Below are positions 1 to 64,000 of a stretch of 64,000 nucleotides of DNA, piece by piece. How positions within the stretch are numbered: position 1 is the first letter of the stretch; every line of letters starts with the position of its first letter. Made by a program: the position numbers and the translations under genes. Location: positions 248,001 through 312,000 of the forward strand of contig NZ_AP025344.1 in assembly GCF_021654795.1 (NCBI RefSeq), written 5' to 3'. The notes below the pieces were generated by a model, which saw nothing but the letters and a program-made list of their open reading frames with translations, made no database searches and was not told where the DNA came from. Origin of the DNA: Paenibacillus dendritiformis. Lineage in GTDB: Bacteria > Bacillota > Bacilli > Paenibacillales > Paenibacillaceae.

Positions 1-197
1 TGAACATCGAACAGGCGGAATTTGAAACTGACCAAATCGATAAAACTCAGGCGTTTGCTGTTGGAACATCAATCTACTGGGATGCCACAAAAAACCAACT
101 TACAGAGACTGCCACCGACAACCGTCTTGTAGGGCGAGTAACGGCGGCGAAAGACGCCAATAACGTAATCTGGTTCCTGCTGGGACCACAAGTATAG
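1..197 (+). CDS. Phage capsid decoration protein, DUF2190-like (5' partial)
   Basis: The window opens inside a reading frame (codons in phase with base 3) that stops at 195-197. The 64 visible residues contain an AVGTSIYWD segment, followed by a TDNRLVGRV segment, a pattern I associate with DUF2190 head decoration proteins that sit on the capsid surface. It lies 14 bases before the major capsid gene, the usual place for a decoration gene. The start is outside the window, so the full length is unknown. Family assignment is from motif memory only. Confidence 0.6.
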   Translation, partial: NIEQAEFETDQIDKTQAFAVGTSIYWDATKNQLTETATDNRLVGRVTAAKDANNVIWFLLGPQV

Positions 198-211
198 GAG
201 GCTGATAATCA

Positions 212-1276
212 ATGGCAAGAGTACACAGTATTGAGACACTGAAAGAAAAGCGCCGGCAGGGGACCGTTCAAACAACGGTTCCTTTTTTGTTGAATGGACG
301 TCAGGAAGTAGTCACCAAGAAGATCGTAAACGGCGAGATGGAGACCTATGAGCTCGATAAGCCGATTGGCGAGATGTTGACGAGTGAAAACAGCAGGAAG
401 GAACTGCTGCAGAAGGTTGTCCTTGACGTTGAGCTGGGGAAAGAAGAAGTCCCGACCCTGTACGGTCCCATTTATGACACAATGAATGATCCTAATTTTC
501 CAGAAGTATTCGACGCAAAGTGGGCACAATACGGAACCGTTGTTTTCTTCAAACACCTTGAAGGCGAGGAAGTCAAGTTTGGTAGTTTGCAAGCAGAACA
601 AGGTCCAACAGCTAGAATCGAGGGGTTTACAGCGGGATTTGAGTACACAAAAGAAATAGAGCTTTTTAACCAAACATTTAACTTTGAGTTGCTTAACAAG
701 GCGTTCGGGGAAGCCCACAATGCGCTGCTAAATCATCTTCATCTCGGGCCGATCATCAAGCACAGCTATAAGGCAGGAAACAAGACGGCGCCTGTATACG
801 TGGACCAGTTAGGCAAAACGCTCACGAGTGCAACAGGAGCTCACTTCATCTTGAGTATGCGGGAGACGCTGCGAGCTGCACTGCGGGATGCCCGAACGGC
901 CAAGCGCCCGGGGAACATTCTCTTGGCAAATCCGGCCGACAAAGAGGATATCGACGATGCACTGTCCAGTTTTACAATTCAGGCGACGCCTTATCGGGCA
1001 TTGGACGGCATCACGGACATCATTTACTACGATGGATGGGAAGCCACCGTAAGCAAAAAGACATACACATATCCGGGTGTTCCTGCAGGAAAGGCTTACC
1101 TTATCCGTCCGAAACGCGGATTTAAGGAGCTCGTCAAGCAGGCCCTGCAAATCCAGGCGACCATGGGGGACTTGACGCGTCTGGTAGAAGCACAAGTGGT
1201 CGGCGACGTATGGCGTGGTGTATTTGCGGCAATCGACGAAAATGTCCAGGAGATTAGTTTCCCGGGCAAAGCCTAA
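212..1276 (+). CDS. Phage major capsid protein (Phage_cap_E type)
   Basis: 354 residues, preceded by a good AGGAGG site 8-9 bases before the ATG. The length and order (after a decoration protein, before connector proteins) fit the gpE-like major capsid family, an HK97-fold shell protein. The N-terminal segment with DVELGKEE and the C-terminal RLVEAQVVGD segment resemble capsid E proteins of Firmicute prophages. It would form the icosahedral head, so this prophage encodes a head and is not only a tail-like bacteriocin. The head module differs from classical PBSX, suggesting modular exchange. Exact family is inferred, the structural role is fairly sure. Confidence 0.75.
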   Translation: MARVHSIETLKEKRRQGTVQTTVPFLLNGRQEVVTKKIVNGEMETYELDKPIGEMLTSENSRKELLQKVVLDVELGKEEVPTLYGPIYDTMNDPNFPEVFDAKWAQYGTVVFFKHLEGEEVKFGSLQAEQGPTARIEGFTAGFEYTKEIELFNQTFNFELLNKAFGEAHNALLNHLHLGPIIKHSYKAGNKTAPVYVDQLGKTLTSATGAHFILSMRETLRAALRDARTAKRPGNILLANPADKEDIDDALSSFTIQATPYRALDGITDIIYYDGWEATVSKKTYTYPGVPAGKAYLIRPKRGFKELVKQALQIQATMGDLTRLVEAQVVGDVWRGVFAAIDENVQEISFPGKA

Positions 1277-1289
1277 GGCGGTGATCTAA

Positions 1290-1640
1290 ATGGAAACTAG
1301 TCCATTGCTTAGGACCAAGCTTCGGAGACTCTTAAACGAGGTGATTCCGAGGGGCGGTTCCGAAGCGGATACGAATTTCACCGATGCGGAAATCGACTTG
1401 CTGCTACAGGAGGCGGATAGCATTTATGTCGCCGCCTCCGTGGGGTGGATGGAGAAGGCGGGGCTGCTGCAGGGTGACATCGAGAGCTATTCGGCTGGTA
1501 CGGAAAAGTACGACCTCACACCCCTGAAAGACAAGCTCAATCACGCTTTGTTGATGGCTCAGCAGTACAGCCAAATGGCGGAATCGGCTGCGAACGGGGG
1601 GAGCTTCATGCTCCGCGTGCAGGCACCGCGGGTGCTTTGA
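1290..1640 (+). CDS. Probable head-tail connector (adaptor) protein
   Basis: 116 residues, starting 13 bases after the capsid gene with a GGCGGTGAT site. Mostly alpha-helical by composition, with a LLLQEADSIYVAASVGWMEKA helix region near residues 35-57 (read as pieces). Position directly after the capsid gene and size match the Ad1/gp6-like connector that docks on the portal. No catalytic motif is seen. Function rests on synteny with Xkd/YqbG-type prophages. Confidence 0.5.
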   Translation: METSPLLRTKLRRLLNEVIPRGGSEADTNFTDAEIDLLLQEADSIYVAASVGWMEKAGLLQGDIESYSAGTEKYDLTPLKDKLNHALLMAQQYSQMAESAANGGSFMLRVQAPRVL

Positions 1641-1641
1641 C

Positions 1642-2022
1642 ATGGACTTTGTAGAATTGCGCCGGCGGCATATTGCTTGGAATATATCGCAGAACCCTAC
1701 TGAGATCGCTATCCACCGCAAGGAGAAAGTCCGGAAGGGTGGCGGGCACGATGAGATTGAAAAGGACCTTCCGCCCGTTACCGTCCGGATTTTTGTTTCG
1801 CGCTCTCAGATACCGCAGACCGTTTCCAATTTAGCCGGCACGAAACAGACGGATAAGATGTATAGCCTACTTGCCGACGGGTACGCGGACATCAAAGCAG
1901 GTCCGAACGTAACCGATCGTTTCGAAGCTTTAGGCGAGACGTTCGAAGTTGTTTCTGTCCAACCACAGGTTGTGCAGGGTGTGATCGTTGGGTATCAGGC
2001 CGATCTTGAAAGGGTGAAGTGA
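1642..2022 (+). CDS. xkdH: Head closure protein, XkdH/gp16-like
   Basis: 126 residues, starting one base after the preceding stop. The central part (PPVTVRIFVSR, then GPNVTDRFEALGETFEVVSV) is beta-rich and resembles the head-closure barrel (SPP1 gp16, PBSX XkdH), with the late GETFEV segment typical of proteins that read the phage gene start as DFVELRRRHI. It would seal the connector after packaging and present the tail docking face. Assignment by order and weak motif similarity. Confidence 0.55.
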   Translation: MDFVELRRRHIAWNISQNPTEIAIHRKEKVRKGGGHDEIEKDLPPVTVRIFVSRSQIPQTVSNLAGTKQTDKMYSLLADGYADIKAGPNVTDRFEALGETFEVVSVQPQVVQGVIVGYQADLERVK

Positions 2023-2023
2023 T

Positions 2024-2440
2024 ATGGGCGATTTTGGCGAAAATGCGATCGAATACATCAGGCGGAAGAAAGCCGGCACATATTCTGTTGTTGAAAATTT
2101 AGCTCGAAAAGCCGAGGGCGACATGAGAATGAGCTTTCCCTGGAAACCAAGAACACACACTGCACATAGAGCGTTGCATGCAGGTGTAGAAGAATCAAAA
2201 GACAAGGTTACTATGTATCTTTCTCACGGCGTTCGGTATGGCGGCATCCTGGAGGAGGGCTCCAAACCCCATATCATACGGCCTAAAGACAAGAAGGCAT
2301 TGTACTGGAGTGGCGCGAAGCACCCGGTACGGGCTGTAAAGCATCCAGGTACGAAGCCACGAGCGATTGTCCAGCCTACAGCGGTCAAATACAAGGGGAA
2401 GCTCCGGGACGCTTTACTGAAATGGTGGGGTGCTGAATGA
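2024..2440 (+). CDS. xkdI: HK97 gp10-like tail component, XkdI-like
   Basis: 138 residues, beginning one base after the upstream stop. It contains the central HGVRYGGILEEGSKPHIIRP region typical of HK97 gp10/XkdI proteins (Y..LE.G...H.I.P). These small basic proteins act at the head-tail junction or in tail completion. The end overlaps the next start by four bases (ATGA), showing translational coupling. Family recognition is good, exact mechanistic role is not known. Confidence 0.7.
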   Translation: MGDFGENAIEYIRRKKAGTYSVVENLARKAEGDMRMSFPWKPRTHTAHRALHAGVEESKDKVTMYLSHGVRYGGILEEGSKPHIIRPKDKKALYWSGAKHPVRAVKHPGTKPRAIVQPTAVKYKGKLRDALLKWWGAE

Positions 2441-3273
2441 GGAACGCGATCAGAGAAAGGTTGATTGCTGCAATTCCCGAGCTAAAGGACGTCTATGAGC
2501 CACATGCTGCCGAGGCCAAGAGCGAAAAGCCGTATGTCGTTGTCCTGCAAGGGCAGGATAGCGACGAGTCACCTTGGACCGGCTTCCGCCGGATCGTCGA
2601 GGTCTGGCCGTATGTGTCTCGGTCGACTTTTGAAAAGGTGGACGCCTTGGCGGGAAAAATCATCGCCGCTCTGGACAAGCAGCTGCTGACAACCGAGGCC
2701 GGAGAGGTCTTTTCGTGCATTTACCTTGGGTCATCGGGGCAGGACGTTGTTGACGAAGAATGGGACGCGATTACTCGAGGCATGCAGTTTGCTGTTATGG
2801 CGCTGCAGCCGGTTGGTACAGACGGCCAAATCACAAGTGACCCATGGGTTCCGGCTCTGGCGTCCTGGACGACCAACATCATGGGACAAGATTGGGCCGT
2901 TTATAACGGTTTCTGGCCGCTCGGGTACGCGCGTCCTGCGGTCATGTGGCGGGTGACAGGGATTGACGTAACACCGATAAGCTTGGGCTTATATCGAATA
3001 ACAAAGCGCTTTACGGTGCATGTGGCTGGAAATAAGGAACATCCGGAGAATGCAGGGGTGGCCGCACTTGTCGAACGGTTAGGGAGCGAAATTAAAATCC
3101 CTTTTGACCTTAAGGACCGGAGATACCTGACGATTATGGATCCGAAAGCCAATATTGGAGCCGATGCGTTACAGGAGGGCCAAATCACGGTCACACTTTC
3201 GCGACGCGTATCGCGGCCACAGGCCGATGTCCCGTTAATCCGCAGTGTAAATTACAAATCAAGTATCAGGTAG
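2437..3273 (+). CDS. Tail terminator/completion protein, XkdJ-position, two-part
   Basis: 278 residues, coupled to xkdI by an ATGA overlap. The N-terminal 125 residues look like a tail terminator domain (IRERLIAAIPELKDVY start, then a GFRRIVEVWPYV strand). The C-terminal half, from about residue 128, begins with DPWVPALASWT and contains YNGFWPLGYARPAVMWRV; it has its own alternating strand pattern. The protein is about twice the length of a single terminator, so it may be a fusion or an internal duplication. It sits where XkdJ sits in PBSX-type phages. It would cap the tube and sheath at the neck. Confidence 0.5.
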   Translation: MRNAIRERLIAAIPELKDVYEPHAAEAKSEKPYVVVLQGQDSDESPWTGFRRIVEVWPYVSRSTFEKVDALAGKIIAALDKQLLTTEAGEVFSCIYLGSSGQDVVDEEWDAITRGMQFAVMALQPVGTDGQITSDPWVPALASWTTNIMGQDWAVYNGFWPLGYARPAVMWRVTGIDVTPISLGLYRITKRFTVHVAGNKEHPENAGVAALVERLGSEIKIPFDLKDRRYLTIMDPKANIGADALQEGQITVTLSRRVSRPQADVPLIRSVNYKSSIR

Positions 3274-3282
3274 GTGAGATCG

Positions 3283-3486
3283 ATGGCGGAGAAGCCTGAA
3301 AAAAAGGCGGAAGCGACAAATGAATCAAAGTATCCCATTGATGAGCTTTCGGCACATGCCGAGGCTCTTTTTAATGTTCGGCCAGAGGTTTTGGTCGGCG
3401 CTCTACATGGAGTTAACCAACGCGAACTGACGATTGATGAGGTAAAAAAAGCAGTCGATCAGTTTTTGAAAAGGAAGGCGATCTAA
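3283..3486 (+). CDS. Small conserved phage protein between terminator and sheath genes
   Basis: About 67 residues from ATG 3283. A GTG at 3274 is in frame but the GGTGAG site at 3274-3279 overlaps it, so ATG 3283 is preferred. The product is charged (EKPEKKAEATNES) with a C-terminal helix-strand-helix ending in VKKAVDQFLKRKAI. It lies directly before the sheath gene with a one-base gap. I do not recognise a named family; a short protein at this spot is common in Paenibacillus and Clostridium myo-type prophages. Confidence 0.5.
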   Translation: MAEKPEKKAEATNESKYPIDELSAHAEALFNVRPEVLVGALHGVNQRELTIDEVKKAVDQFLKRKAI

Positions 3487-4938
3487 ATGGCAGGAGGAAA
3501 TTGGAGTCCGACGGATATGCCGGTGCTGCCTGGACTTTACATGAATTTCGTAGCCGTGGCGGGCGCCGCCATTCAACCGGGCGCGCGCGGCATCGTCGTT
3601 GCCCCCGTGAAGGCACATTGGGGGCCGGTCGGTGAGTTTGTTGAAGTTGCGGACGAGAAGGCGATTAAGGATAACTTTTCGTCGGATGAGACGGGCGGAG
3701 CCACGGCATACACAACATTGTTTTTGGCCCTGCTTGGTGGGCCGAAAAAGCTGCTCGCCTATCGTCTGGCCGATTCGTCGGCGGCGGCCGCCAAGGTCAC
3801 GCTCAAGGATACCACAGACACTGACTGCTTGACTCTGACAGCGAAGTATCCAGGAGAGCGCGGAAACGGCTTTAATGTGACAGTACAGGCCAGCCTTGTT
3901 GATGCTACAAAAAAAGAGCTGAGATTGTACGAGGGCACGACTCTTTTGCGGACGTTTTCGATTGGGGACGGCACAGCGGCTGCTGCGGCCATCAATGAAG
4001 ACGCGGATAACAACTGGATCGTTGCAGAGAAGGTGGCCGACGGAACTGTGGCGGACACATCCGGCGCCGCCCTCAATGGAGGAAAGAGCGGCATTTCCGG
4101 CATCACGAATGCCGATTACATCGCCGCGACGGAAGCCTTCGAGGGACAGGACTTCCACGTCCTGACGCTTGATGGAGTCACCGATCCGGCGCTTCGGGCA
4201 AGCATCACGGCGTGGGTCAAGCGTGTTCGCGGCGAAGGAAAGGGCATTATTGCCACACTCGGGGGGCCGACGTCGGATGACAAAGGCCACGATGCGGTGA
4301 CAAAGGCAATTGCCCGGAGCGCTGCGTGTAACCACGAAGGCATTGTAAATGTCGGCTCGGGGGCTATTCTCGGCGACAAGGAATACAGTTCCGCGCAGAT
4401 TGCAGCATGGGCTGCTGGTTTGATAGCGGGGCAGTCCCTCAGTCAAGCCACAACATATGCCGAGTCGCCTTTTGATGACGTGACCCGGCGATGGACCCGT
4501 TCGGATCAAGAGCAAGCCGTACGTGGGGGCGTGTTCCTACTGATTCACGATGGACGTCAAGTCAAGGTTCTGCGGGGCGTCAATACGCTTGTCACGCTGC
4601 AGGAGGGGAAGAACAACTCCTGGAAGAAAATCCGGACAATCCGCGTCATGGATCAAATCAATTCCGACCTTCAGCGGACTGCTGAAGATACCTATATAGG
4701 TAAGGTAAACAACACCGAAGAGGGGCGTTTGGCTCTGATCGGTGCCTGCAAGGAATATATGAGAACGTTGGCTCAGAGCAATGTCATTGAAGGGGCAGGG
4801 TATGACGTTATCCTTGATCCAGATTATTATGGTTCTTCGCCTGCTAAAAAGCCGGAACCTGACCAGGTATTCTTGCAGTGGAACGCTAGACTGACAGATG
4901 TGATGGAACAAATTTTTGGCACGTTCTTCGTTTCGTAA
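3487..4938 (+). CDS. xkdK: Phage tail sheath protein, XkdK-like
   Basis: 483 residues. The N terminus has MPVLPGLYMNFVAVA with the PGARGIVVAPVKAHWGP strand typical of sheath domain I, and the C-terminal part (LQRTAEDTYIGKVNNTEEGR, then VFLQWNARLTDVMEQIFGTFFVS) is the conserved sheath domain with the donor C-terminal strand. It polymerises around the tube and contracts on infection. Followed by the tube gene after 14 bases. Strong assignment. Confidence 0.92.
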   Translation: MAGGNWSPTDMPVLPGLYMNFVAVAGAAIQPGARGIVVAPVKAHWGPVGEFVEVADEKAIKDNFSSDETGGATAYTTLFLALLGGPKKLLAYRLADSSAAAAKVTLKDTTDTDCLTLTAKYPGERGNGFNVTVQASLVDATKKELRLYEGTTLLRTFSIGDGTAAAAAINEDADNNWIVAEKVADGTVADTSGAALNGGKSGISGITNADYIAATEAFEGQDFHVLTLDGVTDPALRASITAWVKRVRGEGKGIIATLGGPTSDDKGHDAVTKAIARSAACNHEGIVNVGSGAILGDKEYSSAQIAAWAAGLIAGQSLSQATTYAESPFDDVTRRWTRSDQEQAVRGGVFLLIHDGRQVKVLRGVNTLVTLQEGKNNSWKKIRTIRVMDQINSDLQRTAEDTYIGKVNNTEEGRLALIGACKEYMRTLAQSNVIEGAGYDVILDPDYYGSSPAKKPEPDQVFLQWNARLTDVMEQIFGTFFVS

Positions 4939-4952
4939 AGGGGGAATGAAAT

Positions 4953-5372
4953 ATGGCACAAGGAGCAGGAATGGACCCAACAAGAGCGATACTTGGGACA
5001 TTCGCTCAAGCGTTTATCGATGGCGAATGGCAGACGAATATAAACCATCTGGAGGCTAAGGTGGAAATCGATAAACGAGAGCTCAACCTAGTAGGCCATA
5101 ACTGGGTGCAATTCAAAATCGGTGCCAAGAAGGGCACTGGCACCATTAGCGGATACAAAACCACATCAAAGATGATTCAGAGGGATTTCAGCAAATTTGA
5201 CATCATTTCCAAATTGGATGATCCAGAGGCCTACGGTTTTGAACGTATACGTTTGATCCGTTGTATGCCAGACAGCGTACAACTCGCCAACTGGACGGCT
5301 GGCGAAGAAGTGACGGAGGAAACGCCATTCACGTTTGAAGATTATGAGCTGCTCGACCCTATTGAAATCTAA
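4953..5372 (+). CDS. xkdM: Phage tail tube protein, XkdM-like
   Basis: 139 residues, with a GGGGGAATGA site before ATG 4953. The sequence carries INHLEAKVEIDKRELNLVG and ISGYKTTSKMI strands of the XkdM/phage tail tube family, a gp19-like beta-barrel that stacks as hexamers inside the sheath. Sheath-tube gene order and length (about 140-150 residues) match PBSX. Good assignment. Confidence 0.9.
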   Translation: MAQGAGMDPTRAILGTFAQAFIDGEWQTNINHLEAKVEIDKRELNLVGHNWVQFKIGAKKGTGTISGYKTTSKMIQRDFSKFDIISKLDDPEAYGFERIRLIRCMPDSVQLANWTAGEEVTEETPFTFEDYELLDPIEI

Positions 5373-5393
5373 AATTGAGAGGATGAATATATA

Positions 5394-5825
5394 ATGGCAA
5401 ATCAACAATTGAACGAACAGGAGATCCTGGACAGTCTATTCGAAACGGCGTCCAATTTACCCGAAGAGACTGTTTTCATCAAACGACTCGGTATGCGGGC
5501 CGTGCTGCGAGGACTGACATCAAGCAAGGTGGACGCGATTCGAGAGCGCTGCACGGTACGGAAGACGATTAAAGGCCAGACTACTGAAAAAGTAGATACT
5601 GAGCAATTTAATGCAGCGTTGATCAAGGAGGCTACATCTTCCCTTGAAGTCCAGGGGCTTAAATTGAGTGGGTGGGGCGACGAACGTTTGACCAGTCGCT
5701 TGAAGCTGTCGGGCGGCGAAGAAGTGATCCGCCGAATGCTGCTGGCTGGGGAGTTGGATGCGGTTGGAGACAAGGTTCTCGAAATCTCCGGTTTCGGGGT
5801 AGACATTGCAGATGTAAAAAACTAA
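5394..5825 (+). CDS. xkdN: Tail assembly chaperone, XkdN-like (short form)
   Basis: 143 residues, with GAGAGGATGA before the ATG. The central VFIKRLGMRAVLRGLTSSKVDAIRERC part is typical of XkdN (gpG-like) chaperones that coat the tape-measure protein during tail assembly. The last three codons are GTA AAA AAC directly before the TAA stop, which makes an A AAA AAC slippery heptamer (5816-5822). A share of ribosomes should slip by -1 and add the extension at 5822-5995, giving a gpGT-type long form of about 200 residues. Confidence 0.88.
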   Translation: MANQQLNEQEILDSLFETASNLPEETVFIKRLGMRAVLRGLTSSKVDAIRERCTVRKTIKGQTTEKVDTEQFNAALIKEATSSLEVQGLKLSGWGDERLTSRLKLSGGEEVIRRMLLAGELDAVGDKVLEISGFGVDIADVKN

Positions 5826-5894
5826 TAGGCTCCGGGGGAATGACGACGATGCTGTACCACATGTGGGTACGGCACGATCTGACACCCGGGGCCT
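5816..5894 (+). promoter_or_regulatory. Programmed -1 ribosomal frameshift signal
   Basis: The heptamer A AAA AAC occupies 5816-5822 in the correct phase of xkdN, immediately before its stop. Five bases further a stem begins: GGCTCCGGG (5828-5836) pairs with CCCGGGGCC (5886-5894), nine pairs with one G-U. Inside it a second hairpin pairs TGCTGTACC (5850-5858) with GGTACGGCA (5866-5874) over a 7-nt loop. Slippery site, spacer and stimulatory structure are all seen directly. Tail chaperone frameshifting is well known in long-tailed phages; operation here is inferred. Confidence 0.85.
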
Positions 5895-5995
5895 TTTGGT
5901 CTCTTCCAGCGGGGGAGAGGAAGCTTTTGCTTGCCTTCACGCTAATGGAGATTGAATCCGTACCAAAGCCAAAGCGGGGTGATAAGCTTGGCTGA
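5822..5995 (+). CDS. Frameshift extension of tail chaperone (T domain of gpGT-like protein)
   Basis: Reading in the -1 phase after the slip site gives 57 codons: LIGSGGMTTMLYHMWVRHD through VPKPKRGDKLG, stop at 5993-5995. It has no ribosome site of its own that would make a stand-alone gene convincing, and phase, slip site and length all fit a C-terminal extension of XkdN. In lambda the equivalent T part binds the tube protein while the G part coats the tape measure. The stop lies within the first codons of the tape-measure gene. Confidence 0.8.
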   Translation, partial: LIGSGGMTTMLYHMWVRHDLTPGAFWSLPAGERKLLLAFTLMEIESVPKPKRGDKLG

Positions 5996-8390
5996 GAAGG
6001 AATTCTACCGCCTGGATCTCGTCATCGGTACGGACGGGGTGGAAGATGCCGAGAAGCAAGTCAAAGCAATAGACAAGATGCTTGAGCAGACGACTCGGCG
6101 GGCTTCCGTGCTGGGGAAAACTAAAATCACTCCAACCGCCCGATTGGAAGACCGATTATCTTCGCCTGCACAGAAGATTGAGGGCAGGATGGAGAAGATA
6201 AATCGGACTGTAGCGAGGCCGGAAGCGCGGCTCTCGGATAAAGTTTCCGGCGCAGCGAACAAAGTCTCCTCCACTCTGACAAGTTTGGCCCGTAAACCAT
6301 ACACCGTGTTCATTTACGCAAGAGACTTCGCATCCGCAACCATTCATAAAATCATGAACGTTCTGAGTAGTCCTCTGACATTGCTTGGCGTAGGGGGCGG
6401 CATGGCCGGGGTGACTACGGTCGGCCTGAACATGGTCATGGAAGAGCAAGGTATTCGGTCAGCCTTCAAGGTCCTGCTGGGCAGCGAGGATGCCGCGCAA
6501 AAGCGTGTTGAAGAATTGACCACATTCGCAGGGCAAACGCCTTACAAACGCGAGGAAATCTACGAGGCCTCGCGGATTTTGCAGGTATTCACGGGGAATG
6601 CTCTATCCACCGGAAATGAACTCAAGCGGATAGGGGACATCGCGGCGGGGACGAAGCAGCCGTTCGGTGATGTTGCTCTCTGGATGGGCCGACTATATGA
6701 TGCCATGAAGTCTGGGCGGCCAGTCGGTGAAATGACTTCCCGCCTCCAAGAGATGGGGGCGATTAACGGAGAGGCCAGGGCCGGTATTGAAGCGCTCGCG
6801 GAATCGGGGATGGACATTTCGAAAACTTGGCCGATTGTTACCCAAGCATTCGACAAATTTGACGGCATGATGGAGGAAATGAGCGGCAACCTACAGAACC
6901 TGCTGCTCGGAACCAAGTCTTTCTTCACCCAGAATGTCTTCAAACGCTGGGGGATGGGGATCGAAAGTGTTCTTGGTCCCGCCTTGAAAAAGTTTCGACA
7001 ATGGAGATCCGAAAATAAGGAGACCGTTGTTTTAATTGGGCAGACCTTTGAGGATCTTGGAAAAAAGGCTGCTGACTTTGCAATTGGAGGTATTGAAAAG
7101 ATATCTTCCAAAATAAGCGAGTTGGCTAAAAATCCAGATTTTCAGAACGCTGATTTTTTCGGGAAGATTAAAATAGCGTGGGATGATCTAATCGCGAAGC
7201 CCTTTTCTGACTGGTGGTCTTCAGATGGTAAGGCAATGATTGCCGATATTTCCGGAAAAATAGGTGGAGCACTCGGTGGAGGTTTAAAAGGCATACTCAT
7301 GGGAGCTCTAGGACTCTTCACCACTGAGAATACACTCAATGATGACGGAACATTCACATCGGCAGGGGTTGCGGCTGGGCAGGCGTTTTTTCAATCTTTC
7401 GTAGACGCTTTTGATGCTAGTGAAATTGCGCAAAAAGCCGTTGAAGCTTTCCAAAACATTCAACCTACATGGTTGGGTGGGGAATCAAGCGGTTGGATCG
7501 GGAATGTTCTTGCACTTGGTTTTGATGCTTGGTTGCTAACGAAAGCTTACAAGCTATTCAAGAAGCCGTTCACTTCTGGGAAAAAAGCTTGGAACTGGGG
7601 CAAGGGATTGTTCGGTAAAGGCAGCAAAGTCTCACCGGGAGTCGGCGGAGGCGGTTATGTTAACCCGGCAGGTTCTTCTAAAAAGCCTTTGCAAAGGGCC
7701 CCAGGTCCATATCAACGTGGCTGGTATCCCAGAACGCCAACCACGCATCCGCCTGTTGCCCCAAAATCACCCGCAGTGCCGGTAAAACTCCCTCCATTTG
7801 CGAAAACGATGGTCAAGGGACTGCCGTATGTTGCCGCTGGGCTGAGCGTCTACGACATCGCTACGGCGGAGCCGGGACAAGAACGAGCGAAGGCTGTCGG
7901 CTCAAATGCCGGTGGTTGGCTCGGGGCGATAGCTGGAATGAAGCTCGGCGCCGCTGCTGGTTCCATCGTACCCGGTTACGGAAATGTAGTGGGCGGCCTG
8001 ATCGGTATGGGATTCGGTGCCATGGGTGGCAGCAGAATTGGGGAATATGTGATGGAGAACCCAGAGGTTCCGCGGAAAGTCGCTCCTATTCTTGGGGGAG
8101 TTTCCGGCACAGGTTCGGGCACCGCCGCTGCAATAAAGGCAATCATGGAACAAGAGAAACAAAAGAAATCCTCTGAGACCGTCAAGATATCTGAGCAGCA
8201 AGTAGATCAGATGATGTCGTTCCTGAAGGATTTCAAAAAAGAAGTCAATAATGATTTTGGGATTAACCTTGCTCCCGGTGCCATCCAGATCAACATGCCA
8301 AAAGAAGAAGTTGATTACGATTTGATCAAGAATGTCGTGGGCCAGGGAATCGCCAGAGCAATAGAAACAACGTTACAAAACACGAAATGA
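5988..8390 (+). CDS. xkdO: Tail tape-measure protein, XkdO-like
   Basis: About 800 residues. TTG 5988 is chosen as start because GGGGTGA lies five bases upstream; an in-frame TTG at 5952 lacks a site. The N-terminal part has heptad-like charged helices, then a Phage tape-measure core (EEQGIRSAFKVLLG, FAGQTPYKREEIYEASRILQVFTG, about residues 160-240) and hydrophobic glycine-rich segments near residues 420-440 and 650-690 (VVGGLIGMGFGAMGG), usual for proteins that thread into the membrane. It sets tail length and is the substrate of the chaperone pair before it. Confidence 0.88.
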   Translation: MAEKEFYRLDLVIGTDGVEDAEKQVKAIDKMLEQTTRRASVLGKTKITPTARLEDRLSSPAQKIEGRMEKINRTVARPEARLSDKVSGAANKVSSTLTSLARKPYTVFIYARDFASATIHKIMNVLSSPLTLLGVGGGMAGVTTVGLNMVMEEQGIRSAFKVLLGSEDAAQKRVEELTTFAGQTPYKREEIYEASRILQVFTGNALSTGNELKRIGDIAAGTKQPFGDVALWMGRLYDAMKSGRPVGEMTSRLQEMGAINGEARAGIEALAESGMDISKTWPIVTQAFDKFDGMMEEMSGNLQNLLLGTKSFFTQNVFKRWGMGIESVLGPALKKFRQWRSENKETVVLIGQTFEDLGKKAADFAIGGIEKISSKISELAKNPDFQNADFFGKIKIAWDDLIAKPFSDWWSSDGKAMIADISGKIGGALGGGLKGILMGALGLFTTENTLNDDGTFTSAGVAAGQAFFQSFVDAFDASEIAQKAVEAFQNIQPTWLGGESSGWIGNVLALGFDAWLLTKAYKLFKKPFTSGKKAWNWGKGLFGKGSKVSPGVGGGGYVNPAGSSKKPLQRAPGPYQRGWYPRTPTTHPPVAPKSPAVPVKLPPFAKTMVKGLPYVAAGLSVYDIATAEPGQERAKAVGSNAGGWLGAIAGMKLGAAAGSIVPGYGNVVGGLIGMGFGAMGGSRIGEYVMENPEVPRKVAPILGGVSGTGSGTAAAIKAIMEQEKQKKSSETVKISEQQVDQMMSFLKDFKKEVNNDFGINLAPGAIQINMPKEEVDYDLIKNVVGQGIARAIETTLQNTK

Positions 8391-8400
8391 GGCGGGGAAT

Positions 8401-9060
8401 ATGGAGTTTCATCTCATTGATGCGAAGGGGAAAAACCTATATTTCCCCGTCAATCCCGAGGAAGTGACCATCCGGAGGGAAAAGGGAATTGAGACCGTCA
8501 ACGTCATGTCATACGGGGAATTTGACTTTCCCAGCGGGGAGAAGGTGAAGGAAATCGCCTTCTCTTCTTTTTTTCCACAGGTGTACGATTCCGGGTATTG
8601 CAATTATGAAAATATCCCGGAACCGCACACGGCCATGAACTGGCTGAACAAGATGATCCAGGACAAGCAGCCAGTCCGTTTCATCATCACTGGCACGCCC
8701 GTTAATGTACTGGTTCTGGTGTCTGGCCATACCACCACGTTCAAGGGTGGGGAGCCGGGCGACATCTACTTTGAGCTCACCTTGAGAACTTGGCGGCGTG
8801 CAAGGGTGCATACGAAAGTACCGACAAAGAAGCCGGCAGCAAATAAGGCCCCTTCGCAAAGCGGGAAGACCACTCGACCGGATACGAAGCCGACGCCCAA
8901 GACGTATGTCGTGCGGAAAGGGGATACCCTATCAAAAATTGCGAAAATGGAGCTCGGCAGCAGTAGCAAGTGGAAGGCACTTTACGAGTTGAATAAAAAG
9001 GCGATAGGTCAAGACCCGAACAAAATTAAGCCCGGAACGAAGTTGGTGATGCCGACATGA
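8401..9060 (+). CDS. xkdP: LysM baseplate/tail protein, XkdP-like
   Basis: 219 residues. Residues 1-135 are the XkdP domain (FHLIDAKGKNLYFPVNPEEVTI; then a FELTLRTWRRARV end), followed by a basic proline-rich linker and a C-terminal LysM (about residues 168-218: YVVRKGDTLSKIAKMELG, KIKPGTKLVMP) that binds peptidoglycan. It joins the tube tip to the hub. Overlaps xkdQ by ATGA. Confidence 0.88.
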   Translation: MEFHLIDAKGKNLYFPVNPEEVTIRREKGIETVNVMSYGEFDFPSGEKVKEIAFSSFFPQVYDSGYCNYENIPEPHTAMNWLNKMIQDKQPVRFIITGTPVNVLVLVSGHTTTFKGGEPGDIYFELTLRTWRRARVHTKVPTKKPAANKAPSQSGKTTRPDTKPTPKTYVVRKGDTLSKIAKMELGSSSKWKALYELNKKAIGQDPNKIKPGTKLVMPT

Positions 9061-10172
9061 GTTATGAAGTGGTGCTGCAGAACAAGTATTATTTGCGGGA
9101 GTTGATCGAAAGCATCACGCTTAAGGATGCTCTCGATCAAATATCGTATCAAGCAGAAATAAAGCTCAAGATCCCGGCCACGGGTCTGAACATCGAGCCC
9201 GGGCAAGAGATCCGTGTGAGTGGCGTCCCATATGGGGCCGAAAAGATGGTTTACCTCTTGAATCCCGGCGTCGTTTGGGAATGCACAAGCAAAACCAAAG
9301 AATCAAAGCACATGGACGTGCTCATATACGATCGCACCATATACTTGGCGAGGTCAGAGGATGAATATCTATTCCCGGCCGGACAAACCGCGACCCAGCG
9401 GCTGCGGAAGTATGCGGCGGATTGGGGGATCAAGCTTTCGACAGTTCCGGACACCAAGACAAAGCTAAAAAAAGCCGTGTACCGCCCGAGACCGCTATAC
9501 AAAATGATTACTGCCGACTTGCAAGAAACGGTCAAATCCGGCGGGGATATGTACATTCCACGGATGACAACAACAGGCTTGGAACTATTCAAGGTGGGCA
9601 GCAACAAGACGGTGTGGGAGCTCCAATCGATTGAAGAGCTGACGCAAACGAGAACCTTGGAAGGCACCATCACCAAGGTAAAGGTGATCGGGACAGAAGA
9701 CCGGAAAGAAAAAACAAAATCCAAGTCGAGTGGGAAGGCCACCCCGGAGATACCAGAGGGCATGACGTTGGAAGAGTATGGGCGCCTATATGGGGCAAAG
9801 GTTCAAAAGGGCAGGGGTGGCAAGAAGCCCAAGGTCAAAGCATCAAAGGTTGAGCTGCCGTCCAAGATCCTCGCAATTGCAACGGGCCAGACGGCCAAGC
9901 TGGGAACGCTGCAGCGGATGGTCCAAGATGAGGACGTCAAAACACCAGCGGCGGCCAAGAAACTGGCTGAATCCATGCTTACAGGGATTCAGCAGACTTT
10001 CAGCGTCACGACCCTTGACTTGAACACAATTCGGGCTGGTGACGCCGTGAAGCTTAACGGGATGACTCTGATAGTCATGTCCGTGGTCCATGAGCTGGGG
10101 GAGCCCGGTCACATGACGCTTGAACTTGGCTCGACCGACTACGTAAAGAGGAGGTATTTTCTTGAGTACTGA
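9057..10172 (+). CDS. xkdQ: Baseplate hub protein, XkdQ-like
   Basis: 371 residues, coupled to xkdP (ATGA). The start (ELIESITLKDALDQISYQAEIKL) and the EDEYLFPAGQTATQRLRKYAADWGI segment are typical of XkdQ/YqbQ hub proteins related to gp27/VgrG cores. A lysine-rich loop lies near residues 215-255. It would form the central hub under the tube. The end overlaps xkdR by 11 bases. Confidence 0.85.
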   Translation: MSYEVVLQNKYYLRELIESITLKDALDQISYQAEIKLKIPATGLNIEPGQEIRVSGVPYGAEKMVYLLNPGVVWECTSKTKESKHMDVLIYDRTIYLARSEDEYLFPAGQTATQRLRKYAADWGIKLSTVPDTKTKLKKAVYRPRPLYKMITADLQETVKSGGDMYIPRMTTTGLELFKVGSNKTVWELQSIEELTQTRTLEGTITKVKVIGTEDRKEKTKSKSSGKATPEIPEGMTLEEYGRLYGAKVQKGRGGKKPKVKASKVELPSKILAIATGQTAKLGTLQRMVQDEDVKTPAAAKKLAESMLTGIQQTFSVTTLDLNTIRAGDAVKLNGMTLIVMSVVHELGEPGHMTLELGSTDYVKRRYFLEY

Positions 10173-10581
10173 TCCGTTTGATATTATCGCGCGGACCCTG
10201 CGTGGAGGAATGCAGATGCAGGCAGATGAGATGCTTTCCGGCGTCCCGGCCGAGCTGGGGACGATCACGGAGACTGGCCTCAAGCTCGACAACTTCAAGC
10301 ATGAGGTCCAGGACTACCTTGTGGCCGACTTCCTAGTTACGCTGCACCTTCCGGCCTTTTCGATGATCGGGACCACTGCATCGCCTGTGGACGAGGAAGG
10401 GGGCGCCAGCGGGCCGAAATCGCAGCGGGCGTTGTTTGAGTTTGAACCGACCCTGATTGAGCAAGTACGTGTCAATCTGGCCGCTGGGCTGCTGCCTGGC
10501 GAGCGTGTTCTGGTGCTGCCGACTAACGGCGGAGCTGATTTTGTGGTGATGTGCAGGGTGGTGAACAATAACAATGCCTAA
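10162..10581 (+). CDS. xkdR: DUF2577 baseplate protein, XkdR-like
   Basis: 139 residues from TTG 10162, which has GAGGAGG seven bases upstream and overlaps the xkdQ end. A C-terminal strand (LPGERVLVLPTNGGADFVVMCRV) is the conserved OB-like DUF2577 signature. This protein sits near the spike or hub of the baseplate. Overlaps the next gene by eight bases. Confidence 0.85.
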   Translation: MSTDPFDIIARTLRGGMQMQADEMLSGVPAELGTITETGLKLDNFKHEVQDYLVADFLVTLHLPAFSMIGTTASPVDEEGGASGPKSQRALFEFEPTLIEQVRVNLAAGLLPGERVLVLPTNGGADFVVMCRVVNNNNA

Positions 10582-11029
10582 CCTGTTCCCAGTGGATATT
10601 GAAAACGATTGGACGGAGGAGACGGAAGAGGCTACGGAGCCGGATGTCGCATTCGGCAGAAGCTGGCGTTTTGATTTCGAGAAGGGCGACTTCGTCATGA
10701 CCCCGACACGGAAAGTCGCCGCCGCAAACGAAACGGAAGCCTGGATCATGTGGTGCGAGAAAGCGATCCGGACGCCGCGGTACCGGCACCTGATATACTC
10801 ACGGGAGCATGGCGAAGAATTCGACAGTCTGATCGGAAAGGGGTACAGCCGGGCTGTCATCGAGAGCGAGATCCAGCGTATTGTGACCGAAACGCTGATG
10901 GTCGACCCGCGAACGGCCAGCGTCGACGGGTTTACGTTTTCCTGGTCCGGTGACGGCTGTCATTTCTCGTGCCGTATTCAAAATGTGCGAGAAGAGACGG
11001 AGGCTATTGAAGGGCGGGTGGAGACCTGA
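10574..11029 (+). CDS. xkdS: DUF2634 baseplate wedge protein, XkdS (gp25-like)
   Basis: 151 residues. It shows the DUF2634 pattern: SWRFDFEKGDFVMTP near residue 33, AWIMWCEKAIRTPRYRHLIYS around 55-75, and a FTFSWSGDGCHFSC strand late. gp25-like proteins start sheath polymerisation from the baseplate. The last base is shared with the start of xkdT. Confidence 0.88.
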   Translation: MPNLFPVDIENDWTEETEEATEPDVAFGRSWRFDFEKGDFVMTPTRKVAAANETEAWIMWCEKAIRTPRYRHLIYSREHGEEFDSLIGKGYSRAVIESEIQRIVTETLMVDPRTASVDGFTFSWSGDGCHFSCRIQNVREETEAIEGRVET

Positions 11030-12147
11030 TGGCGAATTTACCGCTCTATCTGCAAGAGCAAACCGAAGATGAAATTATGCAGCGCATGCTGGACCGTGTG
11101 CCCTCGGATATCGACGTTTCCGAGGGTTCTTTTATTTGGGATGCCCAGGCACCGGTTGCCTTCGTGTTGTCTGAGGCTGCGGTGTGGGCGCAGCAAGTTC
11201 TGGAACGCGGCTTTGCCAGTACGACTTTCGGGGAGTATCTGGACCTTAGGACGGCGGAGCACGGCGTAGTCCGGCGGGCGGCGGTGGCAGCCGTGGGGGA
11301 GGTCAAATTCAGCGGCACGGCCGGAAAGGTGATACCAGCTCAGACCATTGTCGCGACGCCAGCGGACGAGATATCGGGCGAGTCATCTATCGAATATGAG
11401 ACGACTGCAGCCGTGACGCTGGATGTCAATGGGGAAGGTATTGCAGCGATTCGTGCCCTCATCCCTGGCCGAAATGGGAATGTGCCCGCTGGCGTCATCG
11501 AGGTCATGTCCACCCCAATAGCCGGCGTGACGTCCGTGACGAATACTAAAGAGACAATCGGCGGGGCGGACACAGAATCGGACGAATCGCTTCTTGAACG
11601 CTTTTACGCCAGGGTCAGGAATCAGGGTACGAGCGGTAACAAGGCTCAGTACATCCAGTGGGCCGGAGAAGTGCCGGGCGTGGGGGGCGTTCAGGTTCAT
11701 CCTCTTTGGGACGGCCCGGGGACGGTTGGCGTCTATTTGTTGGACGTCGAGAAGCGCGCTGCATCTGACGAGATTGTCCAGGCAGCCCAAGAGTACATTG
11801 ACCCAACGATGGACGGGCAGGGAGAGGGGATGGCGCCAGCGGGGCCGATCGTGACGGTGATGGCAGCCGAGGAAGTACCGATCAGCGTCCGGGTGAAACT
11901 CACTCTGGCCAGTGGGGCTTCATTGGAAGAGGTGAGGACGCTGATACAGAACGGCACCCGTCAGTACCTGAAGCAGCTGGCCTTTGTTGATCCGCTTGTC
12001 CGCTACACGCGGATCGCCGCGGTACTCCTAGACATCCCGCCGATCATTGATTTTACGAGTTTGTCTATCAATGGCCTTAACGACGCTAATATCGAGATCG
12101 GCCCCGGCCAGGTAGCGGTATTGGGGACGGTGGATGTTTATGAGTGA
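11029..12147 (+). CDS. xkdT: Baseplate J family protein, XkdT-like
   Basis: 372 residues with the baseplate J pattern: an N-terminal DIDVSEGSFIWDAQAPVA segment, GTAGKVIPAQTIVATP, the central GGADTESDESLLERFYARVRNQGTSGNKAQYIQWAGEVPGVG stretch (residues about 180-225), and VTVMAAEEVPISVRV. It is a wedge component equivalent to gp6 of T4. The ends overlap both neighbours. Confidence 0.92.
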   Translation: MANLPLYLQEQTEDEIMQRMLDRVPSDIDVSEGSFIWDAQAPVAFVLSEAAVWAQQVLERGFASTTFGEYLDLRTAEHGVVRRAAVAAVGEVKFSGTAGKVIPAQTIVATPADEISGESSIEYETTAAVTLDVNGEGIAAIRALIPGRNGNVPAGVIEVMSTPIAGVTSVTNTKETIGGADTESDESLLERFYARVRNQGTSGNKAQYIQWAGEVPGVGGVQVHPLWDGPGTVGVYLLDVEKRAASDEIVQAAQEYIDPTMDGQGEGMAPAGPIVTVMAAEEVPISVRVKLTLASGASLEEVRTLIQNGTRQYLKQLAFVDPLVRYTRIAAVLLDIPPIIDFTSLSINGLNDANIEIGPGQVAVLGTVDVYE

Positions 12148-12700
12148 CCTTATAGCGAGCCCACAGGGCAGAGAGATGTTCTCCTTTCTTCCTGCCTACT
12201 ACGAGACGTCCCGAGTTATGCAGTCCGATATGCAGGCAAAGGGAGCGGAACTGGACATGCTTTTGCGGGCCATGGACGAGACTCTGGAGCAGTTCTTCGT
12301 CCGGACAGCGACCTGGGGGCTGGACCGTTGGGAGATGGAGTTGGGTATCCCGACGGAGAAAGGTAAACCGATCGAGCAACGGCGAGCGGTTGTTGAATCG
12401 AAGCTGCGCGGGGCAGGGAAATTCTCTGGTCGCCTCGTGAAGAGTGTGGCTGAGGCGTACGACGGCGGAACAGTTGACGTATCATTTCAACCAACTGAGT
12501 GGAGTTTCACGATTAAGTTTGTGGACACCATCGGCGTCCCACCTAACCTGGATGATCTGAAGATGGTCATCGAGGAGATTAAGCCGGCGCATTTGAAGGT
12601 TGAATATGAATTCAGTTATTTGCTTATCCGGGACATCCACAACGTGATGACAATCAATCAACTCCAAGAAACCAAGTTAAGCAAATTTGCAGGGGGGTGA
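12140..12700 (+). CDS. xkdU: DUF2313 baseplate/tail protein, XkdU (YmfQ)-like
   Basis: About 186 residues. ATG 12140 is six bases after GGTGG; an in-frame ATG at 12134 touches the site and is less likely. DUF2313 signature: REMFSFLPAYYETSRVMQ at the start, RTATWGLDRWEMELGIP in the middle, and a C-terminal LDDLKMVIEEIKPAHLKVEYEF. It belongs to the baseplate edge and is followed by the fibre gene, as in PBSX. Confidence 0.85.
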   Translation: MSDLIASPQGREMFSFLPAYYETSRVMQSDMQAKGAELDMLLRAMDETLEQFFVRTATWGLDRWEMELGIPTEKGKPIEQRRAVVESKLRGAGKFSGRLVKSVAEAYDGGTVDVSFQPTEWSFTIKFVDTIGVPPNLDDLKMVIEEIKPAHLKVEYEFSYLLIRDIHNVMTINQLQETKLSKFAGG

Positions 12701-12705
12701 GCAAT

Positions 12706-14085
12706 TTGGCCAATAATACACCTAATTTGGAGCTATACAAGGTAGACCCCATAACGGATGGGGATAAGACGTTTAACGTCACGACGATGTTAAATGAGAA
12801 CTGGGACAAGATAGACCGGGCAGCTGCTGACTGGGGCACTGCAAAAATCTTGCCCGCGAAAGCTTTTAAGGCCGAAGACGAGGGGGGCGGGTACCCCAAG
12901 GGTGTATCCATGTTTTACTTGGACTACGACGGCATGGATTTGGGGTGGCCGGTTAACAACGGGCAGGTTATCACTTTTGTGACAGGAAAAAACAGAGTGT
13001 CGCAAATGGTTTTTGAAACGAACATAGCCACACAGCGCATCTGGACGCGTAGGTGGTCAAGTACTCAAAAGGCTTGGTCAGCATTTCTCGAGCAAGAAAC
13101 CACGGCCGGATCGGCGGAAAAGGTAGCGCAGGCGTTGAAGGAGGCGAAGGCATACACCGACGAGAAGGCATCCGACGCTCCGGTCAAATCGGTAAACGGT
13201 AAGACAGGTGATGTAGCTCTGACTGCCGCGGATGTGGGGGCTGCACCAAAAGAACATAAACATGATGCATCCGATATCACAACCGGCACAATGGCGGCTG
13301 CACGTCTGCCTGCCGCGACCACTACGGGGCATGGAGTCGTGCGGCTTTATGACGGGGTAGACGGGCTCGCTCCTAATTACTCGGCTGCATCCCCCGTGGC
13401 TGTTAAACAAGTGTACGATGAGCTTTTATTGGTAAAGCAATCTGTCGTTGATGGCAAAGGGGTAATAGCGGAGGCCATCAACGGCAAAGGCGGCGGGCCA
13501 GTCTCCGCTTACAGTACGTTTCCCGAACTGGCCGCTGGAGTCAACCGAATACAGACAGGGGTACAAGTTACAAGAGCGAGATTACCATACAAGAGAATTA
13601 CAACCCCATCTGACTCCTTCGTTGGTAAATCAGATGATGCCATCATTGATATACCCGCCGGAGCAAAGACGGCATCGTTCTTTACTGTGCGGGACGGCGG
13701 GGTCGGCACATATGTAAGCTCTCATGCGCGTGGTTGTAGTACACGAGCAAGACTATATATTAGAGATACAAATGGCAGGGAGGTCGACATCGCCTATTCA
13801 GAAACATCAAACACTGAAGGCTCGCTTGCATTGTACGGGGACTCTTACGACATCCTGTGGATGATTATTGACCTCGAAAGACAAAATATTTTGTACCGTG
13901 GTGTTAAGCGAAATACAGGCACAAGCTCAAGCAGCGAAATACAAATAGAAGTCGCCATAACCTCGCTTAATGTGAGTGGTGGGCTTCAAATCAGGGGTAT
14001 GGGCGAACTGTACGAACGAGGCGTCACTGGAAACACGTGGGGTAGTGCTTCGGCATCTGTAAATTGGGAATACATCTTTGCATAA
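12706..14085 (+). CDS. Tail fibre / receptor-binding protein
   Basis: About 459 residues. Start taken as TTG 12706 because AGGGGGGTGA lies just upstream; GTG 12697 is in frame but falls inside that site. N-terminal attachment part (NTPNLELYKVDPITDGDKTFNV; MLNENWDKID), a fibre repeat region (KSVNGKTGDVALTAADVGA, then HDASDITTGTMAAARLP near residues 165-205), and a unique C-terminal domain from about 300. Motifs of the middle region recur in many Firmicute prophage fibres; the C-terminal part probably sets host specificity. Confidence 0.8.
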   Translation: MANNTPNLELYKVDPITDGDKTFNVTTMLNENWDKIDRAAADWGTAKILPAKAFKAEDEGGGYPKGVSMFYLDYDGMDLGWPVNNGQVITFVTGKNRVSQMVFETNIATQRIWTRRWSSTQKAWSAFLEQETTAGSAEKVAQALKEAKAYTDEKASDAPVKSVNGKTGDVALTAADVGAAPKEHKHDASDITTGTMAAARLPAATTTGHGVVRLYDGVDGLAPNYSAASPVAVKQVYDELLLVKQSVVDGKGVIAEAINGKGGGPVSAYSTFPELAAGVNRIQTGVQVTRARLPYKRITTPSDSFVGKSDDAIIDIPAGAKTASFFTVRDGGVGTYVSSHARGCSTRARLYIRDTNGREVDIAYSETSNTEGSLALYGDSYDILWMIIDLERQNILYRGVKRNTGTSSSSEIQIEVAITSLNVSGGLQIRGMGELYERGVTGNTWGSASASVNWEYIFA

Positions 14086-14142
14086 TAGTTCCACGAAAGC
14101 GGGGCTTGGCAACGAGATTAGTCCAATATTAGGAGGGATAGC

Positions 14143-14544
14143 ATGTATGTTATTTACGACCGAAATTATAGGGTAGAAACCATCTACCACAATCCTACAG
14201 AGGAGCAGATGTCAGAACCGGGGATACACGTCGAAGGCGAAATACCGCAACCGGAACATATTCTTGGTCTGCGGGCGGTGCTGAAAATCGACGTGGAAAA
14301 GGCTCGGCTTTATTATGACTATGAGCGCCCGGATACCTTGGAGTCAAAGCTGCTGGAACTGATGAAGGAAAACGTCGAAATCAAATTCGCCCTCGCCGAG
14401 CTTGCGGAGGCCCAAGAGAAAGATAATACGAATACCCAATTAGCTATTACTGAGCTGGCAGAAACTCAGGAGAAAGACATTACCAATACGCAGTTGGGTC
14501 TTACTGAGCTTGCCGAGATGAGCGTAGAAGGAGGTGAGAAGTAA
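14143..14544 (+). CDS. XkdW-position small protein with 19-residue repeats
   Basis: 133 residues, preceded by AGGAGGG. N-terminal globular part (MYVIYDRNYRVETIYHNPTEEQ), then a coiled-coil tail built from nearly identical units of about 19 residues, each running ELAE-Q-EKD-TNTQL-T (roughly residues 86-128). The unit can be seen at DNA level from about 14398. The stop overlaps the next start. Located where XkdW lies between the fibre and XkdX; precise role unknown, possibly fibre chaperone or accessory baseplate part. Confidence 0.6.
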   Translation: MYVIYDRNYRVETIYHNPTEEQMSEPGIHVEGEIPQPEHILGLRAVLKIDVEKARLYYDYERPDTLESKLLELMKENVEIKFALAELAEAQEKDNTNTQLAITELAETQEKDITNTQLGLTELAEMSVEGGEK

Positions 14545-14651
14545 TGGCACTCATTTATTGGGATTTGATTCGCAAGAGTCTCAAGAAAATCGAAGATGTA
14601 CCACTGCGTTGGAGATCTGCTGTAGAAGCGTTGTTGGAACAAGAAGCGTAA
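14544..14651 (+). CDS. xkdX: XkdX / CD1375-family short phage peptide
   Basis: 35 residues: MALIYWDLIRKSLKKIEDV at the start, then PLRWRSAVEALL. The I-Y-x-x-LI-x-x-x-K-x-IE-x-VP-x-RWR pattern is the signature of the XkdX/CD1375 family found after fibre genes of PBSX-like phages. GGAGGTGAG is 5 bases upstream and the ATG overlaps the preceding TAA. Function of the family is unknown. Too short for default gene callers. Confidence 0.8.
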   Translation: MALIYWDLIRKSLKKIEDVPLRWRSAVEALLEQEA

Positions 14652-14728
14652 GCGCCTGCCCTATGGTATGGCGCTATTTTATGCCCTCACGGCAGCGTGG
14701 GGGCTATTTCATTTGAGGGGGTTCAAGT

Positions 14729-15205
14729 ATGAATCATTTGAAAGAATTAGGGCTCACCGTCTGGACGGCTGCCGCTGGAGCCAATGCCAAAGAGGCGACA
14801 TGGGGTGCCGGTACGGCGTTTATCGGGACGTTGGGATCATTGCTCGGCGGCTGGGATCAGCCATTAATATTTTTGCTGGTTCTCATGGCTGCGGATTACA
14901 TTACGGGCCTTCTCGGAGCATTTAAAACTAAAACAGTCAACAGTGAGGTTATGTTCTGGGGCGGTATTCGAAAGATGACGATTCTGTTCGTGATTGGCCT
15001 CGCCGCTCTGATTGATTCATGGATTCAACCCGGTTCGCTCCTCTTCCGGACCATCGCGATATTCTTTTACGCTGGGCGGGAGGGGCTATCCGTCGTTGAA
15101 AACTTGGGAGTTTACGGCGTGGACTTGCCTCCGAAGTTAGTTTCTTTTCTGGAGCAGTTGAACGAAAAAGGAAAGGAAGTAGATGATCATGACCATCGAA
15201 ATTAA
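14729..15205 (+). CDS. Phage holin (holin_4-type)
   Basis: 158 residues with hydrophobic segments at about 26-42, 46-65 (LIFLLVLMAADYITGLLGAF), 84-100 and 108-120, and a charged C-terminal tail. The DYITGLLGAFKTKTVNSEVMFWGGIRKM stretch (read in parts) is typical of the TcdE/Phage_holin_4_1 group. It makes the membrane lesion that lets the lysin reach the wall. It overlaps the amidase gene by 23 bases. Confidence 0.9.
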   Translation: MNHLKELGLTVWTAAAGANAKEATWGAGTAFIGTLGSLLGGWDQPLIFLLVLMAADYITGLLGAFKTKTVNSEVMFWGGIRKMTILFVIGLAALIDSWIQPGSLLFRTIAIFFYAGREGLSVVENLGVYGVDLPPKLVSFLEQLNEKGKEVDDHDHRN

Positions 15206-15851
15206 GCAGCGATTGCTTCCAGACGGGCGGCCCAACAAGCCGAGCCGGTCGATGAAACCGCAATATATCACGATCCACAATACAGACAATAGCGCTCCGG
15301 GAGCTACAGCCGAAGCACATAGCCGGTATATCTTGAACGGGAGCGCGGGAGCGCAGAAAAGCTGGCATTACACGGTTGATGACAGAGAAGTCTATCAGCA
15401 CCTGCGGGACGACGAGCAGGGATGGCATGCCGGCGACGGCAGCGGCCCCGGAAACGCGTCATCCATCGGCATCGAGGTCTGCATGTACCAGGGCATGGAC
15501 GAGCCGAAAGCGTGGCAGCGGGCGGCGGGGCTGATCGCTCTGCTGTGCAAGCGGCACGCAATACCGGTCAGCCGTGTTGTACCGCATCGCCATTGGAGCG
15601 GGAAGGCTTGTCCGAGCCGGATACTGCCGCGTTGGGGAGAGTTTGAGAAAATGGTGGAGAAGGAGTTGGGGACATTGGACAAACCAAAGCAGCCGGACTA
15701 TGCCGGCCATTGGGCAGAGGCTTCGATCCGAAGAGTCATGAATGCGGGCATTATGTCCGGGCGCGGAAACGGCTTCGCGCCGAACGAGCCGATTACGCGG
15801 GCAGAAATTGCTGTTGTCGTGGATCGTATGTTGAAGTCCTCGGGGAAATAG
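15183..15851 (+). CDS. N-acetylmuramoyl-L-alanine amidase (endolysin) with SLH domain
   Basis: 222 residues from ATG 15183 (ATG 15189 is an alternative). Residues about 20-150 form an Amidase_2/PGRP-type zinc amidase: ITIHNTDN gives the first His ligand, SWHYTVDD and VVPHRHWSGKACP supply the others. Residues about 172-215 are an S-layer homology domain (HWAEASIRRVMNAGI, PITRAEIAVVVDRML), which binds pyruvylated secondary wall polymer in SLH-bearing Bacilli. The wall-binding module thus fits a host with an SLH-type S-layer, such as Paenibacillus. Confidence 0.9.
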   Translation: MIMTIEIKQRLLPDGRPNKPSRSMKPQYITIHNTDNSAPGATAEAHSRYILNGSAGAQKSWHYTVDDREVYQHLRDDEQGWHAGDGSGPGNASSIGIEVCMYQGMDEPKAWQRAAGLIALLCKRHAIPVSRVVPHRHWSGKACPSRILPRWGEFEKMVEKELGTLDKPKQPDYAGHWAEASIRRVMNAGIMSGRGNGFAPNEPITRAEIAVVVDRMLKSSGK

Positions 15852-15884
15852 CATATACTGGAATAAAATCCGGAGGCACCGGTG

Positions 15885-15927
15885 AAAAGGAGCTCTGCTG
15901 GCATTGTGCTGGTGGGGCTCCTTTTTT
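15885..15927 (+). terminator. Intrinsic terminator of the phage late operon
   Basis: AAAAGGAGC (15885-15893) pairs with GCTCCTTTT (15917-15925), with a partly structured loop, and runs into a T tract. It follows the lysin stop by about 35 bases and probably ends the long structural transcript. Confidence 0.75.
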
Positions 15928-16132
15928 TGCGCTAAAATTGGCCGGAAGATGGCCGGGAAGTAACCGATTACAGAGATTAGAATCAAGATAGCGAACGAAA
16001 AATGCGATTTTTGGGGTGCTTGGGATGACAAGGGGATGGACGAAAACAAGGGGTGGGAAAATTTTCTTAGCCATATGGGAAAATATGTGTTACTATTTAG
16101 TCAACAAGTGGTTAAATAAAGGGGGGAGAAGA

Positions 16133-16771
16133 ATGGAACCCACTGTATTTGATGTTGCCGACTACTTCTTGGATAGATACAAGCGTGAAGGGCGTGCGGT
16201 TACACACTTACAGTTACAAAAGATGTGTTATTATGCCCAGGCGTATTATTCGGCAGAGTACGGGGAAGAAATGTTTACATCTATATTTGAGGCTTGGGCG
16301 CATGGTCCAGTGAGTCCCGCCCTCTATTCCAGATACCGATCAGCGGGCTATCAGCCGTTACCATTTCCTACTTCTGTGAATATAAATAAATTTACCTCCT
16401 GCATGATGGAGGTAATGGATACAGTATGGAATAAATTTTGGGATAAAGACCCAAAATGGTTAGAGAAGCAAACGCATATGGAAATACCTTGGAGGCAAGC
16501 TCGCGGGGCTACGCCTTATGGTGAAAAATGTACAAATATTATCGACATAAATGTAATGCGAGACTATTATAAGGGACTGATTGGCATGAAGGAAAGAAAG
16601 CCGTTAAAGCCCTTGTTTAAACTCAGCCAGATAAAACAAGCAGCCAAGACGATCGATTTATCATCACGTGGTACTGATGAGGAGTATTTCGATGCAATTC
16701 AGGCAGAACTAGAACAATTTAAAGTTCTTCGAGAAAGGGCAGCTGGTGCATGGGAAAGAGAAAACGAGTGA
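16133..16771 (+). CDS. Panacea-domain (DUF4065/SocA-like) protein, probable antitoxin
   Basis: 212 residues from ATG 16133, which follows a strong GGGGGGAGAAG site; upstream in-frame codons lack one. N-terminal Panacea domain: VADYFLDRYKREGRAVTHL, LQKMCYYAQAYYSAEYG (about residues 24-45) and FEAWAHGPVSPALYSRYRS. Panacea (PanA) domains act as antitoxins/chaperones for many unrelated toxins, usually in two-gene overlapping operons in phages. The next gene overlaps by 22 bases and looks like a PemK/MazF-fold protein. Base composition is AT-richer than the structural genes, suggesting cargo acquired separately. Confidence 0.8.
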   Translation: MEPTVFDVADYFLDRYKREGRAVTHLQLQKMCYYAQAYYSAEYGEEMFTSIFEAWAHGPVSPALYSRYRSAGYQPLPFPTSVNINKFTSCMMEVMDTVWNKFWDKDPKWLEKQTHMEIPWRQARGATPYGEKCTNIIDINVMRDYYKGLIGMKERKPLKPLFKLSQIKQAAKTIDLSSRGTDEEYFDAIQAELEQFKVLRERAAGAWERENE

Positions 16772-17166
16772 AATACCCGTTCGATGATCGGGTATTTCAG
16801 TATGGGGAAATATATAAAGTAAAAGATGAATATGTTGTTTTTCCAGAAGAAAAGTATGTAACTAGAACACAGCATGAATCACGGTTGGTATGTATAATCC
16901 ATCACTGTGAGGCAAATTCCGACCCGCGAGCCTGGGTAATAAACGTAGCTCCATTATCAAGTTGCATTGAAATGAAGCGTGATAATGATTTGGAGATTAC
17001 ACCCCAAAAAGGTAATTACATAGATCGGACCTCGCTAATTAGGTTAGGTTGTGCCCAGCCACTTTTAAAAATTGATTTGGAAGGGCCGGTGGGGGTATTA
17101 ACTGAAACGCAATTACTCCAATTAACAGCGCTTCAAATTCTACTCACAGGAACTGAACTGGATTAA
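16750..17166 (+). CDS. PemK/MazF-like protein, probable PanA-partner toxin
   Basis: 138 residues. ATG 16750 overlaps the Panacea gene by 22 bases; a GTG at 16768 overlaps its stop and is an alternative. The layout is that of the PemK/MazF small barrel: YGEIYKVKDEYVVF, SRLVCIIHH, WVINVAPLSS (MazF-like vvPlTS position), then IDRTSLIRLGCAQPLLKIDL and a C-terminal GVLTETQLLQLTALQILLTG helix. MazF-type toxins are ribonucleases; I cannot confirm catalytic residues. The pairing with a Panacea gene makes a toxin role likely, but this is inference. Confidence 0.6.
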   Translation: MGKRKRVKYPFDDRVFQYGEIYKVKDEYVVFPEEKYVTRTQHESRLVCIIHHCEANSDPRAWVINVAPLSSCIEMKRDNDLEITPQKGNYIDRTSLIRLGCAQPLLKIDLEGPVGVLTETQLLQLTALQILLTGTELD

Positions 17167-17170
17167 AGAA

Positions 17171-17196
17171 AAGCCCCGGATTTCTCCGAGGCTTTT
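17171..17196. terminator. Bidirectional intrinsic terminator between toxin and ligase genes
   Basis: AAGCCCCGGA (17171-17180) and TCCGAGGCTT (17185-17194) form a ten-pair stem with one mismatch, with A and T runs on both sides. It lies between converging genes. Confidence 0.75.
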
Positions 17197-18056
17197 TATA
17201 TTAAAAACTCCACGAATACCGGATCACGTAACATGCCCGCCTTCGTCCAATTCCGCGTTTTCACCTTCGCCCTTACCGTCGGCTGCAAGTAAACATTATT
17301 CTTATCCTCGCCAGTAATAAGGGAGTGACGTACTCCATAAAATGCACGTTTGTGATCTGGAGTCACGCCAAACTCTATAGCCCCCGCCGGCCGCAATCTC
17401 CCGGCCCCATCATCGATAGCCGCAATCCAACCAAACTCGTCCTTCCTATACCGGCCGATCCACACGTCCGTATAAGTCCAGTTAATTACTTTCTGCCATG
17501 ACGTTGATCGCCGGCTGACATACGTACTATCCTTCCGCTTGCACACGATGCCTTCCATGCTTCGAGAGCAGATATCGGCGTATAACGCTTCTCCGGCGCC
17601 TTCGATAAATGGGCAAATGGCTATGTGTCCATTGGGCGGGAGAGAGGCTGTCGTAAGTATTTCCTTGCGCTGCATGAGTGGTAACCCACGCAGGTCCACG
17701 CCGCGATAACTCAAGATATCAAATACAACGTAGGTGGCCGGCAACTGCCCCATAAGCCGGTTGATACTGTCTGAGCGGCGCGCCTGGAACCGCGTCATGA
17801 CGGCCTCAAAATCAACGACCCCAGCGGGATCGATGCATACGATCTCGCCGTCAAGGATCATATCCTCGCCGAACGGCGTGGATAACAGCTCCGGGTATTG
17901 TTGGGTACATTCATTATGGTGCCGTGTGTATATCCGGATGCGGCCGCCGATAATCGAAAGAATCGCTCTATGGCCGTCAAATTTAGGTTCAAATATATAG
18001 TTGTCGTCGTTGAATGCTGCCTCGGCCGTCTCGAGAAGCATTGGAGGTATAAACAT
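17196..18056 (-). CDS. ATP-dependent DNA ligase, YoqV-like
   Basis: 286 residues; AAGGTGAT lies just upstream of the ATG. Nucleotidyltransferase motifs are clear: motif I FEPKFDGHR with Lys25 as the AMP-accepting residue, MILDGEIV (motif III), YVVFDIL (IIIa), MEGIVCKR (IV), WQKVI (V). A C-terminal OB-like domain starts near residue 200 (VWIGRYRK). It seals nicks in duplex DNA with ATP. Length resembles the small phage-borne ligases of Bacillus (SPbeta YoqV). It lies opposite to its neighbours among the cargo genes. Confidence 0.88.
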   Translation of the reverse strand: MFIPPMLLETAEAAFNDDNYIFEPKFDGHRAILSIIGGRIRIYTRHHNECTQQYPELLSTPFGEDMILDGEIVCIDPAGVVDFEAVMTRFQARRSDSINRLMGQLPATYVVFDILSYRGVDLRGLPLMQRKEILTTASLPPNGHIAICPFIEGAGEALYADICSRSMEGIVCKRKDSTYVSRRSTSWQKVINWTYTDVWIGRYRKDEFGWIAAIDDGAGRLRPAGAIEFGVTPDHKRAFYGVRHSLITGEDKNNVYLQPTVRAKVKTRNWTKAGMLRDPVFVEFLI

Positions 18057-18275
18057 GTCATCACCTTCGGTAATTGTACCAATAGATTTTATATTATGGA
18101 GGTGGAAAGTAATGTAAGGGAGAAAATTCGGATAAGGGAAATGTCTTGTCGCACTTATTCACAAAGATGAAGATTTGATTACGCGTTGCCAAAAGTGTAT
18201 ATTTTCCAAAAGATATAGTATAATGATCCTATTATATAGACATGCTAGACTATTACTATATTCCTGGGTGATGAT

Positions 18276-18935
18276 GTGAATCTCTTTTTTGACGAATCGG
18301 GTAACATGGGACGAGACGGAAGATACTTTACAATTGCTTGTGTGGCTTGTAAAAATGATAAACAATTAAATAACGCTTTAAGTAGGGCGGAATTAAAAAC
18401 AAAAAGACAATTTCCTTATTTTAAGAGGTTTCAGGAAGTAAAGGCTAGTGATTCAAATCCCGTCATCAAAGATTATTATCTAAGAAAGATAGCGTCTAAA
18501 GAAGTGGAAATAAGATATATAGTGGCGGATTTAGAAAATGTAAAAAGCAGACTAAAAGAAGATTCAAATCTTTTGTATAACTATATGCTCCATTTTCTTA
18601 TTACGCCATACGCAAGAATCCCCAATGTTAACCATCTTAATATTGTCCTGGATAACCGGACTATAAGGGTGCAATCAGTTAATTCTTTTGCAGATTATAT
18701 AAAAATAAAAATGCAATATGAATTTCAGTGCAGGTATTCAATAAACGTGAAATACATGGAGTCCCAAAACTCTTACGGTATTCAGGCTGCGGACTTTATT
18801 GCTAATGCTGTTCAAACAAAATATCAATATGATTATGGATATTATTATTCATTATTTGAAAATAAAGTTGTACAGCGTGAGTTATTTCCAAGAGCATATT
18901 TTGGAACCAGTAAAGTTTTAACAATCAACAGATAA
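18276..18935 (+). CDS. DUF3800 protein
   Basis: 219 residues from GTG 18276 with GGGTGATG upstream and a TATAAT-like box at 18219-18224. It opens with FFDESGNMG, the hallmark of DUF3800, and has later acidic positions IVLDNRT and IQAADFIANAV consistent with an RNase H-like metal site. The coding sequence is strikingly AT-rich with many lysine AAA and tyrosine TAT codons, unlike neighbours, so it was probably acquired. DUF3800 proteins occur in mobile islands and some are tied to phage defence; no partner gene is seen next to it. Confidence 0.8.
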   Translation: MNLFFDESGNMGRDGRYFTIACVACKNDKQLNNALSRAELKTKRQFPYFKRFQEVKASDSNPVIKDYYLRKIASKEVEIRYIVADLENVKSRLKEDSNLLYNYMLHFLITPYARIPNVNHLNIVLDNRTIRVQSVNSFADYIKIKMQYEFQCRYSINVKYMESQNSYGIQAADFIANAVQTKYQYDYGYYYSLFENKVVQRELFPRAYFGTSKVLTINR

Positions 18936-19105
18936 ACAATTTTTCTCAGTTAAATCTTTACTTTTTTCTTGTTCTGGTGTATCCTAAAGTTACCTAAAAC
19001 ATGCGCGTGTAAACCCAATAAATACGTGTGACAATACTTAAACACATAAACTGCCTGTGTGGTAGTCGTATTATTGGTAGCGCGCATGCATGAAGAAAAT
19101 CACCC

Positions 19106-19129
19106 AACTCCCTTTATGGGAGTTTTTTT
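19106..19129 (+). terminator. Intrinsic terminator upstream of the YolD mini-operon
   Basis: AACTCCC (19106-19112) pairs with GGGAGTT (19118-19124), followed by a T run. The 18936-19105 stretch before it contains no gene that I can support. Confidence 0.7.
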
Positions 19130-19133
19130 GTTA

Positions 19134-19177
19134 TTGAAACAAGAACGCACATTCGCATATAATAAGAACAAACGTTC
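19134..19177 (+). promoter_or_regulatory. SigA-type promoter with LexA (SOS) box
   Basis: TTGAAA (19134-19139), 18-base spacer, TATAAT (19158-19163). GAACAAACGTTC at 19166-19177 fits the Bacillus LexA/DinR consensus CGAAC-N4-GTTCG in all eight inner positions, and a weaker GAACGCACATTC (19144-19155) lies in the spacer. The layout predicts SOS-controlled expression of the small genes that follow, as known for yolD-uvrX type operons. Confidence 0.7.
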
Positions 19178-19195
19178 TATACGGAGATGATGGGA

Positions 19196-19396
19196 ATGAG
19201 GCTGGATCAATATGTCGGCCGACAAGTTGAGATTATCTATGAGGACCGAAATGGCAGCATTACGCAGCGGCGGATCGTCGTCCGCAGCATTCGGGACGGC
19301 GTGCTACACGCAACATGCCTGACAGCGGGGGCGTGGCGCCCGTTTAGGATCGAACGTATTTTGTCCTGGCAGCCGGTCAGGGGGCGTACCGCTTGA
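19196..19396 (+). CDS. Small WYL-like (YolD-associated) protein
   Basis: About 66 residues; ATG 19196 is nine bases after GGAG, while ATGs at 19187 and 19190 are too close to it. The sequence is a single beta-rich unit, VEIIYEDRNGSITQRRI then LHATCLTAGAWRPFRIERIL, resembling the short C-terminal WYL-like sensor pieces often found before yolD in Paenibacillus and Bacillus. Its TGA overlaps the next start. Function unknown. Confidence 0.6.
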   Translation: MRLDQYVGRQVEIIYEDRNGSITQRRIVVRSIRDGVLHATCLTAGAWRPFRIERILSWQPVRGRTA

Positions 19397-19728
19397 GAAA
19401 GAAACTTGGTGGCAATGGTATTTGGGAGTCCAGCCGTATGATCATCCCGCAGCACAAAGAGGCGTTACTCCGGCACCAACGCGAGCAGCATCGCCAGGAG
19501 CGGCCGAACCTCGACGATCAGGTGGTTGAAGAGCTTTCACGACGCCTTCAATGGTCCATGGAAAACCGGGAGCCTATTACCTTGCAGCTTTATGATCCGT
19601 TTGATCGGCGGGAGGTTGTCGGCGTCGTAGTGGACATTGATATGATTGGGCAGCGTGTCCGGCTGCGGGAAGGGGATGAGAAACGCTGGATTTCAGTTCA
19701 TGACATACTGGGGGTGAATGATTTATGA
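19393..19728 (+). CDS. YolD-like family protein
   Basis: 111 residues from TTG 19393, overlapping the upstream TGA. It begins KKLGGNGIWESSRMIIPQHKEALL, the classic YolD N terminus, followed by RPNLDDQVVEEL and a C-terminal WISVHDILGV. YolD proteins are SOS-induced and usually sit next to a Y-family polymerase (UvrX/DinB); none is present here. The next tiny gene overlaps by ATGA. Role of YolD in translesion repair is known only in outline. Confidence 0.85.
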   Translation: MRKKLGGNGIWESSRMIIPQHKEALLRHQREQHRQERPNLDDQVVEELSRRLQWSMENREPITLQLYDPFDRREVVGVVVDIDMIGQRVRLREGDEKRWISVHDILGVNDL

Positions 19729-19895
19729 AGGATTGGAGAGAGAAATTAGAACGGACAGAGAAGCCGGTAGCAGCGAAGCTAAATGATCCTAATCTTTGCA
19801 ACTGTATGGCGGCCATGAAAGGGAAATGGATCGACGGCGTATACACATGCGTGCGCTGCGAAAAGCCTGTATATGACTCATTTGGAAGAAGATAA
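19725..19895 (+). CDS. Small CxC/CxxC putative zinc-binding protein
   Basis: 56 residues, coupled to yolD by an ATGA overlap. It carries LCNC near residues 24-27 and TCVRC near 41-45, spaced as in a small zinc ribbon. I recognise no named family. As the third gene of the LexA-boxed unit it should be co-expressed with YolD. Confidence 0.5.
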   Translation: MKDWREKLERTEKPVAAKLNDPNLCNCMAAMKGKWIDGVYTCVRCEKPVYDSFGRR

Positions 19896-19922
19896 GCCCC
19901 GGAGCGATCCAGGGCTATATTA

Positions 19923-20216
19923 TTATGACCTTGCCCAATCAAACAGGGCTTGGGCGTGGTCCAGGCTCATGTCGCAAGTATAATATATTCCGCTCTTATT
20001 TATATAGTGGCCTGCAATCAGTTTCCGTGCATGTTTTGTTTCTGCAAAAAATTCGAACGAGTAGAAGTCCTCTATTTTTTTGATATTTGATTTTAGGATC
20101 TCGCTTTGGTGCAGCCTCATTTCGAGACTGCGGACGTCCTCCTTAGACATTACATCCTTTAGTTCATCTAGCGTCATTTCTTTCACGACCAGATCACGGC
20201 CTTGCCATGTGCTCAT
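19923..20216 (-). CDS. Hypothetical protein
   Basis: 97 residues on the minus strand; GGGAGGTGTTTGC precedes the ATG, a good site. N-terminal part is helical and charged (EMTLDELKDVMSKEDVRSLEMRLHQSE), and the C-terminal part has RKLIAGHYINKSGIYYTCDM. No family recognised. A weak hairpin (AGCCC/GGGCT, about 19896-19917) separates it from the converging YolD unit. Confidence 0.55.
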   Translation of the reverse strand: MSTWQGRDLVVKEMTLDELKDVMSKEDVRSLEMRLHQSEILKSNIKKIEDFYSFEFFAETKHARKLIAGHYINKSGIYYTCDMSLDHAQALFDWARS

Positions 20217-20282
20217 GCAAACACCTCCCTTATGATTTACTCTATGTCTGTATATTACTACACTATATTGAGTGGCCGCGAC

Positions 20283-20483
20283 TCAGTTTTCCGCCGGCTT
20301 AACAATCGTCCTAAACGCGTGATCAAGCGCTCGGATCTCCGCTAACTGTTTTGCATCCGTCAGATCCGTCCAACTCAAAATTCTTCGGACCTGCCCGGTA
20401 TAAAATATACGTGATTCAGAGGCCGCTCTTTCCGGGCTCAAATGCTGTACGAATTCAGTGAACACTTTCTCGTAAGGATTCAT
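20283..20483 (-). CDS. Hypothetical small protein
   Basis: 66 residues on the minus strand, with an ACGGAGGATG site before the ATG. It has the look of a small helical phage protein (MNPYEKVFTEFVQHL, SWTDLTDAKQLAEI). No family recognised. The ISL3 element inserted 31 bases upstream of its start, so its original promoter may have been displaced. Confidence 0.5.
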   Translation of the reverse strand: MNPYEKVFTEFVQHLSPERAASESRIFYTGQVRRILSWTDLTDAKQLAEIRALDHAFRTIVKPAEN

Positions 20484-20513
20484 GGATACATCCTCCGTGT
20501 ATAGTTTCCAAAA

Positions 20514-20521
20514 CGTTTATC
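20514..20521. repeat. Target-site duplication, left copy (CGTTTATC)
   Basis: CGTTTATC here and again at 23139-23146 flank the element exactly outside its terminal GGGTAT inverted repeats. Eight bases is the usual duplication length of the ISL3 family. Confidence 0.85.
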
Positions 20522-20554
20522 GGGTATTGAACTTTCGAGGTGAAAATAGTGGGG

Positions 20555-20779
20555 TTAGCCACTAAAATTCATCTCTTCTTTTTTATCGAAATTGTGTGGT
20601 GTGTGCTCCAAAATGCTCGCACCCAGTATCACAACCTCTTTGTTGAGGTCGAGCCTTACACCATGCATATCCAAGCCGCTTTTTGTAACCACATGATCGA
20701 CTGGGATGATCTTCCCATTACTCATGACATTACAAATCAATCGGTCGCCTTCTTTGATGCTTGCATAAATGATTCGCAC
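20555..20779 (-). CDS. Small ORF coupled to ISL3 transposase
   Basis: 74 residues. GTG 20779 overlaps the transposase TAG (TAGTG) and has GAGGGGTGA six bases upstream, so it is translationally coupled. The sequence is beta-like: MRIIYASIKEGDRLICNVMS, KIIPVDHVVTKSGLDMHGVRLDL. No family recognised. It is inside the element ends, so it moves with the IS; it could be a regulator or accessory of transposition, but that is speculation. The element end hairpin TAGTGG-CCACTA (20548-20565) covers its stop. Confidence 0.55.
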   Translation of the reverse strand: MRIIYASIKEGDRLICNVMSNGKIIPVDHVVTKSGLDMHGVRLDLNKEVVILGASILEHTPHNFDKKEEMNFSG

Positions 20780-22155
20780 TAAAATTCACCCCTCTCAAAA
20801 ATGTCAGAAAGTGTGGTGATGTCCGTCCCAACGGTGACGAGTTTCGGTTCATCGCTGTAAATAGTGATCGGCTCCATCGAACCATCTGGACGGTAATGGA
20901 TGTTGTCGAAGCGTTCGAAACTCATATCCTTATCGAACTTCGGTTTGCGTACAGTTGCTCTCGTACCGTATAAAACCTTTGCTCTCAGCACGTCGTATGA
21001 ATACCCCTTTCCTGCCTTTTCTACCGTCTTGATGATGTTATTCACGCTTTCGGTATAGGCGTTTGTAAATGGATGCAGGAAGTAATTGAATATCTCCTGC
21101 TTGAAGTTGTTGAATGTCTTCTGGATCTCCTTGAACTGCTTAAACTCGGTAGGTATGCTTTGCTCCCATTTGTAGAAGCGTTGGAACGCCTCATAGCGGT
21201 CTTTTGATAGTCTGTAGATGTCACGCATATCCTCTTTGAGCCAGTACGCTGTAGCAAGCATTGGGAAGCACTTAAACCAGTAGTCACGCTTAATTATTTC
21301 TTCTGGCTTCAAGTCCTCTTTGTTCTTTAGTAGAACGTACCGATCACGAGTAAGAACGTGTTGCTCCTGCTTCGATAAGCCTTTCTTAATTGCGATACGG
21401 ATACTGTCTAAAGCACCGTTGGCGTACTTGATGACGTGAAACCTATCGATGACCACAAACGCATTGGGAACCAGCTCCTTAACGGCGTACTTGTATCCAG
21501 TCCACATGTCGATCGTAGCGACTTCGATGTTCTGCCAGCCTTCCATACGTTGGATCGTCTCTTTGACGGTGCGTTTCAGGTTGTCGGCTGTAATCTCCAG
21601 GATCATGTTATTCTCGTTGTCGGTAAATACACCACGCATAACCTTGTTAAGGTGTGCCTCGTCTATCCCCAAGACCCTTGGAGCAACCAAGGAACGGTGT
21701 TTCTCTTGGTCTGCCACATACTCGTCGAAGTACCGTTTTACAGTCGTGTGAGATACTCCGTACTCATCTGCGATGTGGGTGAATGGCTTCTTTAATGCCA
21801 TTAGCTTCATGTGTTCTACGAGCCGCTTAGTGACCTTCCCGCCCTTATCTACGCTGTCCAGTATCTCGTAGAACGTACCCCCGCAAGCAGGGCATCTGTA
21901 CCGTCTGTGGCGTATTACGAGCTTCACAGCCTTGTTGTGCATTGATGTGTCTGAGACGACACGTTCCTTGATCTGATGGGGTTTAAAGTCCTTGCCGTTG
22001 TCTTCAGGGAACAGGTTTGATTCACCGAACATCGGCTTCATCCAACCGCATTGAGTGCAGAAGTAAGGCGTTTCGTTCTTTTCTACGGTAAATTTATAGA
22101 AGTGCTCGTTTTGTTCTTTTGCGATTACATTGAATTCTGATAGATTTAGCATCAT
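20779..22155 (-). CDS. ISL3 family transposase
   Basis: About 458 residues. ATG 22155 (or 22152) is preferred over GTG 22161 because GAGGTG overlaps the latter. The N terminus has zinc-binding pairs CTQCGW and CPACGG, then a helix-turn-helix (ADEYGVSHTTVKRYFDEY). DDE catalytic core: VLGIDEAHL, then ATIDMWTGYKYAV and FVVIDRFHVIKYAN, and the late AYTESVNNIIK glutamate. No frame disruption, so it should be active. Its ribosome site falls inside one of the internal terminal-repeat copies (22154-22171). Confidence 0.92.
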   Translation of the reverse strand: MMLNLSEFNVIAKEQNEHFYKFTVEKNETPYFCTQCGWMKPMFGESNLFPEDNGKDFKPHQIKERVVSDTSMHNKAVKLVIRHRRYRCPACGGTFYEILDSVDKGGKVTKRLVEHMKLMALKKPFTHIADEYGVSHTTVKRYFDEYVADQEKHRSLVAPRVLGIDEAHLNKVMRGVFTDNENNMILEITADNLKRTVKETIQRMEGWQNIEVATIDMWTGYKYAVKELVPNAFVVIDRFHVIKYANGALDSIRIAIKKGLSKQEQHVLTRDRYVLLKNKEDLKPEEIIKRDYWFKCFPMLATAYWLKEDMRDIYRLSKDRYEAFQRFYKWEQSIPTEFKQFKEIQKTFNNFKQEIFNYFLHPFTNAYTESVNNIIKTVEKAGKGYSYDVLRAKVLYGTRATVRKPKFDKDMSFERFDNIHYRPDGSMEPITIYSDEPKLVTVGTDITTLSDIFERGEF

Positions 22156-22171
22156 TTTCACCTCGAAAGTT
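22154..22171. repeat. Internal copy of ISL3 terminal core, right-end orientation
   Basis: ATTTTCACCTCGAAAGTT is the exact reverse complement of 20530-20547 at the left end (18 of 18). It covers the transposase ribosome site and start, so bound transposase could repress its own gene, or this is a relic of an older right end. Confidence 0.75.
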
Positions 22172-22211
22172 GTCTAATAGGTAATATTATACAACTAACA
22201 AGGCTATTGGT

Positions 22212-22225
22212 GAACTTTCAGGGTG
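22212..22225. repeat. Internal copy of ISL3 terminal core, left-end orientation
   Basis: AACTTTCAGGGTG (22213-22225) is the exact reverse complement of 23118-23130 at the right end. With that end it brackets the methylase segment. Confidence 0.75.
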
Positions 22226-22228
22226 GTT

Positions 22229-22891
22229 TTATACCGCCTGCCTGATGCTTAAGTCACCTAAGTGTGACGGGAATTCTGTAGATTCAATCAATTTCTCATA
22301 ACGTTCTTCCACAAACTTCACAGCCAGAAAGTCAGAAACATCCTTGGAGTACGGCATTACGTTAAGGCTTGAGAACTGCATATGATCGTCCTTATCGTTT
22401 TGCACAAAGAACACGCCATAAGTATTTCGTGATAGGACATCGCAATGAATAATAATGGCGTTCATGCCTCTTATTAGGGCATTGAATAGTAAGAACGGTA
22501 TGGCTCTATCACTTAATTCTTCGCACACGTATAGATATTCAGATGGTCTGTAATCAAACGGAGAAGTCTGCATTCGATCTGCTTGCCATTTGCGAATTGT
22601 GATGCCTCCCGTACCTGCCGCACAATCGTAACCAGTACCTTCGCTACCAACCAGTGACACAAGCAAATCTGCTACACATACAGGAGTGAAGTCTTGCTTC
22701 TTGTTTTTACGGTCAGCGTGCTCATCTTGAAAGTAGTCATGAAACCAATCATATGAAACGTCGAAATCGAAGGCTTCAAGAAAGTTCATAAACAACTCTT
22801 CCCGTTTTTTGCGGTCATACAGAATTTCCATTATTTTCGCTGGTGCTTGGTAGGAGTCGCTTATTCCAAGCAATTTATTGATATTTTTCAT
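22229..22891 (-). CDS. N-6 DNA methylase-like passenger protein, catalytic motif not visible
   Basis: About 220 residues from ATG 22891 (GAGGTGAT four bases upstream; GTG 22900 falls in the site). It resembles the HsdM-type N6_Mtase core: KKQDFTPVCVADLLVSLVG and the SAM-binding YDCAAGTGGITIRKW (about residues 65-102), then IIIHCDVLSRNTYG. The expected NPPF/Y catalytic tetrapeptide is absent; the same place reads FFVQNDKDDHMQF. It may bind SAM or DNA without methylating. It is carried within the ISL3 element and preceded by a coupled 50-residue ORF. Confidence 0.7.
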   Translation of the reverse strand: MKNINKLLGISDSYQAPAKIMEILYDRKKREELFMNFLEAFDFDVSYDWFHDYFQDEHADRKNKKQDFTPVCVADLLVSLVGSEGTGYDCAAGTGGITIRKWQADRMQTSPFDYRPSEYLYVCEELSDRAIPFLLFNALIRGMNAIIIHCDVLSRNTYGVFFVQNDKDDHMQFSSLNVMPYSKDVSDFLAVKFVEERYEKLIESTEFPSHLGDLSIRQAV

Positions 22892-22896
22892 TTCAA

Positions 22897-23049
22897 TCAC
22901 CTCGACCGTTCTTTAATTAATTTTTCGATTTCCTTTTGGACGGTTAATTTAGCCATTTCCAACATGCCGATCACTTCGTAGTGATCCCAATCGGAAGTTC
23001 CTAATTCGATATTCAAACCAGTTTCATTTCGTTCGATGATTATTTTCAT
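22897..23049 (-). CDS. Small ORF upstream of the methylase-like gene
   Basis: 50 residues: MKIIIERNETGLNIELGTSD at the start and EMAKLTVQKEIEKLIKERSR at the end. GAGGTGA lies 11 bases before the ATG. Its TGA is embedded in the ribosome site of the methylase gene, so the two are coupled. The N-terminal strand plus C-terminal helix resemble small phage/IS accessory proteins; no family assigned. Confidence 0.55.
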   Translation of the reverse strand: MKIIIERNETGLNIELGTSDWDHYEVIGMLEMAKLTVQKEIEKLIKERSR

Positions 23050-23138
23050 TGCGGTACTTTTCACCTCGATTGTTCAAGAAAGTTTTGTGTTACTACTCTA
23101 TCGATTGGTGATCACTTCACCCTGAAAGTTGCATACCC

Positions 23139-23146
23139 CGTTTATC
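23139..23146. repeat. Target-site duplication, right copy (CGTTTATC)
   Basis: Matches 20514-20521 exactly and abuts the GGGTAT end of the ISL3 element. Confidence 0.85.
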
Positions 23147-23177
23147 CTCCTTAGAGGGGGGGCCGAAGCCCCTGGCG

Positions 23178-23333
23178 TTACATCTGCTTGATTGCAGCTT
23201 GCATTGTAGGTTCTTTCCAGATTGTCAGTACTTGCGACTTGTACCGCTCGATTGCTTCCGGCGTGGCGCCGCGTGATTTTCGAGCGGCTATTACCCGTTG
23301 TATTGCTGCGATTATATCCATCGGTTCGTACAT
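23178..23333 (-). CDS. Small phage protein (51 residues)
   Basis: Starts at ATG 23333 after a GGGGGTTATC site; reads MYEPMDIIAAIQRVIAARKS then GATPEAIERYKSQVLTIWKE. Helical and basic. It follows a 29-residue membrane peptide gene on the same strand and is followed by a GGGGCTTCGGCCCCC hairpin (about 23154-23171). No family recognised; codon pattern and ribosome site support coding. Confidence 0.5.
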   Translation of the reverse strand: MYEPMDIIAAIQRVIAARKSRGATPEAIERYKSQVLTIWKEPTMQAAIKQM

Positions 23334-23348
23334 ATTGATAACCCCCAT

Positions 23349-23438
23349 TTATTTGAAGATAACGATCCCCAGAATCACCAAATTGATGAGGGTATTGGCA
23401 ACCATGACTACTACAGTGACATTCTGCATCTTTTTCAT
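23349..23438 (-). CDS. 29-residue single-span membrane peptide
   Basis: CTGGAGGGATACG precedes the ATG, an excellent site. The peptide starts MKKMQNVTVVVMVANTLINL and then has LVILGIVIFK, one hydrophobic span with a basic N terminus. Size and shape are like small phage membrane peptides or type I toxins, but no antisense RNA is evident. Confidence 0.5.
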   Translation of the reverse strand: MKKMQNVTVVVMVANTLINLVILGIVIFK

Positions 23439-23519
23439 CGTATCCCTCCAGATTTTTTATGGTATACTGTTCTCGACGACCGAATCACTACCCGCCCCGA
23501 AGGGCGAGTAGCTTGCTAA

Positions 23520-23720
23520 TCACTTACCTCCTTTTATGAGGAGTAGGACTAGCGTGACGGTGGCGGCTAGGAGTTGGATGATTGCCGTGAGAAGCCCAAC
23601 CATTTCCTTTGCCGAGACCCGGTCGTCTTTTTGCTGTGGTTCGGTTTGCTGCTCTTGTTGCTTTTCTTGCTGCGGCGGCCGAACCTTTTTGTTCCTGTTC
23701 TTTCGCTTGCTTTTTGCCAT
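23520..23720 (-). CDS. Small membrane protein with basic and Gln/Glu-rich N terminus
   Basis: 66 residues from ATG 23720 (AAGGGGTG six bases upstream). MAKSKRKNRNKKVRPPQQ is followed by a QEKQQEQQTEPQQ stretch and one C-terminal membrane span (VGLLTAIIQLLAATVTLVLLLIKGG). No family recognised. Divergent from the XRE gene across an AT-rich control region. Confidence 0.55.
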   Translation of the reverse strand: MAKSKRKNRNKKVRPPQQEKQQEQQTEPQQKDDRVSAKEMVGLLTAIIQLLAATVTLVLLLIKGGK

Positions 23721-23733
23721 GTATTTCACCCCT

Positions 23734-23895
23734 TTCCGGAAGTCTATTTGATTAACATCGTGACTAATATAATCACCTTCCTATACATAATATACAACAT
23801 AATGATTATGATGTCAATCATTTTAGTCAGGTTGTTGATTGTTTTTATTAGGATTGTTATTATGATGTTAGGAAAAACGGAAAGGGGAGTACCAA
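23734..23895. promoter_or_regulatory. AT-rich divergent control region with palindrome
   Basis: Very AT-rich stretch between a minus-strand small gene and the XRE gene. It includes the perfect palindrome CATAATGATTATG (23798-23810) and several related TAATnATTA-like and GATGTTA segments, which could be operator sites for the XRE protein. AGGGGAGTACC just before 23896 is the XRE ribosome site. Confidence 0.45.
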
Positions 23896-24120
23896 ATGAT
23901 CGTCAACAAGTTAAGCGAATTGATGGGCCGGAAACGACTGAAAGTAGCGGACGTAGTTAGAATGACCGGACTGGCCCGAAACACCGTAGCCGATCTGTAC
24001 TACGGCAGATCATCACAAGCAAATTTTGAAACGCTGAATAGGTTGTGCACTGCTTTGGAATGCAACTTAGAGGACATATTGGAATACGTTCCAGACAACG
24101 AACAAGAGCCCCGGGAATAA
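23896..24120 (+). CDS. XRE-family helix-turn-helix regulator (YozG-like)
   Basis: 74 residues consisting of one Cro/C1-type domain: KLSELMGRKRLKVADVVRMTGLARNTVADLYYG (read in parts), then FETLNRLCTALECNLEDILEYVPD. The helix-turn-helix spans about residues 17-40. Short stand-alone XRE proteins like YozG are common in Bacillus prophages. A GC-rich hairpin (24108-24130) overlaps its end. Confidence 0.85.
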   Translation: MIVNKLSELMGRKRLKVADVVRMTGLARNTVADLYYGRSSQANFETLNRLCTALECNLEDILEYVPDNEQEPRE

Positions 24121-24155
24121 TTACCGGGGCCGGGGCTACTATATACATTCCAATG

Positions 24156-24221
24156 CTTCTAACAAACTTCTAACCATTCTTCTAACAACATGCAAAACCT
24201 TGCGAAACCTTCCGGAACCTT
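24156..24221. repeat. Phased short direct repeats next to the attachment site (candidate integrase arm sites)
   Basis: CTTCTAAC occurs at 24156, 24167 and 24179 (spacing 11 and 12), then AACCTT at 24196, 24206 and 24216 (spacing 10), with another AACCTT at 24266. Spacing near one helical turn and position just inside the attachment core are what integrase arm-type sites look like. Purely a sequence observation plus inference. Confidence 0.55.
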
Positions 24222-24276
24222 ATTTTTATATGAATGTTCATAATTCAGCGAACGAGTCGATATAAAACCTTCCCGT

Positions 24277-24337
24277 ACCGAGAGGTAACGCACTCGTAAT
24301 GCGTAGGTCGGGGGTTCAATTCCCTTCACCAGCACCA
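24277..24337 (+). other. Prophage attachment site: 3' part of tRNA-Thr(CGT)
   Basis: The stretch contains an anticodon arm ACGCA-CTCGTAA-TGCGT with anticodon CGT, a T-arm with GGTTCAATTCC, the 3' acceptor strand CACCAGC, and ACCA. The matching 5' acceptor strand GCTGGTG is missing upstream, so it is not a complete tRNA. This is the usual scar at one end of an element integrated into the 3' end of a tRNA gene; the intact gene should lie at the other end with the integrase. It marks the prophage-chromosome border. Confidence 0.75.
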
Positions 24338-24353
24338 CTTACATGTCGATAAC

Positions 24354-24392
24354 GGCGCGGCTTCCGGGCTTCCGGGGGCCGCGCTATTTTTC
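24354..24392 (+). terminator. Native terminator of the tRNA-Thr gene
   Basis: GCGCGGC pairs with GCCGCGC around a loop containing repeated TTCCGGG, followed by TATTTTTC. It follows the tRNA 3' fragment as expected for the chromosomal side of the junction. Confidence 0.65.
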
Positions 24393-24573
24393 TTGTTTTG
24401 CATGCTCATCTACCGATCATCTACCCTTTATCCAGATAAAGCGGCTTTTTCTCCTCAATTTTGCTGTCCAGTGATTGAATCCCCGACATTGCGAACGACA
24501 GCAAATAGAACGTGGTATGCATATGACCGCAAAAAAGACCTTGAAAGCACGAAGCCACTCAAGGTCATTTAGA

Positions 24574-24851
24574 CTAAGCATGAATTGATGCCCATTTTTT
24601 AAATATTTCCAGTATCGCGCTAAGATTGTTTGGTCCACCGTACCCCTTAAAAGTGTTTGAATCCAATCATTGTTGCTACGTTCTATAATTGTTTTTGGAT
24701 ATTCCTTTTCCTCCAGATTCGTTTCATTTAAACTAATTTCTGCAGACCAACCGGGGTTATCCAATGTAGCAATCCTGAAACCATAACTATGCTCCCAGTC
24801 ATTATCGCAGTTCTGTAAAAACCAATTCTCCAACCAAATTAATATATCCAT
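24574..24851 (-). pseudogene. Immunity protein 53 (Imm53) homolog, frameshifted
   Basis: The first 66 residues are a clear Imm53: MDILIWLENWFLQNCDNDWE, HSYGFRIATLDNPGW, then ERSNNDWI. After a TTTT run (complement of 24649-24652) the frame breaks. Shifting by one base restores FKGYGGPNNLSAILEIFKKW and a stop at 24574-24576, giving the normal length near 93 residues. In the unshifted frame an unrelated tail continues to 24417. Imm53 proteins neutralise polymorphic toxins; here the gene seems inactivated unless the break is a sequencing error. Confidence 0.75.
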
Positions 24852-24857
24852 TTTTAA

Positions 24858-25010
24858 TCACCACTTCATAGGGGTTTCTTTCCCTGATTTTCTAGGTTCT
24901 CTAATTCCTCCTGGAGTCTTAGGATCATGGACGTGTGGTTCTTTAATCTTTTGCCCAGTTACTTTGTTAAAATGTCCATCGAAATATGGACGCATAATTG
25001 CGGAGCCGGG
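24858..25010 (-). pseudogene. C-terminal remnant of a polymorphic toxin
   Basis: In the minus frame ending with TGA 24860-24858, seven bases before the Imm53 start, the residues read MRPYFDGHFNKVTGQKIKEP, HVHDPKTPGGIREP, KETPMKW. The HVHDP-TPGGIR ending is typical of C termini of secreted polymorphic toxins (PT-type domains) paired with Imm53. No upstream toxin body is recognisable in the window, so this is a leftover tip. Family number is uncertain. Confidence 0.5.
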
Positions 25011-25160
25011 GGAATGAGAAATATCTCGATGAGGGCGCCTGCAGGGCGAGGCGGCGGCTTATCTCGTCACACAGCAAAATTGTCTACATATGGTGCTGGA
25101 AGACGGATGGAATCTGCATTTATCAAAAAATGACGTTTTTGAGTATGTCTTGCAAGCAAA

Positions 25161-25192
25161 TAAAAGAGCCAGGGGATAAATCCCGTGGCTCT
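25161..25192 (-). terminator. Intrinsic terminator of the GH18 gene
   Basis: Read on the minus strand, AGAGCCA pairs with TGGCTCT (25165-25192) with inner GGGA/TCCC pairing, followed by TTTTATTT. It lies about 90 bases past the GH18 stop. The plus strand between 25011 and 25282 shows no gene I can support. Confidence 0.65.
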
Positions 25193-25282
25193 GATCCGGC
25201 TTATTTTACTGTGTACTCATTTACTTCAAAGGTGAGGATGTTGGGGAAGATGACAGAATCTGTTCGTTTGCTAACTGGTCCC

Positions 25283-26260
25283 TTAGTTGTTTTTCAAGAC
25301 ATCAATTAATTTTTTTGTCCAACTAAAGTCTGTTTTCGTAATGGTATTATCTCCATATTTTTTTCCATCTCTATCGATGGCATAGATAAACATTCCTCCC
25401 TTAGGACCATCTTCCGGTTGCCAAACAGCATATTTGTAAGCTCTGCTTGTTTCAAATGGTTCCTGTGCATCCCCCCAGTTTGCACCTAATTCTTCCTGAA
25501 AAGAGATCCCCGGAAGAAACTGATCAGGGAGGATCGTATTTTTATAAGTTGCCCATGTACTATCTAATCTACCAGGGTCTCTGCCATAAGCTTGCAGAAA
25601 CAAGTAATCACAAAATGGAGCTACTTTTCTGAACAGACTATGATTGTCTTTATTTGTATCATAAATAAGCAGTTTGCCGCTATTCGACATTGGTCCTAAC
25701 CGTTGAGACAGAGCTTTAAAAACACCGAAAGCTTTTGTTTCTTTTTCTTGCGTTAACGTTTCCTCCATATCAATATCTAAGCCATCTAAATTGTAGGGAG
25801 TTACGTATTTATCTATTAAGGATTGCGCATGATCATCATATTCTGTGGCTGTGGGCATTGTACCAACACTAGGCACGTTATATAGTTCCCTTATATCAAT
25901 AGTGCGTATCACTTTGGTTTGACGTTCGTGCAAGACAGGCACATACGTATCACGAAGCGTGTCCCAAAATCGTTGTTCATCTGTACCTGGTTTTACATAG
26001 TGGAAGACGGAAACGATATCGATTTCTTCAGGAATGTCCGTCATAGCTGTCACATTAGGGTATGGCAGAGTTGAATTTGCATCATGAGGCATGGTGACAT
26101 CACGCCATGTTCTATAGTATGCCATCATTACAGGAGCTTTTTGGGCTTCAGTTAACTCGTTTCCTAAAGAAGTTGAAGGACTGGCTGTAATCGTTGAGCC
26201 GCTCATTAAAGATAAAATTAAAACGGTCGACAAGATGAGCAACATTGATGTTTTCTTCAT
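25283..26260 (-). CDS. Secreted endo-beta-N-acetylglucosaminidase, GH18 (EndoF-like)
   Basis: 325 residues with an N-terminal signal peptide (MKKTSMLLILSTVLILSLMS, cleavage near residue 26). The GH18 catalytic motif is LDGLDIDMEE at about 158-167, giving Asp162, Asp164 and Glu166 as the DxxDxDxE triad. MMAYYRTWRDVTMP near residue 45 and LFLQAYGRDPGRL are typical of the EndoF/EndoH-like branch, which cleaves the chitobiose core of N-glycans. It acts outside the cell. Upstream is a cre-like site, so glucose repression is likely. Confidence 0.82.
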   Translation of the reverse strand: MKKTSMLLILSTVLILSLMSGSTITASPSTSLGNELTEAQKAPVMMAYYRTWRDVTMPHDANSTLPYPNVTAMTDIPEEIDIVSVFHYVKPGTDEQRFWDTLRDTYVPVLHERQTKVIRTIDIRELYNVPSVGTMPTATEYDDHAQSLIDKYVTPYNLDGLDIDMEETLTQEKETKAFGVFKALSQRLGPMSNSGKLLIYDTNKDNHSLFRKVAPFCDYLFLQAYGRDPGRLDSTWATYKNTILPDQFLPGISFQEELGANWGDAQEPFETSRAYKYAVWQPEDGPKGGMFIYAIDRDGKKYGDNTITKTDFSWTKKLIDVLKNN

Positions 26261-26305
26261 AAAAGATAACTCCCTTCCTTAAAATGATAATATTTGAGGC
26301 ATCAA

Positions 26306-26319
26306 AGTAAGCGGTTACA
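26306..26319 (-). promoter_or_regulatory. cre-like catabolite-repression site
   Basis: On the minus strand the bases read TGTAACCGCTTACT, matching the CcpA consensus TGWAANCGNTNWCA at 13 of 14 positions. It lies 46 bases upstream of the GH18 start codon. Confidence 0.6.
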
Positions 26320-26682
26320 TTTCAGGGGGGGAATTCCTGTTCTCCTTGCTCTAACCTCCCCAAATAAGTAATCAAGTCTTACTTTTTGACTCCCGATTTG
26401 CTTGGCGTAAATTCCTTCCTTTTGCAAAACTCTAGAAGCGCTTCAATGCTAGTCGTTTACTTGTTTCGCGAGGAGTCTCCAGCAGCCCTTATGAGTCAAA
26501 TACATCAAAGGAGCGCCGCTTTTGCAAAAGTGGAGTCATTTATAATATCGAATAGAAATATAAAAAAATGAATAGACCGTAGAACTTTACGAAGTAGTTG
26601 CCGTTGGATTCTGTGTGAGTACATTTTATATTGGGATATTTAGCGAAAAGATGTGTTTGCACAGAGTAAAGCCCCACATAGC
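26320..26682. other. Intergenic stretch without a supported gene
   Basis: About 360 AT-rich bases. A 61-codon plus frame (26386-26571) has no ribosome site and no family resemblance. I see no RNA gene or convincing repeat. Confidence 0.5.
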
Positions 26683-27026
26683 ATGATTTCAGCAGGCTTC
26701 ATCGCTAGATATGATGATGACTATGAGAGTGTCGATTCGTTTATACCAAGCAGCGGTAAGTATGAATATGAGTTCGAATACAAAAGGAATTCGGTGCAAA
26801 CATGAGGTTTTGGCTGGAAGACGAAAATAAAAGAGGCATGCAAATTGTAGTATATGATCCGGACAACAAAGAATATGTGAAGGGACATACCTTATCCAGC
26901 AACAACTATCGGGTCCTGCTAGAGACAAAACCGACGAAAGAGGGCACCTGCACCATAAAAATCGTGTCAGACGATGGGTCTGGCGGCTGGGATTATGGAT
27001 TCAATTCTGCTGTTAGAGCGTATTAA
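26683..27026 (+). pseudogene. Remnant of a secreted beta-sandwich protein, frameshifted
   Basis: First frame from ATG 26683: AGFIARYDDDYESVDSFIPS then KYEYEFEYKRNSVQT and a TGA at 26803-26805. The neighbouring frame continues directly with RFWLEDENKRGMQIVVYDPD and ends GSGGWDYGFNSAVRAY at 27026. Together they look like a single beta-sandwich domain split by a -1 change. No ribosome site or signal peptide precedes it, so it is probably a decayed C-terminal piece. Followed by a strong hairpin. Confidence 0.45.
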
Positions 27027-27040
27027 GTAACTATTCAACC

Positions 27041-27079
27041 AAACCGAGCTGTGGAGGATAAGATTCCACGGCTCGGTTT
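27041..27079. terminator. Strong bidirectional terminator
   Basis: AAACCGAGCTGTGG (27041-27054) pairs with CCACGGCTCGGTTT (27066-27079), one mismatch. It separates the plus-strand remnant from the converging DUF3006 operon and can serve both. Confidence 0.75.
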
Positions 27080-27106
27080 GTAACAAAGACATTGTAAGCT
27101 TGCGCG

Positions 27107-27322
27107 TCAATCCTCGAACAGGTCATCCATCAGGTCATCGATTTCTTGTTTTCGTTTCTTGGTCTCTACTTTATCGAGGGTGAACTGATTGCCGTTAATG
27201 ATCACGACGTCTCCTGCCTCAGCTTCTGCCGGCAGCAAATATTTCGGATACTCCACGGTGTGGCCATCCACTTCAATCACGGCGAGATCGCATTCGAATC
27301 TGTCGATTATCCCTTTAATCAT
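27107..27322 (-). CDS. DUF3006 family protein
   Basis: 71 residues: IKGIIDRFECDLAVIEVDGH, VEYPKYLLPAEAEAGDVV, and an acidic C terminus (EIDDLMDDLFED). This is the DUF3006 pattern, a small beta-barrel often found beside secreted ComEC-like metallo-beta-lactamase proteins. It starts five bases after the upstream stop and is therefore co-transcribed with that gene. Confidence 0.85.
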   Translation of the reverse strand: MIKGIIDRFECDLAVIEVDGHTVEYPKYLLPAEAEAGDVVIINGNQFTLDKVETKKRKQEIDDLMDDLFED

Positions 27323-27327
27323 ATGGA

Positions 27328-28344
27328 TTACCTCACTGTCTCGAATTTTATTTTTTTGCCATCGCTGATAGCGGTTATCGTTCCTTGCGTGTCGGTCCGG
27401 AATGTTTTCGCGTTCGCTTTTTTGAGCTTGTCCATCGTTTCTTTTTTGGGATGGCCATACTTATTGTCCGTTCCCGCGCTAATCACCGCGTAGTCTGGTT
27501 GGACCGCGGACAGGAACTTCTGCGACGTCGATGTGTCCGACCCGTGATGGCCCACCTTCAGCACATCAGCGCGCAGCTTTTTTGGATGCTCCAGCATATC
27601 CGCCTCGCTGTTGGCTTCCGCATCACCGGTAAAAAGGAAAGAAGTGTCTTTATACTTCAAGTGTAACACGGAGCTCCATTCGTTTAAATCCTTGCCGTAT
27701 TCCTTAACGGGGGCGACAAATTCAGCCGTAATGCCTTTAAGCGGGATGGCGACTCCGCTCTTGGCCGTCTTGATCCCCAGTTTTTGCTTTTTGACGGCTT
27801 TCAAGAAGTCCTCGTAGGTTTGCGTTGTATGGGATACTTTGGGGGCGTAGACGGCTGTGACCTTGAAGGCGTTGATCACATCGTCCAGACCGCCGATATG
27901 ATCGGCATCCGGATGTGTCGCGATGACGACATCGAGCTGCTTGACGCCGAGATGCTTGAGATACTTCACGACATCCTGTCCCTTGTCATTGTCTCCGCCG
28001 TCGATTAGAATATGTTGACCCTGCGGCGTTCTTATGTATGTGGAATCTCCCTGTCCGACATCCAAATAGTAGACTTGCAGCGTGCCGGCCTTTTGCTTTT
28101 GAGGGAGAATCAGTGACGTGCCGGCTTCTTTTTGAGTCGATTTCTGCTTATCGGCCTTTCTTATGCTTCCATCCTTGTTATGATAATGGTATTCCCCGTC
28201 TTTCAAGCCCCATTGCGCGCAGTTCGTGCGGCAGGTATGGCCGCCGTTCGCATCGGTCTTGCCGGGATGCGCCAGCAGGGCAGGGGAAAATAGTGCGCAC
28301 AGCAGTGAAAACACGAGCGCTATCGATACGTATGCTTTTCTCAT
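27328..28344 (-). CDS. Secreted ComEC/Rec2-like metallo-beta-lactamase-fold hydrolase with YHYH motif
   Basis: About 338 residues from ATG 28344 (GGAGGCACC upstream; an earlier in-frame start lacks a site). Signal peptide AYVSIALVFSLLCALFSPALLAH, then a short YHYH domain (HPGKTDANGGHTC, GEYHYHN). From about residue 95 an MBL fold: VYYLDVGQGDSTYI, ILIDGGD, the metal motif THPDADHIGGL, LFTGDAE, and KVGHHGSDTSTS. It resembles the C-terminal nuclease-like domain of ComEC as a free secreted protein. Substrate unknown; extracellular DNA or phosphodiesters are candidates. Confidence 0.85.
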   Translation of the reverse strand: MRKAYVSIALVFSLLCALFSPALLAHPGKTDANGGHTCRTNCAQWGLKDGEYHYHNKDGSIRKADKQKSTQKEAGTSLILPQKQKAGTLQVYYLDVGQGDSTYIRTPQGQHILIDGGDNDKGQDVVKYLKHLGVKQLDVVIATHPDADHIGGLDDVINAFKVTAVYAPKVSHTTQTYEDFLKAVKKQKLGIKTAKSGVAIPLKGITAEFVAPVKEYGKDLNEWSSVLHLKYKDTSFLFTGDAEANSEADMLEHPKKLRADVLKVGHHGSDTSTSQKFLSAVQPDYAVISAGTDNKYGHPKKETMDKLKKANAKTFRTDTQGTITAISDGKKIKFETVR

Positions 28345-28515
28345 GGTGCCTCCTCTTTCCGATCCTTTTCTCATCGAAGGATTAAGATATATCTATCATA
28401 TCATCCCTCCGAGAGCAAGATGAGTACAGAAGCGCTTAGAGAAAAAAGCATTCCGTGCTCTGCCTTCCTCTGGGCGTGGAACAGCTGGACGTATAAATTC
28501 ACGCATGCTAAGATA

Positions 28516-28650
28516 TAAATAGAAGAGGAGCCGTGCGGGAACACGACTCCAGGGCAATAGCCGCTTCAAAGGCGGTGGCTAGTTCAAAGGTCCAGAAATA
28601 GATCGCTACCTTTGCCGGGGGCGGTCTATTTCTTTGTGTGCAGGTATATT
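28516..28650 (+). ncRNA. Candidate antisense RNA antitoxin for the holin-like toxin
   Basis: On the plus strand a possible promoter (TGGACG, 17 bases, TAAGAT near 28485-28513) is followed by hairpins GGAG..GTG-CAC..CTCC (about 28529-28552) and AGCC..GGCT (28558-28582), then GAAATAGATCGC pairing with GCGGTCTATTTC (28595-28632). The last overlaps the toxin's 3' end in antisense. This is the geometry of RatA/as-bsr antitoxins. Predicted from layout only. Confidence 0.35.
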
Positions 28651-28739
28651 AGCAGCGTCACCACAAACGTAAATAACGCGAATATCCACAGCCCAAATTG
28701 GAACATGATGGATAGTGCTTCATATATGCTCACAGGCAT
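28626..28739 (-). CDS. Putative holin-like toxin (type I toxin peptide)
   Basis: 37 residues: MPVSIYEALSIMFQFGLWIF then ALFTFVVTLLIYLHTKK. GGGAGGCG precedes the ATG. The MPV-x-EA-x-S-MxxFGL pattern, single hydrophobic span and short basic tail are those of the holin-like toxin family (Hol_Tox; related to TxpA/BsrG peptides of Bacillus), usually silenced by an antisense RNA. It lies alone between the MBL gene and an AraC gene. Confidence 0.8.
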   Translation of the reverse strand: MPVSIYEALSIMFQFGLWIFALFTFVVTLLIYLHTKK

Positions 28740-29012
28740 CGCCTCCCTTCCGGGAGATTAGCCGACCGCCCATAAAGCCATTCTATTGCCTATTTATTAT
28801 ACTATATTTTTCCTGAGGACTTCCATGCCGATAACAGCGCAGCCTCCGGATAACGGGGCTGCATTATTTGTTGCGCCCGGAAATGTGAATACCCTGAGCA
28901 AACGGGAGAGCGATCAAAAGGCGGCTGGGGCCCGCTCCACATCAAGCCGTTCTCAAGCATGTCACTCGTTCGACGACGAACAGGGGCTGGATTGTCCAGC
29001 CCCGTCTCCCTT

Positions 29013-29930
29013 CTATATTCCGTGCGGCTTCATGCTATTGGCAGCATGCTCCGCTTTTCTTCTTACCGGAATCCATACTTCGCAGATCGACTCGGTCATC
29101 TGTTTGTTCACCCAGTAATATTTTTCGATGCACGGGCCTTCCGCTTGCTCGAAGTTCGTTGAAGGGAACCATTCGGAATAGATGCGCCGCCATACATTCT
29201 GAATTCCGAGGCCGCTGTCGGGCTCTTCGGTCAGCGTCTCCCGGCTCTCGAATACCGCGTACGTACGGGCAGGCACGTGAAGAAGGTCGAATCCAGGAGG
29301 AGCCTCTACTCCTGCAGGCAGATCGAATCCCATCAGATAACGCTTGGTTCCATTCTCCTGAAAATCATACAGATAGCCGTAGAGCAGGGTGCGGGCCGGT
29401 CGGCCGGCAATCTCGTTAATCCGGTCGTGAGTGCCGTCATTCCAGATTTGATCGCCGAACGGGGGAATCTCCTTGTAGGGATCCGCATGAATGACGATGC
29501 TTTTGCCGATGACGGTGGATTCCAGCTCTTCCACTAGACGATAGTTCAATTCGCATTCTCCTTTGATCTCGATATGGAAGGAGATTCGTGAGAACGCCTT
29601 GAGCTTCACATCCCGCTTCTTGGCAGCGGACGGCGTCACGCCATGCAGACGTTGGAACGCCTTCGCGAACGCCTCCGGGCTCTCGTAGCCGTACTTGAGC
29701 GCGGCATCGATGACCTTGCAGTCCGTTCCCGCCAGTTCTTCCGCGGCAAGCGTCAGCCGCCGGTTCCGGATATACTCGGTGACCGTGAAGCCGGTCAGGA
29801 CATGGAACATGCGCTGGAAATGATAGCGGGAGGACAACGCCGCCTGCGAGATATCCTCGATCTCAAGCGTGCCGGTCAGATGCTCCTCGATATAATCGAT
29901 AGCCTGGCGAAGCAGGTGAAGCGCCTCCAT
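29013..29930 (-). CDS. AraC-family regulator with GyrI-like effector domain
   Basis: 305 residues from ATG 29930 (GGAGAGG upstream). Two helix-turn-helices at residues about 20-105 (LEIEDISQAALSSRYHFQRMF, VIDAALKYGYESPEAFAKAFQRLHG). The rest is a GyrI/SOUL-like effector domain (LVEELESTVIGKSIVIHA, YAVFES near 245, YYWVNKQMTESICEVWIPV at the end) that in Rob/BltR-type proteins binds drugs. It probably controls a stress or transport gene in response to small molecules. Confidence 0.88.
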   Translation of the reverse strand: MEALHLLRQAIDYIEEHLTGTLEIEDISQAALSSRYHFQRMFHVLTGFTVTEYIRNRRLTLAAEELAGTDCKVIDAALKYGYESPEAFAKAFQRLHGVTPSAAKKRDVKLKAFSRISFHIEIKGECELNYRLVEELESTVIGKSIVIHADPYKEIPPFGDQIWNDGTHDRINEIAGRPARTLLYGYLYDFQENGTKRYLMGFDLPAGVEAPPGFDLLHVPARTYAVFESRETLTEEPDSGLGIQNVWRRIYSEWFPSTNFEQAEGPCIEKYYWVNKQMTESICEVWIPVRRKAEHAANSMKPHGI

Positions 29931-30274
29931 TGAATATCCTCTCCTTTCGCCTTCAGTGTAGCGGAGAGGAAACGGTTCTTCCTGTCCTTGCGTGCGCCGA
30001 TTTGTCCGATGAAGGATATATCGGCAATTATATCGATAATCCGCTGGCTGCGGTAGGCTGCCTTGTCGGTACAATATGAGAAGGAGATCGAGAAGCTTCG
30101 CAGCGATGTAAAAACTTATTCGGATAACATTTTCTTAACATCCTAAATAAGTAATAAAGTGAAATATATACATGATAAACCGCGGAATCTCAGGCTGGTG
30201 GAAAACCCCTGTTTTTACGAAGGGGTGGAGATGTCCATCTACCTAATCAAAACTTGGCACTCAGAGCGTTTCAA

Positions 30275-30372
30275 GGGGGCATCATCGCGTTAAGTAGGCG
30301 CCATTGCCTTCAGGAGGCATCATTGCATTGAGGAGGCGCCATTGCCTTCAGGAGGCATTATTGCCTCAGGGG
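30275..30372. repeat. Five tandem 19-bp repeats
   Basis: A 19-base unit close to GGAGGCATCATTGCATTGA, alternating with GGAGGCGCCATTGCCTTCA, is repeated five times (starts 30275, 30294, 30313, 30332, 30351), so a 38-base higher-order unit is also visible. It lies in the long leader region upstream of the sigma factor gene and codes for nothing obvious. Confidence 0.8.
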
Positions 30373-30383
30373 ATTGAACGTGT

Positions 30384-30640
30384 GGAGGGAATTGCTGCTA
30401 TTTTACAGGAATTTCGGCTCAATGAGTCCACATCGCGAGGAATTGCTGCACAGCTACATCATTTTAGGCCCTTTTGCTTCAAGTCGAAGCGAAACGGGTG
30501 AAATTCCTGCCGTTTTGCAGGATTCCCTTTCTGGGAAAGTTTTCCCTCCCGAATTGCTGTATTTTCGCAGGATTTCGCTTACCGAATAGGCGTAGAAATC
30601 GTGCCGTTTTGCGGATTTCGCAATCCAATACATCAAAAAG
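30384..30640. repeat. Degenerate GAATTGCTGC...GCAGGATTTCGC repeats
   Basis: At least five diverged copies of a roughly 30-45 base motif combining GAATTGCTGC (or GAATTCCTGC) with TTTTGCAGGATT. Copies start near 30390, 30430, 30490, 30545 and 30585. No coding capacity or RNA family is recognised. The region 30061-30797 contains only these repeats, the 19-bp array and the sigma gene leader. Confidence 0.5.
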
Positions 30641-30797
30641 AAGTGCCACAAAAACCCTTGGACTTTCTCAACAGCCTGGAATCTCCGGGTTATTCGTGTT
30701 TTCTTCGCAATTTTTTTGCCATTTTCCAAAAAAGGAAAGCTAAATCCTCTTCTATATGCTCTATATAGGTGAGAGGGAAGGGAGATAAGGATGCCGC

Positions 30798-31322
30798 ATG
30801 GATATAGAGAAACTGGTGAGGAAAGCCCAAAAGGGCGACGATAAAGCATTCCTGCTGCTGTATCAGCAGCATGAGGCAGAGATTTACAGGACCGCCTATC
30901 TGTACTTGAAGAACAAGCAGGACGCGCTCGATGTCGTTCAAGAGACGGCCTATCAGTCCTTCAAATCGATAGGGAGCTTGCGAGAGCCGCAATATTTCAA
31001 AACATGGATCCTCAAAATTGCGATCCACCGCGCCATTTACATGCTCAAGCAGCGCAATAAAGTGATTCCGTTCCCCCCGGAGTTCGCCGAACAAATCGGC
31101 AGCTCCAGCGAGGATGACATTCCCCTCTCCTTAACGCTGCAGGATCTGCTCGATGAGCTGGATACTCATGAGAAAAGCGTCATTATGCTGAAGTACTACC
31201 AGGGGTATACATTCAATGCGATCGCTGAAATATTGGAGCTGCCGTTAGGCTCGGCCAAGACGATATTGTACCGGGGCTTAAGCAAGCTGCGAAAAAGCGT
31301 AAAGAGAGGTGAAATCTCGTGA
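30798..31322 (+). CDS. ECF-type RNA polymerase sigma factor
   Basis: 174 residues after GAGGGAAGGGAGATAAGG. Region 2 is DIEKLVRKAQKGDDKAFLLLY to YLKNKQDALDVVQETAYQSF, with an FKTWILKIAIHRA helix; region 4 is EKSVIMLKYYQGYTFNAIAE and LGSAKTILYRGLSKLRK. Length is normal for an extracytoplasmic-function sigma. The stop overlaps the anti-sigma start, so the two are coupled. Resembles SigV/SigM-like groups that respond to envelope stress. Confidence 0.9.
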   Translation: MDIEKLVRKAQKGDDKAFLLLYQQHEAEIYRTAYLYLKNKQDALDVVQETAYQSFKSIGSLREPQYFKTWILKIAIHRAIYMLKQRNKVIPFPPEFAEQIGSSSEDDIPLSLTLQDLLDELDTHEKSVIMLKYYQGYTFNAIAEILELPLGSAKTILYRGLSKLRKSVKRGEIS

Positions 31323-33715
31323 GTCGTCATCAACGCATTGTCGAGGAAATGGAGAAAATCGAGCTGCCTGAAGAGCTGCATCAATACAGCAAACAGGGAA
31401 CCGACCGGGCGAAGCGGGAGCTTGCTCCTTCGAGCCGGACGCGCAAAGCGGTGAAAGCGGCGGCAGCCACCGCGGCAGGCCTCCTGTTAGCGGCCGCAAT
31501 CGGCGCGGCGACATCCCCTACATTTGCAGAGGTGATGAAGTCCTGGTTCTCGCTGCAGAAGGCGGACGGCGGCTTGAAGCAAGCGGCCGACGACGGCTAT
31601 GCCGAAGCGGTGAATAAGCAAGTCACCGATCAAGGGATTACGCTCCGGGTGAAGGAGGCGATTCACGATGTCTTTCGCATCTCGATTCTGTTCGGGCTGG
31701 AACAGGACGGCAGGCCGCTGAACTCCGATCTGCTGTTCGAGACGTTCATTCCGGACGGCATCGATGATGACCCGTACGTGAACCGGTATGAGATTGTCGA
31801 TGACGAGGGGAAGGTACTGCCGCTGTCTCCGCAGCTGGTTAAATCCGAGAATGACCGGATATTGACGCTAGGGCTGGATGACCTCGTTCCCGGACATGAG
31901 GTTCAGTCTCTGTCCGATCTGCCGGATCGGATTACGGTCCGCTTCGATATCAATCAGATCGGCAAGACCCGAGGGAAATGGCATCTCGAGGTGCCGATCG
32001 ATCTGTCCGCGGCGAAGGCATCGTCCGCTCTCGTGCCGCTCAGCCAACGCTACATCTCGCCGCTTGGCTTCAGCATCGACTTCAAGCAGCTGCGGCACAG
32101 TCCAAGCAAGTCGGAATTGCTGCTGCAGGTCGACGAGACGCAGGCCTGGAGAAGCGCGAAGAAGATGGAGCCGATGTTCCGGTATGAGATTACGGATGGC
32201 GAAGGGAATATCGTCGCGGCCATGGACGGCCTGCGGCGCGGGGAGTTGGGCATCGGAAGCAGGAATGTGCTCAAGCGTTTTCTGAACGGCCAGGGCAGCA
32301 TCGGACATATGAAATACCGGCATGCCTTCCTGCCTTTCCCGGATGCGAAGGAGTTGACGCTGGAATTGACGGCGATCTATACGGAGGAACGGGCGGACAA
32401 GGAGCTGGCCGTCGCGATCGAGCCGAAGTCGTTGCGGAAGAAGCCGCTTCTGAAGGAGGTGAATGGGAAGAGCGTTACATTCAAGATGCGGGTGAAAGAG
32501 GACGAGGATCCGGAACAGATGAAGGATGGCCGCAGCGTCTTTGCAGGCAAGGGATGGATATTGGAAGCCGATCAACAGCTTGGTTCGGATACGCTTGATC
32601 TGCAATGGCGCATGGAGGACGGGCAAGGGAAGCCGATACAGGCACAAAGCGTGACCGAGCTGGAACAAGACGAGCAGGGGAATTACCGCAATCGCACTTT
32701 ATTCTTCTTCGAGGGACAGACTCCGGCGTATGACCGTCTCACCATGTACGTGGACAGCTGGACGAAGAAGATACCTGTGAACTGGAGCATTCCGCTCGTT
32801 CCATCGTCAGAGGAGCTTACGCCGCTGGACGAGGTTCCAATATACGAGATGACCGTGGACGAACTGAAGCCCGGCATGGTGCGCCAAGCGGAGCAGGCGC
32901 TGCGAGAGCTCGCTCCGGGCATGGCGGCAGAGCTGTACGGCGTCGCGGAGTATTCGGATCGTTGGTTCCTCTACGCGAAGGATAACAGCAGAAGCATCGT
33001 GATTGTGGAGAAGTCGACGATGGAGCCAATCGCCGTACAACGCGCCATTCCCTATGGCGAACTGGACGGGAAGCTGCGGAAGACCGTGGAAGACACCTTG
33101 CGCCGGATGAACCCGGATCAGCCGGTCGTGTTCGAGGAAGCGGTGCGAGAGAAGTCCGAGGCGAATAACCGTTGGGTGCTACACAACGAGCACGCCGACA
33201 TCATCATCGATGCGCTAACGGGCAAATTGATGGAAGCTTCACTAAGCTATGAGCCAGGGCGTTTCGATGCCGATGCGAAGGCCGTTGCGGACACCGCGTA
33301 CTCTTCTTTTGTGCAAGACAAAGCATTGGAAATGACGCATATGGTACAGAGAGTAACGCCGACGCGCCATGTATGGGAGTTCTACCGGGATATGAGCCGA
33401 TTGGCCGCTGTCGACGTGAAGACGAACCAGGTGCGGTCGGTCGAACAGAGCTTCAAGAATGACCATCCTGGCGATGACACAGCGGCCGGCAAAAAGTATG
33501 CCGAACCGCGCTATACTGCAGAGCAGGCCATAGCGAAGGCGAGTCCAGCCGTAAAGGAAGTGTTCGGCATCAACCTGGAAGGCTATGAAGTGAGCATCCG
33601 GTTGAACGAATATACGTTCACGCGCCAAGGCGCCGCGACAGTGAGAGGGACCGTGAATGCCAAGGGCGAGTTCTGGAAGCTGGAGCAGATGTCGGCAGAG
33701 GACAGCCGGCAATAA
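31319..33715 (+). CDS. Anti-sigma factor (DUF4179) fused to YcdB/PepSY-like extracellular region
   Basis: 798 residues from GTG 31319, overlapping the sigma stop. Residues 1-45 are cytoplasmic and charged (HQRIVEEMEKIELPEELH). One membrane span lies at about 46-67 (AATAAGLLLAAAIGAA), followed by the DUF4179/DUF5643-type exterior (about 70-500). The C-terminal 250 residues (AEQALRELAPGMAAELYGVA, ITIDALTGKL-like steps, AEQAIAKASPAVKEVFG) are YcdB/PepSY-like, the same type as the whole next gene. Normal DUF4179 anti-sigmas are shorter, so this looks like a sensor fusion that holds the sigma until an outside signal. Confidence 0.75.
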   Translation: MSRHQRIVEEMEKIELPEELHQYSKQGTDRAKRELAPSSRTRKAVKAAAATAAGLLLAAAIGAATSPTFAEVMKSWFSLQKADGGLKQAADDGYAEAVNKQVTDQGITLRVKEAIHDVFRISILFGLEQDGRPLNSDLLFETFIPDGIDDDPYVNRYEIVDDEGKVLPLSPQLVKSENDRILTLGLDDLVPGHEVQSLSDLPDRITVRFDINQIGKTRGKWHLEVPIDLSAAKASSALVPLSQRYISPLGFSIDFKQLRHSPSKSELLLQVDETQAWRSAKKMEPMFRYEITDGEGNIVAAMDGLRRGELGIGSRNVLKRFLNGQGSIGHMKYRHAFLPFPDAKELTLELTAIYTEERADKELAVAIEPKSLRKKPLLKEVNGKSVTFKMRVKEDEDPEQMKDGRSVFAGKGWILEADQQLGSDTLDLQWRMEDGQGKPIQAQSVTELEQDEQGNYRNRTLFFFEGQTPAYDRLTMYVDSWTKKIPVNWSIPLVPSSEELTPLDEVPIYEMTVDELKPGMVRQAEQALRELAPGMAAELYGVAEYSDRWFLYAKDNSRSIVIVEKSTMEPIAVQRAIPYGELDGKLRKTVEDTLRRMNPDQPVVFEEAVREKSEANNRWVLHNEHADIIIDALTGKLMEASLSYEPGRFDADAKAVADTAYSSFVQDKALEMTHMVQRVTPTRHVWEFYRDMSRLAAVDVKTNQVRSVEQSFKNDHPGDDTAAGKKYAEPRYTAEQAIAKASPAVKEVFGINLEGYEVSIRLNEYTFTRQGAATVRGTVNAKGEFWKLEQMSAEDSRQ

Positions 33716-33747
33716 CAATCGTTATGAGATGAAGGAGGAGTTTTTCC

Positions 33748-34809
33748 ATGAAAATGAATAAACTACTGGCGGTAACGCTGGCATGCAGTCTGTTCGCCGC
33801 TACCCCTGTTATCGCTGCGCAAGCCGCTATGAACAATGAAGGACCGCAGACGGTTCAGTTCGCGGATATGGATCGCCAGCATGCCGACGCGGCGGAAAAA
33901 GCCATTGCGCAATACGGCAACGGAAAAACATTTCAACTGGAAGAAGCGCTAAAAGGTGAATATTTTGTAGACGAGAAAACAAAAAGAGGGATCTGGTATA
34001 TCTCGGCCAAGGATCGGAGCGCCGTGGTATCGCTTGATGAAGTGTCCGGCGAAGTGCTGACCGTATCGCTTACTTATGATATGGACGAATTATCCGGAGA
34101 GTACGAGGCGAAGCTGAAGTCGGCACAGGCGGCTGTGAAGGAATTGAACGGCAAGGGAGAGCTGTCCTTTGTCCGCGCACATTTTTTTAAAGACAATAAC
34201 AAAGGGCGTGAAAGCGAGACGCTGTCCTTCCAGACGGAAGACGGACAGTTCGTTGCTATCGACATGAAGACGGGCAAGCCGGGGAACTATATTTTGAAGC
34301 ATACAGCGGCGGATGTGGATCGCAGCATCGTCGCGGCGGCCGAACAGGCGGTCAAGAGCATGGGAGTGGCCAAGGTGCAGCCATTTACCGAGATTGAGCA
34401 CCGCCAAGTAGACGGCGAAGCGGCCGGCGAAGTCTGGGAGCTGAAGCGGACCGTCGACGTGAACGGCGATAAGAGCAAAAAGAAATCATTCATGACCGAT
34501 GGGCAAGGCAGAGCGTTCGTCGTGAAAGAGTCGGTCATTATCGAAGCAAAGACAGGCAAGCCGGTGTCCGTAACGATCCCGTCGAACGAAGCTGGCAAGA
34601 AGACGAAGACGCTGACCAAGGAGGACGGCATCAAGCTGGTGAAGCCGATTGCGCAAAAGTTATTCGACGCAGACTTGTCCTCCTATACATCGAAAATCGA
34701 TAAAGACTGGGGAGACTATAAATTCAGCAGCAAGGGCAAAGAGACGATCGTTGCCAAAATCAACCAAGCCGGCGAACTTGTTCGCATCGAGCGCAAAGTG
34801 AAGAAATAA
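33748..34809 (+). CDS. Secreted YcdB/PepSY-like protein
   Basis: 353 residues, GAAGGAGGAG before the ATG. Signal peptide MNKLLAVTLACSLFAATPVIAAQA. The rest alternates helix and strand repeats around conserved items such as AAEKAIAQYGNGKTFQLEEA, GIWYISAKDRSAVVSLDEVSGEV and KETIVAKINQAGELVRI, the PepSY/YcdB type also found at the end of the anti-sigma. Third gene of the sigma operon, probably an effector or a partner of the sensor domain outside the membrane. Confidence 0.7.
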   Translation: MKMNKLLAVTLACSLFAATPVIAAQAAMNNEGPQTVQFADMDRQHADAAEKAIAQYGNGKTFQLEEALKGEYFVDEKTKRGIWYISAKDRSAVVSLDEVSGEVLTVSLTYDMDELSGEYEAKLKSAQAAVKELNGKGELSFVRAHFFKDNNKGRESETLSFQTEDGQFVAIDMKTGKPGNYILKHTAADVDRSIVAAAEQAVKSMGVAKVQPFTEIEHRQVDGEAAGEVWELKRTVDVNGDKSKKKSFMTDGQGRAFVVKESVIIEAKTGKPVSVTIPSNEAGKKTKTLTKEDGIKLVKPIAQKLFDADLSSYTSKIDKDWGDYKFSSKGKETIVAKINQAGELVRIERKVKK

Positions 34810-34873
34810 GAGAGATATTCGGAGCGCAAACAAAGCAAGGGTTCCGGTCAACGGGCATAAGATTGGCCGAGGG

Positions 34874-34970
34874 GGGCGCCGTAGAGGCGCCCGGAAAGTT
34901 TAACCTTAATAAGCTGACAGCATAGAACAGCTGCCTTCAGGCCCAGTTGGACCAAGAAGACAGCTGTTTG
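34874..34970. terminator. Hairpins between the sigma operon and converging lipoprotein gene
   Basis: GGGCGCC-GTAGA-GGCGCCC (34874-34892) is a perfect seven-pair hairpin but lacks a clear T tract; a second pair AACAGCTG/CAGCTGTT spans 34927-34970. Likely stop signals for both converging units. Confidence 0.4.
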
Positions 34971-34973
34971 CAT

Positions 34974-36173
34974 TCAGAGGTCGGATAACATCTGAAAATC
35001 ATATAAATACACTTCCGGCGAGATGGCATCCTTCACCTTCGGAATGCGCAGCTCCTGCTGCAAGGAACCGTCCGCCAAGCGGTACTGCTCCACCTTATGT
35101 GCTTGATGAACGGCATCATAGCGGAACAGATAAAAATAGTTCCCCCGCGCATATCCCATCTCATGATTTCGATCGGATGACGGCTCGAAGCCGGCAAGAG
35201 GATACGTCGATCCGGCCGTGCGCGTGTCAAGCGCGAAGGGGAAGACGGTCCCATAGCCATCCACGTAGTACAGCTTCCCCTCTGTCACGCCGAGACTGTT
35301 CGCGCTGAGCGAGAAATAACGATTATCCAACTCTTCTCCATACGTATGCAGCGGGTAGACGCAGGCTGTCCGCGATGCGGTGTCGATTTCCATCAGCTGC
35401 AGCTTGACGCGATTGTCCGGGGTGCGCGTGGAGAAGACGGCATACAGCTTCCCTTGAACGGATACGATGTCCGTCTGTACGATCAAAGACCCGGTATCCA
35501 TGTCCAGCAGCGGGTATGTGGCCGATATCAGGTTATCCTGACGAGGCTCCATGGCGATCAGGCTCAGTCCTTGAAGCGATGCATGATCGGAGGTTAAGGC
35601 GTATATCATGTGCCCGTCGCTGCCCTGGGCTTCGACGAATTCGCGGATTTCCCGGCAATAGTGGTGGTTGCTGTCTCCCCATCGAAGGATGGATACATAG
35701 TCGTCATTCGGAGCGACGCCTTGATTGAACAAGGAATAATATTGCTTGCTGCCGGTCAGATATCCTGACATTTGCCGATATCCGGCGCTTACTGAACACG
35801 GGGAGACGTAAGAAGCGGACCCCGCCTCATTCGTCTGCACCTCGATATGGCGCTTGCGCTGGATGATCAGGCTGTCTTCCTCGGGAAGCTTGACCGGAGA
35901 GCCCCATTCCAAGCCTTCTCCGAGAAGGGTCTGAATGGAACCTTCCACATTCATGCGAACAAGATAGGATGTCCCTTTATTGTAATACTCCTTCGGCAGT
36001 GAGGTGGAATAATAGACAAGGGCGACGGTGTCGTCGAGCCGCACATCGGCCTGAGATGAAGGAAGAGAAGCTGGGTGGCTGCATGAGAGCAAGGTACTGG
36101 AGAGGATGAGCAGGCAGAGCAGCAGAGACATTCGCTTAACGGCTCCGGGCGGCTTCGCAGGATTGGGCATCAT
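34974..36173 (-). CDS. Putative lipoprotein of beta-propeller type
   Basis: 399 residues. A hydrophobic N terminus ends with STLLSC, a lipobox with Cys31 as the lipid-bearing residue. The rest is a run of strand-turn units (LVYYSTSLPKEYYNKGTSYL, GKLYAVFSTRTPDN, KLYYVDGYGTVFPFALD, NYFYLFRYDA) suggesting a beta-propeller. No family is recognised. Lies 16 bases after the stop of the next minus-strand gene, so it may be co-transcribed with it. The ribosome site is weak. Confidence 0.6.
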   Translation of the reverse strand: MMPNPAKPPGAVKRMSLLLCLLILSSTLLSCSHPASLPSSQADVRLDDTVALVYYSTSLPKEYYNKGTSYLVRMNVEGSIQTLLGEGLEWGSPVKLPEEDSLIIQRKRHIEVQTNEAGSASYVSPCSVSAGYRQMSGYLTGSKQYYSLFNQGVAPNDDYVSILRWGDSNHHYCREIREFVEAQGSDGHMIYALTSDHASLQGLSLIAMEPRQDNLISATYPLLDMDTGSLIVQTDIVSVQGKLYAVFSTRTPDNRVKLQLMEIDTASRTACVYPLHTYGEELDNRYFSLSANSLGVTEGKLYYVDGYGTVFPFALDTRTAGSTYPLAGFEPSSDRNHEMGYARGNYFYLFRYDAVHQAHKVEQYRLADGSLQQELRIPKVKDAISPEVYLYDFQMLSDL

Positions 36174-36189
36174 CGTGGTTCAGCCTTAT

Positions 36190-36909
36190 TCAATAGCTTT
36201 TTAAGGTGAGAAACATCGGGGAATCCCTGATATCGACCGGATAGACGCCGAGGCCGCCATCCTTGTCGATGTCGATGTTCACTTTTTCTTTGAAGGCGCA
36301 CCATACGAGCTTGGAGCAGTTTTTATCCCCGACGCATGAAGTCGCGCGATTCGTGGCGAAGTTGTAGGAGTAGCTCTCGCCAATGCGGCCGTGCGCCCAG
36401 TCGGCGGCTTGCTCTCTCGCGGAAGCGCTTGCATATTGCGGCTTCGGAGTCAAGATCTTGGAGCCTGCATCGACGCGCTTGTCGATAAGCTTCACCTTGC
36501 GCACGCCCGAGCCGGGTACCGATTCCACGATGTAGTCGGGGGTGTAGTAGATGCCGACATGCCCGTGCGGAATCCCTGCGGTGGAAGCCGTTTCGAAGAA
36601 GACATTGCCTTTGCTGCTGGACGCAAGCTGATAGGCGCCGTCGCCTTTGCCGCCAAGCACCGCAATTTTGTTCTGCAGTTCGGGCATCTTCGCGCGCAGT
36701 TCGTCGTACATTTGGCTGGCGATGACATCGCCCGGGAGCTTGGTGATTTGGGAAGCGTATTCAATTTCGGATACAAGCTGCTCCTTGGTCACATGCGGAT
36801 ACACGTCCAGAATACGTTCCAGGACATCGCCGTCCTGCCCGCGGGCGCTAACCGTCGCTGGAACCAACAGCACAAGCACGAGAATAGCAAGCACAACCTT
36901 TTTCATCAT
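36190..36909 (-). CDS. Secreted NlpC/P60-like (YiiX-type) cysteine hydrolase
   Basis: About 239 residues from ATG 36909 (GGAGGG five bases upstream). Signal peptide KKVVLAILVLVLLVPATVSA. N-terminal helical region, then a permuted papain-like fold: GIPHGHVGIYYTPDYIVESV carries the His, ASAREQAADWAHGRIGESYSY is typical, and NCSKLVWCAFK carries the catalytic Cys. Such enzymes cut amide bonds in wall or lipid substrates. Exact substrate unknown. Confidence 0.75.
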   Translation of the reverse strand: MMKKVVLAILVLVLLVPATVSARGQDGDVLERILDVYPHVTKEQLVSEIEYASQITKLPGDVIASQMYDELRAKMPELQNKIAVLGGKGDGAYQLASSSKGNVFFETASTAGIPHGHVGIYYTPDYIVESVPGSGVRKVKLIDKRVDAGSKILTPKPQYASASAREQAADWAHGRIGESYSYNFATNRATSCVGDKNCSKLVWCAFKEKVNIDIDKDGGLGVYPVDIRDSPMFLTLKSY

Positions 36910-37008
36910 AATCCCTCCTAGCATGTAAAGTATACTTTCAAGGATAGTATATAGGCGGTGTGGAAAAATATTCAAAAAATTTACTTATTTATATGGCATA
37001 TGCCGGCT

Positions 37009-38277
37009 TTACTGCCTCAGCCACTGATCGATCTGGCTCTGAGCTTGACCTGCCCATGATAGTTCCAGGTGATTGAGCGGCAGCGTGACATTGCCCGCGA
37101 CGCGGCCAATCCCTTGTACGGCGGCTGCGCTTCGCACGAACACGACGCCATCGCTCGGTCCCGTATGTTCGTTATGCATGTTCGGGATATCGTTCTGATT
37201 GCCGGTTAACAGATACGTTGAGATGCTGGCTGGAATGCCGGCCGTCAAGATCTCGTCGACCAATGATCCTTGCTGTATGGCGGCATCGATCCCGTCGCCT
37301 GCCGTGAAAAAACCTTGCCCGCCATAGTAGGTCGTATACCAGTCCTGTTCGGTGGGAGGAAGCGGATGGACATTGGCCCATTTGGCCAGCATTTGCTTCT
37401 GACCGGGGAAGAAATCACCCGTCGCTGTTCGGTAGATGGACAGCTCGGGGTGAGTGCGCCATACGCCGTAGCACATCATGCGCGTATGCGGCGAAGGGGC
37501 GTTCATGCTGCCCCCGCATTCGGGGATGATGCCGTAATTGAATGTCCAGCCGTGCCGGAAGATAAGATCCGTCCCCTTATTCGGATTGGCGATCAGAATC
37601 AGCTTGCGGATATCCCCCGCATAGGCCGTGCCGCCCGGCTTGCGGATGGATGATGCGTACATGCGTGAAGCGAACGCGCCTTTGCTCCAGCCGATGACGT
37701 CGACCTTGCTCTCGCCGGTCACATTTTTCATGATCTGGATGGCATCGTGGATGAGCTCTGCGGCATAATAGTTGTCCCCGTGCTTATGTGCGAAATTAAT
37801 GGCGAATACTTTATATCCCTGGCTGACCAGGAACTGCATCAGTCCCGTGTCCGGGCAGGAGGAAGCCCCGCATGTATTCGGACCGAACTCGTTCGGATTG
37901 GCCCAGGCCCGATCCGCATTATCATTGGCTCCATGAACAAGCAGAACCGGGGTTGGGTTAGGATTGGTCTGGTACTGCGGCGCATAGTAGAGGAGAAAGC
38001 GGCTGGAATGCGGCTGCTTTACGCCGTCGAAGAAGAGCAGGCGCTGGCCAATCTGATCCCCCCGTCCATCTTGGGGATAATGTTCCGGCGCGAACATTGG
38101 GTTGTTGTCTTTCCAGCGTTCCGCTTTGCTCCATCCATTGGCGACAACGGTGTACGTTTGTTCCAATATGAGGTTGGTTCGTGAAGCTTCGCCCGCTTGT
38201 GCGGATTCGGCGGCTGTCAGGATGGCGCAGACTAACAGCGCCATGAGGATCATGGCAGACATCCATCGCTTCGGCAT
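37009..38277 (-). CDS. Secreted lipase/alpha-beta hydrolase
   Basis: 422 residues from ATG 38277 (GGGAGGATGAC upstream); upstream in-frame codons are not preceded by a site. Signal peptide WMSAMILMALLVCAILTAAESAQA. PVLLVHGANDNADRAW gives the oxyanion region, VDVIGWSKGAFASRMYASS the G-x-S-x-G nucleophile elbow, and a late HLELSW may supply the His. Three Cys pairs could form disulfides. Resembles secreted triacylglycerol lipases and the Bacillus LipA/EstA neighbourhood. Substrate not determinable. Confidence 0.8.
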   Translation of the reverse strand: MPKRWMSAMILMALLVCAILTAAESAQAGEASRTNLILEQTYTVVANGWSKAERWKDNNPMFAPEHYPQDGRGDQIGQRLLFFDGVKQPHSSRFLLYYAPQYQTNPNPTPVLLVHGANDNADRAWANPNEFGPNTCGASSCPDTGLMQFLVSQGYKVFAINFAHKHGDNYYAAELIHDAIQIMKNVTGESKVDVIGWSKGAFASRMYASSIRKPGGTAYAGDIRKLILIANPNKGTDLIFRHGWTFNYGIIPECGGSMNAPSPHTRMMCYGVWRTHPELSIYRTATGDFFPGQKQMLAKWANVHPLPPTEQDWYTTYYGGQGFFTAGDGIDAAIQQGSLVDEILTAGIPASISTYLLTGNQNDIPNMHNEHTGPSDGVVFVRSAAAVQGIGRVAGNVTLPLNHLELSWAGQAQSQIDQWLRQ

Positions 38278-38514
38278 GTCATCCTCCCTTTCGTCAGCTG
38301 CATTCACGCAGCGTAATTGGTCATAAGGGCCTCGCGGCACATCACGATCACAATACCGGAACGCGGTTGCAATGGAGTTGCTCAGGAAGCAATTTATAGG
38401 TGTGGCACGATATTGATACATGAACATACCCGCATACCGCGGTAAATGGCGATTTTCGCCGATGGCGAGCGAGGAGATGAACGGCTGTACTGGCCTGTTA
38501 TAGGAGGAATCGTA

Positions 38515-38837
38515 GTGGGAAAAACGATCATATGGGAGCGAATTCAAGGAGACGGAATGGAATATTGCAGCCATTCCTTTGGAGCGGCGACCCGAATAGA
38601 AGGGAAAGTCATCTGTGCCGGACCGGACAACCAGTCATTCGTCGAATATATAATGAATTGTGATTCAATTGGGTGCGCCAGGGATGTATATGTTCGTTAT
38701 GAGGAGGCGCATGGTTGGAAGAGAAGACGTATGTCTACCGTTCGATCGCCAGCGGTTATACGGCGCGGCTCGAAGTGGATGATAACGGAATAGCCCTTGT
38801 CTACGGGGATCAATGGGCAAGCCGACAACCAAATTGA
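38515..38837 (+). pseudogene. Glycolipid-binding domain protein, internally deleted and frameshifted
   Basis: GTG 38515 follows TAGGAGGAATC at ideal distance. The first 65 codons (TIIWERIQGDGMEYCSHSFG, RIEGKVICAG, VEYIMNCDSIGCARDVYVR) match the N-terminal half of the putative glycolipid-binding family. The frame then changes near 38720 and the other frame gives TYVYRSIASGYTARLEVDD, GIALVYGDQWAS, the family's C-terminal end. The middle 70-80 residues are missing. Hence a degraded gene. Confidence 0.6.
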
Positions 38838-38896
38838 ACAAGCGGGATATTTTTATCTTGACCCTATGTATCCTTTTCCATTAACATAGAGAGCAT

Positions 38897-38987
38897 AAAG
38901 GGGAGTAGCTGTTCAATAAAGTCGTCATTACGAGGGATAACGCCTCCGGCTTTGTTGGCAACGATGATTGCTGGCGAGACCTTTACC
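38897..38987 (+). promoter_or_regulatory. yybP-ykoY manganese riboswitch aptamer
   Basis: The leader contains the conserved blocks AAAGGGGAGTAGC (38897-38909), a GTCGTCATTACGAGGG arm, the CCGGCTTTGTTGGCAACG and GATGATTGCTGGCGAGAC junction loops and a closing CCTTTACC. P1 pairs AAAGG with CCTTT. This family senses Mn2+ and switches on efflux genes. The closing strand is shared with the first terminator, so Mn2+ binding should prevent termination. It precedes a TerC/YjbE-type gene, which fits. Confidence 0.88.
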
Positions 38988-39009
38988 ATTGCGGTAAAGG
39001 TCTTTATTT
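38978..39009 (+). terminator. Riboswitch expression-platform terminator 1
   Basis: GACCTTTACC (38978-38987) pairs with GGTAAAGGTC (38993-39002), loop ATTGC, then TTTATTT. Competes with aptamer P1 for CCTTT. Confidence 0.8.
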
Positions 39010-39048
39010 ATGGCCTTTACCGTGATCGGTAGAGGCCATTTTTGTTTT
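39010..39048 (+). terminator. Second tandem terminator in the same leader
   Basis: ATGGCCTTTACCG (39010-39022) pairs with CGGTAGAGGCCAT (39027-39039) with one mismatch, followed by TTTTTGTTTTT. It repeats the CCTTTACC word of the aptamer closing strand, so it looks like a copy of the first terminator. Confidence 0.75.
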
Positions 39049-39131
39049 TAAGGGGTGTTGCCCGGGCATGTTCATAAATGTGAGTGATTGAAGAAAGGAT
39101 ATATACGACATTCGAGATAGGAGAGGATACG

Positions 39132-39806
39132 ATGGATTTTTTTACAGCAGACTTCTGGTCTGGGCTTCTGGCGATCGTCATCATCGATCTGGTACTGGCG
39201 GGAGACAATGCGATTGTCATTGGGCTGTCAGCGAGGAACTTGCCGAAGGAACAGCAGAAAAAGATTATTTTTTGGGGAACGTTCGGAGCGATTGCCATTC
39301 GCTCGCTGCTTACGCTTGCCGTAGTATGGTTGTTGAAAATTCCGGGTCTGCTGCTGCTCGGCGGGGCTATGCTCATCTGGATTGCATATAAGCTGCTCGT
39401 TGAGGAGAAGAAGCATGATGTGGCGTCGGCGGCCAGCATGTGGGCGGCCATCAAGACGATCGTTATCGCGGATACGGTCATGGGGCTCGATAATGTGCTC
39501 GCCGTGGCCGGCGCCGCTCATGGCGATTTCATTTTGGTCGTGATGGGTCTGCTGATTAGCGTGCCGATTGTCGTATGGGGAAGCACGCTGATTTTGAAAT
39601 GGGTGGAGCGATTCCCCGTCATTATCTATATTGGATCCGGGGTGCTGGCCTGGACGGCGGCTAAAATGATCACCGATGAGCCGTTAGTAAAGGGCTTTTT
39701 TACGGAAAATCCGATATTGAAGTGGGGACTTATCATTGTAACCATTGCCGGCGTGTTGGTCATGGGCAGACTGAAAAAGCAGAAGGAAGTGAAGCAAGCC
39801 GCTTAA
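39132..39806 (+). CDS. TerC-family membrane protein, YjbE-like manganese exporter
   Basis: 224 residues from ATG 39132 (GAGAGGATACG upstream). Six to seven membrane spans with the TerC metal motifs: LAIVIIDLVLAGDNAIVIG (residues about 13-31) and IKTIVIADTVMGLDNVLAVAG (about 105-125), the acidic Asp residues lying in the membrane. These motifs are those of the TerC/YjbE/YceF exporters that remove Mn2+ or load it on secreted enzymes. The upstream yybP-ykoY riboswitch strongly supports a manganese role. Confidence 0.9.
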   Translation: MDFFTADFWSGLLAIVIIDLVLAGDNAIVIGLSARNLPKEQQKKIIFWGTFGAIAIRSLLTLAVVWLLKIPGLLLLGGAMLIWIAYKLLVEEKKHDVASAASMWAAIKTIVIADTVMGLDNVLAVAGAAHGDFILVVMGLLISVPIVVWGSTLILKWVERFPVIIYIGSGVLAWTAAKMITDEPLVKGFFTENPILKWGLIIVTIAGVLVMGRLKKQKEVKQAA

Positions 39807-39866
39807 GAGCCAGCCTCCTTCCTGCAGGCATGCCATCATTGGGGAGAAAACATTACATTTTTTAGG

Positions 39867-39890
39867 AAGCACCTTAGGGTGCTTTTTTAT
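39867..39890 (+). terminator. Intrinsic terminator after the TerC gene
   Basis: AAGCACC (39867-39873), loop TTAG, GGTGCTT (39878-39884), then T run. Confidence 0.8.
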
Positions 39891-40041
39891 TATACGCAGC
39901 CCCCTCTTCCTAGGTGATTAGGGTTGCCTGACGTAATATAATAGACATGGGGATAATGGAACTTGATTTCACTAGGTAGAATTTAACGGCGGTCGGTTGG
40001 ATCTGACATATTTATTTATTTGCCGAAGGAGAGGAAATGGA

Positions 40042-40817
40042 ATGGACAGTAAGGAGCGATTTTCAAGCCGAGTCGACGCCTATGTGAAGTATCGGCCCAG
40101 CTATCCGCCGGAAGCGATCTCGTATTTGTATGACACGGTAGGTTTCGGTGCGGAGGATGAGATTGCCGATATCGGGGCGGGGACGGGAATCTTTTCGAAG
40201 CTGCTGCTGGCACGCGGGAGCAGCGTCATTGCCGTTGAACCGAATCAGGCGATGCGGGAAGCGGCTGTGCTAGACCTTGGCCATCATGCGCATTACCGCG
40301 CTGTATCCGGTTCCGCCGAAGCGACAGGGCTGCCGGACCGCTCCGTCAATCACATCGTCTGTGCGCAATCCTTCCATTGGTTCGATCGGGGCGCCGCGCG
40401 GTCGGAATTTAGCCGTATATTGAAGCCGGGCGGCAAGGCCGTGCTGATCTGGAACACTCGCTTGCTGAAGGGGACCCCGTTCCTGAGGAATATGAGCAGT
40501 TGCTGCTAGCATATGGTACGGATTATGAAAAGCTAAGGCATAAAAACATTTCATCGGACGCCCTCGCTTCCTTCTTCAAGCCAGGGGGGCTCCGGGTCGC
40601 CCGGTTTTCGATGCGCCAGCTGCTCAATCTGGAAGAGCTGGGCGGGCGGCTGCAGTCCTCATCCTATGCGCCGCAGGCCGGCCATCCCAACTTTGAGCCG
40701 ATGATGGCCGAATTAAAGAGCATATTTGCACGGAACGAACAGAATGGCGTCGTCTCCTTTGAATATGAGACTGAATTATATTGGGGAGAAGTGCAAGATG
40801 AAGTACAGCAGGCATAA
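40042..40817 (+). pseudogene. SAM-dependent methyltransferase, frameshifted
   Basis: From ATG 40042 (GGAGAGGAAATGG upstream) the product is a class I methyltransferase: FSSRVDAYVKYRPSYPPEAI, ADIGAGTGIFSKLLLARG (SAM motif), IVCAQSFHWFD. Near 40455-40460 (AACACTCGCTTG) the frame breaks and ends with SSCC at 40509. One base missing would restore LAEGDPVPEEYEQLLLAYG and the rest to 40817 (FKPGGLRVARFSM, YETELYWGEVQ). So a single frameshift separates two halves of one family (about 258 residues). Could be real decay or an assembly error. Confidence 0.8.
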
Positions 40818-40850
40818 GGAGCAAGCCGCATCGCATATGTTTTGCTAATG

Positions 40851-40878
40851 AGAGAGGGGAAAGCCCCTCTCTTTTTTA
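40851..40878 (+). terminator. Intrinsic terminator
   Basis: AGAGAGGGG pairs with CCCCTCTCT around a short loop, followed by TTTTTT. Isolates the methyltransferase locus from the tsu operon. Confidence 0.8.
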
Positions 40879-40899
40879 CAGCCTGGATGATCCTGTATA

Positions 40900-40927
40900 T
40901 TGACACATTCGGAAGATGTGATAAAAT
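40900..40927 (+). promoter_or_regulatory. SigA promoter of the tsuAB operon
   Basis: TTGACA (40900-40905), 16-base spacer, TAAAAT (40922-40927). Transcription would start near 40934, which argues for the downstream ATG 40993 as the tsuA start. Confidence 0.7.
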
Positions 40928-40992
40928 CAGTATTACTTATAAATCTCATTGAATTACTCGGTTTAAATCCGGGAGGAGGCATCATTGTACTC

Positions 40993-42060
40993 ATGTTGAT
41001 TACGGGATTGCTATGCGGGGCGCTGCTTGGGTTCGTCATGCAGCGTGGACGATTTTGCCTGACCGGCGGTTTCCGGGATATGTACCTGACGAAGGACAAC
41101 CGGATGTTCTACGCGCTGCTCATTGCCATCACGGTGCAGAGCATTGGCGTGTTTGCCCTTATCCAATTGGGCTTGGTCGAGTTTTCCGCCGGTTCGTTCC
41201 ATTGGCTGGCGACGATGGCCGGCTCGTTTTTGTTCGGTATCGGGATTATTTTGGCCGGGGGCTGTGCCACAGGGACGTGGTACCGGGCCGGGGAGGGGCT
41301 GATCGGAAGCTGGATCGCCCTGTTCGGATATATGGCGATGAGCGCGATCATGAAGTCGGGCGTCCTGCTGCCGGTCAATAACAGCCTAAAAGGCTACAAT
41401 GCGCCGACGAACTCCATTCCGGACACATTCGGTCTGTCGGTGTGGCCGTTTATCCTCATCCTGGCGCTGTTGACGCTATGGCTGGTCGTCAGGCAGCTGC
41501 GCAAGCCTGCCGTGGCGGTTCCGTCCTTGCCGGCGAAGCGCGCGGGGCTGAACCATATTTTGTTCGAGAAGCGATGGCATCCCTTCGTTACGGCGGTGCT
41601 CGTCGGCCTGATTGCGATTCTGGCCTGGCCGCTAAGCGAGGCGACGGGAAGAATGTCGGGTCTCGGCATTACGACCCCTTCCGCGAATTTGCTTCAATAT
41701 TTGGTGACGGGGGACAGCGGGAAATATGTGAATTGGGGCGTCTTCCTGGTGCTTGGCATCCTGGCCGGCTCCTTCCTCGCCGCGAAGGCGAGCCGTGAGT
41801 TCCGCTTCCGGGCGCCAGACGCCAAGACGGCGCTATCCAGCTTCGGCGGCGGTCTGCTGATGGGATTCGGAGCGAGCTGGGCCGGGGGCTGCTCGATCGG
41901 GAACGGCCTGGTCATGACCGCCATGATGACCTGGCAAGGGTGGATTTCGCTTCTCTTTATTTTATTGGGAACGTGGACCGCTTCTTACTTCGTCTATGTT
42001 CGCCCTCGTGCGAAGGCGCGCAAAAATCAGGCTGCAGCTTATCAGACAACGACGGCGTAA
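40993..42060 (+). CDS. tsuA: Thiosulfate (YeeE/YedE-type) transporter TsuA
   Basis: About 355 residues, ATG 40993 preceded by GGGAGGAGG; an earlier frame opening overlaps the promoter. Roughly nine membrane spans. The conserved cysteine motifs of YeeE/TsuA are present: QRGRFCLTGGFRDMY (near residue 20), ILAGGCATGTWYR (near 88) and WAGGCSIGNGLV (near 300), the Cys line that passes thiosulfate. The next gene is a TusA-like sulfurtransferase, as in known tsuA-tsuB pairs. Confidence 0.88.
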   Translation: MLITGLLCGALLGFVMQRGRFCLTGGFRDMYLTKDNRMFYALLIAITVQSIGVFALIQLGLVEFSAGSFHWLATMAGSFLFGIGIILAGGCATGTWYRAGEGLIGSWIALFGYMAMSAIMKSGVLLPVNNSLKGYNAPTNSIPDTFGLSVWPFILILALLTLWLVVRQLRKPAVAVPSLPAKRAGLNHILFEKRWHPFVTAVLVGLIAILAWPLSEATGRMSGLGITTPSANLLQYLVTGDSGKYVNWGVFLVLGILAGSFLAAKASREFRFRAPDAKTALSSFGGGLLMGFGASWAGGCSIGNGLVMTAMMTWQGWISLLFILLGTWTASYFVYVRPRAKARKNQAAAYQTTTA

Positions 42061-42087
42061 GCCGATAGCATAAGGAGGAGTAATGAT

Positions 42088-42312
42088 ATGGGAAAAAAAC
42101 TGTCCGTGCTCGGCATGGTATGTCCGTTTCCTTTGATTGAGGCCAAAGAAGCGATCGAGACGATAGGCAGCGGCGACGAGCTGGTCATCGAATTCGATTG
42201 CACTCAGGCAACCGAGAGCATTCCGCGCTGGGCTGCCGAGGCCGGCCACCGCGTCACCCGGTTCGAGCAGATCGATGATGCGTCCTGGACGATTACCGTG
42301 CAGAAGAAATAA
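42088..42312 (+). CDS. tsuB: TusA-like sulfurtransferase TsuB
   Basis: 74 residues, AAGGAGGAG upstream. The CPxP motif is GMVCPFPL with Cys12 as the sulfur carrier, followed by the usual two-layer fold (IEAKEAIETIGSGDELVIEF). In known pairs TsuB accepts or processes sulfur delivered by TsuA. Starts 27 bases after tsuA. Confidence 0.88.
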   Translation: MGKKLSVLGMVCPFPLIEAKEAIETIGSGDELVIEFDCTQATESIPRWAAEAGHRVTRFEQIDDASWTITVQKK

Positions 42313-42331
42313 GTGCATATCGTCTTACTTG

Positions 42332-42363
42332 AAGGGAATGCCTTTGCGGCATTTCCTTTTTTT
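42332..42363 (+). terminator. Intrinsic terminator of the tsuAB operon
   Basis: AAGGGAATGCC pairs with GGCATTTCCTT (one mismatch), loop TTTGC, T run. Confidence 0.8.
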
Positions 42364-42534
42364 GAGTGTTCCTTGCGGCGGCATGGCGTCCAGGCCGTTG
42401 GTCAGAAGAGCCGGGCTGAGCCGGGCGTACGCTTAGAGTACATGAAGTGCAATATGTTCTCCGAATAATCTATGTCGGTAATCTTTTGTCCATATTATAC
42501 TTATGTTAGAAAAGTTGAAGGAGATGAACATACG

Positions 42535-43509
42535 ATGTCAGCTATACGTATCGGTATTGTAGGTTACGGCAACCTTGGAAGAGGGGTCGAAAAGTCGATT
42601 CAGCAAAATCCGGATATGGAGCTTGTCGCTGTATTTACCCGCAGAGATCCGGGCTCGGTGCAAGCAAGCGTTCCGGTTGTATCGTTACAGGACGTAGAAT
42701 CCTATACAGACAAAGTCGATGTCATGATCTTGTGCGGCGGCTCGGCTACGGATCTTCCGGAGCAGGGGCCTGAATTGGCACGCTTGTTCCATACGGTGGA
42801 CAGCTTCGATACGCACGCGCGCATTCCGGAATACTTCGAAGCCGTTAACGGGGCGGCAGAAGCGTCGGGACATGTATCCGTCATCTCCACGGGATGGGAT
42901 CCGGGCTTGTTCTCCCTGAACCGCCTGCTGTTCGAATCCGTGCTGCCGCAAGGCGCGGAATATACCTTCTGGGGACGCGGCGTCAGCCAAGGCCATTCGG
43001 ATGCGATTCGCCGCGTCGAAGGCGTCAAAAACGGCGTACAGTACACCATTCCTTCCGAGGAAGCGGTAGCTGCCGTCCGCAGCGGAGAGCAGCCGCAGCT
43101 GTCGACGCGCGACAAACATTTGCGCGAATGCTTCGTCGTGGCCGAGGAAGGCGCGGACAAGGCCCGCATCGAAGCGGAAATCAAAAACATGCCGAACTAC
43201 TTCTCCGACTATGAGACGATAGTGAACTTCATCAGCGATGAAGAGCTGAAGGCGAATCACTCGGCCATGCCCCACGGCGGCTATGTGCTCCGCAGCGGCG
43301 TGACAGGGGAGGGCACGACGCAATTGATGGAATTCAGTCTGAAGCTGGGAAGCAATCCGGAGTTCACGGCGAGCGTGCTCGTCGCCTATGCGAGGGCGGT
43401 ACACAAGCTGGCGGCACGCGGAGAAGCCGGCGCACGCACCGTATTCGACATTCCGTTCGGCCTTCTGTCGCCGAAATCGCCTGAACAGCTTCGCAAGGAA
43501 ATGCTGTAA
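42535..43509 (+). CDS. ddh: meso-diaminopimelate D-dehydrogenase
   Basis: 324 residues from ATG 42535 (AAGGAGATGAACATACG upstream). NADP-binding IRIGIVGYGNLGRGVEKSI at the start, then VAVFTRRDP, DVMILCGGSATDLPEQGP, VDSFDTHARIPEYF, VISTGWDPGLFSLNRLLFE, FWGRGVSQGHSDAIRRV, all typical of Ddh. It makes meso-DAP directly from tetrahydrodipicolinate and ammonia with NADPH, the short lysine/DAP route known in some Bacillaceae and Paenibacillaceae. Its own transcript; no lysine neighbours here. Confidence 0.93.
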   Translation: MSAIRIGIVGYGNLGRGVEKSIQQNPDMELVAVFTRRDPGSVQASVPVVSLQDVESYTDKVDVMILCGGSATDLPEQGPELARLFHTVDSFDTHARIPEYFEAVNGAAEASGHVSVISTGWDPGLFSLNRLLFESVLPQGAEYTFWGRGVSQGHSDAIRRVEGVKNGVQYTIPSEEAVAAVRSGEQPQLSTRDKHLRECFVVAEEGADKARIEAEIKNMPNYFSDYETIVNFISDEELKANHSAMPHGGYVLRSGVTGEGTTQLMEFSLKLGSNPEFTASVLVAYARAVHKLAARGEAGARTVFDIPFGLLSPKSPEQLRKEML

Positions 43510-43536
43510 AATCGGCGCCATCCTCAATGGACATCA

Positions 43537-43566
43537 ACGCAAGCCCGCTGCGGCTTGCGTTTTTTG
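43537..43566 (+). terminator. Intrinsic terminator of ddh
   Basis: ACGCAAGCC pairs with GGCTTGCGT (43552-43560), loop CGCTGC, followed by TTTTTT. Confidence 0.88.
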
Positions 43567-43961
43567 TCGTCTCGGGGTTGCGTCCCTTCCGCGCCCTTTT
43601 GATCAATCTCCCAACGGCTCAGGGCCCCTTCCGCTTCCTGTCATTGCCGCCTCTTTCCTTATGGAATTGAATTTGTGCGCTTGCCGCACATCCCGTGTTC
43701 CCCTGGGCAGGCGCTGCAGGCCGCAGCGGCTCGCCGCCTCTGAGTCGATGGGATAACGATCAAAAGATGCGGAAGACCTGACAGAACGGGATAGAGGGGA
43801 AAAAGGACTCTGTCCGCCTGACTTGTTACCTGACAGATTGGGATAGCGAAGCGGAGGCCGGGCAACCTCACAGAAGGGAAAACCAGTTATAAGGCGCAAA
43901 AAGAAAAACGCCCGTCTCCTGCCCCAAAAAGGCCGGAGAAAGGCGCCTCCCACTTTGCGGT
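43567..43961. other. Intergenic region without a supported gene
   Basis: About 395 bases. Two copies of a CCTGACAGA..GGGATAG word (about 43777 and 43831) and a related CCTCACAGAAGGG (about 43865) are seen. Near 43893-43951 the minus strand shows GCGCC..CTCC pairing with GGAG..GGGCG before TTTTTC, likely the msrA terminator. Frames here have no start sites or families that I can support. Confidence 0.5.
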
Positions 43962-44540
43962 TTACTTCTCCCAATGCTTCTCCAGAAAATCGTCGCGGCC
44001 GGATTGGGCTCGGTCGGCCGCGTAATGCTCAGGCTCTTTGCGGTAGTAGTCCTGGTGATAGTCCTCGGCCGGATAGAAAGGGCCGGCATCGCGAATGGGC
44101 GTGACGATAGGCCGATCGAACCGGCCGCTTGCCGCCAACTCCGTCCGAGAAGCTTCGGCCAGGCGGCGCTGCTCTTCGTTATGAACGAAGATAGCGGTCG
44201 TATACGATTCGCCCCGATCCTGGAATTGACCGCCGTCATCGGTCGGATCGATCTGCGCCCAATACAGCTCGAGCAGCTGGCTGTACGGAATGATCGCCGG
44301 ATCGAATGTGATCTGGACGGCCTCGAGATGTCCCGTCGTCTGGGATTTAACCTGCTCATAGGTTGGATGCGGAATATGGCCGCCGGTATAGCCGGATACG
44401 ACGGCATGCACGCCATCCCATTGATCGAAGGGCTTCACCATGCACCAGAAGCAGCCGCCGGCGAAGGTGGCCAGTTGGAGCCCGTCCTGGCGCGGCGTCC
44501 CCTGTTGGCATGCAGAGGCGTCTGAAACGTATGTTGGCAT
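43962..44540 (-). CDS. msrA: Peptide-methionine (S)-S-oxide reductase
   Basis: 192 residues; AAGGGGAATCGAG lies before the ATG. The MsrA motif GGCFWC is at about residues 28-33, Cys30 being the catalytic residue, with later [15 protein letters not shown] and [12 protein letters not shown], then EDYHQDYY. It repairs oxidised methionine. Stand-alone form without a fused MsrB. Good match in length to the family. Confidence 0.93.
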
Positions 44541-44644
44541 CTCGATTCCCCTTTTTCACAGAGTAGCAGATAGTTGATCTGTTCACAGTGTAACCCGAAG
44601 CGGACAGGCTGCCAAGGGGGGATGAGGGGGAACGCGGCTCCCCG

Positions 44645-45661
44645 TCAATATTCCAGATGCTCCTTGTCGTCGATTCGCTTGCGAAAGACATAGTAGCTCC
44701 AAATCTGATACCCCAGTACGAACGGAAGAATCGTAAGGGAGACATACGTCATCACCTGCAGCGAATACGCCCCGGAAGCGGCATTGAATACGGTGAGATG
44801 ATAATCGGGACTGATCGAGCTGATCATCACCCGCGGGAACAAGCCGATGAACACGCTGGTCATGGACAAAATAATGACCGCCCCCGTCATGACGAAGGCC
44901 CAGCCGTCCCGCTGCCGCTTGATGAACCGTCCAGCCATGACGAGCGCCGCCCCGGCCAGAAGCGGGAGGGCGATCCATTGCGGTCCATGGACGGTATAAA
45001 TGTCGGTGCTGACATAGGTCATGACCGCGAACAAGAGCAGGAAGGCGGCGATGGCAGGCCCCAGGTCGCGCGCCGTCTTGCGCGCCCGGTCCCGCAGTTC
45101 GCCGGTGGTCCGCAGCGTAAGGAAGACGAGGCCGTGAAGAATGCACGCCAGTACGGCCGCGACCCCTCCGGCAAGCGCGTAGCCGTTCAGCAGGTCGAAC
45201 AGGCTGCCCAGCATTTCCTTGCCGCCATCGATCGGAACGCCGCGAATCAGGTTGGCGAATACGACGCCGAGCAGGAAGGGCGGAAGCAGGCTGCCGATGA
45301 GGATCGCGGCGTCCCATGCCCTTTTCCATGCGCCATGGTCCAGCTTGCCCCGAAATTCGAAGGCCACGCCGCGGGCGATCAACGCGAGCAGCAGCACCAC
45401 GAACGGGATATAGAAGCCGCTGAACAATGTGGCGTACCAGTCCGGAAAAGCGGCGAACATGGCGCCGCCGGCCGTAATCAGCCATACTTCGTTCGCATCC
45501 CAGTACGGACCGATCGTATTGATGAGAATGCGGCGCTCCCGGTCGGTCCGGCCGAGGAACCGCGCCGTGATGCCGACGCCGAAATCAAAGCCTTCCAGGA
45601 AGAAGAAACCGACAAACAGCACGGCTACGAGAATAAACCAAAATTCATTTAGCGATAGCAT
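44645..45661 (-). CDS. cydB: Cytochrome bd ubiquinol oxidase subunit II
   Basis: 338 residues from ATG 45661 (GGAGGATGCAC upstream), overlapping cydA by 17 bases. Eight or so membrane spans; WFILVAVLFVGFFFLEGFDFGVG near the start and the NTIGPYWDANEVWLI segment are CydB signatures. Partner of CydA in the terminal oxidase used at low oxygen. No cydCD genes follow in the window. Confidence 0.93.
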   Translation of the reverse strand: MLSLNEFWFILVAVLFVGFFFLEGFDFGVGITARFLGRTDRERRILINTIGPYWDANEVWLITAGGAMFAAFPDWYATLFSGFYIPFVVLLLALIARGVAFEFRGKLDHGAWKRAWDAAILIGSLLPPFLLGVVFANLIRGVPIDGGKEMLGSLFDLLNGYALAGGVAAVLACILHGLVFLTLRTTGELRDRARKTARDLGPAIAAFLLLFAVMTYVSTDIYTVHGPQWIALPLLAGAALVMAGRFIKRQRDGWAFVMTGAVIILSMTSVFIGLFPRVMISSISPDYHLTVFNAASGAYSLQVMTYVSLTILPFVLGYQIWSYYVFRKRIDDKEHLEY

Positions 45662-47048
45662 GTGCATCCTCCTTGCCAAACGGATCGTAGGTGCGGGACG
45701 GCTCGTCCGGCTTAGCGTCCCCGTCCTGGCGAATAACCTTCACGAACAGACACGCGTCGATAACGGCCAGGATCGCGTAGATGGTGGTAAACGCAATCAG
45801 CGAGAACAGAAGCTCGCCCGCGGTTACGGTAGGCGAGATCGCGTCCTCGGTGCGCATGACGCCGAAGACGACCCACGGCTGGCGCCCCATCTCCGCCATG
45901 AGCCATCCGGTTGAATTGGCCAGGAACGGGAAGGCGATCGCGCCGACCATCAGCTTCAAGAACCAGGGCCGCTGCTCCAGCTTGCGTCTGCGGGCCAGCA
46001 TAAAGCCATAGATGGCGATCAGACACATCAGGCCCCCGGCGAAGACCATCGTGCGGAAACTCCAGAAGGTCATTTTGACCGAAGGAATGTAATTCCCGGG
46101 TCCGTATTTTTCCTCGTACTCCGCCTGGATCTGGTTCATTCCCTCCACGCTGCCGCTCAGCTTGCTGTGCGCCAGAATGCTCAGCATATACGGGACTTGC
46201 AGCTTGGATGTCGTGTCCTGGTTCTCCGTATCGATGCGGGCGAACAGCGTGAACGGGGCCGGATCCTCGCTGGTGTCCCATAACGCTTCCGCGGCGGCCA
46301 TCTTCATCGGCTGCGACTTGATCAGATGCTGGGCTTGCTCATGGCCGATGAAGGCGATGAGTAGGGCCGAGACGAGGGCGACTGTAATGGAGACGCGGAA
46401 TGAGATCCGGAACATCTCGGGTTTGTGCCGCTTCAGCAGCTTCCATGCGCTGACGCCGGCCATGAAGAACGCGCCGGTCGCGAGGGCGGCGAATAACGTA
46501 TGCGGAAATTGCAGCCACAGCTGCGGATTGCGGATGATCGCCCAGAAATCGCTCATCTCCGCTCTTCCGTTTTGGAACACGTATCCGACCGGGGCATGCA
46601 TGAAGGCGTTGGCCGTCAATATCCAGAAGGCCGACAGCATCGTGCCGATCGAGACGAGCCAGATGCATGCCAGATGGACGCGCTTCGACAAGCGATCCCA
46701 GCCGAACACCCATAAGCCGATAAACGTAGACTCCATAAAAAAAGCGAGCAGGCCCTCGATCGCCAGCGAAGGGCCGAACACGTCGCCGACGAAGCGGGAA
46801 TAATTGGACCAGTTCATCCCGAACTGAAACTCCTGCAGAATGCCGGTGACGACACCGACCGCGAAATTGATCAGAAATAATTTGCTCCAAAACTGGGCGG
46901 ACTGCTTATAAATGTCTCTGCCTGTTCGGACGTAGAACGTCTCCAACAGGGCGATTAGGAATGCCAGGCCAATCGTCATCGGGACGAAAATGTAGTGGAA
47001 TAGCGTCGTCGAAGCGAATTGGATGCGTGCAAGAATGACCTGATCCAT
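45645..47048 (-). CDS. cydA: Cytochrome bd ubiquinol oxidase subunit I
   Basis: 467 residues from ATG 47048 (AAAGGAGG upstream). His18 (STTLFHYIF) is the heme b595/d-side ligand position, the LWLQFPHTLFAALATGAFF region holds the next His, and MGRQPWVVFGVMRTEDA is the GRQPW quinol-site block with the Met ligand near. The Q-loop is short, typical for Firmicutes compared with E. coli. Overlaps cydB. A Rex-type operator lies 60 bases upstream. Confidence 0.94.
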   Translation of the reverse strand: MDQVILARIQFASTTLFHYIFVPMTIGLAFLIALLETFYVRTGRDIYKQSAQFWSKLFLINFAVGVVTGILQEFQFGMNWSNYSRFVGDVFGPSLAIEGLLAFFMESTFIGLWVFGWDRLSKRVHLACIWLVSIGTMLSAFWILTANAFMHAPVGYVFQNGRAEMSDFWAIIRNPQLWLQFPHTLFAALATGAFFMAGVSAWKLLKRHKPEMFRISFRVSITVALVSALLIAFIGHEQAQHLIKSQPMKMAAAEALWDTSEDPAPFTLFARIDTENQDTTSKLQVPYMLSILAHSKLSGSVEGMNQIQAEYEEKYGPGNYIPSVKMTFWSFRTMVFAGGLMCLIAIYGFMLARRRKLEQRPWFLKLMVGAIAFPFLANSTGWLMAEMGRQPWVVFGVMRTEDAISPTVTAGELLFSLIAFTTIYAILAVIDACLFVKVIRQDGDAKPDEPSRTYDPFGKEDAHAIAK

Positions 47049-47107
47049 AACGGCCTCCTTTAGCTGATTCATGTTCTGGTTGAAAATGGCCTGCCGGGCG
47101 CCCTATT

Positions 47108-47125
47108 TTGTGAATGGCTTCACGT
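47108..47125 (-). promoter_or_regulatory. Rex operator upstream of cydAB
   Basis: TTGTGAATGGCTTCACGT fits the Rex box TTGTGAA-N4-TTCACAA except for the last two bases. Rex senses NADH/NAD and represses cyd genes in Bacillus and Staphylococcus. Position upstream of cydA supports the same control. Confidence 0.7.
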
Positions 47126-47334
47126 AAAAGACGGCACGTGATGCGCTGTCCGTGGAGGGCGGGCGATGGCCAGGCGATCGCTTATGCATGATCATAGTCC
47201 AGACGGCGCTGCGTGTCGCCATCCACTTTTACCGGGCCAACTCATCCATGTTCAACACACTGCCACATAGTTGACAATGTTTCGATGAAATCGGTCTGTG
47301 CCGGGGAAATAAACATAATGCTATACTTATATTG

Positions 47335-47350
47335 TGTGATAAAAATCACA
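47335..47350. promoter_or_regulatory. FNR/CRP-like palindrome before the MocR gene
   Basis: TGTGATAAAAATCACA is a perfect TGTGA-N6-TCACA palindrome, the Fnr/Crp type. It lies just downstream of a TATACT box (47322-47327) and 29 bases before the MocR gene start. Given the adjacent cyd genes, redox or oxygen control through Fnr is plausible. Confidence 0.55.
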
Positions 47351-47378
47351 TACAAAGGTCAACAAGAGGTGGATGGGG

Positions 47379-48818
47379 ATGTGGCAACCGGATCGTTCGA
47401 GCAAGCAGCCGTTATATCAGCAGATTGCCGCATATATAGAACGGAGAATCATCTATGGGGAATTCCCGCCGGGAAGCCTTCTCCCTTCAGAGCGCAAATT
47501 GGCCGGGCAAATCAACGTCAATCGCAGCACCGTCGTGCAGGCCTATGAGGAATTGCGCGCCTCCGGAATGATTGAGAGCATGGTCGGGAGCGGAACGCGG
47601 GTAAGCAAATCACGTTGGGGCGCCGCTCCGAAGCAAACGCCGGATTGGCTACAATATGTGGATGATGGGGCGGCCATGCAGCCGCGCCAATCTTACATGC
47701 AGCTGATTCGCAACCAACTGGATTCGGGACGTCCGCTCATCGACTTCGCCAGCGGCGAGCTGTCCCCGGATTTGTCGCCCAGTGAGGCCATCCGCCTGCT
47801 GCTGAGCGAGCATGCGCTGCATGAAGACCTGGGATATGACCATCCTCAGGGCTATGTTCCGCTGCGGCAGGAGCTGGCCTCGTATTTGAAGCAGTACCGC
47901 GGCATTCGGGCCACGGAAGCCTCGATACTGGTCACTTCGGGATCGCATCAGTCGCTTTATCTGATTACGAAGCGTCTGTTAAGCCCGGGCGATGCCGTGG
48001 CGATCGAAGACCCGTCTTATTACTATTCGCTCCCGATGTTCCATACGGCAGGCCTGCGGTTATTCCGCCTGCCCGTAGATGAGAAGGGCGTCTGTCCCGA
48101 AGGGATCCTGTCGCTGCACCGGGAGCATCAGATACGCATGATATTTGTGAACCCGAATTATCATAATCCGACCGGCCGCTTGCTGGATCCGTCGCGCCGG
48201 GAACGGCTGCTCGAGATTTGCGGGCGTCTGGGCATTCCCATTGTCGAAGACGATCCGTTCAGCTTGACCTCATTCACGGGCAATCCGCCGCCTTCGCTCA
48301 AATCAAGCGATTCCGGCAGCACCGTGCTGTACATCGGATCGCTCTCCAAAATCGTCGCTTCGGGTTTGCGCATCGGCTGGATGGTCGCTCCCCAATCCGT
48401 GGTGAGCCGGCTGACGGACGAGAAGCAGCAGATGGATTTCGGCCTAAGCGTCCTGCCGCAGCGCATTGCGGCGGAATTGCTGTCTTCGGCCCATTTTGAA
48501 GGGCATCTGGTCCGTCTGCGGAGAGAGCTGTCGCACAAGCGGAACCTGCTGCTTGACGCTCTTCAGCGGGAGCTGCCGGGCAAGCTGTCCTATACGCTGC
48601 CGCAAGGCGGGTTGCATCTGTGGTGCCGGATGAGACAGCCTGTCGACGATGGCAGACTGCTGGAGGAGAGTCTGCGGCGGGGCGTCGCCTTCGTTCCGGG
48701 AAGCGTCTACGGATCGGAGCGGGGCTATGTCCGGTTCACGTTCGCGCGTCCGCAGACCGGCGAGATCGGCCCCGGCATCGCGTTATTCGCGGAAGCGCTG
48801 CGTGCGGCAGGAGGATAA
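47379..48818 (+). CDS. MocR/GabR-type regulator (GntR helix-turn-helix plus aminotransferase fold)
   Basis: 479 residues; ATG 47379 is six bases after GAGGTGG. N-terminal winged helix of GntR type: PLYQQIAAYIERRIIYGEFP, LPSERKLAGQINVNRSTVVQAYEEL. From about residue 100 a class I aminotransferase-like domain: VTSGSHQSLYLITKRLLSPGD, the IVEDDPFSLTSF segment, and the PLP lysine in YIGSLSKIVASGLRIGW. Such regulators control pyridoxal or amino-acid genes. Target genes cannot be told from the context; the opposite neighbour is cydAB. Confidence 0.9.
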   Translation: MWQPDRSSKQPLYQQIAAYIERRIIYGEFPPGSLLPSERKLAGQINVNRSTVVQAYEELRASGMIESMVGSGTRVSKSRWGAAPKQTPDWLQYVDDGAAMQPRQSYMQLIRNQLDSGRPLIDFASGELSPDLSPSEAIRLLLSEHALHEDLGYDHPQGYVPLRQELASYLKQYRGIRATEASILVTSGSHQSLYLITKRLLSPGDAVAIEDPSYYYSLPMFHTAGLRLFRLPVDEKGVCPEGILSLHREHQIRMIFVNPNYHNPTGRLLDPSRRERLLEICGRLGIPIVEDDPFSLTSFTGNPPPSLKSSDSGSTVLYIGSLSKIVASGLRIGWMVAPQSVVSRLTDEKQQMDFGLSVLPQRIAAELLSSAHFEGHLVRLRRELSHKRNLLLDALQRELPGKLSYTLPQGGLHLWCRMRQPVDDGRLLEESLRRGVAFVPGSVYGSERGYVRFTFARPQTGEIGPGIALFAEALRAAGG

Positions 48819-48827
48819 GATGAGGAT

Positions 48828-48864
48828 AAGCTTATGATTTCAAGCGAGATCATAGGCTTTTTTT
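48828..48864 (+). terminator. Intrinsic terminator of the MocR gene
   Basis: AAGCTTATGAT pairs with ATCATAGGCTT (one mismatch), followed by T7. Confidence 0.8.
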
Positions 48865-48936
48865 GTGCGCTTCGGATGGAAAAGGCGGCCGGCATGGGCC
48901 CCTGGGGCCTTCGTGTCGGCCCGCCCGCAACCGACA

Positions 48937-48977
48937 AAAGAGCGTGCTCGTCCGGCCGGGCCGGGAGCACGCTCTTC
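48937..48977 (-). terminator. Intrinsic terminator of the M42 peptidase gene
   Basis: Read on the minus strand, GAGCGTGCTC and GAGCACGCTC form a ten-pair stem followed by TTTTGT. Confidence 0.75.
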
Positions 48978-48994
48978 TATCGTCGGCGCCAACG

Positions 48995-50074
48995 CTAGGA
49001 GCGTTCGACGATCGTATTATAGGTGGTGCGGTCGGTATGCTTCACGAGTTGGACAAGCAGTTCTCTCGCCGCATCGATATCGTCGGTGTGAACGATCGAA
49101 GCCGGCGTATGGATATAGCGTCCGCACACGCCGATGACGGTCGCCGGCACGCCTTTGCCGCTCAGGTGAACCTGTCCGGCATCGGTGCCGCCCGGAGATA
49201 CGAAATACTGGTACGGAATGCGGTGCGTATCCGCGATATCCTGGACGAATTCAAGCAGGCCGCGATGCGTAATCATCGTCGGGTCATAGATGCGGAGCAG
49301 CGCGCCTTTGCCAAGCTGCCCGAAGGAGTTCGGGTCCCCGGTCATATCGTTGGCGGCGCTGCAGTCGAGCGCATAGAAAATATCCGGCTGAATGAGATTC
49401 GCCGCCGTCCGCGCGCCGCGAAGGCCAACCTCTTCCTGCACCGTCGCTCCGCAGTAGAGGATGTTCGGCAGGGCGAATCGCTCGCGGTGCAGCTCCTTCA
49501 TCAGCTCGATGGCCAGCCCGACGCCATAACGGTTATCCCAAGCCTTGGCCATAATTTTCTTCGGATTGAGCAGCGGCGTGAACGGACAGACCGGAACGAT
49601 CTGAAGTCCCGGACGGATGCCTGCCTTCTCCGCCTCCTCGCGGCTGTCCGCGCCGACGTCGATATACATATGCTTCACGTCGACCGGCTTGTTGGCCGTC
49701 GCTTCATCCAGCAGATGCTTCGGAATCGATCCGACGACGCCAGGGATTGGCCCGTTCGGCGTAATGACTTCGACTTGCTGGGCGAGCACGACTTGGCCCC
49801 ACCATCCGCCGAGCGGCTGGAACTTGATCATGCCGTTCGCCGTAATCTGGGTCGTAATGAAGCCGACCTCATCGAGGTGGCCGGCGACCATGACGCGCGG
49901 GCCTTGCTCGTCCCCGCGCATGACCCCGAATACGCTGCCGAGGGCATCGTGGACAAATTCATCCGTATATTTGGACAATTCTTGCTTCACCAGGGCGCGA
50001 AGCTCCCGTTCAAAGCCGGGGGCAGACGGGAATTCGGTCAAGGTACGGAATAAGTCTAATGTTTCTTGCTGCAT
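48995..50074 (-). CDS. M42 family metallo-aminopeptidase
   Basis: 359 residues; AAGGAGCTCGTAATC lies before the ATG. M42 motifs: [12 protein letters not shown] (first metal His/Asp, about residue 66), [16 protein letters not shown] (bridging Asp), [18 protein letters not shown] (catalytic Glu and metal Glu), [14 protein letters not shown], and the final [19 protein letters not shown] His. It is a cytosolic dinuclear peptidase (YsdC/FrvX group) trimming peptides. Alone in its transcript. Confidence 0.92.
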
Positions 50075-50185
50075 GATTACGAGCTCCTTCCTTCCAGGCC
50101 TGATAAGCAGCCTGCATCGATTTCGGGTGGATTCTGCCTAATCCTCAGTATGGACGGGTTGGCGTCCCGTTGCAACCTCGAACTT

Positions 50186-50222
50186 CAAAAAAAGCCGCCT
50201 CCGTCATCGTACGGAGGCGGCG
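50186..50222 (-). terminator. Intrinsic terminator downstream of pgcA
   Basis: On the minus strand GCCGCCTCCGT pairs with ACGGAGGCGGC (50193-50222) before a run of T. The 50223-50328 stretch between it and the pgcA stop is very GC-rich and has no gene. Confidence 0.8.
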
Positions 50223-50328
50223 GCCCGGTCGGGGCTGGCGCCGCGGAGATCGTCCCCGCGGCGGAGGCGCCTTGCTCGGGGCCGCGGGTGCCCGGTCTGG
50301 CTCCCGGTTCGGCAGCGGGAGACCGCGG

Positions 50329-52059
50329 CTAGGCTTGCTTCGAGGCGATGAAGGCGTCAATCCGGGCCATCACGTCTTGGCGAAGCGCCGTCAGGCGCTG
50401 CTCGGCATCGGCGGCCGACGTGCCCTGCACGGCGAAGTACATCTTGATCTTCGGCTCCGTCCCGGAAGGGCGCAGGCAGAACCAGCTCCCGTCCGCCAGA
50501 TGGAACTTGAGCACGTTCTCCTTCGGCAATCCATAGAGGCCTTCGGCATAATCTTCCATGCGGGCCACGGCGGTTCCGCCTGCGGAGGTTGGCGCAGCGG
50601 CCCGCCATTCGTCCATGATGCCGCCGATAATGGCCACGCCCTCGACTCCCTTGAGCGTGCGCGTCTCGAGCGCCTCCAAATAATAGCCGTGCTGTTCGTA
50701 CAGGCCCTGCAGCACTTCGTACAAGGTCTTGCCCTGGGCCTTGTAGTAGGCGCCCGCCTCGCAGATCAGCATCGCGGCGATGACGGCGTCCTTGTCGCGG
50801 GCGTAATTGCCTGCGAGATAGCCGTAGCTCTCTTCATACCCGAACAGGAACGTGTGCGTTCCCGTCCGGTCGAACTCAGTCATTTTCTCGCCGATATATT
50901 TGAATCCGGTCAGCGTATTGAAGACCGTCATGCCGTATGATTTGGCGATGGCCGCCCCCAACTCGCTCGTCACGATCGTTTTGATGACGGCGCCGTTGGC
51001 CGGCAGGGCGCCTTGCGCCTTCATGGCGTCCAGTAAATAGTGGACCATCAGCGCGCCGGACTGGTTGCCGGTCAAGACGACGTATTCGCCCTGCGCATTC
51101 TTCACGACGGCGCCCATCCGATCCGCATCCGGGTCCGTTCCCATAATGATGTCCGCATCCCATTCCTGCGCTTGCGCAATCGCGATGGAGAAAGCGTCCC
51201 GCTCCTCCGGGTTCGGCGACTTGACCGTGGAGAAATTCGGATCCGGCAGCTCCTGCTCCGGGACGACGCGCACTTGCTGGAAGCCGAGGCGATCCAAGAC
51301 GGCGCGCACGGGCTTATTGCCCGTTCCGTGCAGCGGGGTGTACAGCACGCGGAAGCGATCGCTCGTCTGGCGAATCGTCTCCGGATTGCGGCTGACCCCG
51401 GTGACGGCCGATATGTACGCATCGTCCATAGCCGAGTCCAGCCAGACGATCAGCCCGGCCGCTTCCGCTTCGGCCCGATCCGCCTTGCGGATGTCGGCGA
51501 AGCTGTGAATGCCGCGGATCTCGGCGATGACGCGGCCCGCCGTATCCTTCGTAATCTGCCCGCCGTCGCTGCCGTAGACTTTGTACCCGTTGTATTCCGG
51601 CGGGTTATGGCTGGCCGTAATCACGATCCCGGCGCTCGCTTGCAGATGGCGCACGGCGAAGGAGAGCTCCGGCGTCGGGCGCAGCTCAGGGAAAACATAG
51701 GCCTTAATCCCGTTGCCCGCGAGGACCAGGGCGGCCTCCAGCGCGAATTCCGGGGAGAAATGGCGGGAATCATACGCGATCGCCACCGACGGAGAGGAGG
51801 AAGAGCCTTTCAAATATTGAGCCAGCCCTTGAGTCGCTTTGCCTACCGTATATATGTTCATCCGGTTGCTGCCTGCGCCGATGACGCCGCGCAGACCCCC
51901 GGTGCCGAATTCCAATTCCTTGTAGAAGCGATCGGTAATCTCCTGTTCATTGCCCGCAAGTCCGGCGAGCTCGGCCTTGGTCGCCGCATCGATCGACGCG
52001 TCGTTCAGCCAGGCTTCATACCGCTCTTGGGCCATCGTGTTCATAGTCATTGCGTTCAT
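50329..52059 (-). CDS. pgcA: Phosphoglucomutase / phospho-sugar mutase
   Basis: About 576 residues. ATG 52059 or 52050; AAGGAGG lies just upstream. The catalytic serine loop is IVITASHNPPEYNGYKV, the metal-binding loop GTDPDADRMG, the sugar-binding loop GYEESYG, and the phosphate-binding end SGTEPKIKMYF. Length equals Bacillus PgcA (alpha-phosphoglucomutase), which supplies glucose-1-phosphate for wall teichoic acid and glycolipid anchors. Single-gene transcript. Confidence 0.93.
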   Translation of the reverse strand: MNAMTMNTMAQERYEAWLNDASIDAATKAELAGLAGNEQEITDRFYKELEFGTGGLRGVIGAGSNRMNIYTVGKATQGLAQYLKGSSSSPSVAIAYDSRHFSPEFALEAALVLAGNGIKAYVFPELRPTPELSFAVRHLQASAGIVITASHNPPEYNGYKVYGSDGGQITKDTAGRVIAEIRGIHSFADIRKADRAEAEAAGLIVWLDSAMDDAYISAVTGVSRNPETIRQTSDRFRVLYTPLHGTGNKPVRAVLDRLGFQQVRVVPEQELPDPNFSTVKSPNPEERDAFSIAIAQAQEWDADIIMGTDPDADRMGAVVKNAQGEYVVLTGNQSGALMVHYLLDAMKAQGALPANGAVIKTIVTSELGAAIAKSYGMTVFNTLTGFKYIGEKMTEFDRTGTHTFLFGYEESYGYLAGNYARDKDAVIAAMLICEAGAYYKAQGKTLYEVLQGLYEQHGYYLEALETRTLKGVEGVAIIGGIMDEWRAAAPTSAGGTAVARMEDYAEGLYGLPKENVLKFHLADGSWFCLRPSGTEPKIKMYFAVQGTSAADAEQRLTALRQDVMARIDAFIASKQA

Positions 52060-52306
52060 ATCCTCCTTCAATACCCTATATTTGTTGAAGACATTGATTA
52101 TCGAGATAAGATGTGTCGGGATGATGCGGCAGCCGCAAGCGGCAATGACACCGGCCTGGGCATGAACCATGGATGCCGCATTGATCTATTGTACTGGATT
52201 CAACCGCGTTCTGCATGTAAAAAAAAACGGGACAAGTCAAAAAACCGGCCGCCGCGCAGCCCAGTCGCCGCGGAGCGCATCCGGTTCGGAAGCGTGCAAG
52301 CAAAGA

Positions 52307-52332
52307 AGCCCCCGGATCGATCCGAGGGCTAG
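52307..52332 (-). terminator. Intrinsic terminator overlapping the mhqR stop
   Basis: AGCCCTCGGAT and ATCC..GGGGCT form a stem (52307-52330) on the minus strand, directly at the stop codon, followed by TCTTTGC. Confidence 0.55.
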
Positions 52333-52808
52333 TGAGTCGCATTCGCTTGGGCGATATGCCGTCCCAGCTTCTTCAAGAGCGAGGTTAGCTGCTCTTGCTC
52401 CTCCGCGGGGAGAACTTCCATGAGCTGGTGGAGCGCCTGGGCGTGTTTGGGGAAAATCTCCTGCATCAAGGCGGCTCCCTGCTCCGTCAGCTCGGCGTAA
52501 ATGACGCGCCGATCCTGCTCGCACGGGCACCGCTTCAAATAGCCTTTCTTCTCCAGCTTATCGACGACGTAGGTCATCGTCCCGCTGGCGAGCAGCACTC
52601 TGCCGCCAATCTGCTGAATCGGGGTAGGTCCTTTATGATGAAGAAGCTCCAGAACCGCAAATTCAGAAGGGTTCAGTTGATAGCGCTTCATGTCCTGCTG
52701 CGCGAAATCCATCAGCGACTTCGACGCCCGCGACAGGACGACGAATAATTTCAAGGACTGATCGACAGTTGCCGCTCCGCCGCGCGCGGAGCTTTCCTTT
52801 TCGGTCAC
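52329..52808 (-). CDS. mhqR: MarR-family regulator, MhqR (YkvE)-like
   Basis: About 159 residues from GTG 52808 (GGAGGAAAGGAACG upstream); an upstream in-frame GTG at 52850 is possible. Winged-helix features: LKLFVVLSRASKSLMDFAQQ, LNPSEFAVLELLHHKGPTPIQ, IGGRVLLASGTMTYVVDKLEKKGYL, DRRVIYAELTEQG. This is close to the MhqR type, which senses quinones through conformational change rather than Cys oxidation. A matching operator sits 85 bases upstream. No target gene next to it except the ger operon on the other strand. Confidence 0.75.
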   Translation of the reverse strand: MTEKESSARGGAATVDQSLKLFVVLSRASKSLMDFAQQDMKRYQLNPSEFAVLELLHHKGPTPIQQIGGRVLLASGTMTYVVDKLEKKGYLKRCPCEQDRRVIYAELTEQGAALMQEIFPKHAQALHQLMEVLPAEEQEQLTSLLKKLGRHIAQANATH

Positions 52809-52892
52809 TTGGAATCGTTCCTTTCCTCCAAAATGAATGTCATCCTCCACCTATAGTAACAGATTCACGTGGATAACGATAATGTCTATTAA

Positions 52893-52911
52893 TATCTTGA
52901 AATCGAGATGA
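52893..52911. promoter_or_regulatory. MhqR-type operator
   Basis: TATCTTGAAATCGAGATGA is an imperfect palindrome with the TATCT..GAGATA layout of the MhqR box of Bacillus. Located between the mhqR-like start and the ger operon; autoregulation is likely. Confidence 0.6.
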
Positions 52912-53010
52912 ATATATCATGCCGAAGCGCACATGTCAACGCATAAAACGTCCGGGTCCTCCACAATCTAACGGGTAAGGAAATCTTGTCCGGTACAGGA
53001 GGGAACCGCC

Positions 53011-54516
53011 TTGGAACAGCTGACAGGACGCGCCAAGAAGGTCCAATGGTCCGACGATGGCATGGAAAATATTCAAATTATGCAGCAATTGTTCGAGCGG
53101 TGTTCCGACGTCGTCTTCTCGCGGATCGAGCTCCAAAATGGCGAGGAAGCAACGCTCGTATATATCGATGGGCTGATCGACGATCAAAGCCTCGATGATC
53201 ATGTCGTCCAACCGCTCGCCACCCGGTACCGGGAGCCGGAAGGACGTCCGCCCAGGGCTGGCGACATTATCGGTGCCCTCTACACCTCGAAGGCGGAGGC
53301 CATCGAATCGATGGATGAAGCGCTGGAGCTGCTGCTGTCCGCCTACACGCTGCTCATTACGCATCAGACCTCGTTCGTCATCGCGATCGAGGCGATGCAG
53401 TGGGACAAGCGGCAGATACAGGAGCCGGATGCGGAATCGGTCGTTCGGGGGCCGCGCGAAGGATTTGTGGAAAATCTGCAGACGAACACGTCGCTGCTTC
53501 GCCTTCGCATCCGAACGCCGAGCCTCAAGATGGAGACCCTGAAGAAGGGGCAGATGACGAAGACCGCGATCACGTTCGCCTATATCGAGGGCGTGACGAA
53601 CGACGGGCTTATCGAAGAGGTAAGGCGGCGCTTGAACAGCATCTCCCTCAACAGCGTGATCGACAGCGGCTATGTCGAGCAAAGCGTTGAAGATAATCCG
53701 TACTCCCCGTTCCCGCAGGCGGTCACCACCGAGCGGCCGGATGTCGCCGCCTCGCACCTGCTGGAAGGCCGGGTCGTCATCCTGGTTCAAGGCTCTCCGG
53801 TCGCGCTCATTGTGCCGGCCTTGTTCGCCTCCTTCGTGCAAGCGGCCGAGGATTTCTACGAACGGGCTATCTTCGGGACCGCGCTTCGCCTGCTGCGCTA
53901 TGTCTCCCTGTTCGTCTCCCTGCTGGGACCGTCCCTGTACGTATCGGTCATTACCTTTCACCAGGAAATGATTCCGACTAATCTGCTGCTGACGATGGCC
54001 AAGGCCCGCGCGCATGTTCCTTTTCCCGCCTTGATCGAGGCGCTGCTGATGGAGGTCATGTTCGAAGCGCTGCGCGAAGCCGGGGCACGCCTGCCGAAGC
54101 AGATTGGTTCGGCGGTCAGCATTGTCGGCGCGCTCGTCATCGGCCAAGCGGCGATCTCGGCCGGACTCGTGTCGGCGCCGATGGTCATGGTCGTGGCCAT
54201 CACGGGCATTTCTTCCTTCCTCGTTCCTCATTATACGATGGGGATCGCCATCCGCCTGCTTCGCTTCCCGATCATGCTGCTGTCGGGCTTCCTCGGTTTG
54301 CTCGGACTCATGATGGGCGTCATTTTGCTGATGACGCATTTATTGACGCTCAAGTCGTTCGGGACGCCTTACTTGACCGGCTTCTCTCCGATCCGCCTGC
54401 GGCAATTGAAGGATACCTTGCTGCGGCTTCCGGTATGGGTCGAGGATCTGCCGATGGAGCGGGCCGCGTCCAGACAGCAGCCGAACCGGAGGGAGGAGGG
54501 CGATCCGCATCCTTGA
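53011..54516 (+). CDS. Spore germination protein, GerA family (A subunit)
   Basis: 501 residues from TTG 53011, with ACAGGAGGG eight bases upstream. Soluble N-terminal domain of GerA type (about 1-290; EATLVYIDGLIDDQSL, IQTNTSLLRLRIRTPSL-like region, TAITFAYIEGVTNDGLI, LLEGRVVILVQGSPVALIVPAL), then five membrane spans from about residue 295 (YVSLFVSLLGPSLYVSVI, PALIEALLMEVMFEALREAG). Component of a nutrient receptor in the inner spore membrane. First gene of the ger operon. Confidence 0.93.
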   Translation: MEQLTGRAKKVQWSDDGMENIQIMQQLFERCSDVVFSRIELQNGEEATLVYIDGLIDDQSLDDHVVQPLATRYREPEGRPPRAGDIIGALYTSKAEAIESMDEALELLLSAYTLLITHQTSFVIAIEAMQWDKRQIQEPDAESVVRGPREGFVENLQTNTSLLRLRIRTPSLKMETLKKGQMTKTAITFAYIEGVTNDGLIEEVRRRLNSISLNSVIDSGYVEQSVEDNPYSPFPQAVTTERPDVAASHLLEGRVVILVQGSPVALIVPALFASFVQAAEDFYERAIFGTALRLLRYVSLFVSLLGPSLYVSVITFHQEMIPTNLLLTMAKARAHVPFPALIEALLMEVMFEALREAGARLPKQIGSAVSIVGALVIGQAAISAGLVSAPMVMVVAITGISSFLVPHYTMGIAIRLLRFPIMLLSGFLGLLGLMMGVILLMTHLLTLKSFGTPYLTGFSPIRLRQLKDTLLRLPVWVEDLPMERAASRQQPNRREEGDPHP

Positions 54517-54554
54517 AGCGGGATTCGCCTGATCTGGAGAAAGGAGGCATGGTC

Positions 54555-55757
54555 ATGCCGAAGAAGATGCCGAACCTCCCGCGCCTCGTCCGCCATGCCT
54601 TCCTTGGCGCGCTGGCCGTCCTGATGGGAGCGCTGCTTGCCGGCTGCTGGGATCGGACCGAGATCGAAGATTTGACGATCATCTTGTCCGCGGCCTTCGA
54701 CAAGGCCAAGGAGGGAGGCGTTCAAGTCAGCTTGGAAGTCTTCGTCCCCAAGAGCGGAGGCGGAGAGGATCAAGCTTCTACCGGTTCCGGCGGCGAGAAG
54801 GGGGGAGACACGACGCACTTCTCCGCGAGCGGATCGACCGTCGGCGAAGCGCTGTACAATCTTCAGAACAATGTGCCCCGCTATATTTTCTGGGGGCATG
54901 CGGAGATTTATTTCATCAGCCAGGACTTGGCCAGGGAAGGGCTGCTCGAGCATATCGACTTTCTGCTTCGCTTTCAGACGCCGCGGCTGCATGCTTTCGT
55001 TTTTCTGACGGAGGGGAAGGCGAGCGACTTTTTGCAGTTCAAGACGATGCTCCATGAGAACGTGGCCGCGATGTTCAAGGATCTGGCCCGATCGCGGCGC
55101 GCGCTGGGCGTCTCGATGCTGGAGGCGGCGCAGCGGCTGTACGGGGAATCGAAGGCGGCCTACGCGCCGCTTGTGGCCTGGAGCCCGAATCACTTGGGCG
55201 GCGAGGTACCTTCCGTCGTCGGCATGGGGGTCCTTTCCAAGGATCGTTATGTCGGCAGACTGTCCGAGAAGGAGACCGAGGGCCTGATGTGGCTTCGAGG
55301 AGAAAATAAGCGCCTCTACGTCTCCTATTGCGATGCGCCGAAGGAATGCTTGTCACTTCGGGTAAGGCGCAATCTGGTAGACACGACGCCGTACTGGGAC
55401 GGGAAGAAGCTGACGATGCGAATTCGCATAACCGCGAACGCGGACGTCGTCCAGAACAATTCCCGCTTCGACATTATGGACATGCCGCAGAATGAGAAGG
55501 CGGAGAGAGAACTGGAGAAGCAGATTATCGAGACGGTTCAGCAAGCCGTTCGCGCGACGCAGGAGAAGTGGCAGACTGATATTTTCGATTTCGCCGAGAA
55601 GGTCCACCGCAAATACCCGAAGGAATGGAATGCCTTCATGGAAAAGGAGTGGAGCCGCATTTACAGCAAGATGGTGCTGGAGACGAGCGTATCCCTGAAT
55701 ATCGCCCGCCCGGGCAGCGCGACCAGCCCAATGAAGAAAAAGGTGGGGGAAGACTGA
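54555..55757 (+). CDS. Spore germination lipoprotein, Ger(x)C family (C subunit)
   Basis: 400 residues from ATG 54555 (AAAGGAGGCATGGTC upstream). Signal sequence ends in LLAGCWD, Cys being lipidated. Then the GerC domain with DRTEIEDLTIILSAAFDKAK, GEALYNLQNNVPRYIFWGHAEIYFIS, PRLHAFVFLTEG, and a C-terminal VHRKYPKEWNAFMEKEWSRIY. It anchors to the outer face of the inner spore membrane and completes the receptor. Confidence 0.92.
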   Translation: MPKKMPNLPRLVRHAFLGALAVLMGALLAGCWDRTEIEDLTIILSAAFDKAKEGGVQVSLEVFVPKSGGGEDQASTGSGGEKGGDTTHFSASGSTVGEALYNLQNNVPRYIFWGHAEIYFISQDLAREGLLEHIDFLLRFQTPRLHAFVFLTEGKASDFLQFKTMLHENVAAMFKDLARSRRALGVSMLEAAQRLYGESKAAYAPLVAWSPNHLGGEVPSVVGMGVLSKDRYVGRLSEKETEGLMWLRGENKRLYVSYCDAPKECLSLRVRRNLVDTTPYWDGKKLTMRIRITANADVVQNNSRFDIMDMPQNEKAERELEKQIIETVQQAVRATQEKWQTDIFDFAEKVHRKYPKEWNAFMEKEWSRIYSKMVLETSVSLNIARPGSATSPMKKKVGED

Positions 55758-55991
55758 ATGGGAATGATGTTTTTTTCAGGCATCAGCTTAATCATTTTGC
55801 TGATGCTGGCGTTCGAATGGCTGCGGCGCAAAAATACCGGCAAGCGGGAGAAAAAGGCGTTCCTCGCCTTGACCGCGCTCGCATGGGGGTGCGGCCTTAC
55901 GATTTCTCTCATTTCCCATCAGAATCTGCCGCGGCAGGTGATCGACTGGATCTATTTGCCGATCCTGTTGTGGATGAAGGGGGGAGGATGA
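55758..55991 (+). CDS. Small ger-operon membrane protein
   Basis: 77 residues starting right after the GerC stop. Two hydrophobic spans (FFSGISLIILLMLAFEWLR; ALTALAWGCGLTISLI) with a basic loop RRKNTGKREKK and a final WIYLPILLWMKGG. Small membrane proteins between ger genes (GerD-independent D subunits such as GerVB-type) occur in some operons; they can modulate receptor sensitivity. The family here is not identified. Confidence 0.65.
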   Translation: MGMMFFSGISLIILLMLAFEWLRRKNTGKREKKAFLALTALAWGCGLTISLISHQNLPRQVIDWIYLPILLWMKGGG

Positions 55992-55994
55992 GGG

Positions 55995-57155
55995 GTGGAA
56001 CGGGGCAGGATTACATGGCCGCAATTAAGCATGCTGTTGTATTTGATGGTCGGGGCCACTTCGGTGCTGGCGCTTCCTACCATATCCGCGCAGTTCGCGA
56101 GGCATGATATGTGGATCTCCCCCTTCATCGGCTCGTTGACCGGCTTCTTCACCTTGGCGGTGGTGCTGAAGCTGCATTCTTATTATCCGGATCTGACAAT
56201 GGTGCAGCAGGCGGAGCTTCTGCTCGGGAGGTGGCTTGGCGGAGCGGCAAACGTTATCGTCCTGCTTTTCATCTGGCACGGCACCGGCTTGATTACGCGC
56301 GAATACGGAGAGTTCATCGTCGGTTCGGTCTTGATCCGAACGCCCCAGCCGGTGGTTGTGGTCTGTTTCATCTTTATTTGCGCGGTGGCGATTCGGGGCG
56401 GCATCGAGGTGATTGGGCGATTTTCCATGCTGATTGCGCCGGTGTTCCTGGGATTTATCGTCGTCGTCCCTCTTATGCTGATTCCGAACCTGGATGTGAT
56501 GCAGACGTTCCCCGTGCTGGAGCATGGGTGGAAGCCGGTCTGGAAAGGATCGATTTTGCCGCTGACCTGGTTCATGGAGTTCGCGCTGGCCGGTCTCATC
56601 CTTCCCTTCGTCAAAGGGAACCGGAGCAAGTGGAAATGGGGCATGTCGGCCGTAGCGCTGATGCTGTTCACGATGGTCGTCACGAATTTGACCTGTCTCT
56701 GGTTTTTCGGGACGCTGTCCTCCATGTTCACGTTTCCTATCTTTGCCGCTTCCCGCTATATCAGCTTGGGGGATTTTTTCGAGCATATGGAAGCCATCAT
56801 TATGGTGCTGTGGGTGTTGAGCGGCTTCGTGCAGGTGATTACGTGGTACTATATCCTGGTCATCGGAACTGCGCAATGGCTTAAGCTGGAAGACTACCGC
56901 CCGATCGTGTTCCCGATCGGCCTGCTCATGGTGATTATGACCTTTTGGATTACGGATAATATGCCGGATATGATCGACTTGTTCATGACGACCGAGCCGC
57001 TCCTCTCAGCCACGGTGCAGGTTGTCTATCCTGCGCTGCTGCTCGCTCTGGCCTGGTTGAGGCAGAAGGGGAAGGGCAAGCGCGAGGGACGGAGCGGCGG
57101 GAACGGGCCGAAGCCGGAGCGCCGGGCTGCAGCAGCCGGCGTCAAAGGCCGGTGA
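55995..57155 (+). CDS. Spore germination permease, GerB family (B subunit)
   Basis: 386 residues from GTG 55995; GGGGGAGGATGAGG precedes it. Ten or so membrane spans of the APC-type spore permease family: RITWPQLSMLLYLMVGATSVLALP, WISPFIGSLTGFFTL, VIGRFSMLIAPVFLGFIVVVPLML, ILPLTWFMEFALAGLILPFV. This subunit contains the germinant-binding pocket. The hydrophilic tail beyond about residue 360 is basic (GKGKREGRSGG). Operon order is A-C-small-B. Confidence 0.92.
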   Translation: MERGRITWPQLSMLLYLMVGATSVLALPTISAQFARHDMWISPFIGSLTGFFTLAVVLKLHSYYPDLTMVQQAELLLGRWLGGAANVIVLLFIWHGTGLITREYGEFIVGSVLIRTPQPVVVVCFIFICAVAIRGGIEVIGRFSMLIAPVFLGFIVVVPLMLIPNLDVMQTFPVLEHGWKPVWKGSILPLTWFMEFALAGLILPFVKGNRSKWKWGMSAVALMLFTMVVTNLTCLWFFGTLSSMFTFPIFAASRYISLGDFFEHMEAIIMVLWVLSGFVQVITWYYILVIGTAQWLKLEDYRPIVFPIGLLMVIMTFWITDNMPDMIDLFMTTEPLLSATVQVVYPALLLALAWLRQKGKGKREGRSGGNGPKPERRAAAAGVKGR

Positions 57156-57484
57156 ATGCTCCCGGAACGGAACCGGAGCAGGACCCGTCAGCGGAGGGCG
57201 GCCAATCGGCCCCTCCCTGCCGACTTCCGGCGCGGAGCCGGACTTCCAACAAGGGAGGGGGCAGCCTCAAAAATGGCCAGCCGGCAGCAGCGATGCCGCT
57301 ATGGGACGGGGTGGGGCGAAGGGCCACGGCGGGCAAAGGCCAGCGATAAGGCAAGCAGGGCGAGCGGCACGGCCAATCCGAGAGAGGCGCAGATAATAGA
57401 CGGGGCTGACTGTTGCTTCACGGCTAGTGCGGCGTACGCCCGCCTGGCGGCACAGATTCAGGGTCTTGTTCTATCTGTTGCGTA
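57156..57484. other. GC-rich intergenic region between converging units
   Basis: About 330 bases. I see only GC-rich low-complexity coding-like frames without start sites, and no clear terminator with a T tract for either side. Confidence 0.5.
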
Positions 57485-59125
57485 TTACGTTCCCCCATGC
57501 TGCTTGCGGTACATGTTGGGCGAGACGCCCTCCGCTTTTTTGAACACTTTGCTGAAATATTTCTCGTCCTGGTAGCCGACCATCTCTCCGACCTGGGCAA
57601 TGCGGAGATGGGGATTCAGCAGAAGCCGCTTCGCCTTCTCGATGCGGATGCCAGTCCAATAGTCGGACAGATTGATGCCGAACTGCTGCTTGAACTTCCG
57701 GGAAATATATTCGCGGCTGACATAGAATCGCTGGGCCATATCCTGCAGCGACAGATCCTCGTTATAATGCCGCTCCACATAGCGGGCGATGTCGAAAATA
57801 ATATGCTGCTCCCGGCCCTGGTAGACGGACAGGGCATCCGCTACCCGCTGCAGCGCCTCCAGCCAGAGCCGCTCCCATTCCTCCCAGGTCAGCCAGTCCC
57901 GCTCCGCCAATTGACGGAGCGGATCCTCGGCCTCCAGCCGCTTCAGCAGGCCGGAGGCCGTCGCGCTGTCCGGGGCGGCCTCCTGCACGAGGCGGGTGCG
58001 AAGCGCCTCCCATTCCTTCAGGCACTGCGCCATCATCACGGGCGTCAGCGCGCCGCGGCTGCGCAGCGGCTCGCTCCAGCGCCGGACGGCGGCCGCGAGC
58101 TGATCGGCCTGGCCGCTCTGTGCGGCCAGCGCCCAATCGTCCGCGGCTGCGGACAGCCGGATGGGGGCCGCGGACGCTTCCCCCGGCTCCGTTCCGCCCC
58201 GGAACGGATGCACCTCGATGCCGGGCTCCATCAGGTTGCGCCGCGCCAGGGCTTCCTTGGCCTGCGCGTAGGCCGCGTTCAGGCCGGCGGGGAAGGGCTC
58301 GCTGCCGCTTGTCCCGAAGTGCAGCTTCCGCTGCACCGTCTGCGCCAAGCCGGCATTGATGCCCTGGAGCACACCCTCCAGATCGGCGGCGTCCTCCCAG
58401 AGGACGATCGCCAGCTCGCTTCCGGCGCTCCAGTAGCGGAACGCCGCGCCCCGCACGCGCCCGGGCGGGTTCACGAAATCGGCGGCGATGTTGACCAGCG
58501 TGTAGAACAGCAGCTGGACATCATCGCCGAATTTGCCGCGGAATTCGCGGCTTCCCGCCGGCACGCAGGCGATCGCGAGCCGGATGCGGGAGACGCCGGC
58601 CGGGAGGCCGAATTCCGACGCCAGCCGGCGGACGTTGGCTTCATACACCGCCGGATCATCCAGCAGGCAGGACCAGAGCTTCTCCGACACGAGCGGCTTG
58701 AACTCGTTCACCTGCATGCGCCGCATATGGCTGGCCTGCCGCTCCGCCTCCTCGTGCCGCCACGCCGCCACGGCCTTGGCGACGGCTTCATTGATCGCCT
58801 CCGGATCGATCGGCTTCAGAATATAATCGATGCCGCCATGCTGCAGCGTATGGCGCACGAGCGCGAAGTCGTCGTGGCCGCTGATGGCGATCACCTTGCA
58901 GGCGGGGGCATGGCGGCTGATCCACTCCATCACCCCGGTTCCGTCGAGCCGGGGCATCATCATGTCCGTCATGACGATCTGGGGCTTGCGGGCGGCCAGC
59001 AGCTCGATGGCCTGCTTGCCGTCCTGCGCCTCGCGGATCGCCGTGATCCCGTGATGCTCCCAGTCCACCAGCAGCCGAATCGCCTCGCGGACATGTTTTT
59101 CATCATCAATGATTAACGCTTCCAT
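57485..59125 (-). CDS. YesN-type response regulator with AraC DNA-binding domain
   Basis: 546 residues, GGGGGAGCTAG upstream of the ATG. Receiver domain 1-120 with the acidic pair LIIDDE (6-9), phosphoacceptor Asp54 in IVMTDMMMPRLDG, and the Lys of YILKPID. A long middle region (about 130-430) is family-typical. Two AraC helix-turn-helices at the end: DLSLQDMAQRFYVSREYISRKFK and RIAQVGEMVGYQDEKYFSKVFKKAEGVSP. It overlaps the kinase gene by 20 bases. Predicted to switch on the sugar ABC genes divergent from it. Confidence 0.93.
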   Translation of the reverse strand: MEALIIDDEKHVREAIRLLVDWEHHGITAIREAQDGKQAIELLAARKPQIVMTDMMMPRLDGTGVMEWISRHAPACKVIAISGHDDFALVRHTLQHGGIDYILKPIDPEAINEAVAKAVAAWRHEEAERQASHMRRMQVNEFKPLVSEKLWSCLLDDPAVYEANVRRLASEFGLPAGVSRIRLAIACVPAGSREFRGKFGDDVQLLFYTLVNIAADFVNPPGRVRGAAFRYWSAGSELAIVLWEDAADLEGVLQGINAGLAQTVQRKLHFGTSGSEPFPAGLNAAYAQAKEALARRNLMEPGIEVHPFRGGTEPGEASAAPIRLSAAADDWALAAQSGQADQLAAAVRRWSEPLRSRGALTPVMMAQCLKEWEALRTRLVQEAAPDSATASGLLKRLEAEDPLRQLAERDWLTWEEWERLWLEALQRVADALSVYQGREQHIIFDIARYVERHYNEDLSLQDMAQRFYVSREYISRKFKQQFGINLSDYWTGIRIEKAKRLLLNPHLRIAQVGEMVGYQDEKYFSKVFKKAEGVSPNMYRKQHGGT

Positions 59126-60965
59126 TCGAGTCTAGCTCCCCCTTGATGAGTATCGTGATGCGGGTGCCGTGCGGCTCGACGGCCTCGATCCGCAGCTTCG
59201 CCTGCCCGTTGCTGAACAACTGAAGCCGGGTCAGCACATTGACGAGACCGATGCCCGACGAGGTCTCGTCGGCTGCCGCGTCCCGCCACAGATCGTGGCT
59301 CGTGCGGATGCCGAGCCGCTCCGGATGGACCTCCTCCAACCGCTCGTTCAGTTCGATTCGCCGCTGCAGCGGCATGCCGCGGCCGTTGTCCTCGACGGTA
59401 ATCTCGATCATTCCCGCCTCTTCGCCATTGGCCTCCCGACCGACGATCCGGCTGGCAATCCGCAGCCAGCCGCCGGAGCGCTCCTGCTCGAGCCCGTGCT
59501 TGAAATAATTCTCGATCAGCGGCTGGAGCGTCATCTTCGGCACGGACAGATCGTGCGTGGCCGGATCGAGCTCGAAATGCGCGTCGAAGGCGTTCTCGAA
59601 CCGCTGGGCCTGCAATTGCAGGTAGGCTCTGGCATGCTCGATCTCCTCCCGCAGCGTTACCGTGCTTTCGTCCGTATACATGCTGTAGCGCATCATGCGG
59701 GCGAGCGCCGTGACGAGCTTATAAATCCGGGGCGCCTTGTGCTGCAGCGCCAGCGTGCCGATCGATTGCAGCGCATTATTCATGAAATGCGGATTGATCT
59801 GGGCCTGCAGCGCCTTCAACTGATTGGTCTTGTTCGCGATCTCCAGCTGGTACTCGCGCACGATGAGATTGTTGAGCCTGTCCACCATATTGCGGAAGCG
59901 CTTGGATACGACGCCGATCTCGTCGTTGCCGGCAGGCTGGATATCGACGTGCAGATTGCCGGTCTGCACCTGGCTAATATAACGGACGAGCTGGCGGATC
60001 GGCCGGGTAATCCGGAACGATACGATAATTGTCGCAATAATGATGACGACGAGCGAGAGCGCGATCAGCAACATGTTGACCACGGCGGCCCGGTTCGCTT
60101 CCTCCAGCAGCACATGCTTCGGAATGATTTTGATCAGCGTCATATTGACCAGCGGCGTCTCGACCCGCTCATGAACGAAGAGAGAGCCGTCCGCCTCGAT
60201 GCTGCCGCTGGGCGATGCGAGGAACGGGGCCAGATCGTGTCCGGTCTCCCGGAACGGGCGCCCGATCGCCTCCCGATCTCCCGAATAGAAAATGATGCCT
60301 TCGTCATCGACCAGATAGAACTGCTCCTTGTCCCGGACATAGAGCTGATCCGCAATCCGCGACAGCGCTTCCAATTTGACGTCAATGGACAGATAGCCCA
60401 GCCGCTCGCTGGATGGCATGCGGTAGATGGGACGATGGAACGTGAATACTTGAATGCTCGGGAAATAATAAGGCGACGCGTTGAAGCCGTACGTGCCGCT
60501 CAGATGGGTCGGCTGCATGCTGATGCCATCCTGCGCATAGCGCCGGACGTTCTCGTCGAGCGCAACGTCATGCATGCGCCGCGGCAGGCTCTGGATGACG
60601 AGCGTCGCCCGCTGCTGCTTGTTGCGGTACAAATAGACCTGCCAGATGTCGCCCATCGCGGCGGCGATATTTTGCAAGGAGACATAGGTATTCGCTTCCG
60701 CGGTGTAGTCGTCATAGCCCAATTCGAGCTGCCGGAAAAATTCATGATCCGTATAGACCGCCAATGAGGTCCGGTTCAAATTGTCCAGCAGGTTGCCGAG
60801 ATTGGTCTTTCCCTGAAACATAAGCTGCCGGTTCTCTTCGATGGCCCGCCGCTTCAATGAGTCGGTCGTATAGCTGTAAGACACGACCATCGTCGCGACC
60901 GTCGGCACGATCGTCGCAATCAGCATGAACAGAATAAGCTTGGTGCGGATGCTGTTCCAGCGCAT
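59106..60965 (-). CDS. YesM-type sensor histidine kinase
   Basis: 619 residues, GGAGGAGTTGAAC upstream. First membrane span KLILFMLIATIVPTVATMVV (about 10-28), an extracytoplasmic dCACHE-like sensor (about 30-295), second span VVNMLLIALSLVVIIIATIIV, HAMP (ISQVQTGNLHVDIQPAGNDEIG), then the His_kinase box ALQAQINPHFMNNALQSIG with the phospho-His, and a HATPase with EDNGRGM and GIGLVNVLTRLQLF. Senses a sugar outside the cell and phosphorylates the paired regulator. Confidence 0.93.
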   Translation of the reverse strand: MRWNSIRTKLILFMLIATIVPTVATMVVSYSYTTDSLKRRAIEENRQLMFQGKTNLGNLLDNLNRTSLAVYTDHEFFRQLELGYDDYTAEANTYVSLQNIAAAMGDIWQVYLYRNKQQRATLVIQSLPRRMHDVALDENVRRYAQDGISMQPTHLSGTYGFNASPYYFPSIQVFTFHRPIYRMPSSERLGYLSIDVKLEALSRIADQLYVRDKEQFYLVDDEGIIFYSGDREAIGRPFRETGHDLAPFLASPSGSIEADGSLFVHERVETPLVNMTLIKIIPKHVLLEEANRAAVVNMLLIALSLVVIIIATIIVSFRITRPIRQLVRYISQVQTGNLHVDIQPAGNDEIGVVSKRFRNMVDRLNNLIVREYQLEIANKTNQLKALQAQINPHFMNNALQSIGTLALQHKAPRIYKLVTALARMMRYSMYTDESTVTLREEIEHARAYLQLQAQRFENAFDAHFELDPATHDLSVPKMTLQPLIENYFKHGLEQERSGGWLRIASRIVGREANGEEAGMIEITVEDNGRGMPLQRRIELNERLEEVHPERLGIRTSHDLWRDAAADETSSGIGLVNVLTRLQLFSNGQAKLRIEAVEPHGTRITILIKGELDSNGSVNH

Positions 60966-61014
60966 GGATGTTCAACTCCTCCGGTCACAGTGTACCCGTT
61001 CGGCCCGGGGCGGT

Positions 61015-61080
61015 CAATATATTGCACCTTTTCGTTCACCAGCAGCGGTGGCAACCGCTTTCATCGCGCGTCATACTAGA
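61015..61080 (+). promoter_or_regulatory. Upstream module of the sugar permease genes (copy 1)
   Basis: Contains ATTGCACCTTTTCG (61021-61034), the palindrome AGCGGT-GGCA-ACCGCT (61044-61059) that overlaps a cre-like GGCAACCGCTTTCA (61050-61063, 12 of 14), and a CATACT -10 box at 61072-61077. A very similar set is found at 62932-62990. The shared ATTGCACCT word could be the YesN-type regulator site and the cre overlap the CcpA site. Function inferred. Confidence 0.55.
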
Positions 61081-61130
61081 GGTATTCCTGAACAAGAATG
61101 AAACTTATGACATGAAAAGGAGAGAGGCGA

Positions 61131-62012
61131 ATGTCGCGCAAAACATGGTCTCAAGTCGGACAACAGTTTTTTTTCATCGGCCCGGCGGCATTCTTTTTTA
61201 CCGTTATTGTCGTCTTTCCGTTCCTGCTCGGCATGTACTATTCCTTCACCGATTGGAATGGAGTGTCGGGGTCGGTAACCTGGGTAGGACTCGATAATTT
61301 CAGACAAATTTTCGCGAAGGACTCGGATTTCTTCCCGGCCTTCTGGTTCACGCTGCGGTTCACGGTGGCCGGCATCGTCTTGACGAACCTGATCGGCTTC
61401 CTGTTCGCTTACGTGCTGACGAAGCCGCTCAAGCTGCGCAATGCGCTGCGCACCGTTTTCTTCATGCCGAACGTCATCGGCGGCCTGCTGCTCGGCTTCA
61501 TCTGGCAGTTCATCTTCGTCAAGGGCTTCGCCGCGATCGGCGAGCTGACGGGCATCGGATTCTTCAATCTGCCGTGGCTCGGCGACGAGACGACGGCATT
61601 CTGGGGCATCATTATCGTCTTTGTCTGGCAGACGGCCGGTTACTTGATGGTGATCTACATCGCGGCGATGACGAATATTCCGAAAGATGTGCTCGAAGCG
61701 GCCGAGATTGACGGCGCTTCCCGCGGGCAGGTGCTGCGCCACGTCATCGTGCCGCTCGTCATGCCGGCGGTGACGGTCTGCTTGTTCCTCGCCATCTCCT
61801 GGTCGTTCAAAATGTTCGACCTCAACCTGTCGCTCACGAAGGGCGGCCCGTTCAAATCGACGGAATCGGTCGCGCTGAACATTTATCTGGAGGCGTTCCA
61901 AAATAACCGCTACGGTCTCGGGACGGCCAAAGCGCTCCTGTTCTTCGTTATCGTCGCCGTCATTACCCTGATTCAGGTGAAAATCACCAAGAGCAAGGAG
62001 GTGGAGAGCTGA
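61131..62012 (+). CDS. Sugar ABC transporter permease, MalF/UgpA-type
   Basis: 293 residues, AAAGGAGAGAGGCG before the ATG. Six membrane spans starting FIGPAAFFFTVIVVFPFLLGMYYSF, and the EAA loop EAAEIDGASRGQVLRHVIVP (about 195-214) that docks on the ATPase. Typical inner-membrane partner of a CUT1-class importer. Overlaps the next permease by one base. No ATPase gene in the window, as expected when MsmX-type shared ATPase is used. Confidence 0.92.
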   Translation: MSRKTWSQVGQQFFFIGPAAFFFTVIVVFPFLLGMYYSFTDWNGVSGSVTWVGLDNFRQIFAKDSDFFPAFWFTLRFTVAGIVLTNLIGFLFAYVLTKPLKLRNALRTVFFMPNVIGGLLLGFIWQFIFVKGFAAIGELTGIGFFNLPWLGDETTAFWGIIIVFVWQTAGYLMVIYIAAMTNIPKDVLEAAEIDGASRGQVLRHVIVPLVMPAVTVCLFLAISWSFKMFDLNLSLTKGGPFKSTESVALNIYLEAFQNNRYGLGTAKALLFFVIVAVITLIQVKITKSKEVES

Positions 62013-62848
62013 TGGAATCCGCGCGCAAATACGGCGTCCGCCTGTTCCTGACCGAAGGACTGATGATGCTGGCCGGACTTGTCTTTCTCGTTCCGTTCTA
62101 TTTTTTGCTGGTGAACTCCGTCAAATCTTTCGGCGATCTGCTGAGCAATGCCGCAAGCTGGCCCGTCTCCTTCGAATGGGAGAACTACCGCAAGGCGTGG
62201 GAGATCACGAAGTTCCCGCAGGCATTCGGCAATTCGCTGCTGGTCACGGCCGCCGGCATTCTGCTCATCGGCCTTTTCAGCGCCATGGCCGCTTACCGGA
62301 TGGTGCGGCATAATTCCCGGTTCAACCGGTTCCTGTTCATGGTCTTCGTGGCGGCGATGGTCATTCCGTTCCAGTCCATCATGATCCCGCTGGTCAAGGT
62401 GACGGGGACTTTGCATCTGATGGACAGCATCTGGGGGCTGCTTATCTGTTATCTCGGCTTCGGGGCGCCCCTCTCGATCTTCCTGTTCCATGGCTTCGTC
62501 AAATCGGTTCCGGCGGAAATTGAAGAGGCGGCGGTCGTCGACGGCTGTTCCCCATATGCGGTTTTCTGGCGAATCGTGCTGCCGCTGCTGAAGCCGATGT
62601 TCGTGACCGTGGCGATTTTGAACAGCCTGTGGATCTGGAACGACTATCTGCTTCCGTCCCTGATGCTGCAGAGCGCGGAGCTGCGCACCATTCCGCTGGC
62701 GACCTATGCCTTCTTCGGGCAGTATACGAAGCAGTGGGATCTGGCGCTGCCGGCGCTCGTGCTGGGGATTACGCCGATCGTCATCTTCTTCCTGGCGATG
62801 CAGCGCTATATTATCGAAGGGATTACGGCCGGATCGGTTAAAGGGTAA
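62012..62848 (+). CDS. Sugar ABC transporter permease, MalG-type
   Basis: 278 residues, GGAGGTGGAGAGCTG upstream. Six spans and the EAA loop EEAAVVDGCSPYAVFWRIVLP (about 170-190), the MalG-like C-terminal QRYIIEGITAGSVKG ending. Pairs with the preceding MalF-type subunit in a carbohydrate importer of the CUT1 class. Ends the first transcription unit. Confidence 0.93.
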   Translation: MESARKYGVRLFLTEGLMMLAGLVFLVPFYFLLVNSVKSFGDLLSNAASWPVSFEWENYRKAWEITKFPQAFGNSLLVTAAGILLIGLFSAMAAYRMVRHNSRFNRFLFMVFVAAMVIPFQSIMIPLVKVTGTLHLMDSIWGLLICYLGFGAPLSIFLFHGFVKSVPAEIEEAAVVDGCSPYAVFWRIVLPLLKPMFVTVAILNSLWIWNDYLLPSLMLQSAELRTIPLATYAFFGQYTKQWDLALPALVLGITPIVIFFLAMQRYIIEGITAGSVKG

Positions 62849-62924
62849 GCGATATGCTTCAATCGGCACATCATGATCTATCGGCTCCAGGGATCCTCTG
62901 GCCTGGAGGACCCTGTATTCAATG

Positions 62925-62995
62925 GTCAATGAATTGCACCTCTTCGGTCAATTCTCTCGGTGTAACCGCTTGCAGATGAGGCCTATACTGGAGAG
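62925..62995 (+). promoter_or_regulatory. Upstream module of the solute-binding protein gene (copy 2), with cre site
   Basis: Parallels 61021-61077: ATTGCACCTCTTCG (62932-62947), CGGT-GTA-ACCG (62957-62967), TGTAACCGCTTGCA (62961-62974) matching the cre consensus at 13 of 14 positions, and TATACT at about 62985-62990. The repetition upstream of both halves of one transporter suggests joint control by the adjacent two-component system and CcpA. Confidence 0.6.
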
Positions 62996-63059
62996 GAATC
63001 AAGCGGCTGTCCCTGCCGCAGACGGCGGACCGTCGGCTTTTATAACCTTTATGACACAG

Positions 63060-63170
63060 TGAAGCTGCCCACCATTAAGCTACACAGCCATTAAGCCGCA
63101 CAACCATGAAGTTACGGAACAGTTAAGCCGCACAACCATGAAGTTAGGCAACAGTTAAGCTGCACAACAG
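63060..63170 (+). repeat. Seven tandem 16-nt repeats in the leader of the solute-binding protein gene
   Basis: Units begin at 63060 (15 nt), 63075, 63091, 63107, 63123, 63139 and 63155, each close to TTAAGCCGCACAACCA or TGAAGTTACGGAACAG. Two kinds of unit alternate, so a 32-base repeat is also seen. It ends 40 bases before the start codon. No codon frame runs through it. It may be a slippage array or a repeated RNA element. Confidence 0.85.
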
Positions 63171-63209
63171 CATCAAAATCAGGTATACACATAAGGGGAG
63201 GTCTAGCAA

Positions 63210-64000
63210 ATGAGACGAATGGCACAATGGTCGTTGGTCATGCTTCTGGCAGTATCGGTAATGCTCGCGGGCTGCGGAGCGAAGGACGGGGGCGGAGACG
63301 CATCTTCCGCATCCGGCTCGGAGGGCGCCAAGCAGGATGTAAAGACAGTGAAGATTTTCCAATTCAAGGTGGAAATCGCGGAGGCGCTGAACCGGCTGAA
63401 GGGGGAATTCGAGAAGGAGCATCCGAATATCAAGCTCGATATTCAGACGGTCGGCGGCGGAGCCGACTACGGGGCCGCGCTGAAGGCCAAATTCGCGGGC
63501 AATGACGCGCCGGATATTTTCAATAACGGCGGCTTCCAGGAATTGACGACGTGGTTCGAGCATCTGGAGGATCTGTCGGATCAGCCGTGGGTGGGGGATG
63601 TGCTCCCGCTGGCGAAGGAACCGATGACCCAGGACGGCAAGCTGTACGGCATGCCGATGAACCTGGAGGGCTACGGCTTCATCTATAACAAGGACCTGTT
63701 CGCCAAGGCGGGGATTACTGAATTGCCGAAGACGCTGGCCGAGCTGGAAGAAGCCGCGAAGAAGCTGCAGGCCGCCGGAATTACGCCGTTCGCCAACGGC
63801 TATCAGGAATGGTGGATTCTCGGAATTCATAACTTGAATGTCGCTTTCGCGCAGCAGCCGGATACGAATGTCTTTATTCAGGGGCTGAGCGACGGCAGCG
63901 CGAAGTTCAAGGGCAATCCCGAGTTCGAGAATTGGGTGAACCTGCTTGACCTGACGGTGAAGTACGGCAACAAAAACCCGCTGACGACCGACTATAATAC
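63210..64000 (+). CDS. Sugar ABC transporter solute-binding lipoprotein (3' partial)
   Basis: 263 codons up to the window end. ATG 63210 follows GGGGAGGTC. Signal peptide with lipobox: WSLVMLLAVSVMLAGCGAKD, Cys22 lipidated. The mature part opens KTVKIFQFKVEIAEALNRLK, with EFEKEHPNIKLDIQTVGGG and GMPMNLEGYGFIYNKDLFAKAG, typical of cluster 1 binding proteins (SBP_bac_1 type). It would deliver an oligosaccharide to the permeases upstream. C terminus is outside the window. Confidence 0.93.
   Translation, partial: MRRMAQWSLVMLLAVSVMLAGCGAKDGGGDASSASGSEGAKQDVKTVKIFQFKVEIAEALNRLKGEFEKEHPNIKLDIQTVGGGADYGAALKAKFAGNDAPDIFNNGGFQELTTWFEHLEDLSDQPWVGDVLPLAKEPMTQDGKLYGMPMNLEGYGFIYNKDLFAKAGITELPKTLAELEEAAKKLQAAGITPFANGYQEWWILGIHNLNVAFAQQPDTNVFIQGLSDGSAKFKGNPEFENWVNLLDLTVKYGNKNPLTTDYN

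What the first reader, a model, noticed from the sequence alone, without database searches (positions are those of the whole stretch)
20522..23138. Intact ISL3 element carrying a methylase-like passenger and four copies of its terminal core
Imperfect GGGTAT...AACTTTC ends, an exact 8-bp duplication CGTTTATC, an unbroken transposase and two extra internal AACTTTC-RR-GGTG copies that bracket the transposase and methylase halves separately. This layout could be a fusion of two related elements or a deliberate set of transposase binding sites, and passenger methylases on IS are rarely noted.
Basis: partly seen in the sequence, partly recalled or inferred. Interest (0 to 1): 0.75.

Follow-up and report, generated by a model that had tools for sequence, protein, structure and literature searches.

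The report
ISL3 transposon with swappable DNA-modification cassette
A small jumping gene in a bacterial chromosome carries a phage-like DNA-methylase gene in a slot that its relatives, many of them in phages, fill with other genes, and extra copies of its end sequence sit at fixed places where the transposase probably binds, in part to control itself.

Summary
In detail: 20522-23138 is an ISL3 element with an 8-bp duplication, an unbroken transposase, a phage-type methylase-like gene and four AACTTTCRRGGTG cores (0.01 expected). A fifth, degenerate core (23061-23074) was missed. Fusion of two elements is not supported: related elements end at the outer sites and the inner sites lack the terminal GG. 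The layout is conserved instead. (1) The cargo-side end has a second direct core 56 bp in, in 7 of 8 clade members (weaker in the eighth); 58 of 63 wider ISL3 elements have one, best at 44-46, 55-57, 67 or 101-102 bp, steps of about a helical turn; the transposase-side end has it in 1 of 59. (2) The inner inverted pair, in 6 of 8 clade members, frames the transposase promoter: C runs into the -35 box, D overlaps the ribosome-binding site. This suggests autorepression. (3) Between the second core and the transposase module lies an exchangeable cassette, a DNA-modifying gene of five families in 6 of 8 clade members, against 4 of 55 elsewhere. Cargo-bearing ISL3 elements are known; I found no report of the phased end, the operator pair or this clade. 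Binding and enzyme activity are untested.

The parts
20514..20521 (.). target-site duplication, left copy CGTTTATC
   Evidence: exact match to 23139-23146, abuts the element
23139..23146 (.). target-site duplication, right copy CGTTTATC
20522..20545 (+). transposase-side outer end, with site E core 20530-20542 (AACTTTCGAGGTG)
   Evidence: inverted repeat of the other end, 19 of 24; no second core next to this end
20560..20776 (.). extra 217-bp segment, bounded by a 17-bp imperfect direct repeat; holds most of a 74-aa ORF (20555-20779, -) whose start overlaps the transposase stop
   Evidence: repeat D7; unmatched in L002 and L007; the window has 260 bp from transposase to end where L002, L007, L054 and L056 have 43; no phage match for the ORF
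20779..22161 (-). ISL3-family transposase, 460 aa from the listed GTG; ATG at 22155 or 22152 is a more probable start (my reading of the sequence)
   Evidence: NCBIfam transpos_ISL3 4.8e-76; PF01610, PF13542, PF14690 above their cut-offs
22159..22171 (-). inner site D, AACTTTCGAGGTG, overlapping the transposase ribosome-binding site (GAGGTG)
   Evidence: part of an 18-nt exact inverted copy of the site E region; same place in 6 of 8 clade members
22186..22214 (-). transposase promoter: -35 TTCACC (22214-22209), 17-nt spacer, -10 TATAAT (22191-22186)
   Evidence: best of 7 promoter-like matches in the region, 10 of 12; 7 found against 4.9 by chance, so conservation and not the score is the evidence; same geometry in 5 of 6 pair-bearing elements
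22213..22225 (+). inner site C, AACTTTCAGGGTG, whose outer bases run into the -35 box
   Evidence: 13-nt exact inverted copy of site A; conserved
22229..22900 (-). cargo: phage-type N6 DNA-methyltransferase-like protein, 223 aa
   Evidence: phrog_1071 8.8e-90, phrog_6380 2.5e-25; relatives encoded in 198 phage and 19 plasmid records
22897..23064 (-). cargo: 55-aa ORF, no relative found
   Evidence: no Pfam match, no PHROG match, no phage match
23061..23074 (-). site B, degenerate direct second copy of the core (AACAATCGAGGTGA), 56 bp inside the cargo-side end
   Evidence: 12 of 14 to site E; same place in 7 of 8 clade members at 11 of 14 or better, 9 of 14 in L056
23115..23138 (-). cargo-side outer end, with site A core 23118-23130 (AACTTTCAGGGTG)
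23061..23138 (-). cargo-side end module (sites A and B), the only part of the cargo side shared with L002, which carries another gene
   Evidence: homology to L002 covers element positions 1-78 and resumes at 914, the edge of site C
20522..22225 (-). transposase module (site C, promoter, site D, transposase, site E) shared with relatives that carry other cargo, apart from the 217-bp extra segment

Best explanation
This is a cargo-carrying ISL3 transposon built from three modules: a cargo-side end with two phased cores (A and B), an exchangeable cassette that here holds a phage-type methylase-like gene, and a transposase module. Shown: the anatomy, the 8-bp target duplication, the conservation of the sites, and different cassettes between the same two modules in related elements. 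Inferred: the transposase binds the shared core at all five sites. At A and B it builds an asymmetric complex that pairs with E, the helical phasing putting bound subunits on one face of the DNA. At C and D it sits on the -35 box and on the start of the transcript and ribosome-binding site, and represses its own gene. The methylase-like gene is cargo that helps the element, or the phage or prophage carrying it, most likely by protecting DNA against restriction; it is not needed for transposition as such, because relatives carry unrelated genes in its place.
For: Two relatives found by their transposase alone have the same four cores in the same order, the same 41-nt gap between the inner pair, and exact 8-bp duplications (L002/L006 Cohnella sp. 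AR92, CGGTGTTA; L007, CCTAAATA), but carry an N6_N4 methylase and a Mom protein instead. Site B at +56 with at least 11 of 14 matches in 7 of 8 clade members; 9 of 14 in L056, which is 96% identical to L054 over positions 1-78. Across 63 elements, 58 have a second core (at least 11 of 14) on the cargo side, best offset 44-46 (27), 55-57 (24), 67 (1) or 101-102 (6); 42 of 45 clusters at 80% transposase identity, built from 60 of the 63. Transposase side 1 of 59; shuffled sequence 20 of 1180. Inner pair around the promoter in 6 of 8 clade members, the -35 starting at the last two bases of site C with a 17-nt spacer in 5 of 6, the sixth with a weaker -10 by eye. Cassette exchange: in 12 of 17 chosen pairs the homology covers only the end module and the transposase module, and in 9 of these 12 it stops within 4 bp of the end of site B. 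The clade is supported 100/100 (7 of its 8 members; L057 was left out).
Against: No binding, repression or transposition was measured. GAGGTG in site D is also a good Shine-Dalgarno sequence, so part of that match could be translational, though AACTTTC is not explained so. L069, the deepest clade member, has no inner pair, and L053 has two C-like copies but no D; in L054 site D did not pass the shuffle test against its own diverged ends. In the window and L002 a GGCTAT or GGCTAC stands 11 nt outside site C, which could be a relic of a true end. Outside the clade an inner pair passed the test (p 0.05 or less on both strands) only in L084 and L122, and single copies in L113, L115, L121 and L126, about what many tests would give by chance, so the operator pair is not general. 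Five of 63 elements miss the second core at 11 of 14. The methylase family shows no canonical (N/D/S)PP(Y/F) motif in the 11 aligned members, and the model is of low confidence with no fold match, so enzymatic activity is an annotation.
Confidence: 0.72

Rival explanations
1. Fusion: a transposase-only ISL3 element (E to D, about 1650 bp) and a small non-autonomous methylase element (C to A) landed side by side and now move as one; the inner sites are the old abutting ends and may still act as ends.
For: In the window D copies E (18 of 18 nt) and C copies A (13 of 13 nt), as abutting ends would. Each half is bounded by correctly oriented inverted cores. A GGCTAT or GGCTAC stands 11 nt outside site C in the window and L002. 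L059, a wider relative, holds a nested second cargo end (60 of 78 at position 399), so side-by-side events may happen in this lineage.
Against: None of the 7 clade members flanked by a duplication (6 exact, L057 6 of 8) ends at an inner site (one search did not demand GG at the ends). At the 8-nt distance seen in outer ends the inner sites lack GG in 6 of 6 pair-bearing elements, while outer ends begin GG in 8 of 8 on the transposase side and 7 of 8 on the cargo side (the end finder demanded GG, so this is partly selected). Gap and promoter geometry persist while cargo changes. All 58 elements with ends have at least 445 bp of cargo side; the two cargo-free elements seen (L030, L033) are of another ISL3 lineage and were set aside.
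Confidence: 0.12
2. The inner matches mostly reflect a shared translation signal: GAGGTGA is a strong Shine-Dalgarno sequence and recurs in front of cargo genes, so copies arise by convergence.
For: Core-like stretches at 22897-22911 and 23058-23074 also precede ORFs and contain TCGAGGTGA.
Against: Site C is inverted and in front of no gene; AACTTTC is outside the Shine-Dalgarno part; B keeps its 56-bp place while the DNA behind it differs; a second core also occurs in relatives whose core sequence is quite different.
Confidence: 0.08
3. The cargo is essential to transposition itself, for instance the methylase marks the ends and couples transposition to replication as Dam does for IS10 and IS50 (recalled comparison).
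For: DNA-modifying genes fill the slot in 6 of 8 clade members.
Against: L054 and L069 have none recognised, although both have exact duplications; the enzymes are of five families unlikely to mark one common site; wider relatives carry unrelated cargo.
Confidence: 0.08

Closest known systems
Cargo-bearing ISL3 elements ISPst2 and ISPpu12
   Same: ISL3 transposase and passenger genes inside one element: ISPst2a/b, 2985 bp, GGGTAT ends, 8-bp repeats, ArsR regulator and permease (PMC6305408, passages read); ISPpu12a, 3372 bp, predicted CzcD (PMC4447125, passages read)
   Different: ISPst2 ends read GGGTATCCGGAATT against GGGTATGCAACTTTC here; passengers are regulator, permease or metal genes; no inner operator pair or phased second core is mentioned in the passages read
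fosB3 ISL3-like element of Enterococcus faecium and the emtA element
   Same: A passenger gene next to an ISL3 transposase; [quoted passage not shown] The emtA-bearing element seen here (L157) has an exact 8-bp duplication and a second core at 55
   Different: Resistance cargo, another end type, no inner pair mentioned in the passages read
phrog_1071 phage N6 DNA methyltransferases
   Same: The cargo protein matches this family; nearest relatives found are 80-84% identical on Paenibacillaceae plasmids, with no annotated transposase in the 10.6-kb stretches fetched
   Different: Those genes lie among other plasmid genes; here the gene is inside a transposon
Phage Mom DNA-modification proteins
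   Same: Cargo of the sister element L007 (PF25680 2.3e-33; phrog_1384 1.6e-51)
   Different: Carried by an ISL3 element, in place of the window's methylase-like gene

Membership tests
ISL3 insertion-sequence family | ISL3-type DDE transposase with Zn ribbon and HTH | tested here: met
   PF01610 1.9e-54, PF13542, PF14690 all above cut-off; NCBIfam equivalog above cut-off
ISL3 insertion-sequence family | 8-bp target duplication and terminal inverted repeats that begin GG (recalled family features; also listed for ISPst2 and ISArsp7) | tested here: met
   CGTTTATC, 19 of 24 inverted-repeat match, GGG at both ends
ISL3 insertion-sequence family | transposition through a circular intermediate (reported for family members in PMC3812183, passages read) | not testable with these tools
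   needs excision PCR or long reads
Cargo-bearing ISL3 elements (ISPst2, ISPpu12, fosB3 type) | passenger gene(s) between one end and the transposase, inside one duplication-flanked unit | tested here: met
   cargo lies inside the unit
Fusion of two functional elements | inner copies are complete ends with terminal GGGTAT, or relatives end there | tested here: not met
   0 of 7 clade members with a flanking duplication end there; GG missing at the expected distance from inner sites in 6 of 6
DNA N6-methyltransferase (phrog_1071) | profile match over most of the protein | tested here: met
   residues 2-209 of 223, 8.8e-90
DNA N6-methyltransferase (phrog_1071) | SAM-binding motif I | tested here: met
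   GTGG invariant in 11 of 11; this region aligns to motif I of an N6 DNA methylase, hhalign P 1.9e-4 but probability only 48
DNA N6-methyltransferase (phrog_1071) | canonical catalytic (N/D/S)PP(Y/F) motif (recalled) | tested here: not met
   not seen in the 11 aligned members; an invariant N168 in (V/I)(Q/E)N stands near the expected place
Transposase autoregulation by end-like operators | transposase binds the inner sites and lowers its own transcription | not testable with these tools
   only promoter geometry and conservation shown

The most novel reading that the evidence does not exclude
A large, much phage-borne branch of ISL3 is a cassette-carrier platform: a cargo end with two or three transposase sites quantised by helical turns makes everything between the last site and the transposase a free slot, cassettes are swapped cleanly there (sometimes leaving a nested old end), and one clade has specialised in carrying DNA-modifying enzymes of five families between phages and hosts while repressing its transposase through copies of its own end core.
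Probability: 0.42. Interest if true: 0.78.

Novelty: new variant of a known kind. Interest (0 to 1): 0.62.

Why it matters
It would explain how a simple one-transposase IS can carry genes at all: the cargo-side end is a self-contained complex end, so the DNA behind it is free to change. It names a likely route by which anti-restriction and DNA-modification genes move among phages, plasmids and hosts, and it makes two questions directly testable: what helical phasing of end sites does in ISL3 transposition, and whether ISL3 transposases repress themselves. It also gives a rule (a second core near 45 or 56 bp) for finding the cargo-side ends of ISL3 elements that annotation now leaves open.

Tried and rejected
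Pattern for the inner pair (CACCNNGAAAGTTN{30,55}AACTTTCNNGGTG): 0 matches in viral contigs and only the window's own genome among 392 genomes of the order. L002's site C differs by one base, so it is missed; the sampled set did include G101 and this exact pattern gave it no match. Genome scan by the transposase: 1 locus in genome contigs; 1 of 398 class genomes at E 1e-95, the own one, so the clade looks rare. By the methylase: 2 of 295 family genomes, the own and one at E 9.9e-4. Genera of L007 and L002: only those genomes themselves carry the clade's transposase among 6 and 37 (each search also showed one 35-38% match).

Empty site: sister genome G122 matches the right flank from window 23157 on and the left flank, more weakly and in pieces, to about 20498, but holds roughly 780 bp of other DNA between, so it is no clean empty site.

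Methylase structure: AlphaFold2 mean pLDDT 63.6, pTM 0.70; Foldseek against PDB gave no match at E 0.001; sequence search of PDB gave one meaningless match at E 0.51 for the methylase and none for the transposase profile.

Ends: found by script in 72 of 127 loci with a transposase match, not in 55; the 127 include repeat fetches of the same place, and many loci have only 1.5-kb flanks. Loci without ends are left out of all counts, L061 (Lysinibacillus phage, Dam gene just upstream) and L060 (C. difficile phage, ExoX-like gene upstream) among them. Dropped before counting the 58: repeat fetches L005, L006, L051, L066, L068, L131, L078; near-identical copies L103, L105, L106, L138; L030 and L033 (cargo-free, 24-25% identity to the query that matched best, another ISL3 lineage, used as controls without a second core); L107 (weak ends). 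L053 was added by hand from its cores; it has no target duplication and a damaged cargo-side end. Of 8 plasmid loci fetched, 4 had ends with exact duplications and were added (L151, L152, L153, L157); L156 had ends and a second core at 55 but no duplication, and L150, L154 and L155 gave no convincing ends; these 4 were left out. This gives 63, which still include near copies (L085/L153 99.9%, L133/L140 97%). The rule for ends demanded GG at both ends and 8 of 8 duplication bases, or 6 with a strong inverted repeat, so the share of exact duplications (54 of 58) is partly selected.

Cargo and control: 80 cargo ORFs from 60 of the 63 elements were scanned (L072, L088 and L122 gave only shorter or antisense ORFs); antisense ORFs were replaced by hand with same-strand ones and most ORFs under about 80 aa were left out. 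The scan of a set names no members; L064, L137 and L151 were assigned to their families by sequence, ORF or annotation. Neighbour control: 122 of 231 flanking ORFs scanned, 25 of 63 families shown, so 'at least 2' methylases is a lower bound. The Fisher test ignores relatedness. The pairs were chosen by me for similar transposases.

Paper searches, open-licence papers only; listings seen, passages read in PMC6305408, PMC3812183, PMC4447125, PMC10266640, PMC9484755 and PMC5644110. ISfinder and most subscription papers are not held.
Full report
What is there. The element runs from 20522 to 23138, between two copies of CGTTTATC. Site B has two mismatches and was missed. The element is present once in its 6.55-Mb genome. 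Phage tail genes (YQBQ-like, Baseplate_J) lie about 8-11 kb to its left in the window, so it may sit in or beside a prophage; the prophage's limits were not mapped.

Relatives found by transposase alone. In 295 genomes of the family the two nearest transposases are 81% (L006, the same contig as L002, Cohnella sp. AR92) and 63% identical (L007). Both have four cores in the same order and orientation with the same 41-nt gap between the inner two (L002's site C with one mismatch), and exact 8-bp duplications of their own. But their cargo is different: an N6_N4 methylase (PF01555, 6.9e-45) and a Mom protein (PF25680, 2.3e-33). Phage and viral-contig searches added L053 (PF01555), L056 (Bacillus phage BSP9; Dam, PF05869), L057 (Bacillus phage BUCT083; MethyltransfD12 at a weak 7.8e-8; transposase broken), L054 and L069 (no recognised DNA-modifying gene). 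So 6 of 8 members, the window included, carry a DNA-modifying gene, of five families: phrog_1071, PF01555 (twice), Mom, Dam, D12. L055 is a fragment and not counted. Seven of the eight (all but L057) form one group with 100/100 support; L069 is the deepest.

The wider lineage. A viral-contig search with a broader profile found 149 relatives and kept the best 80. An end-finding script (inverted repeats plus target duplication) found ends in 72 of 127 loci with a transposase match; after setting aside 10 loci and 4 near-identical copies, 58 elements remain, 54 with an exact duplication. All 58 have 445 to 3591 bp between the cargo-side end and the matched transposase start. With L053 and four plasmid elements there are 63. 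Pfam families among 80 cargo ORFs from 60 of them include YopX (3), Lar restriction alleviation (2), Fic (2), NADAR (1), PAPS reductase (1) and DNA-modifying genes. DNA-modifying cargo is in 10 of 63: 6 of 8 in the AACTTTC clade and 4 of 55 elsewhere (L058 D12, L064 C5-methylase, L137 Dam, L151 N6 methylase), Fisher p 7.6e-5 without correction for relatedness. Among 122 neighbouring ORFs outside the elements at least 2 are DNA methylases, against 10 of 80 cargo ORFs (with the window's protein counted from its PHROG match).

The phased cargo end. In 7 of 8 clade members a direct second core with at least 11 of 14 matches to one of the element's own end cores lies exactly 56 bp inside the cargo-side end; in L056 the same place has 9 of 14, in an end module 96% identical to that of L054. 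In the whole set 58 of 63 elements have such a second core, and within the searched range (16-129) the best offset is always 44-46 (27), 55-57 (24), 67 (1) or 101-102 (6). Several elements have three sites, at 45 or 56 and at 101-102, which is about 45 plus 56. The steps of about 11 bp are close to one turn of the helix. The transposase-side end shows a second core in 1 of 59; shuffled sequence in 20 of 1180. At 80% transposase identity, 42 of 45 clusters have it (60 of 63 elements could be clustered). Of eight chromosomal ISL3 loci fetched with longer flanks, several of them beside ArsR- and MFS-like genes by eye, five gave ends with a second core at 45 or 46 (11, 11, 10, 13 and 13 of 14; L168 and L169 are alike and L169 has a poor duplication); three gave no convincing ends. 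Two cargo-free elements of another lineage lack it.

The slot. Seventeen pairs of related elements were chosen and compared by blastn. Four share all or much of their cargo (L010/L079, L081/L086, L092/L093, L085/L153) and one (L059/L072) shares about 150 bp next to the transposase. In the other 12 the homology covers only the end module and the transposase module (in L059/L062 also the nested end). In 9 of these 12 the end-module homology stops within 4 bp of the last base of site B; in L130/L135, L130/L133 and L092/L101 it runs on, to 119-154. Examples: L058 and L070 have transposases 94% identical but a D12 methylase in one and an unrelated gene in the other; L001 and L002 share 1-78 and resume at the edge of site C. 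L059 holds a second, nested cargo end (60 of 78 at position 399, shuffled maximum 37), the only one found by this test, a possible trace of how cargo is gained.

The inner pair. Near the transposase start, a + core at -10 to -22 and a - core at -65 to -84 are found in L001, L002, L007, L054, L056 and L057 (in L054 the + core is not significant against that element's own diverged ends but is a perfect AACTTTCGAGGTG). L053 has two C-like copies and no D; L069 has neither. Gaps are 41, 41, 41, 47, 48 and 38 nt. In five of the six, the -35 box (TTCACC, TTCACC, TTCATT, TTCACT, TTCACG) begins with the last two bases of site C and is followed after 17 nt by TATAAT (three), TAAAAT or TACAAT; in L057 the same place reads TTCAAA, 17 nt, CACAAT by eye. 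Site D covers the ribosome-binding site. The promoter match alone would not convince (7 found, 4.9 expected); its fixed place between the two sites in separate elements does. None of the inner sites has GG at the distance seen in outer ends, though the window and L002 have GGCTAT or GGCTAC three bases further out from site C. This is the anatomy of a self-repressed transposase gene rather than of two fused elements. Outside the clade an inner pair passed the shuffle test only in L084 and L122.

The cargo protein. It matches phrog_1071, with relatives in 198 phage records, mostly of Lactococcus and Streptococcus, and 80-84% identical relatives on Paenibacillaceae plasmids without an annotated transposase nearby. 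The residues invariant in the family are kept, the GTGG of motif I included, but no aligned member shows a canonical NPPY-type motif. Calling it a working methylase is therefore annotation. Function as anti-restriction cargo is inference from the company it keeps.

What is known. ISL3 elements with passengers are in print: ISPst2 and ISPpu12 with regulator, permease or metal genes (PMC6305408 and PMC4447125, passages read) and the fosB3 element with a circular form (PMC3812183, passages read). I found no paper on phased second cores, on inner operator-like cores, or on DNA-modification cargo in ISL3 (searches; open-licence papers only, listings and selected passages seen). ISfinder could not be searched. 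I rate it a new variant of a known kind.

Noticed in passing
window 20560-20776: A 217-bp segment between transposase and its outer end, bounded by CACTAAAATTCATCTCT / CACTAAAATTCACCCCT, unmatched in L002 and L007; it carries most of a 74-aa ORF whose GTG start overlaps the transposase stop. A second, transposase-side insertion.
   Followed up: partly
window 9057-12147: Phage tail genes (YQBQ-like, Baseplate_J) about 8-11 kb to the left of the element, so the element may sit in or beside a prophage.
   Followed up: partly
window 16016-18935: A SocA/Panacea antitoxin-like protein, an ATP-dependent DNA ligase and a DUF3800 protein near one another, a possible defence or phage accessory patch.
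   Followed up: no
L064 4761-7652 and L066: One 346-kb contig of genome G046 carries two different ISL3 cargo elements, one with Mom and one with a C5 cytosine methylase, plus shorter transposase matches near 205 and 254 kb.
   Followed up: partly
L059 2741-5375: Vibrio phage Seahorse element with a nested second cargo end at element position 399, a possible fossil of cargo gain.
   Followed up: partly
L070, L077, L096, L143, L146: Cargo ORFs that look like PAPS reductase or DndC-type sulphur-transfer proteins by eye; Pfam supports one of the set. Possibly further DNA-modification or defence cargo.
   Followed up: partly
L151 329-5425: A 5.1-kb ISL3 element on a Sulfuricystis plasmid whose cargo is a 1090-aa N6 DNA methylase, with exact 8-bp duplication.
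   Followed up: partly
L168-L175: Chromosomal ISL3 loci of the family, several with ArsR- and MFS-like genes upstream of the transposase; five show a second core at 45 or 46.
   Followed up: partly
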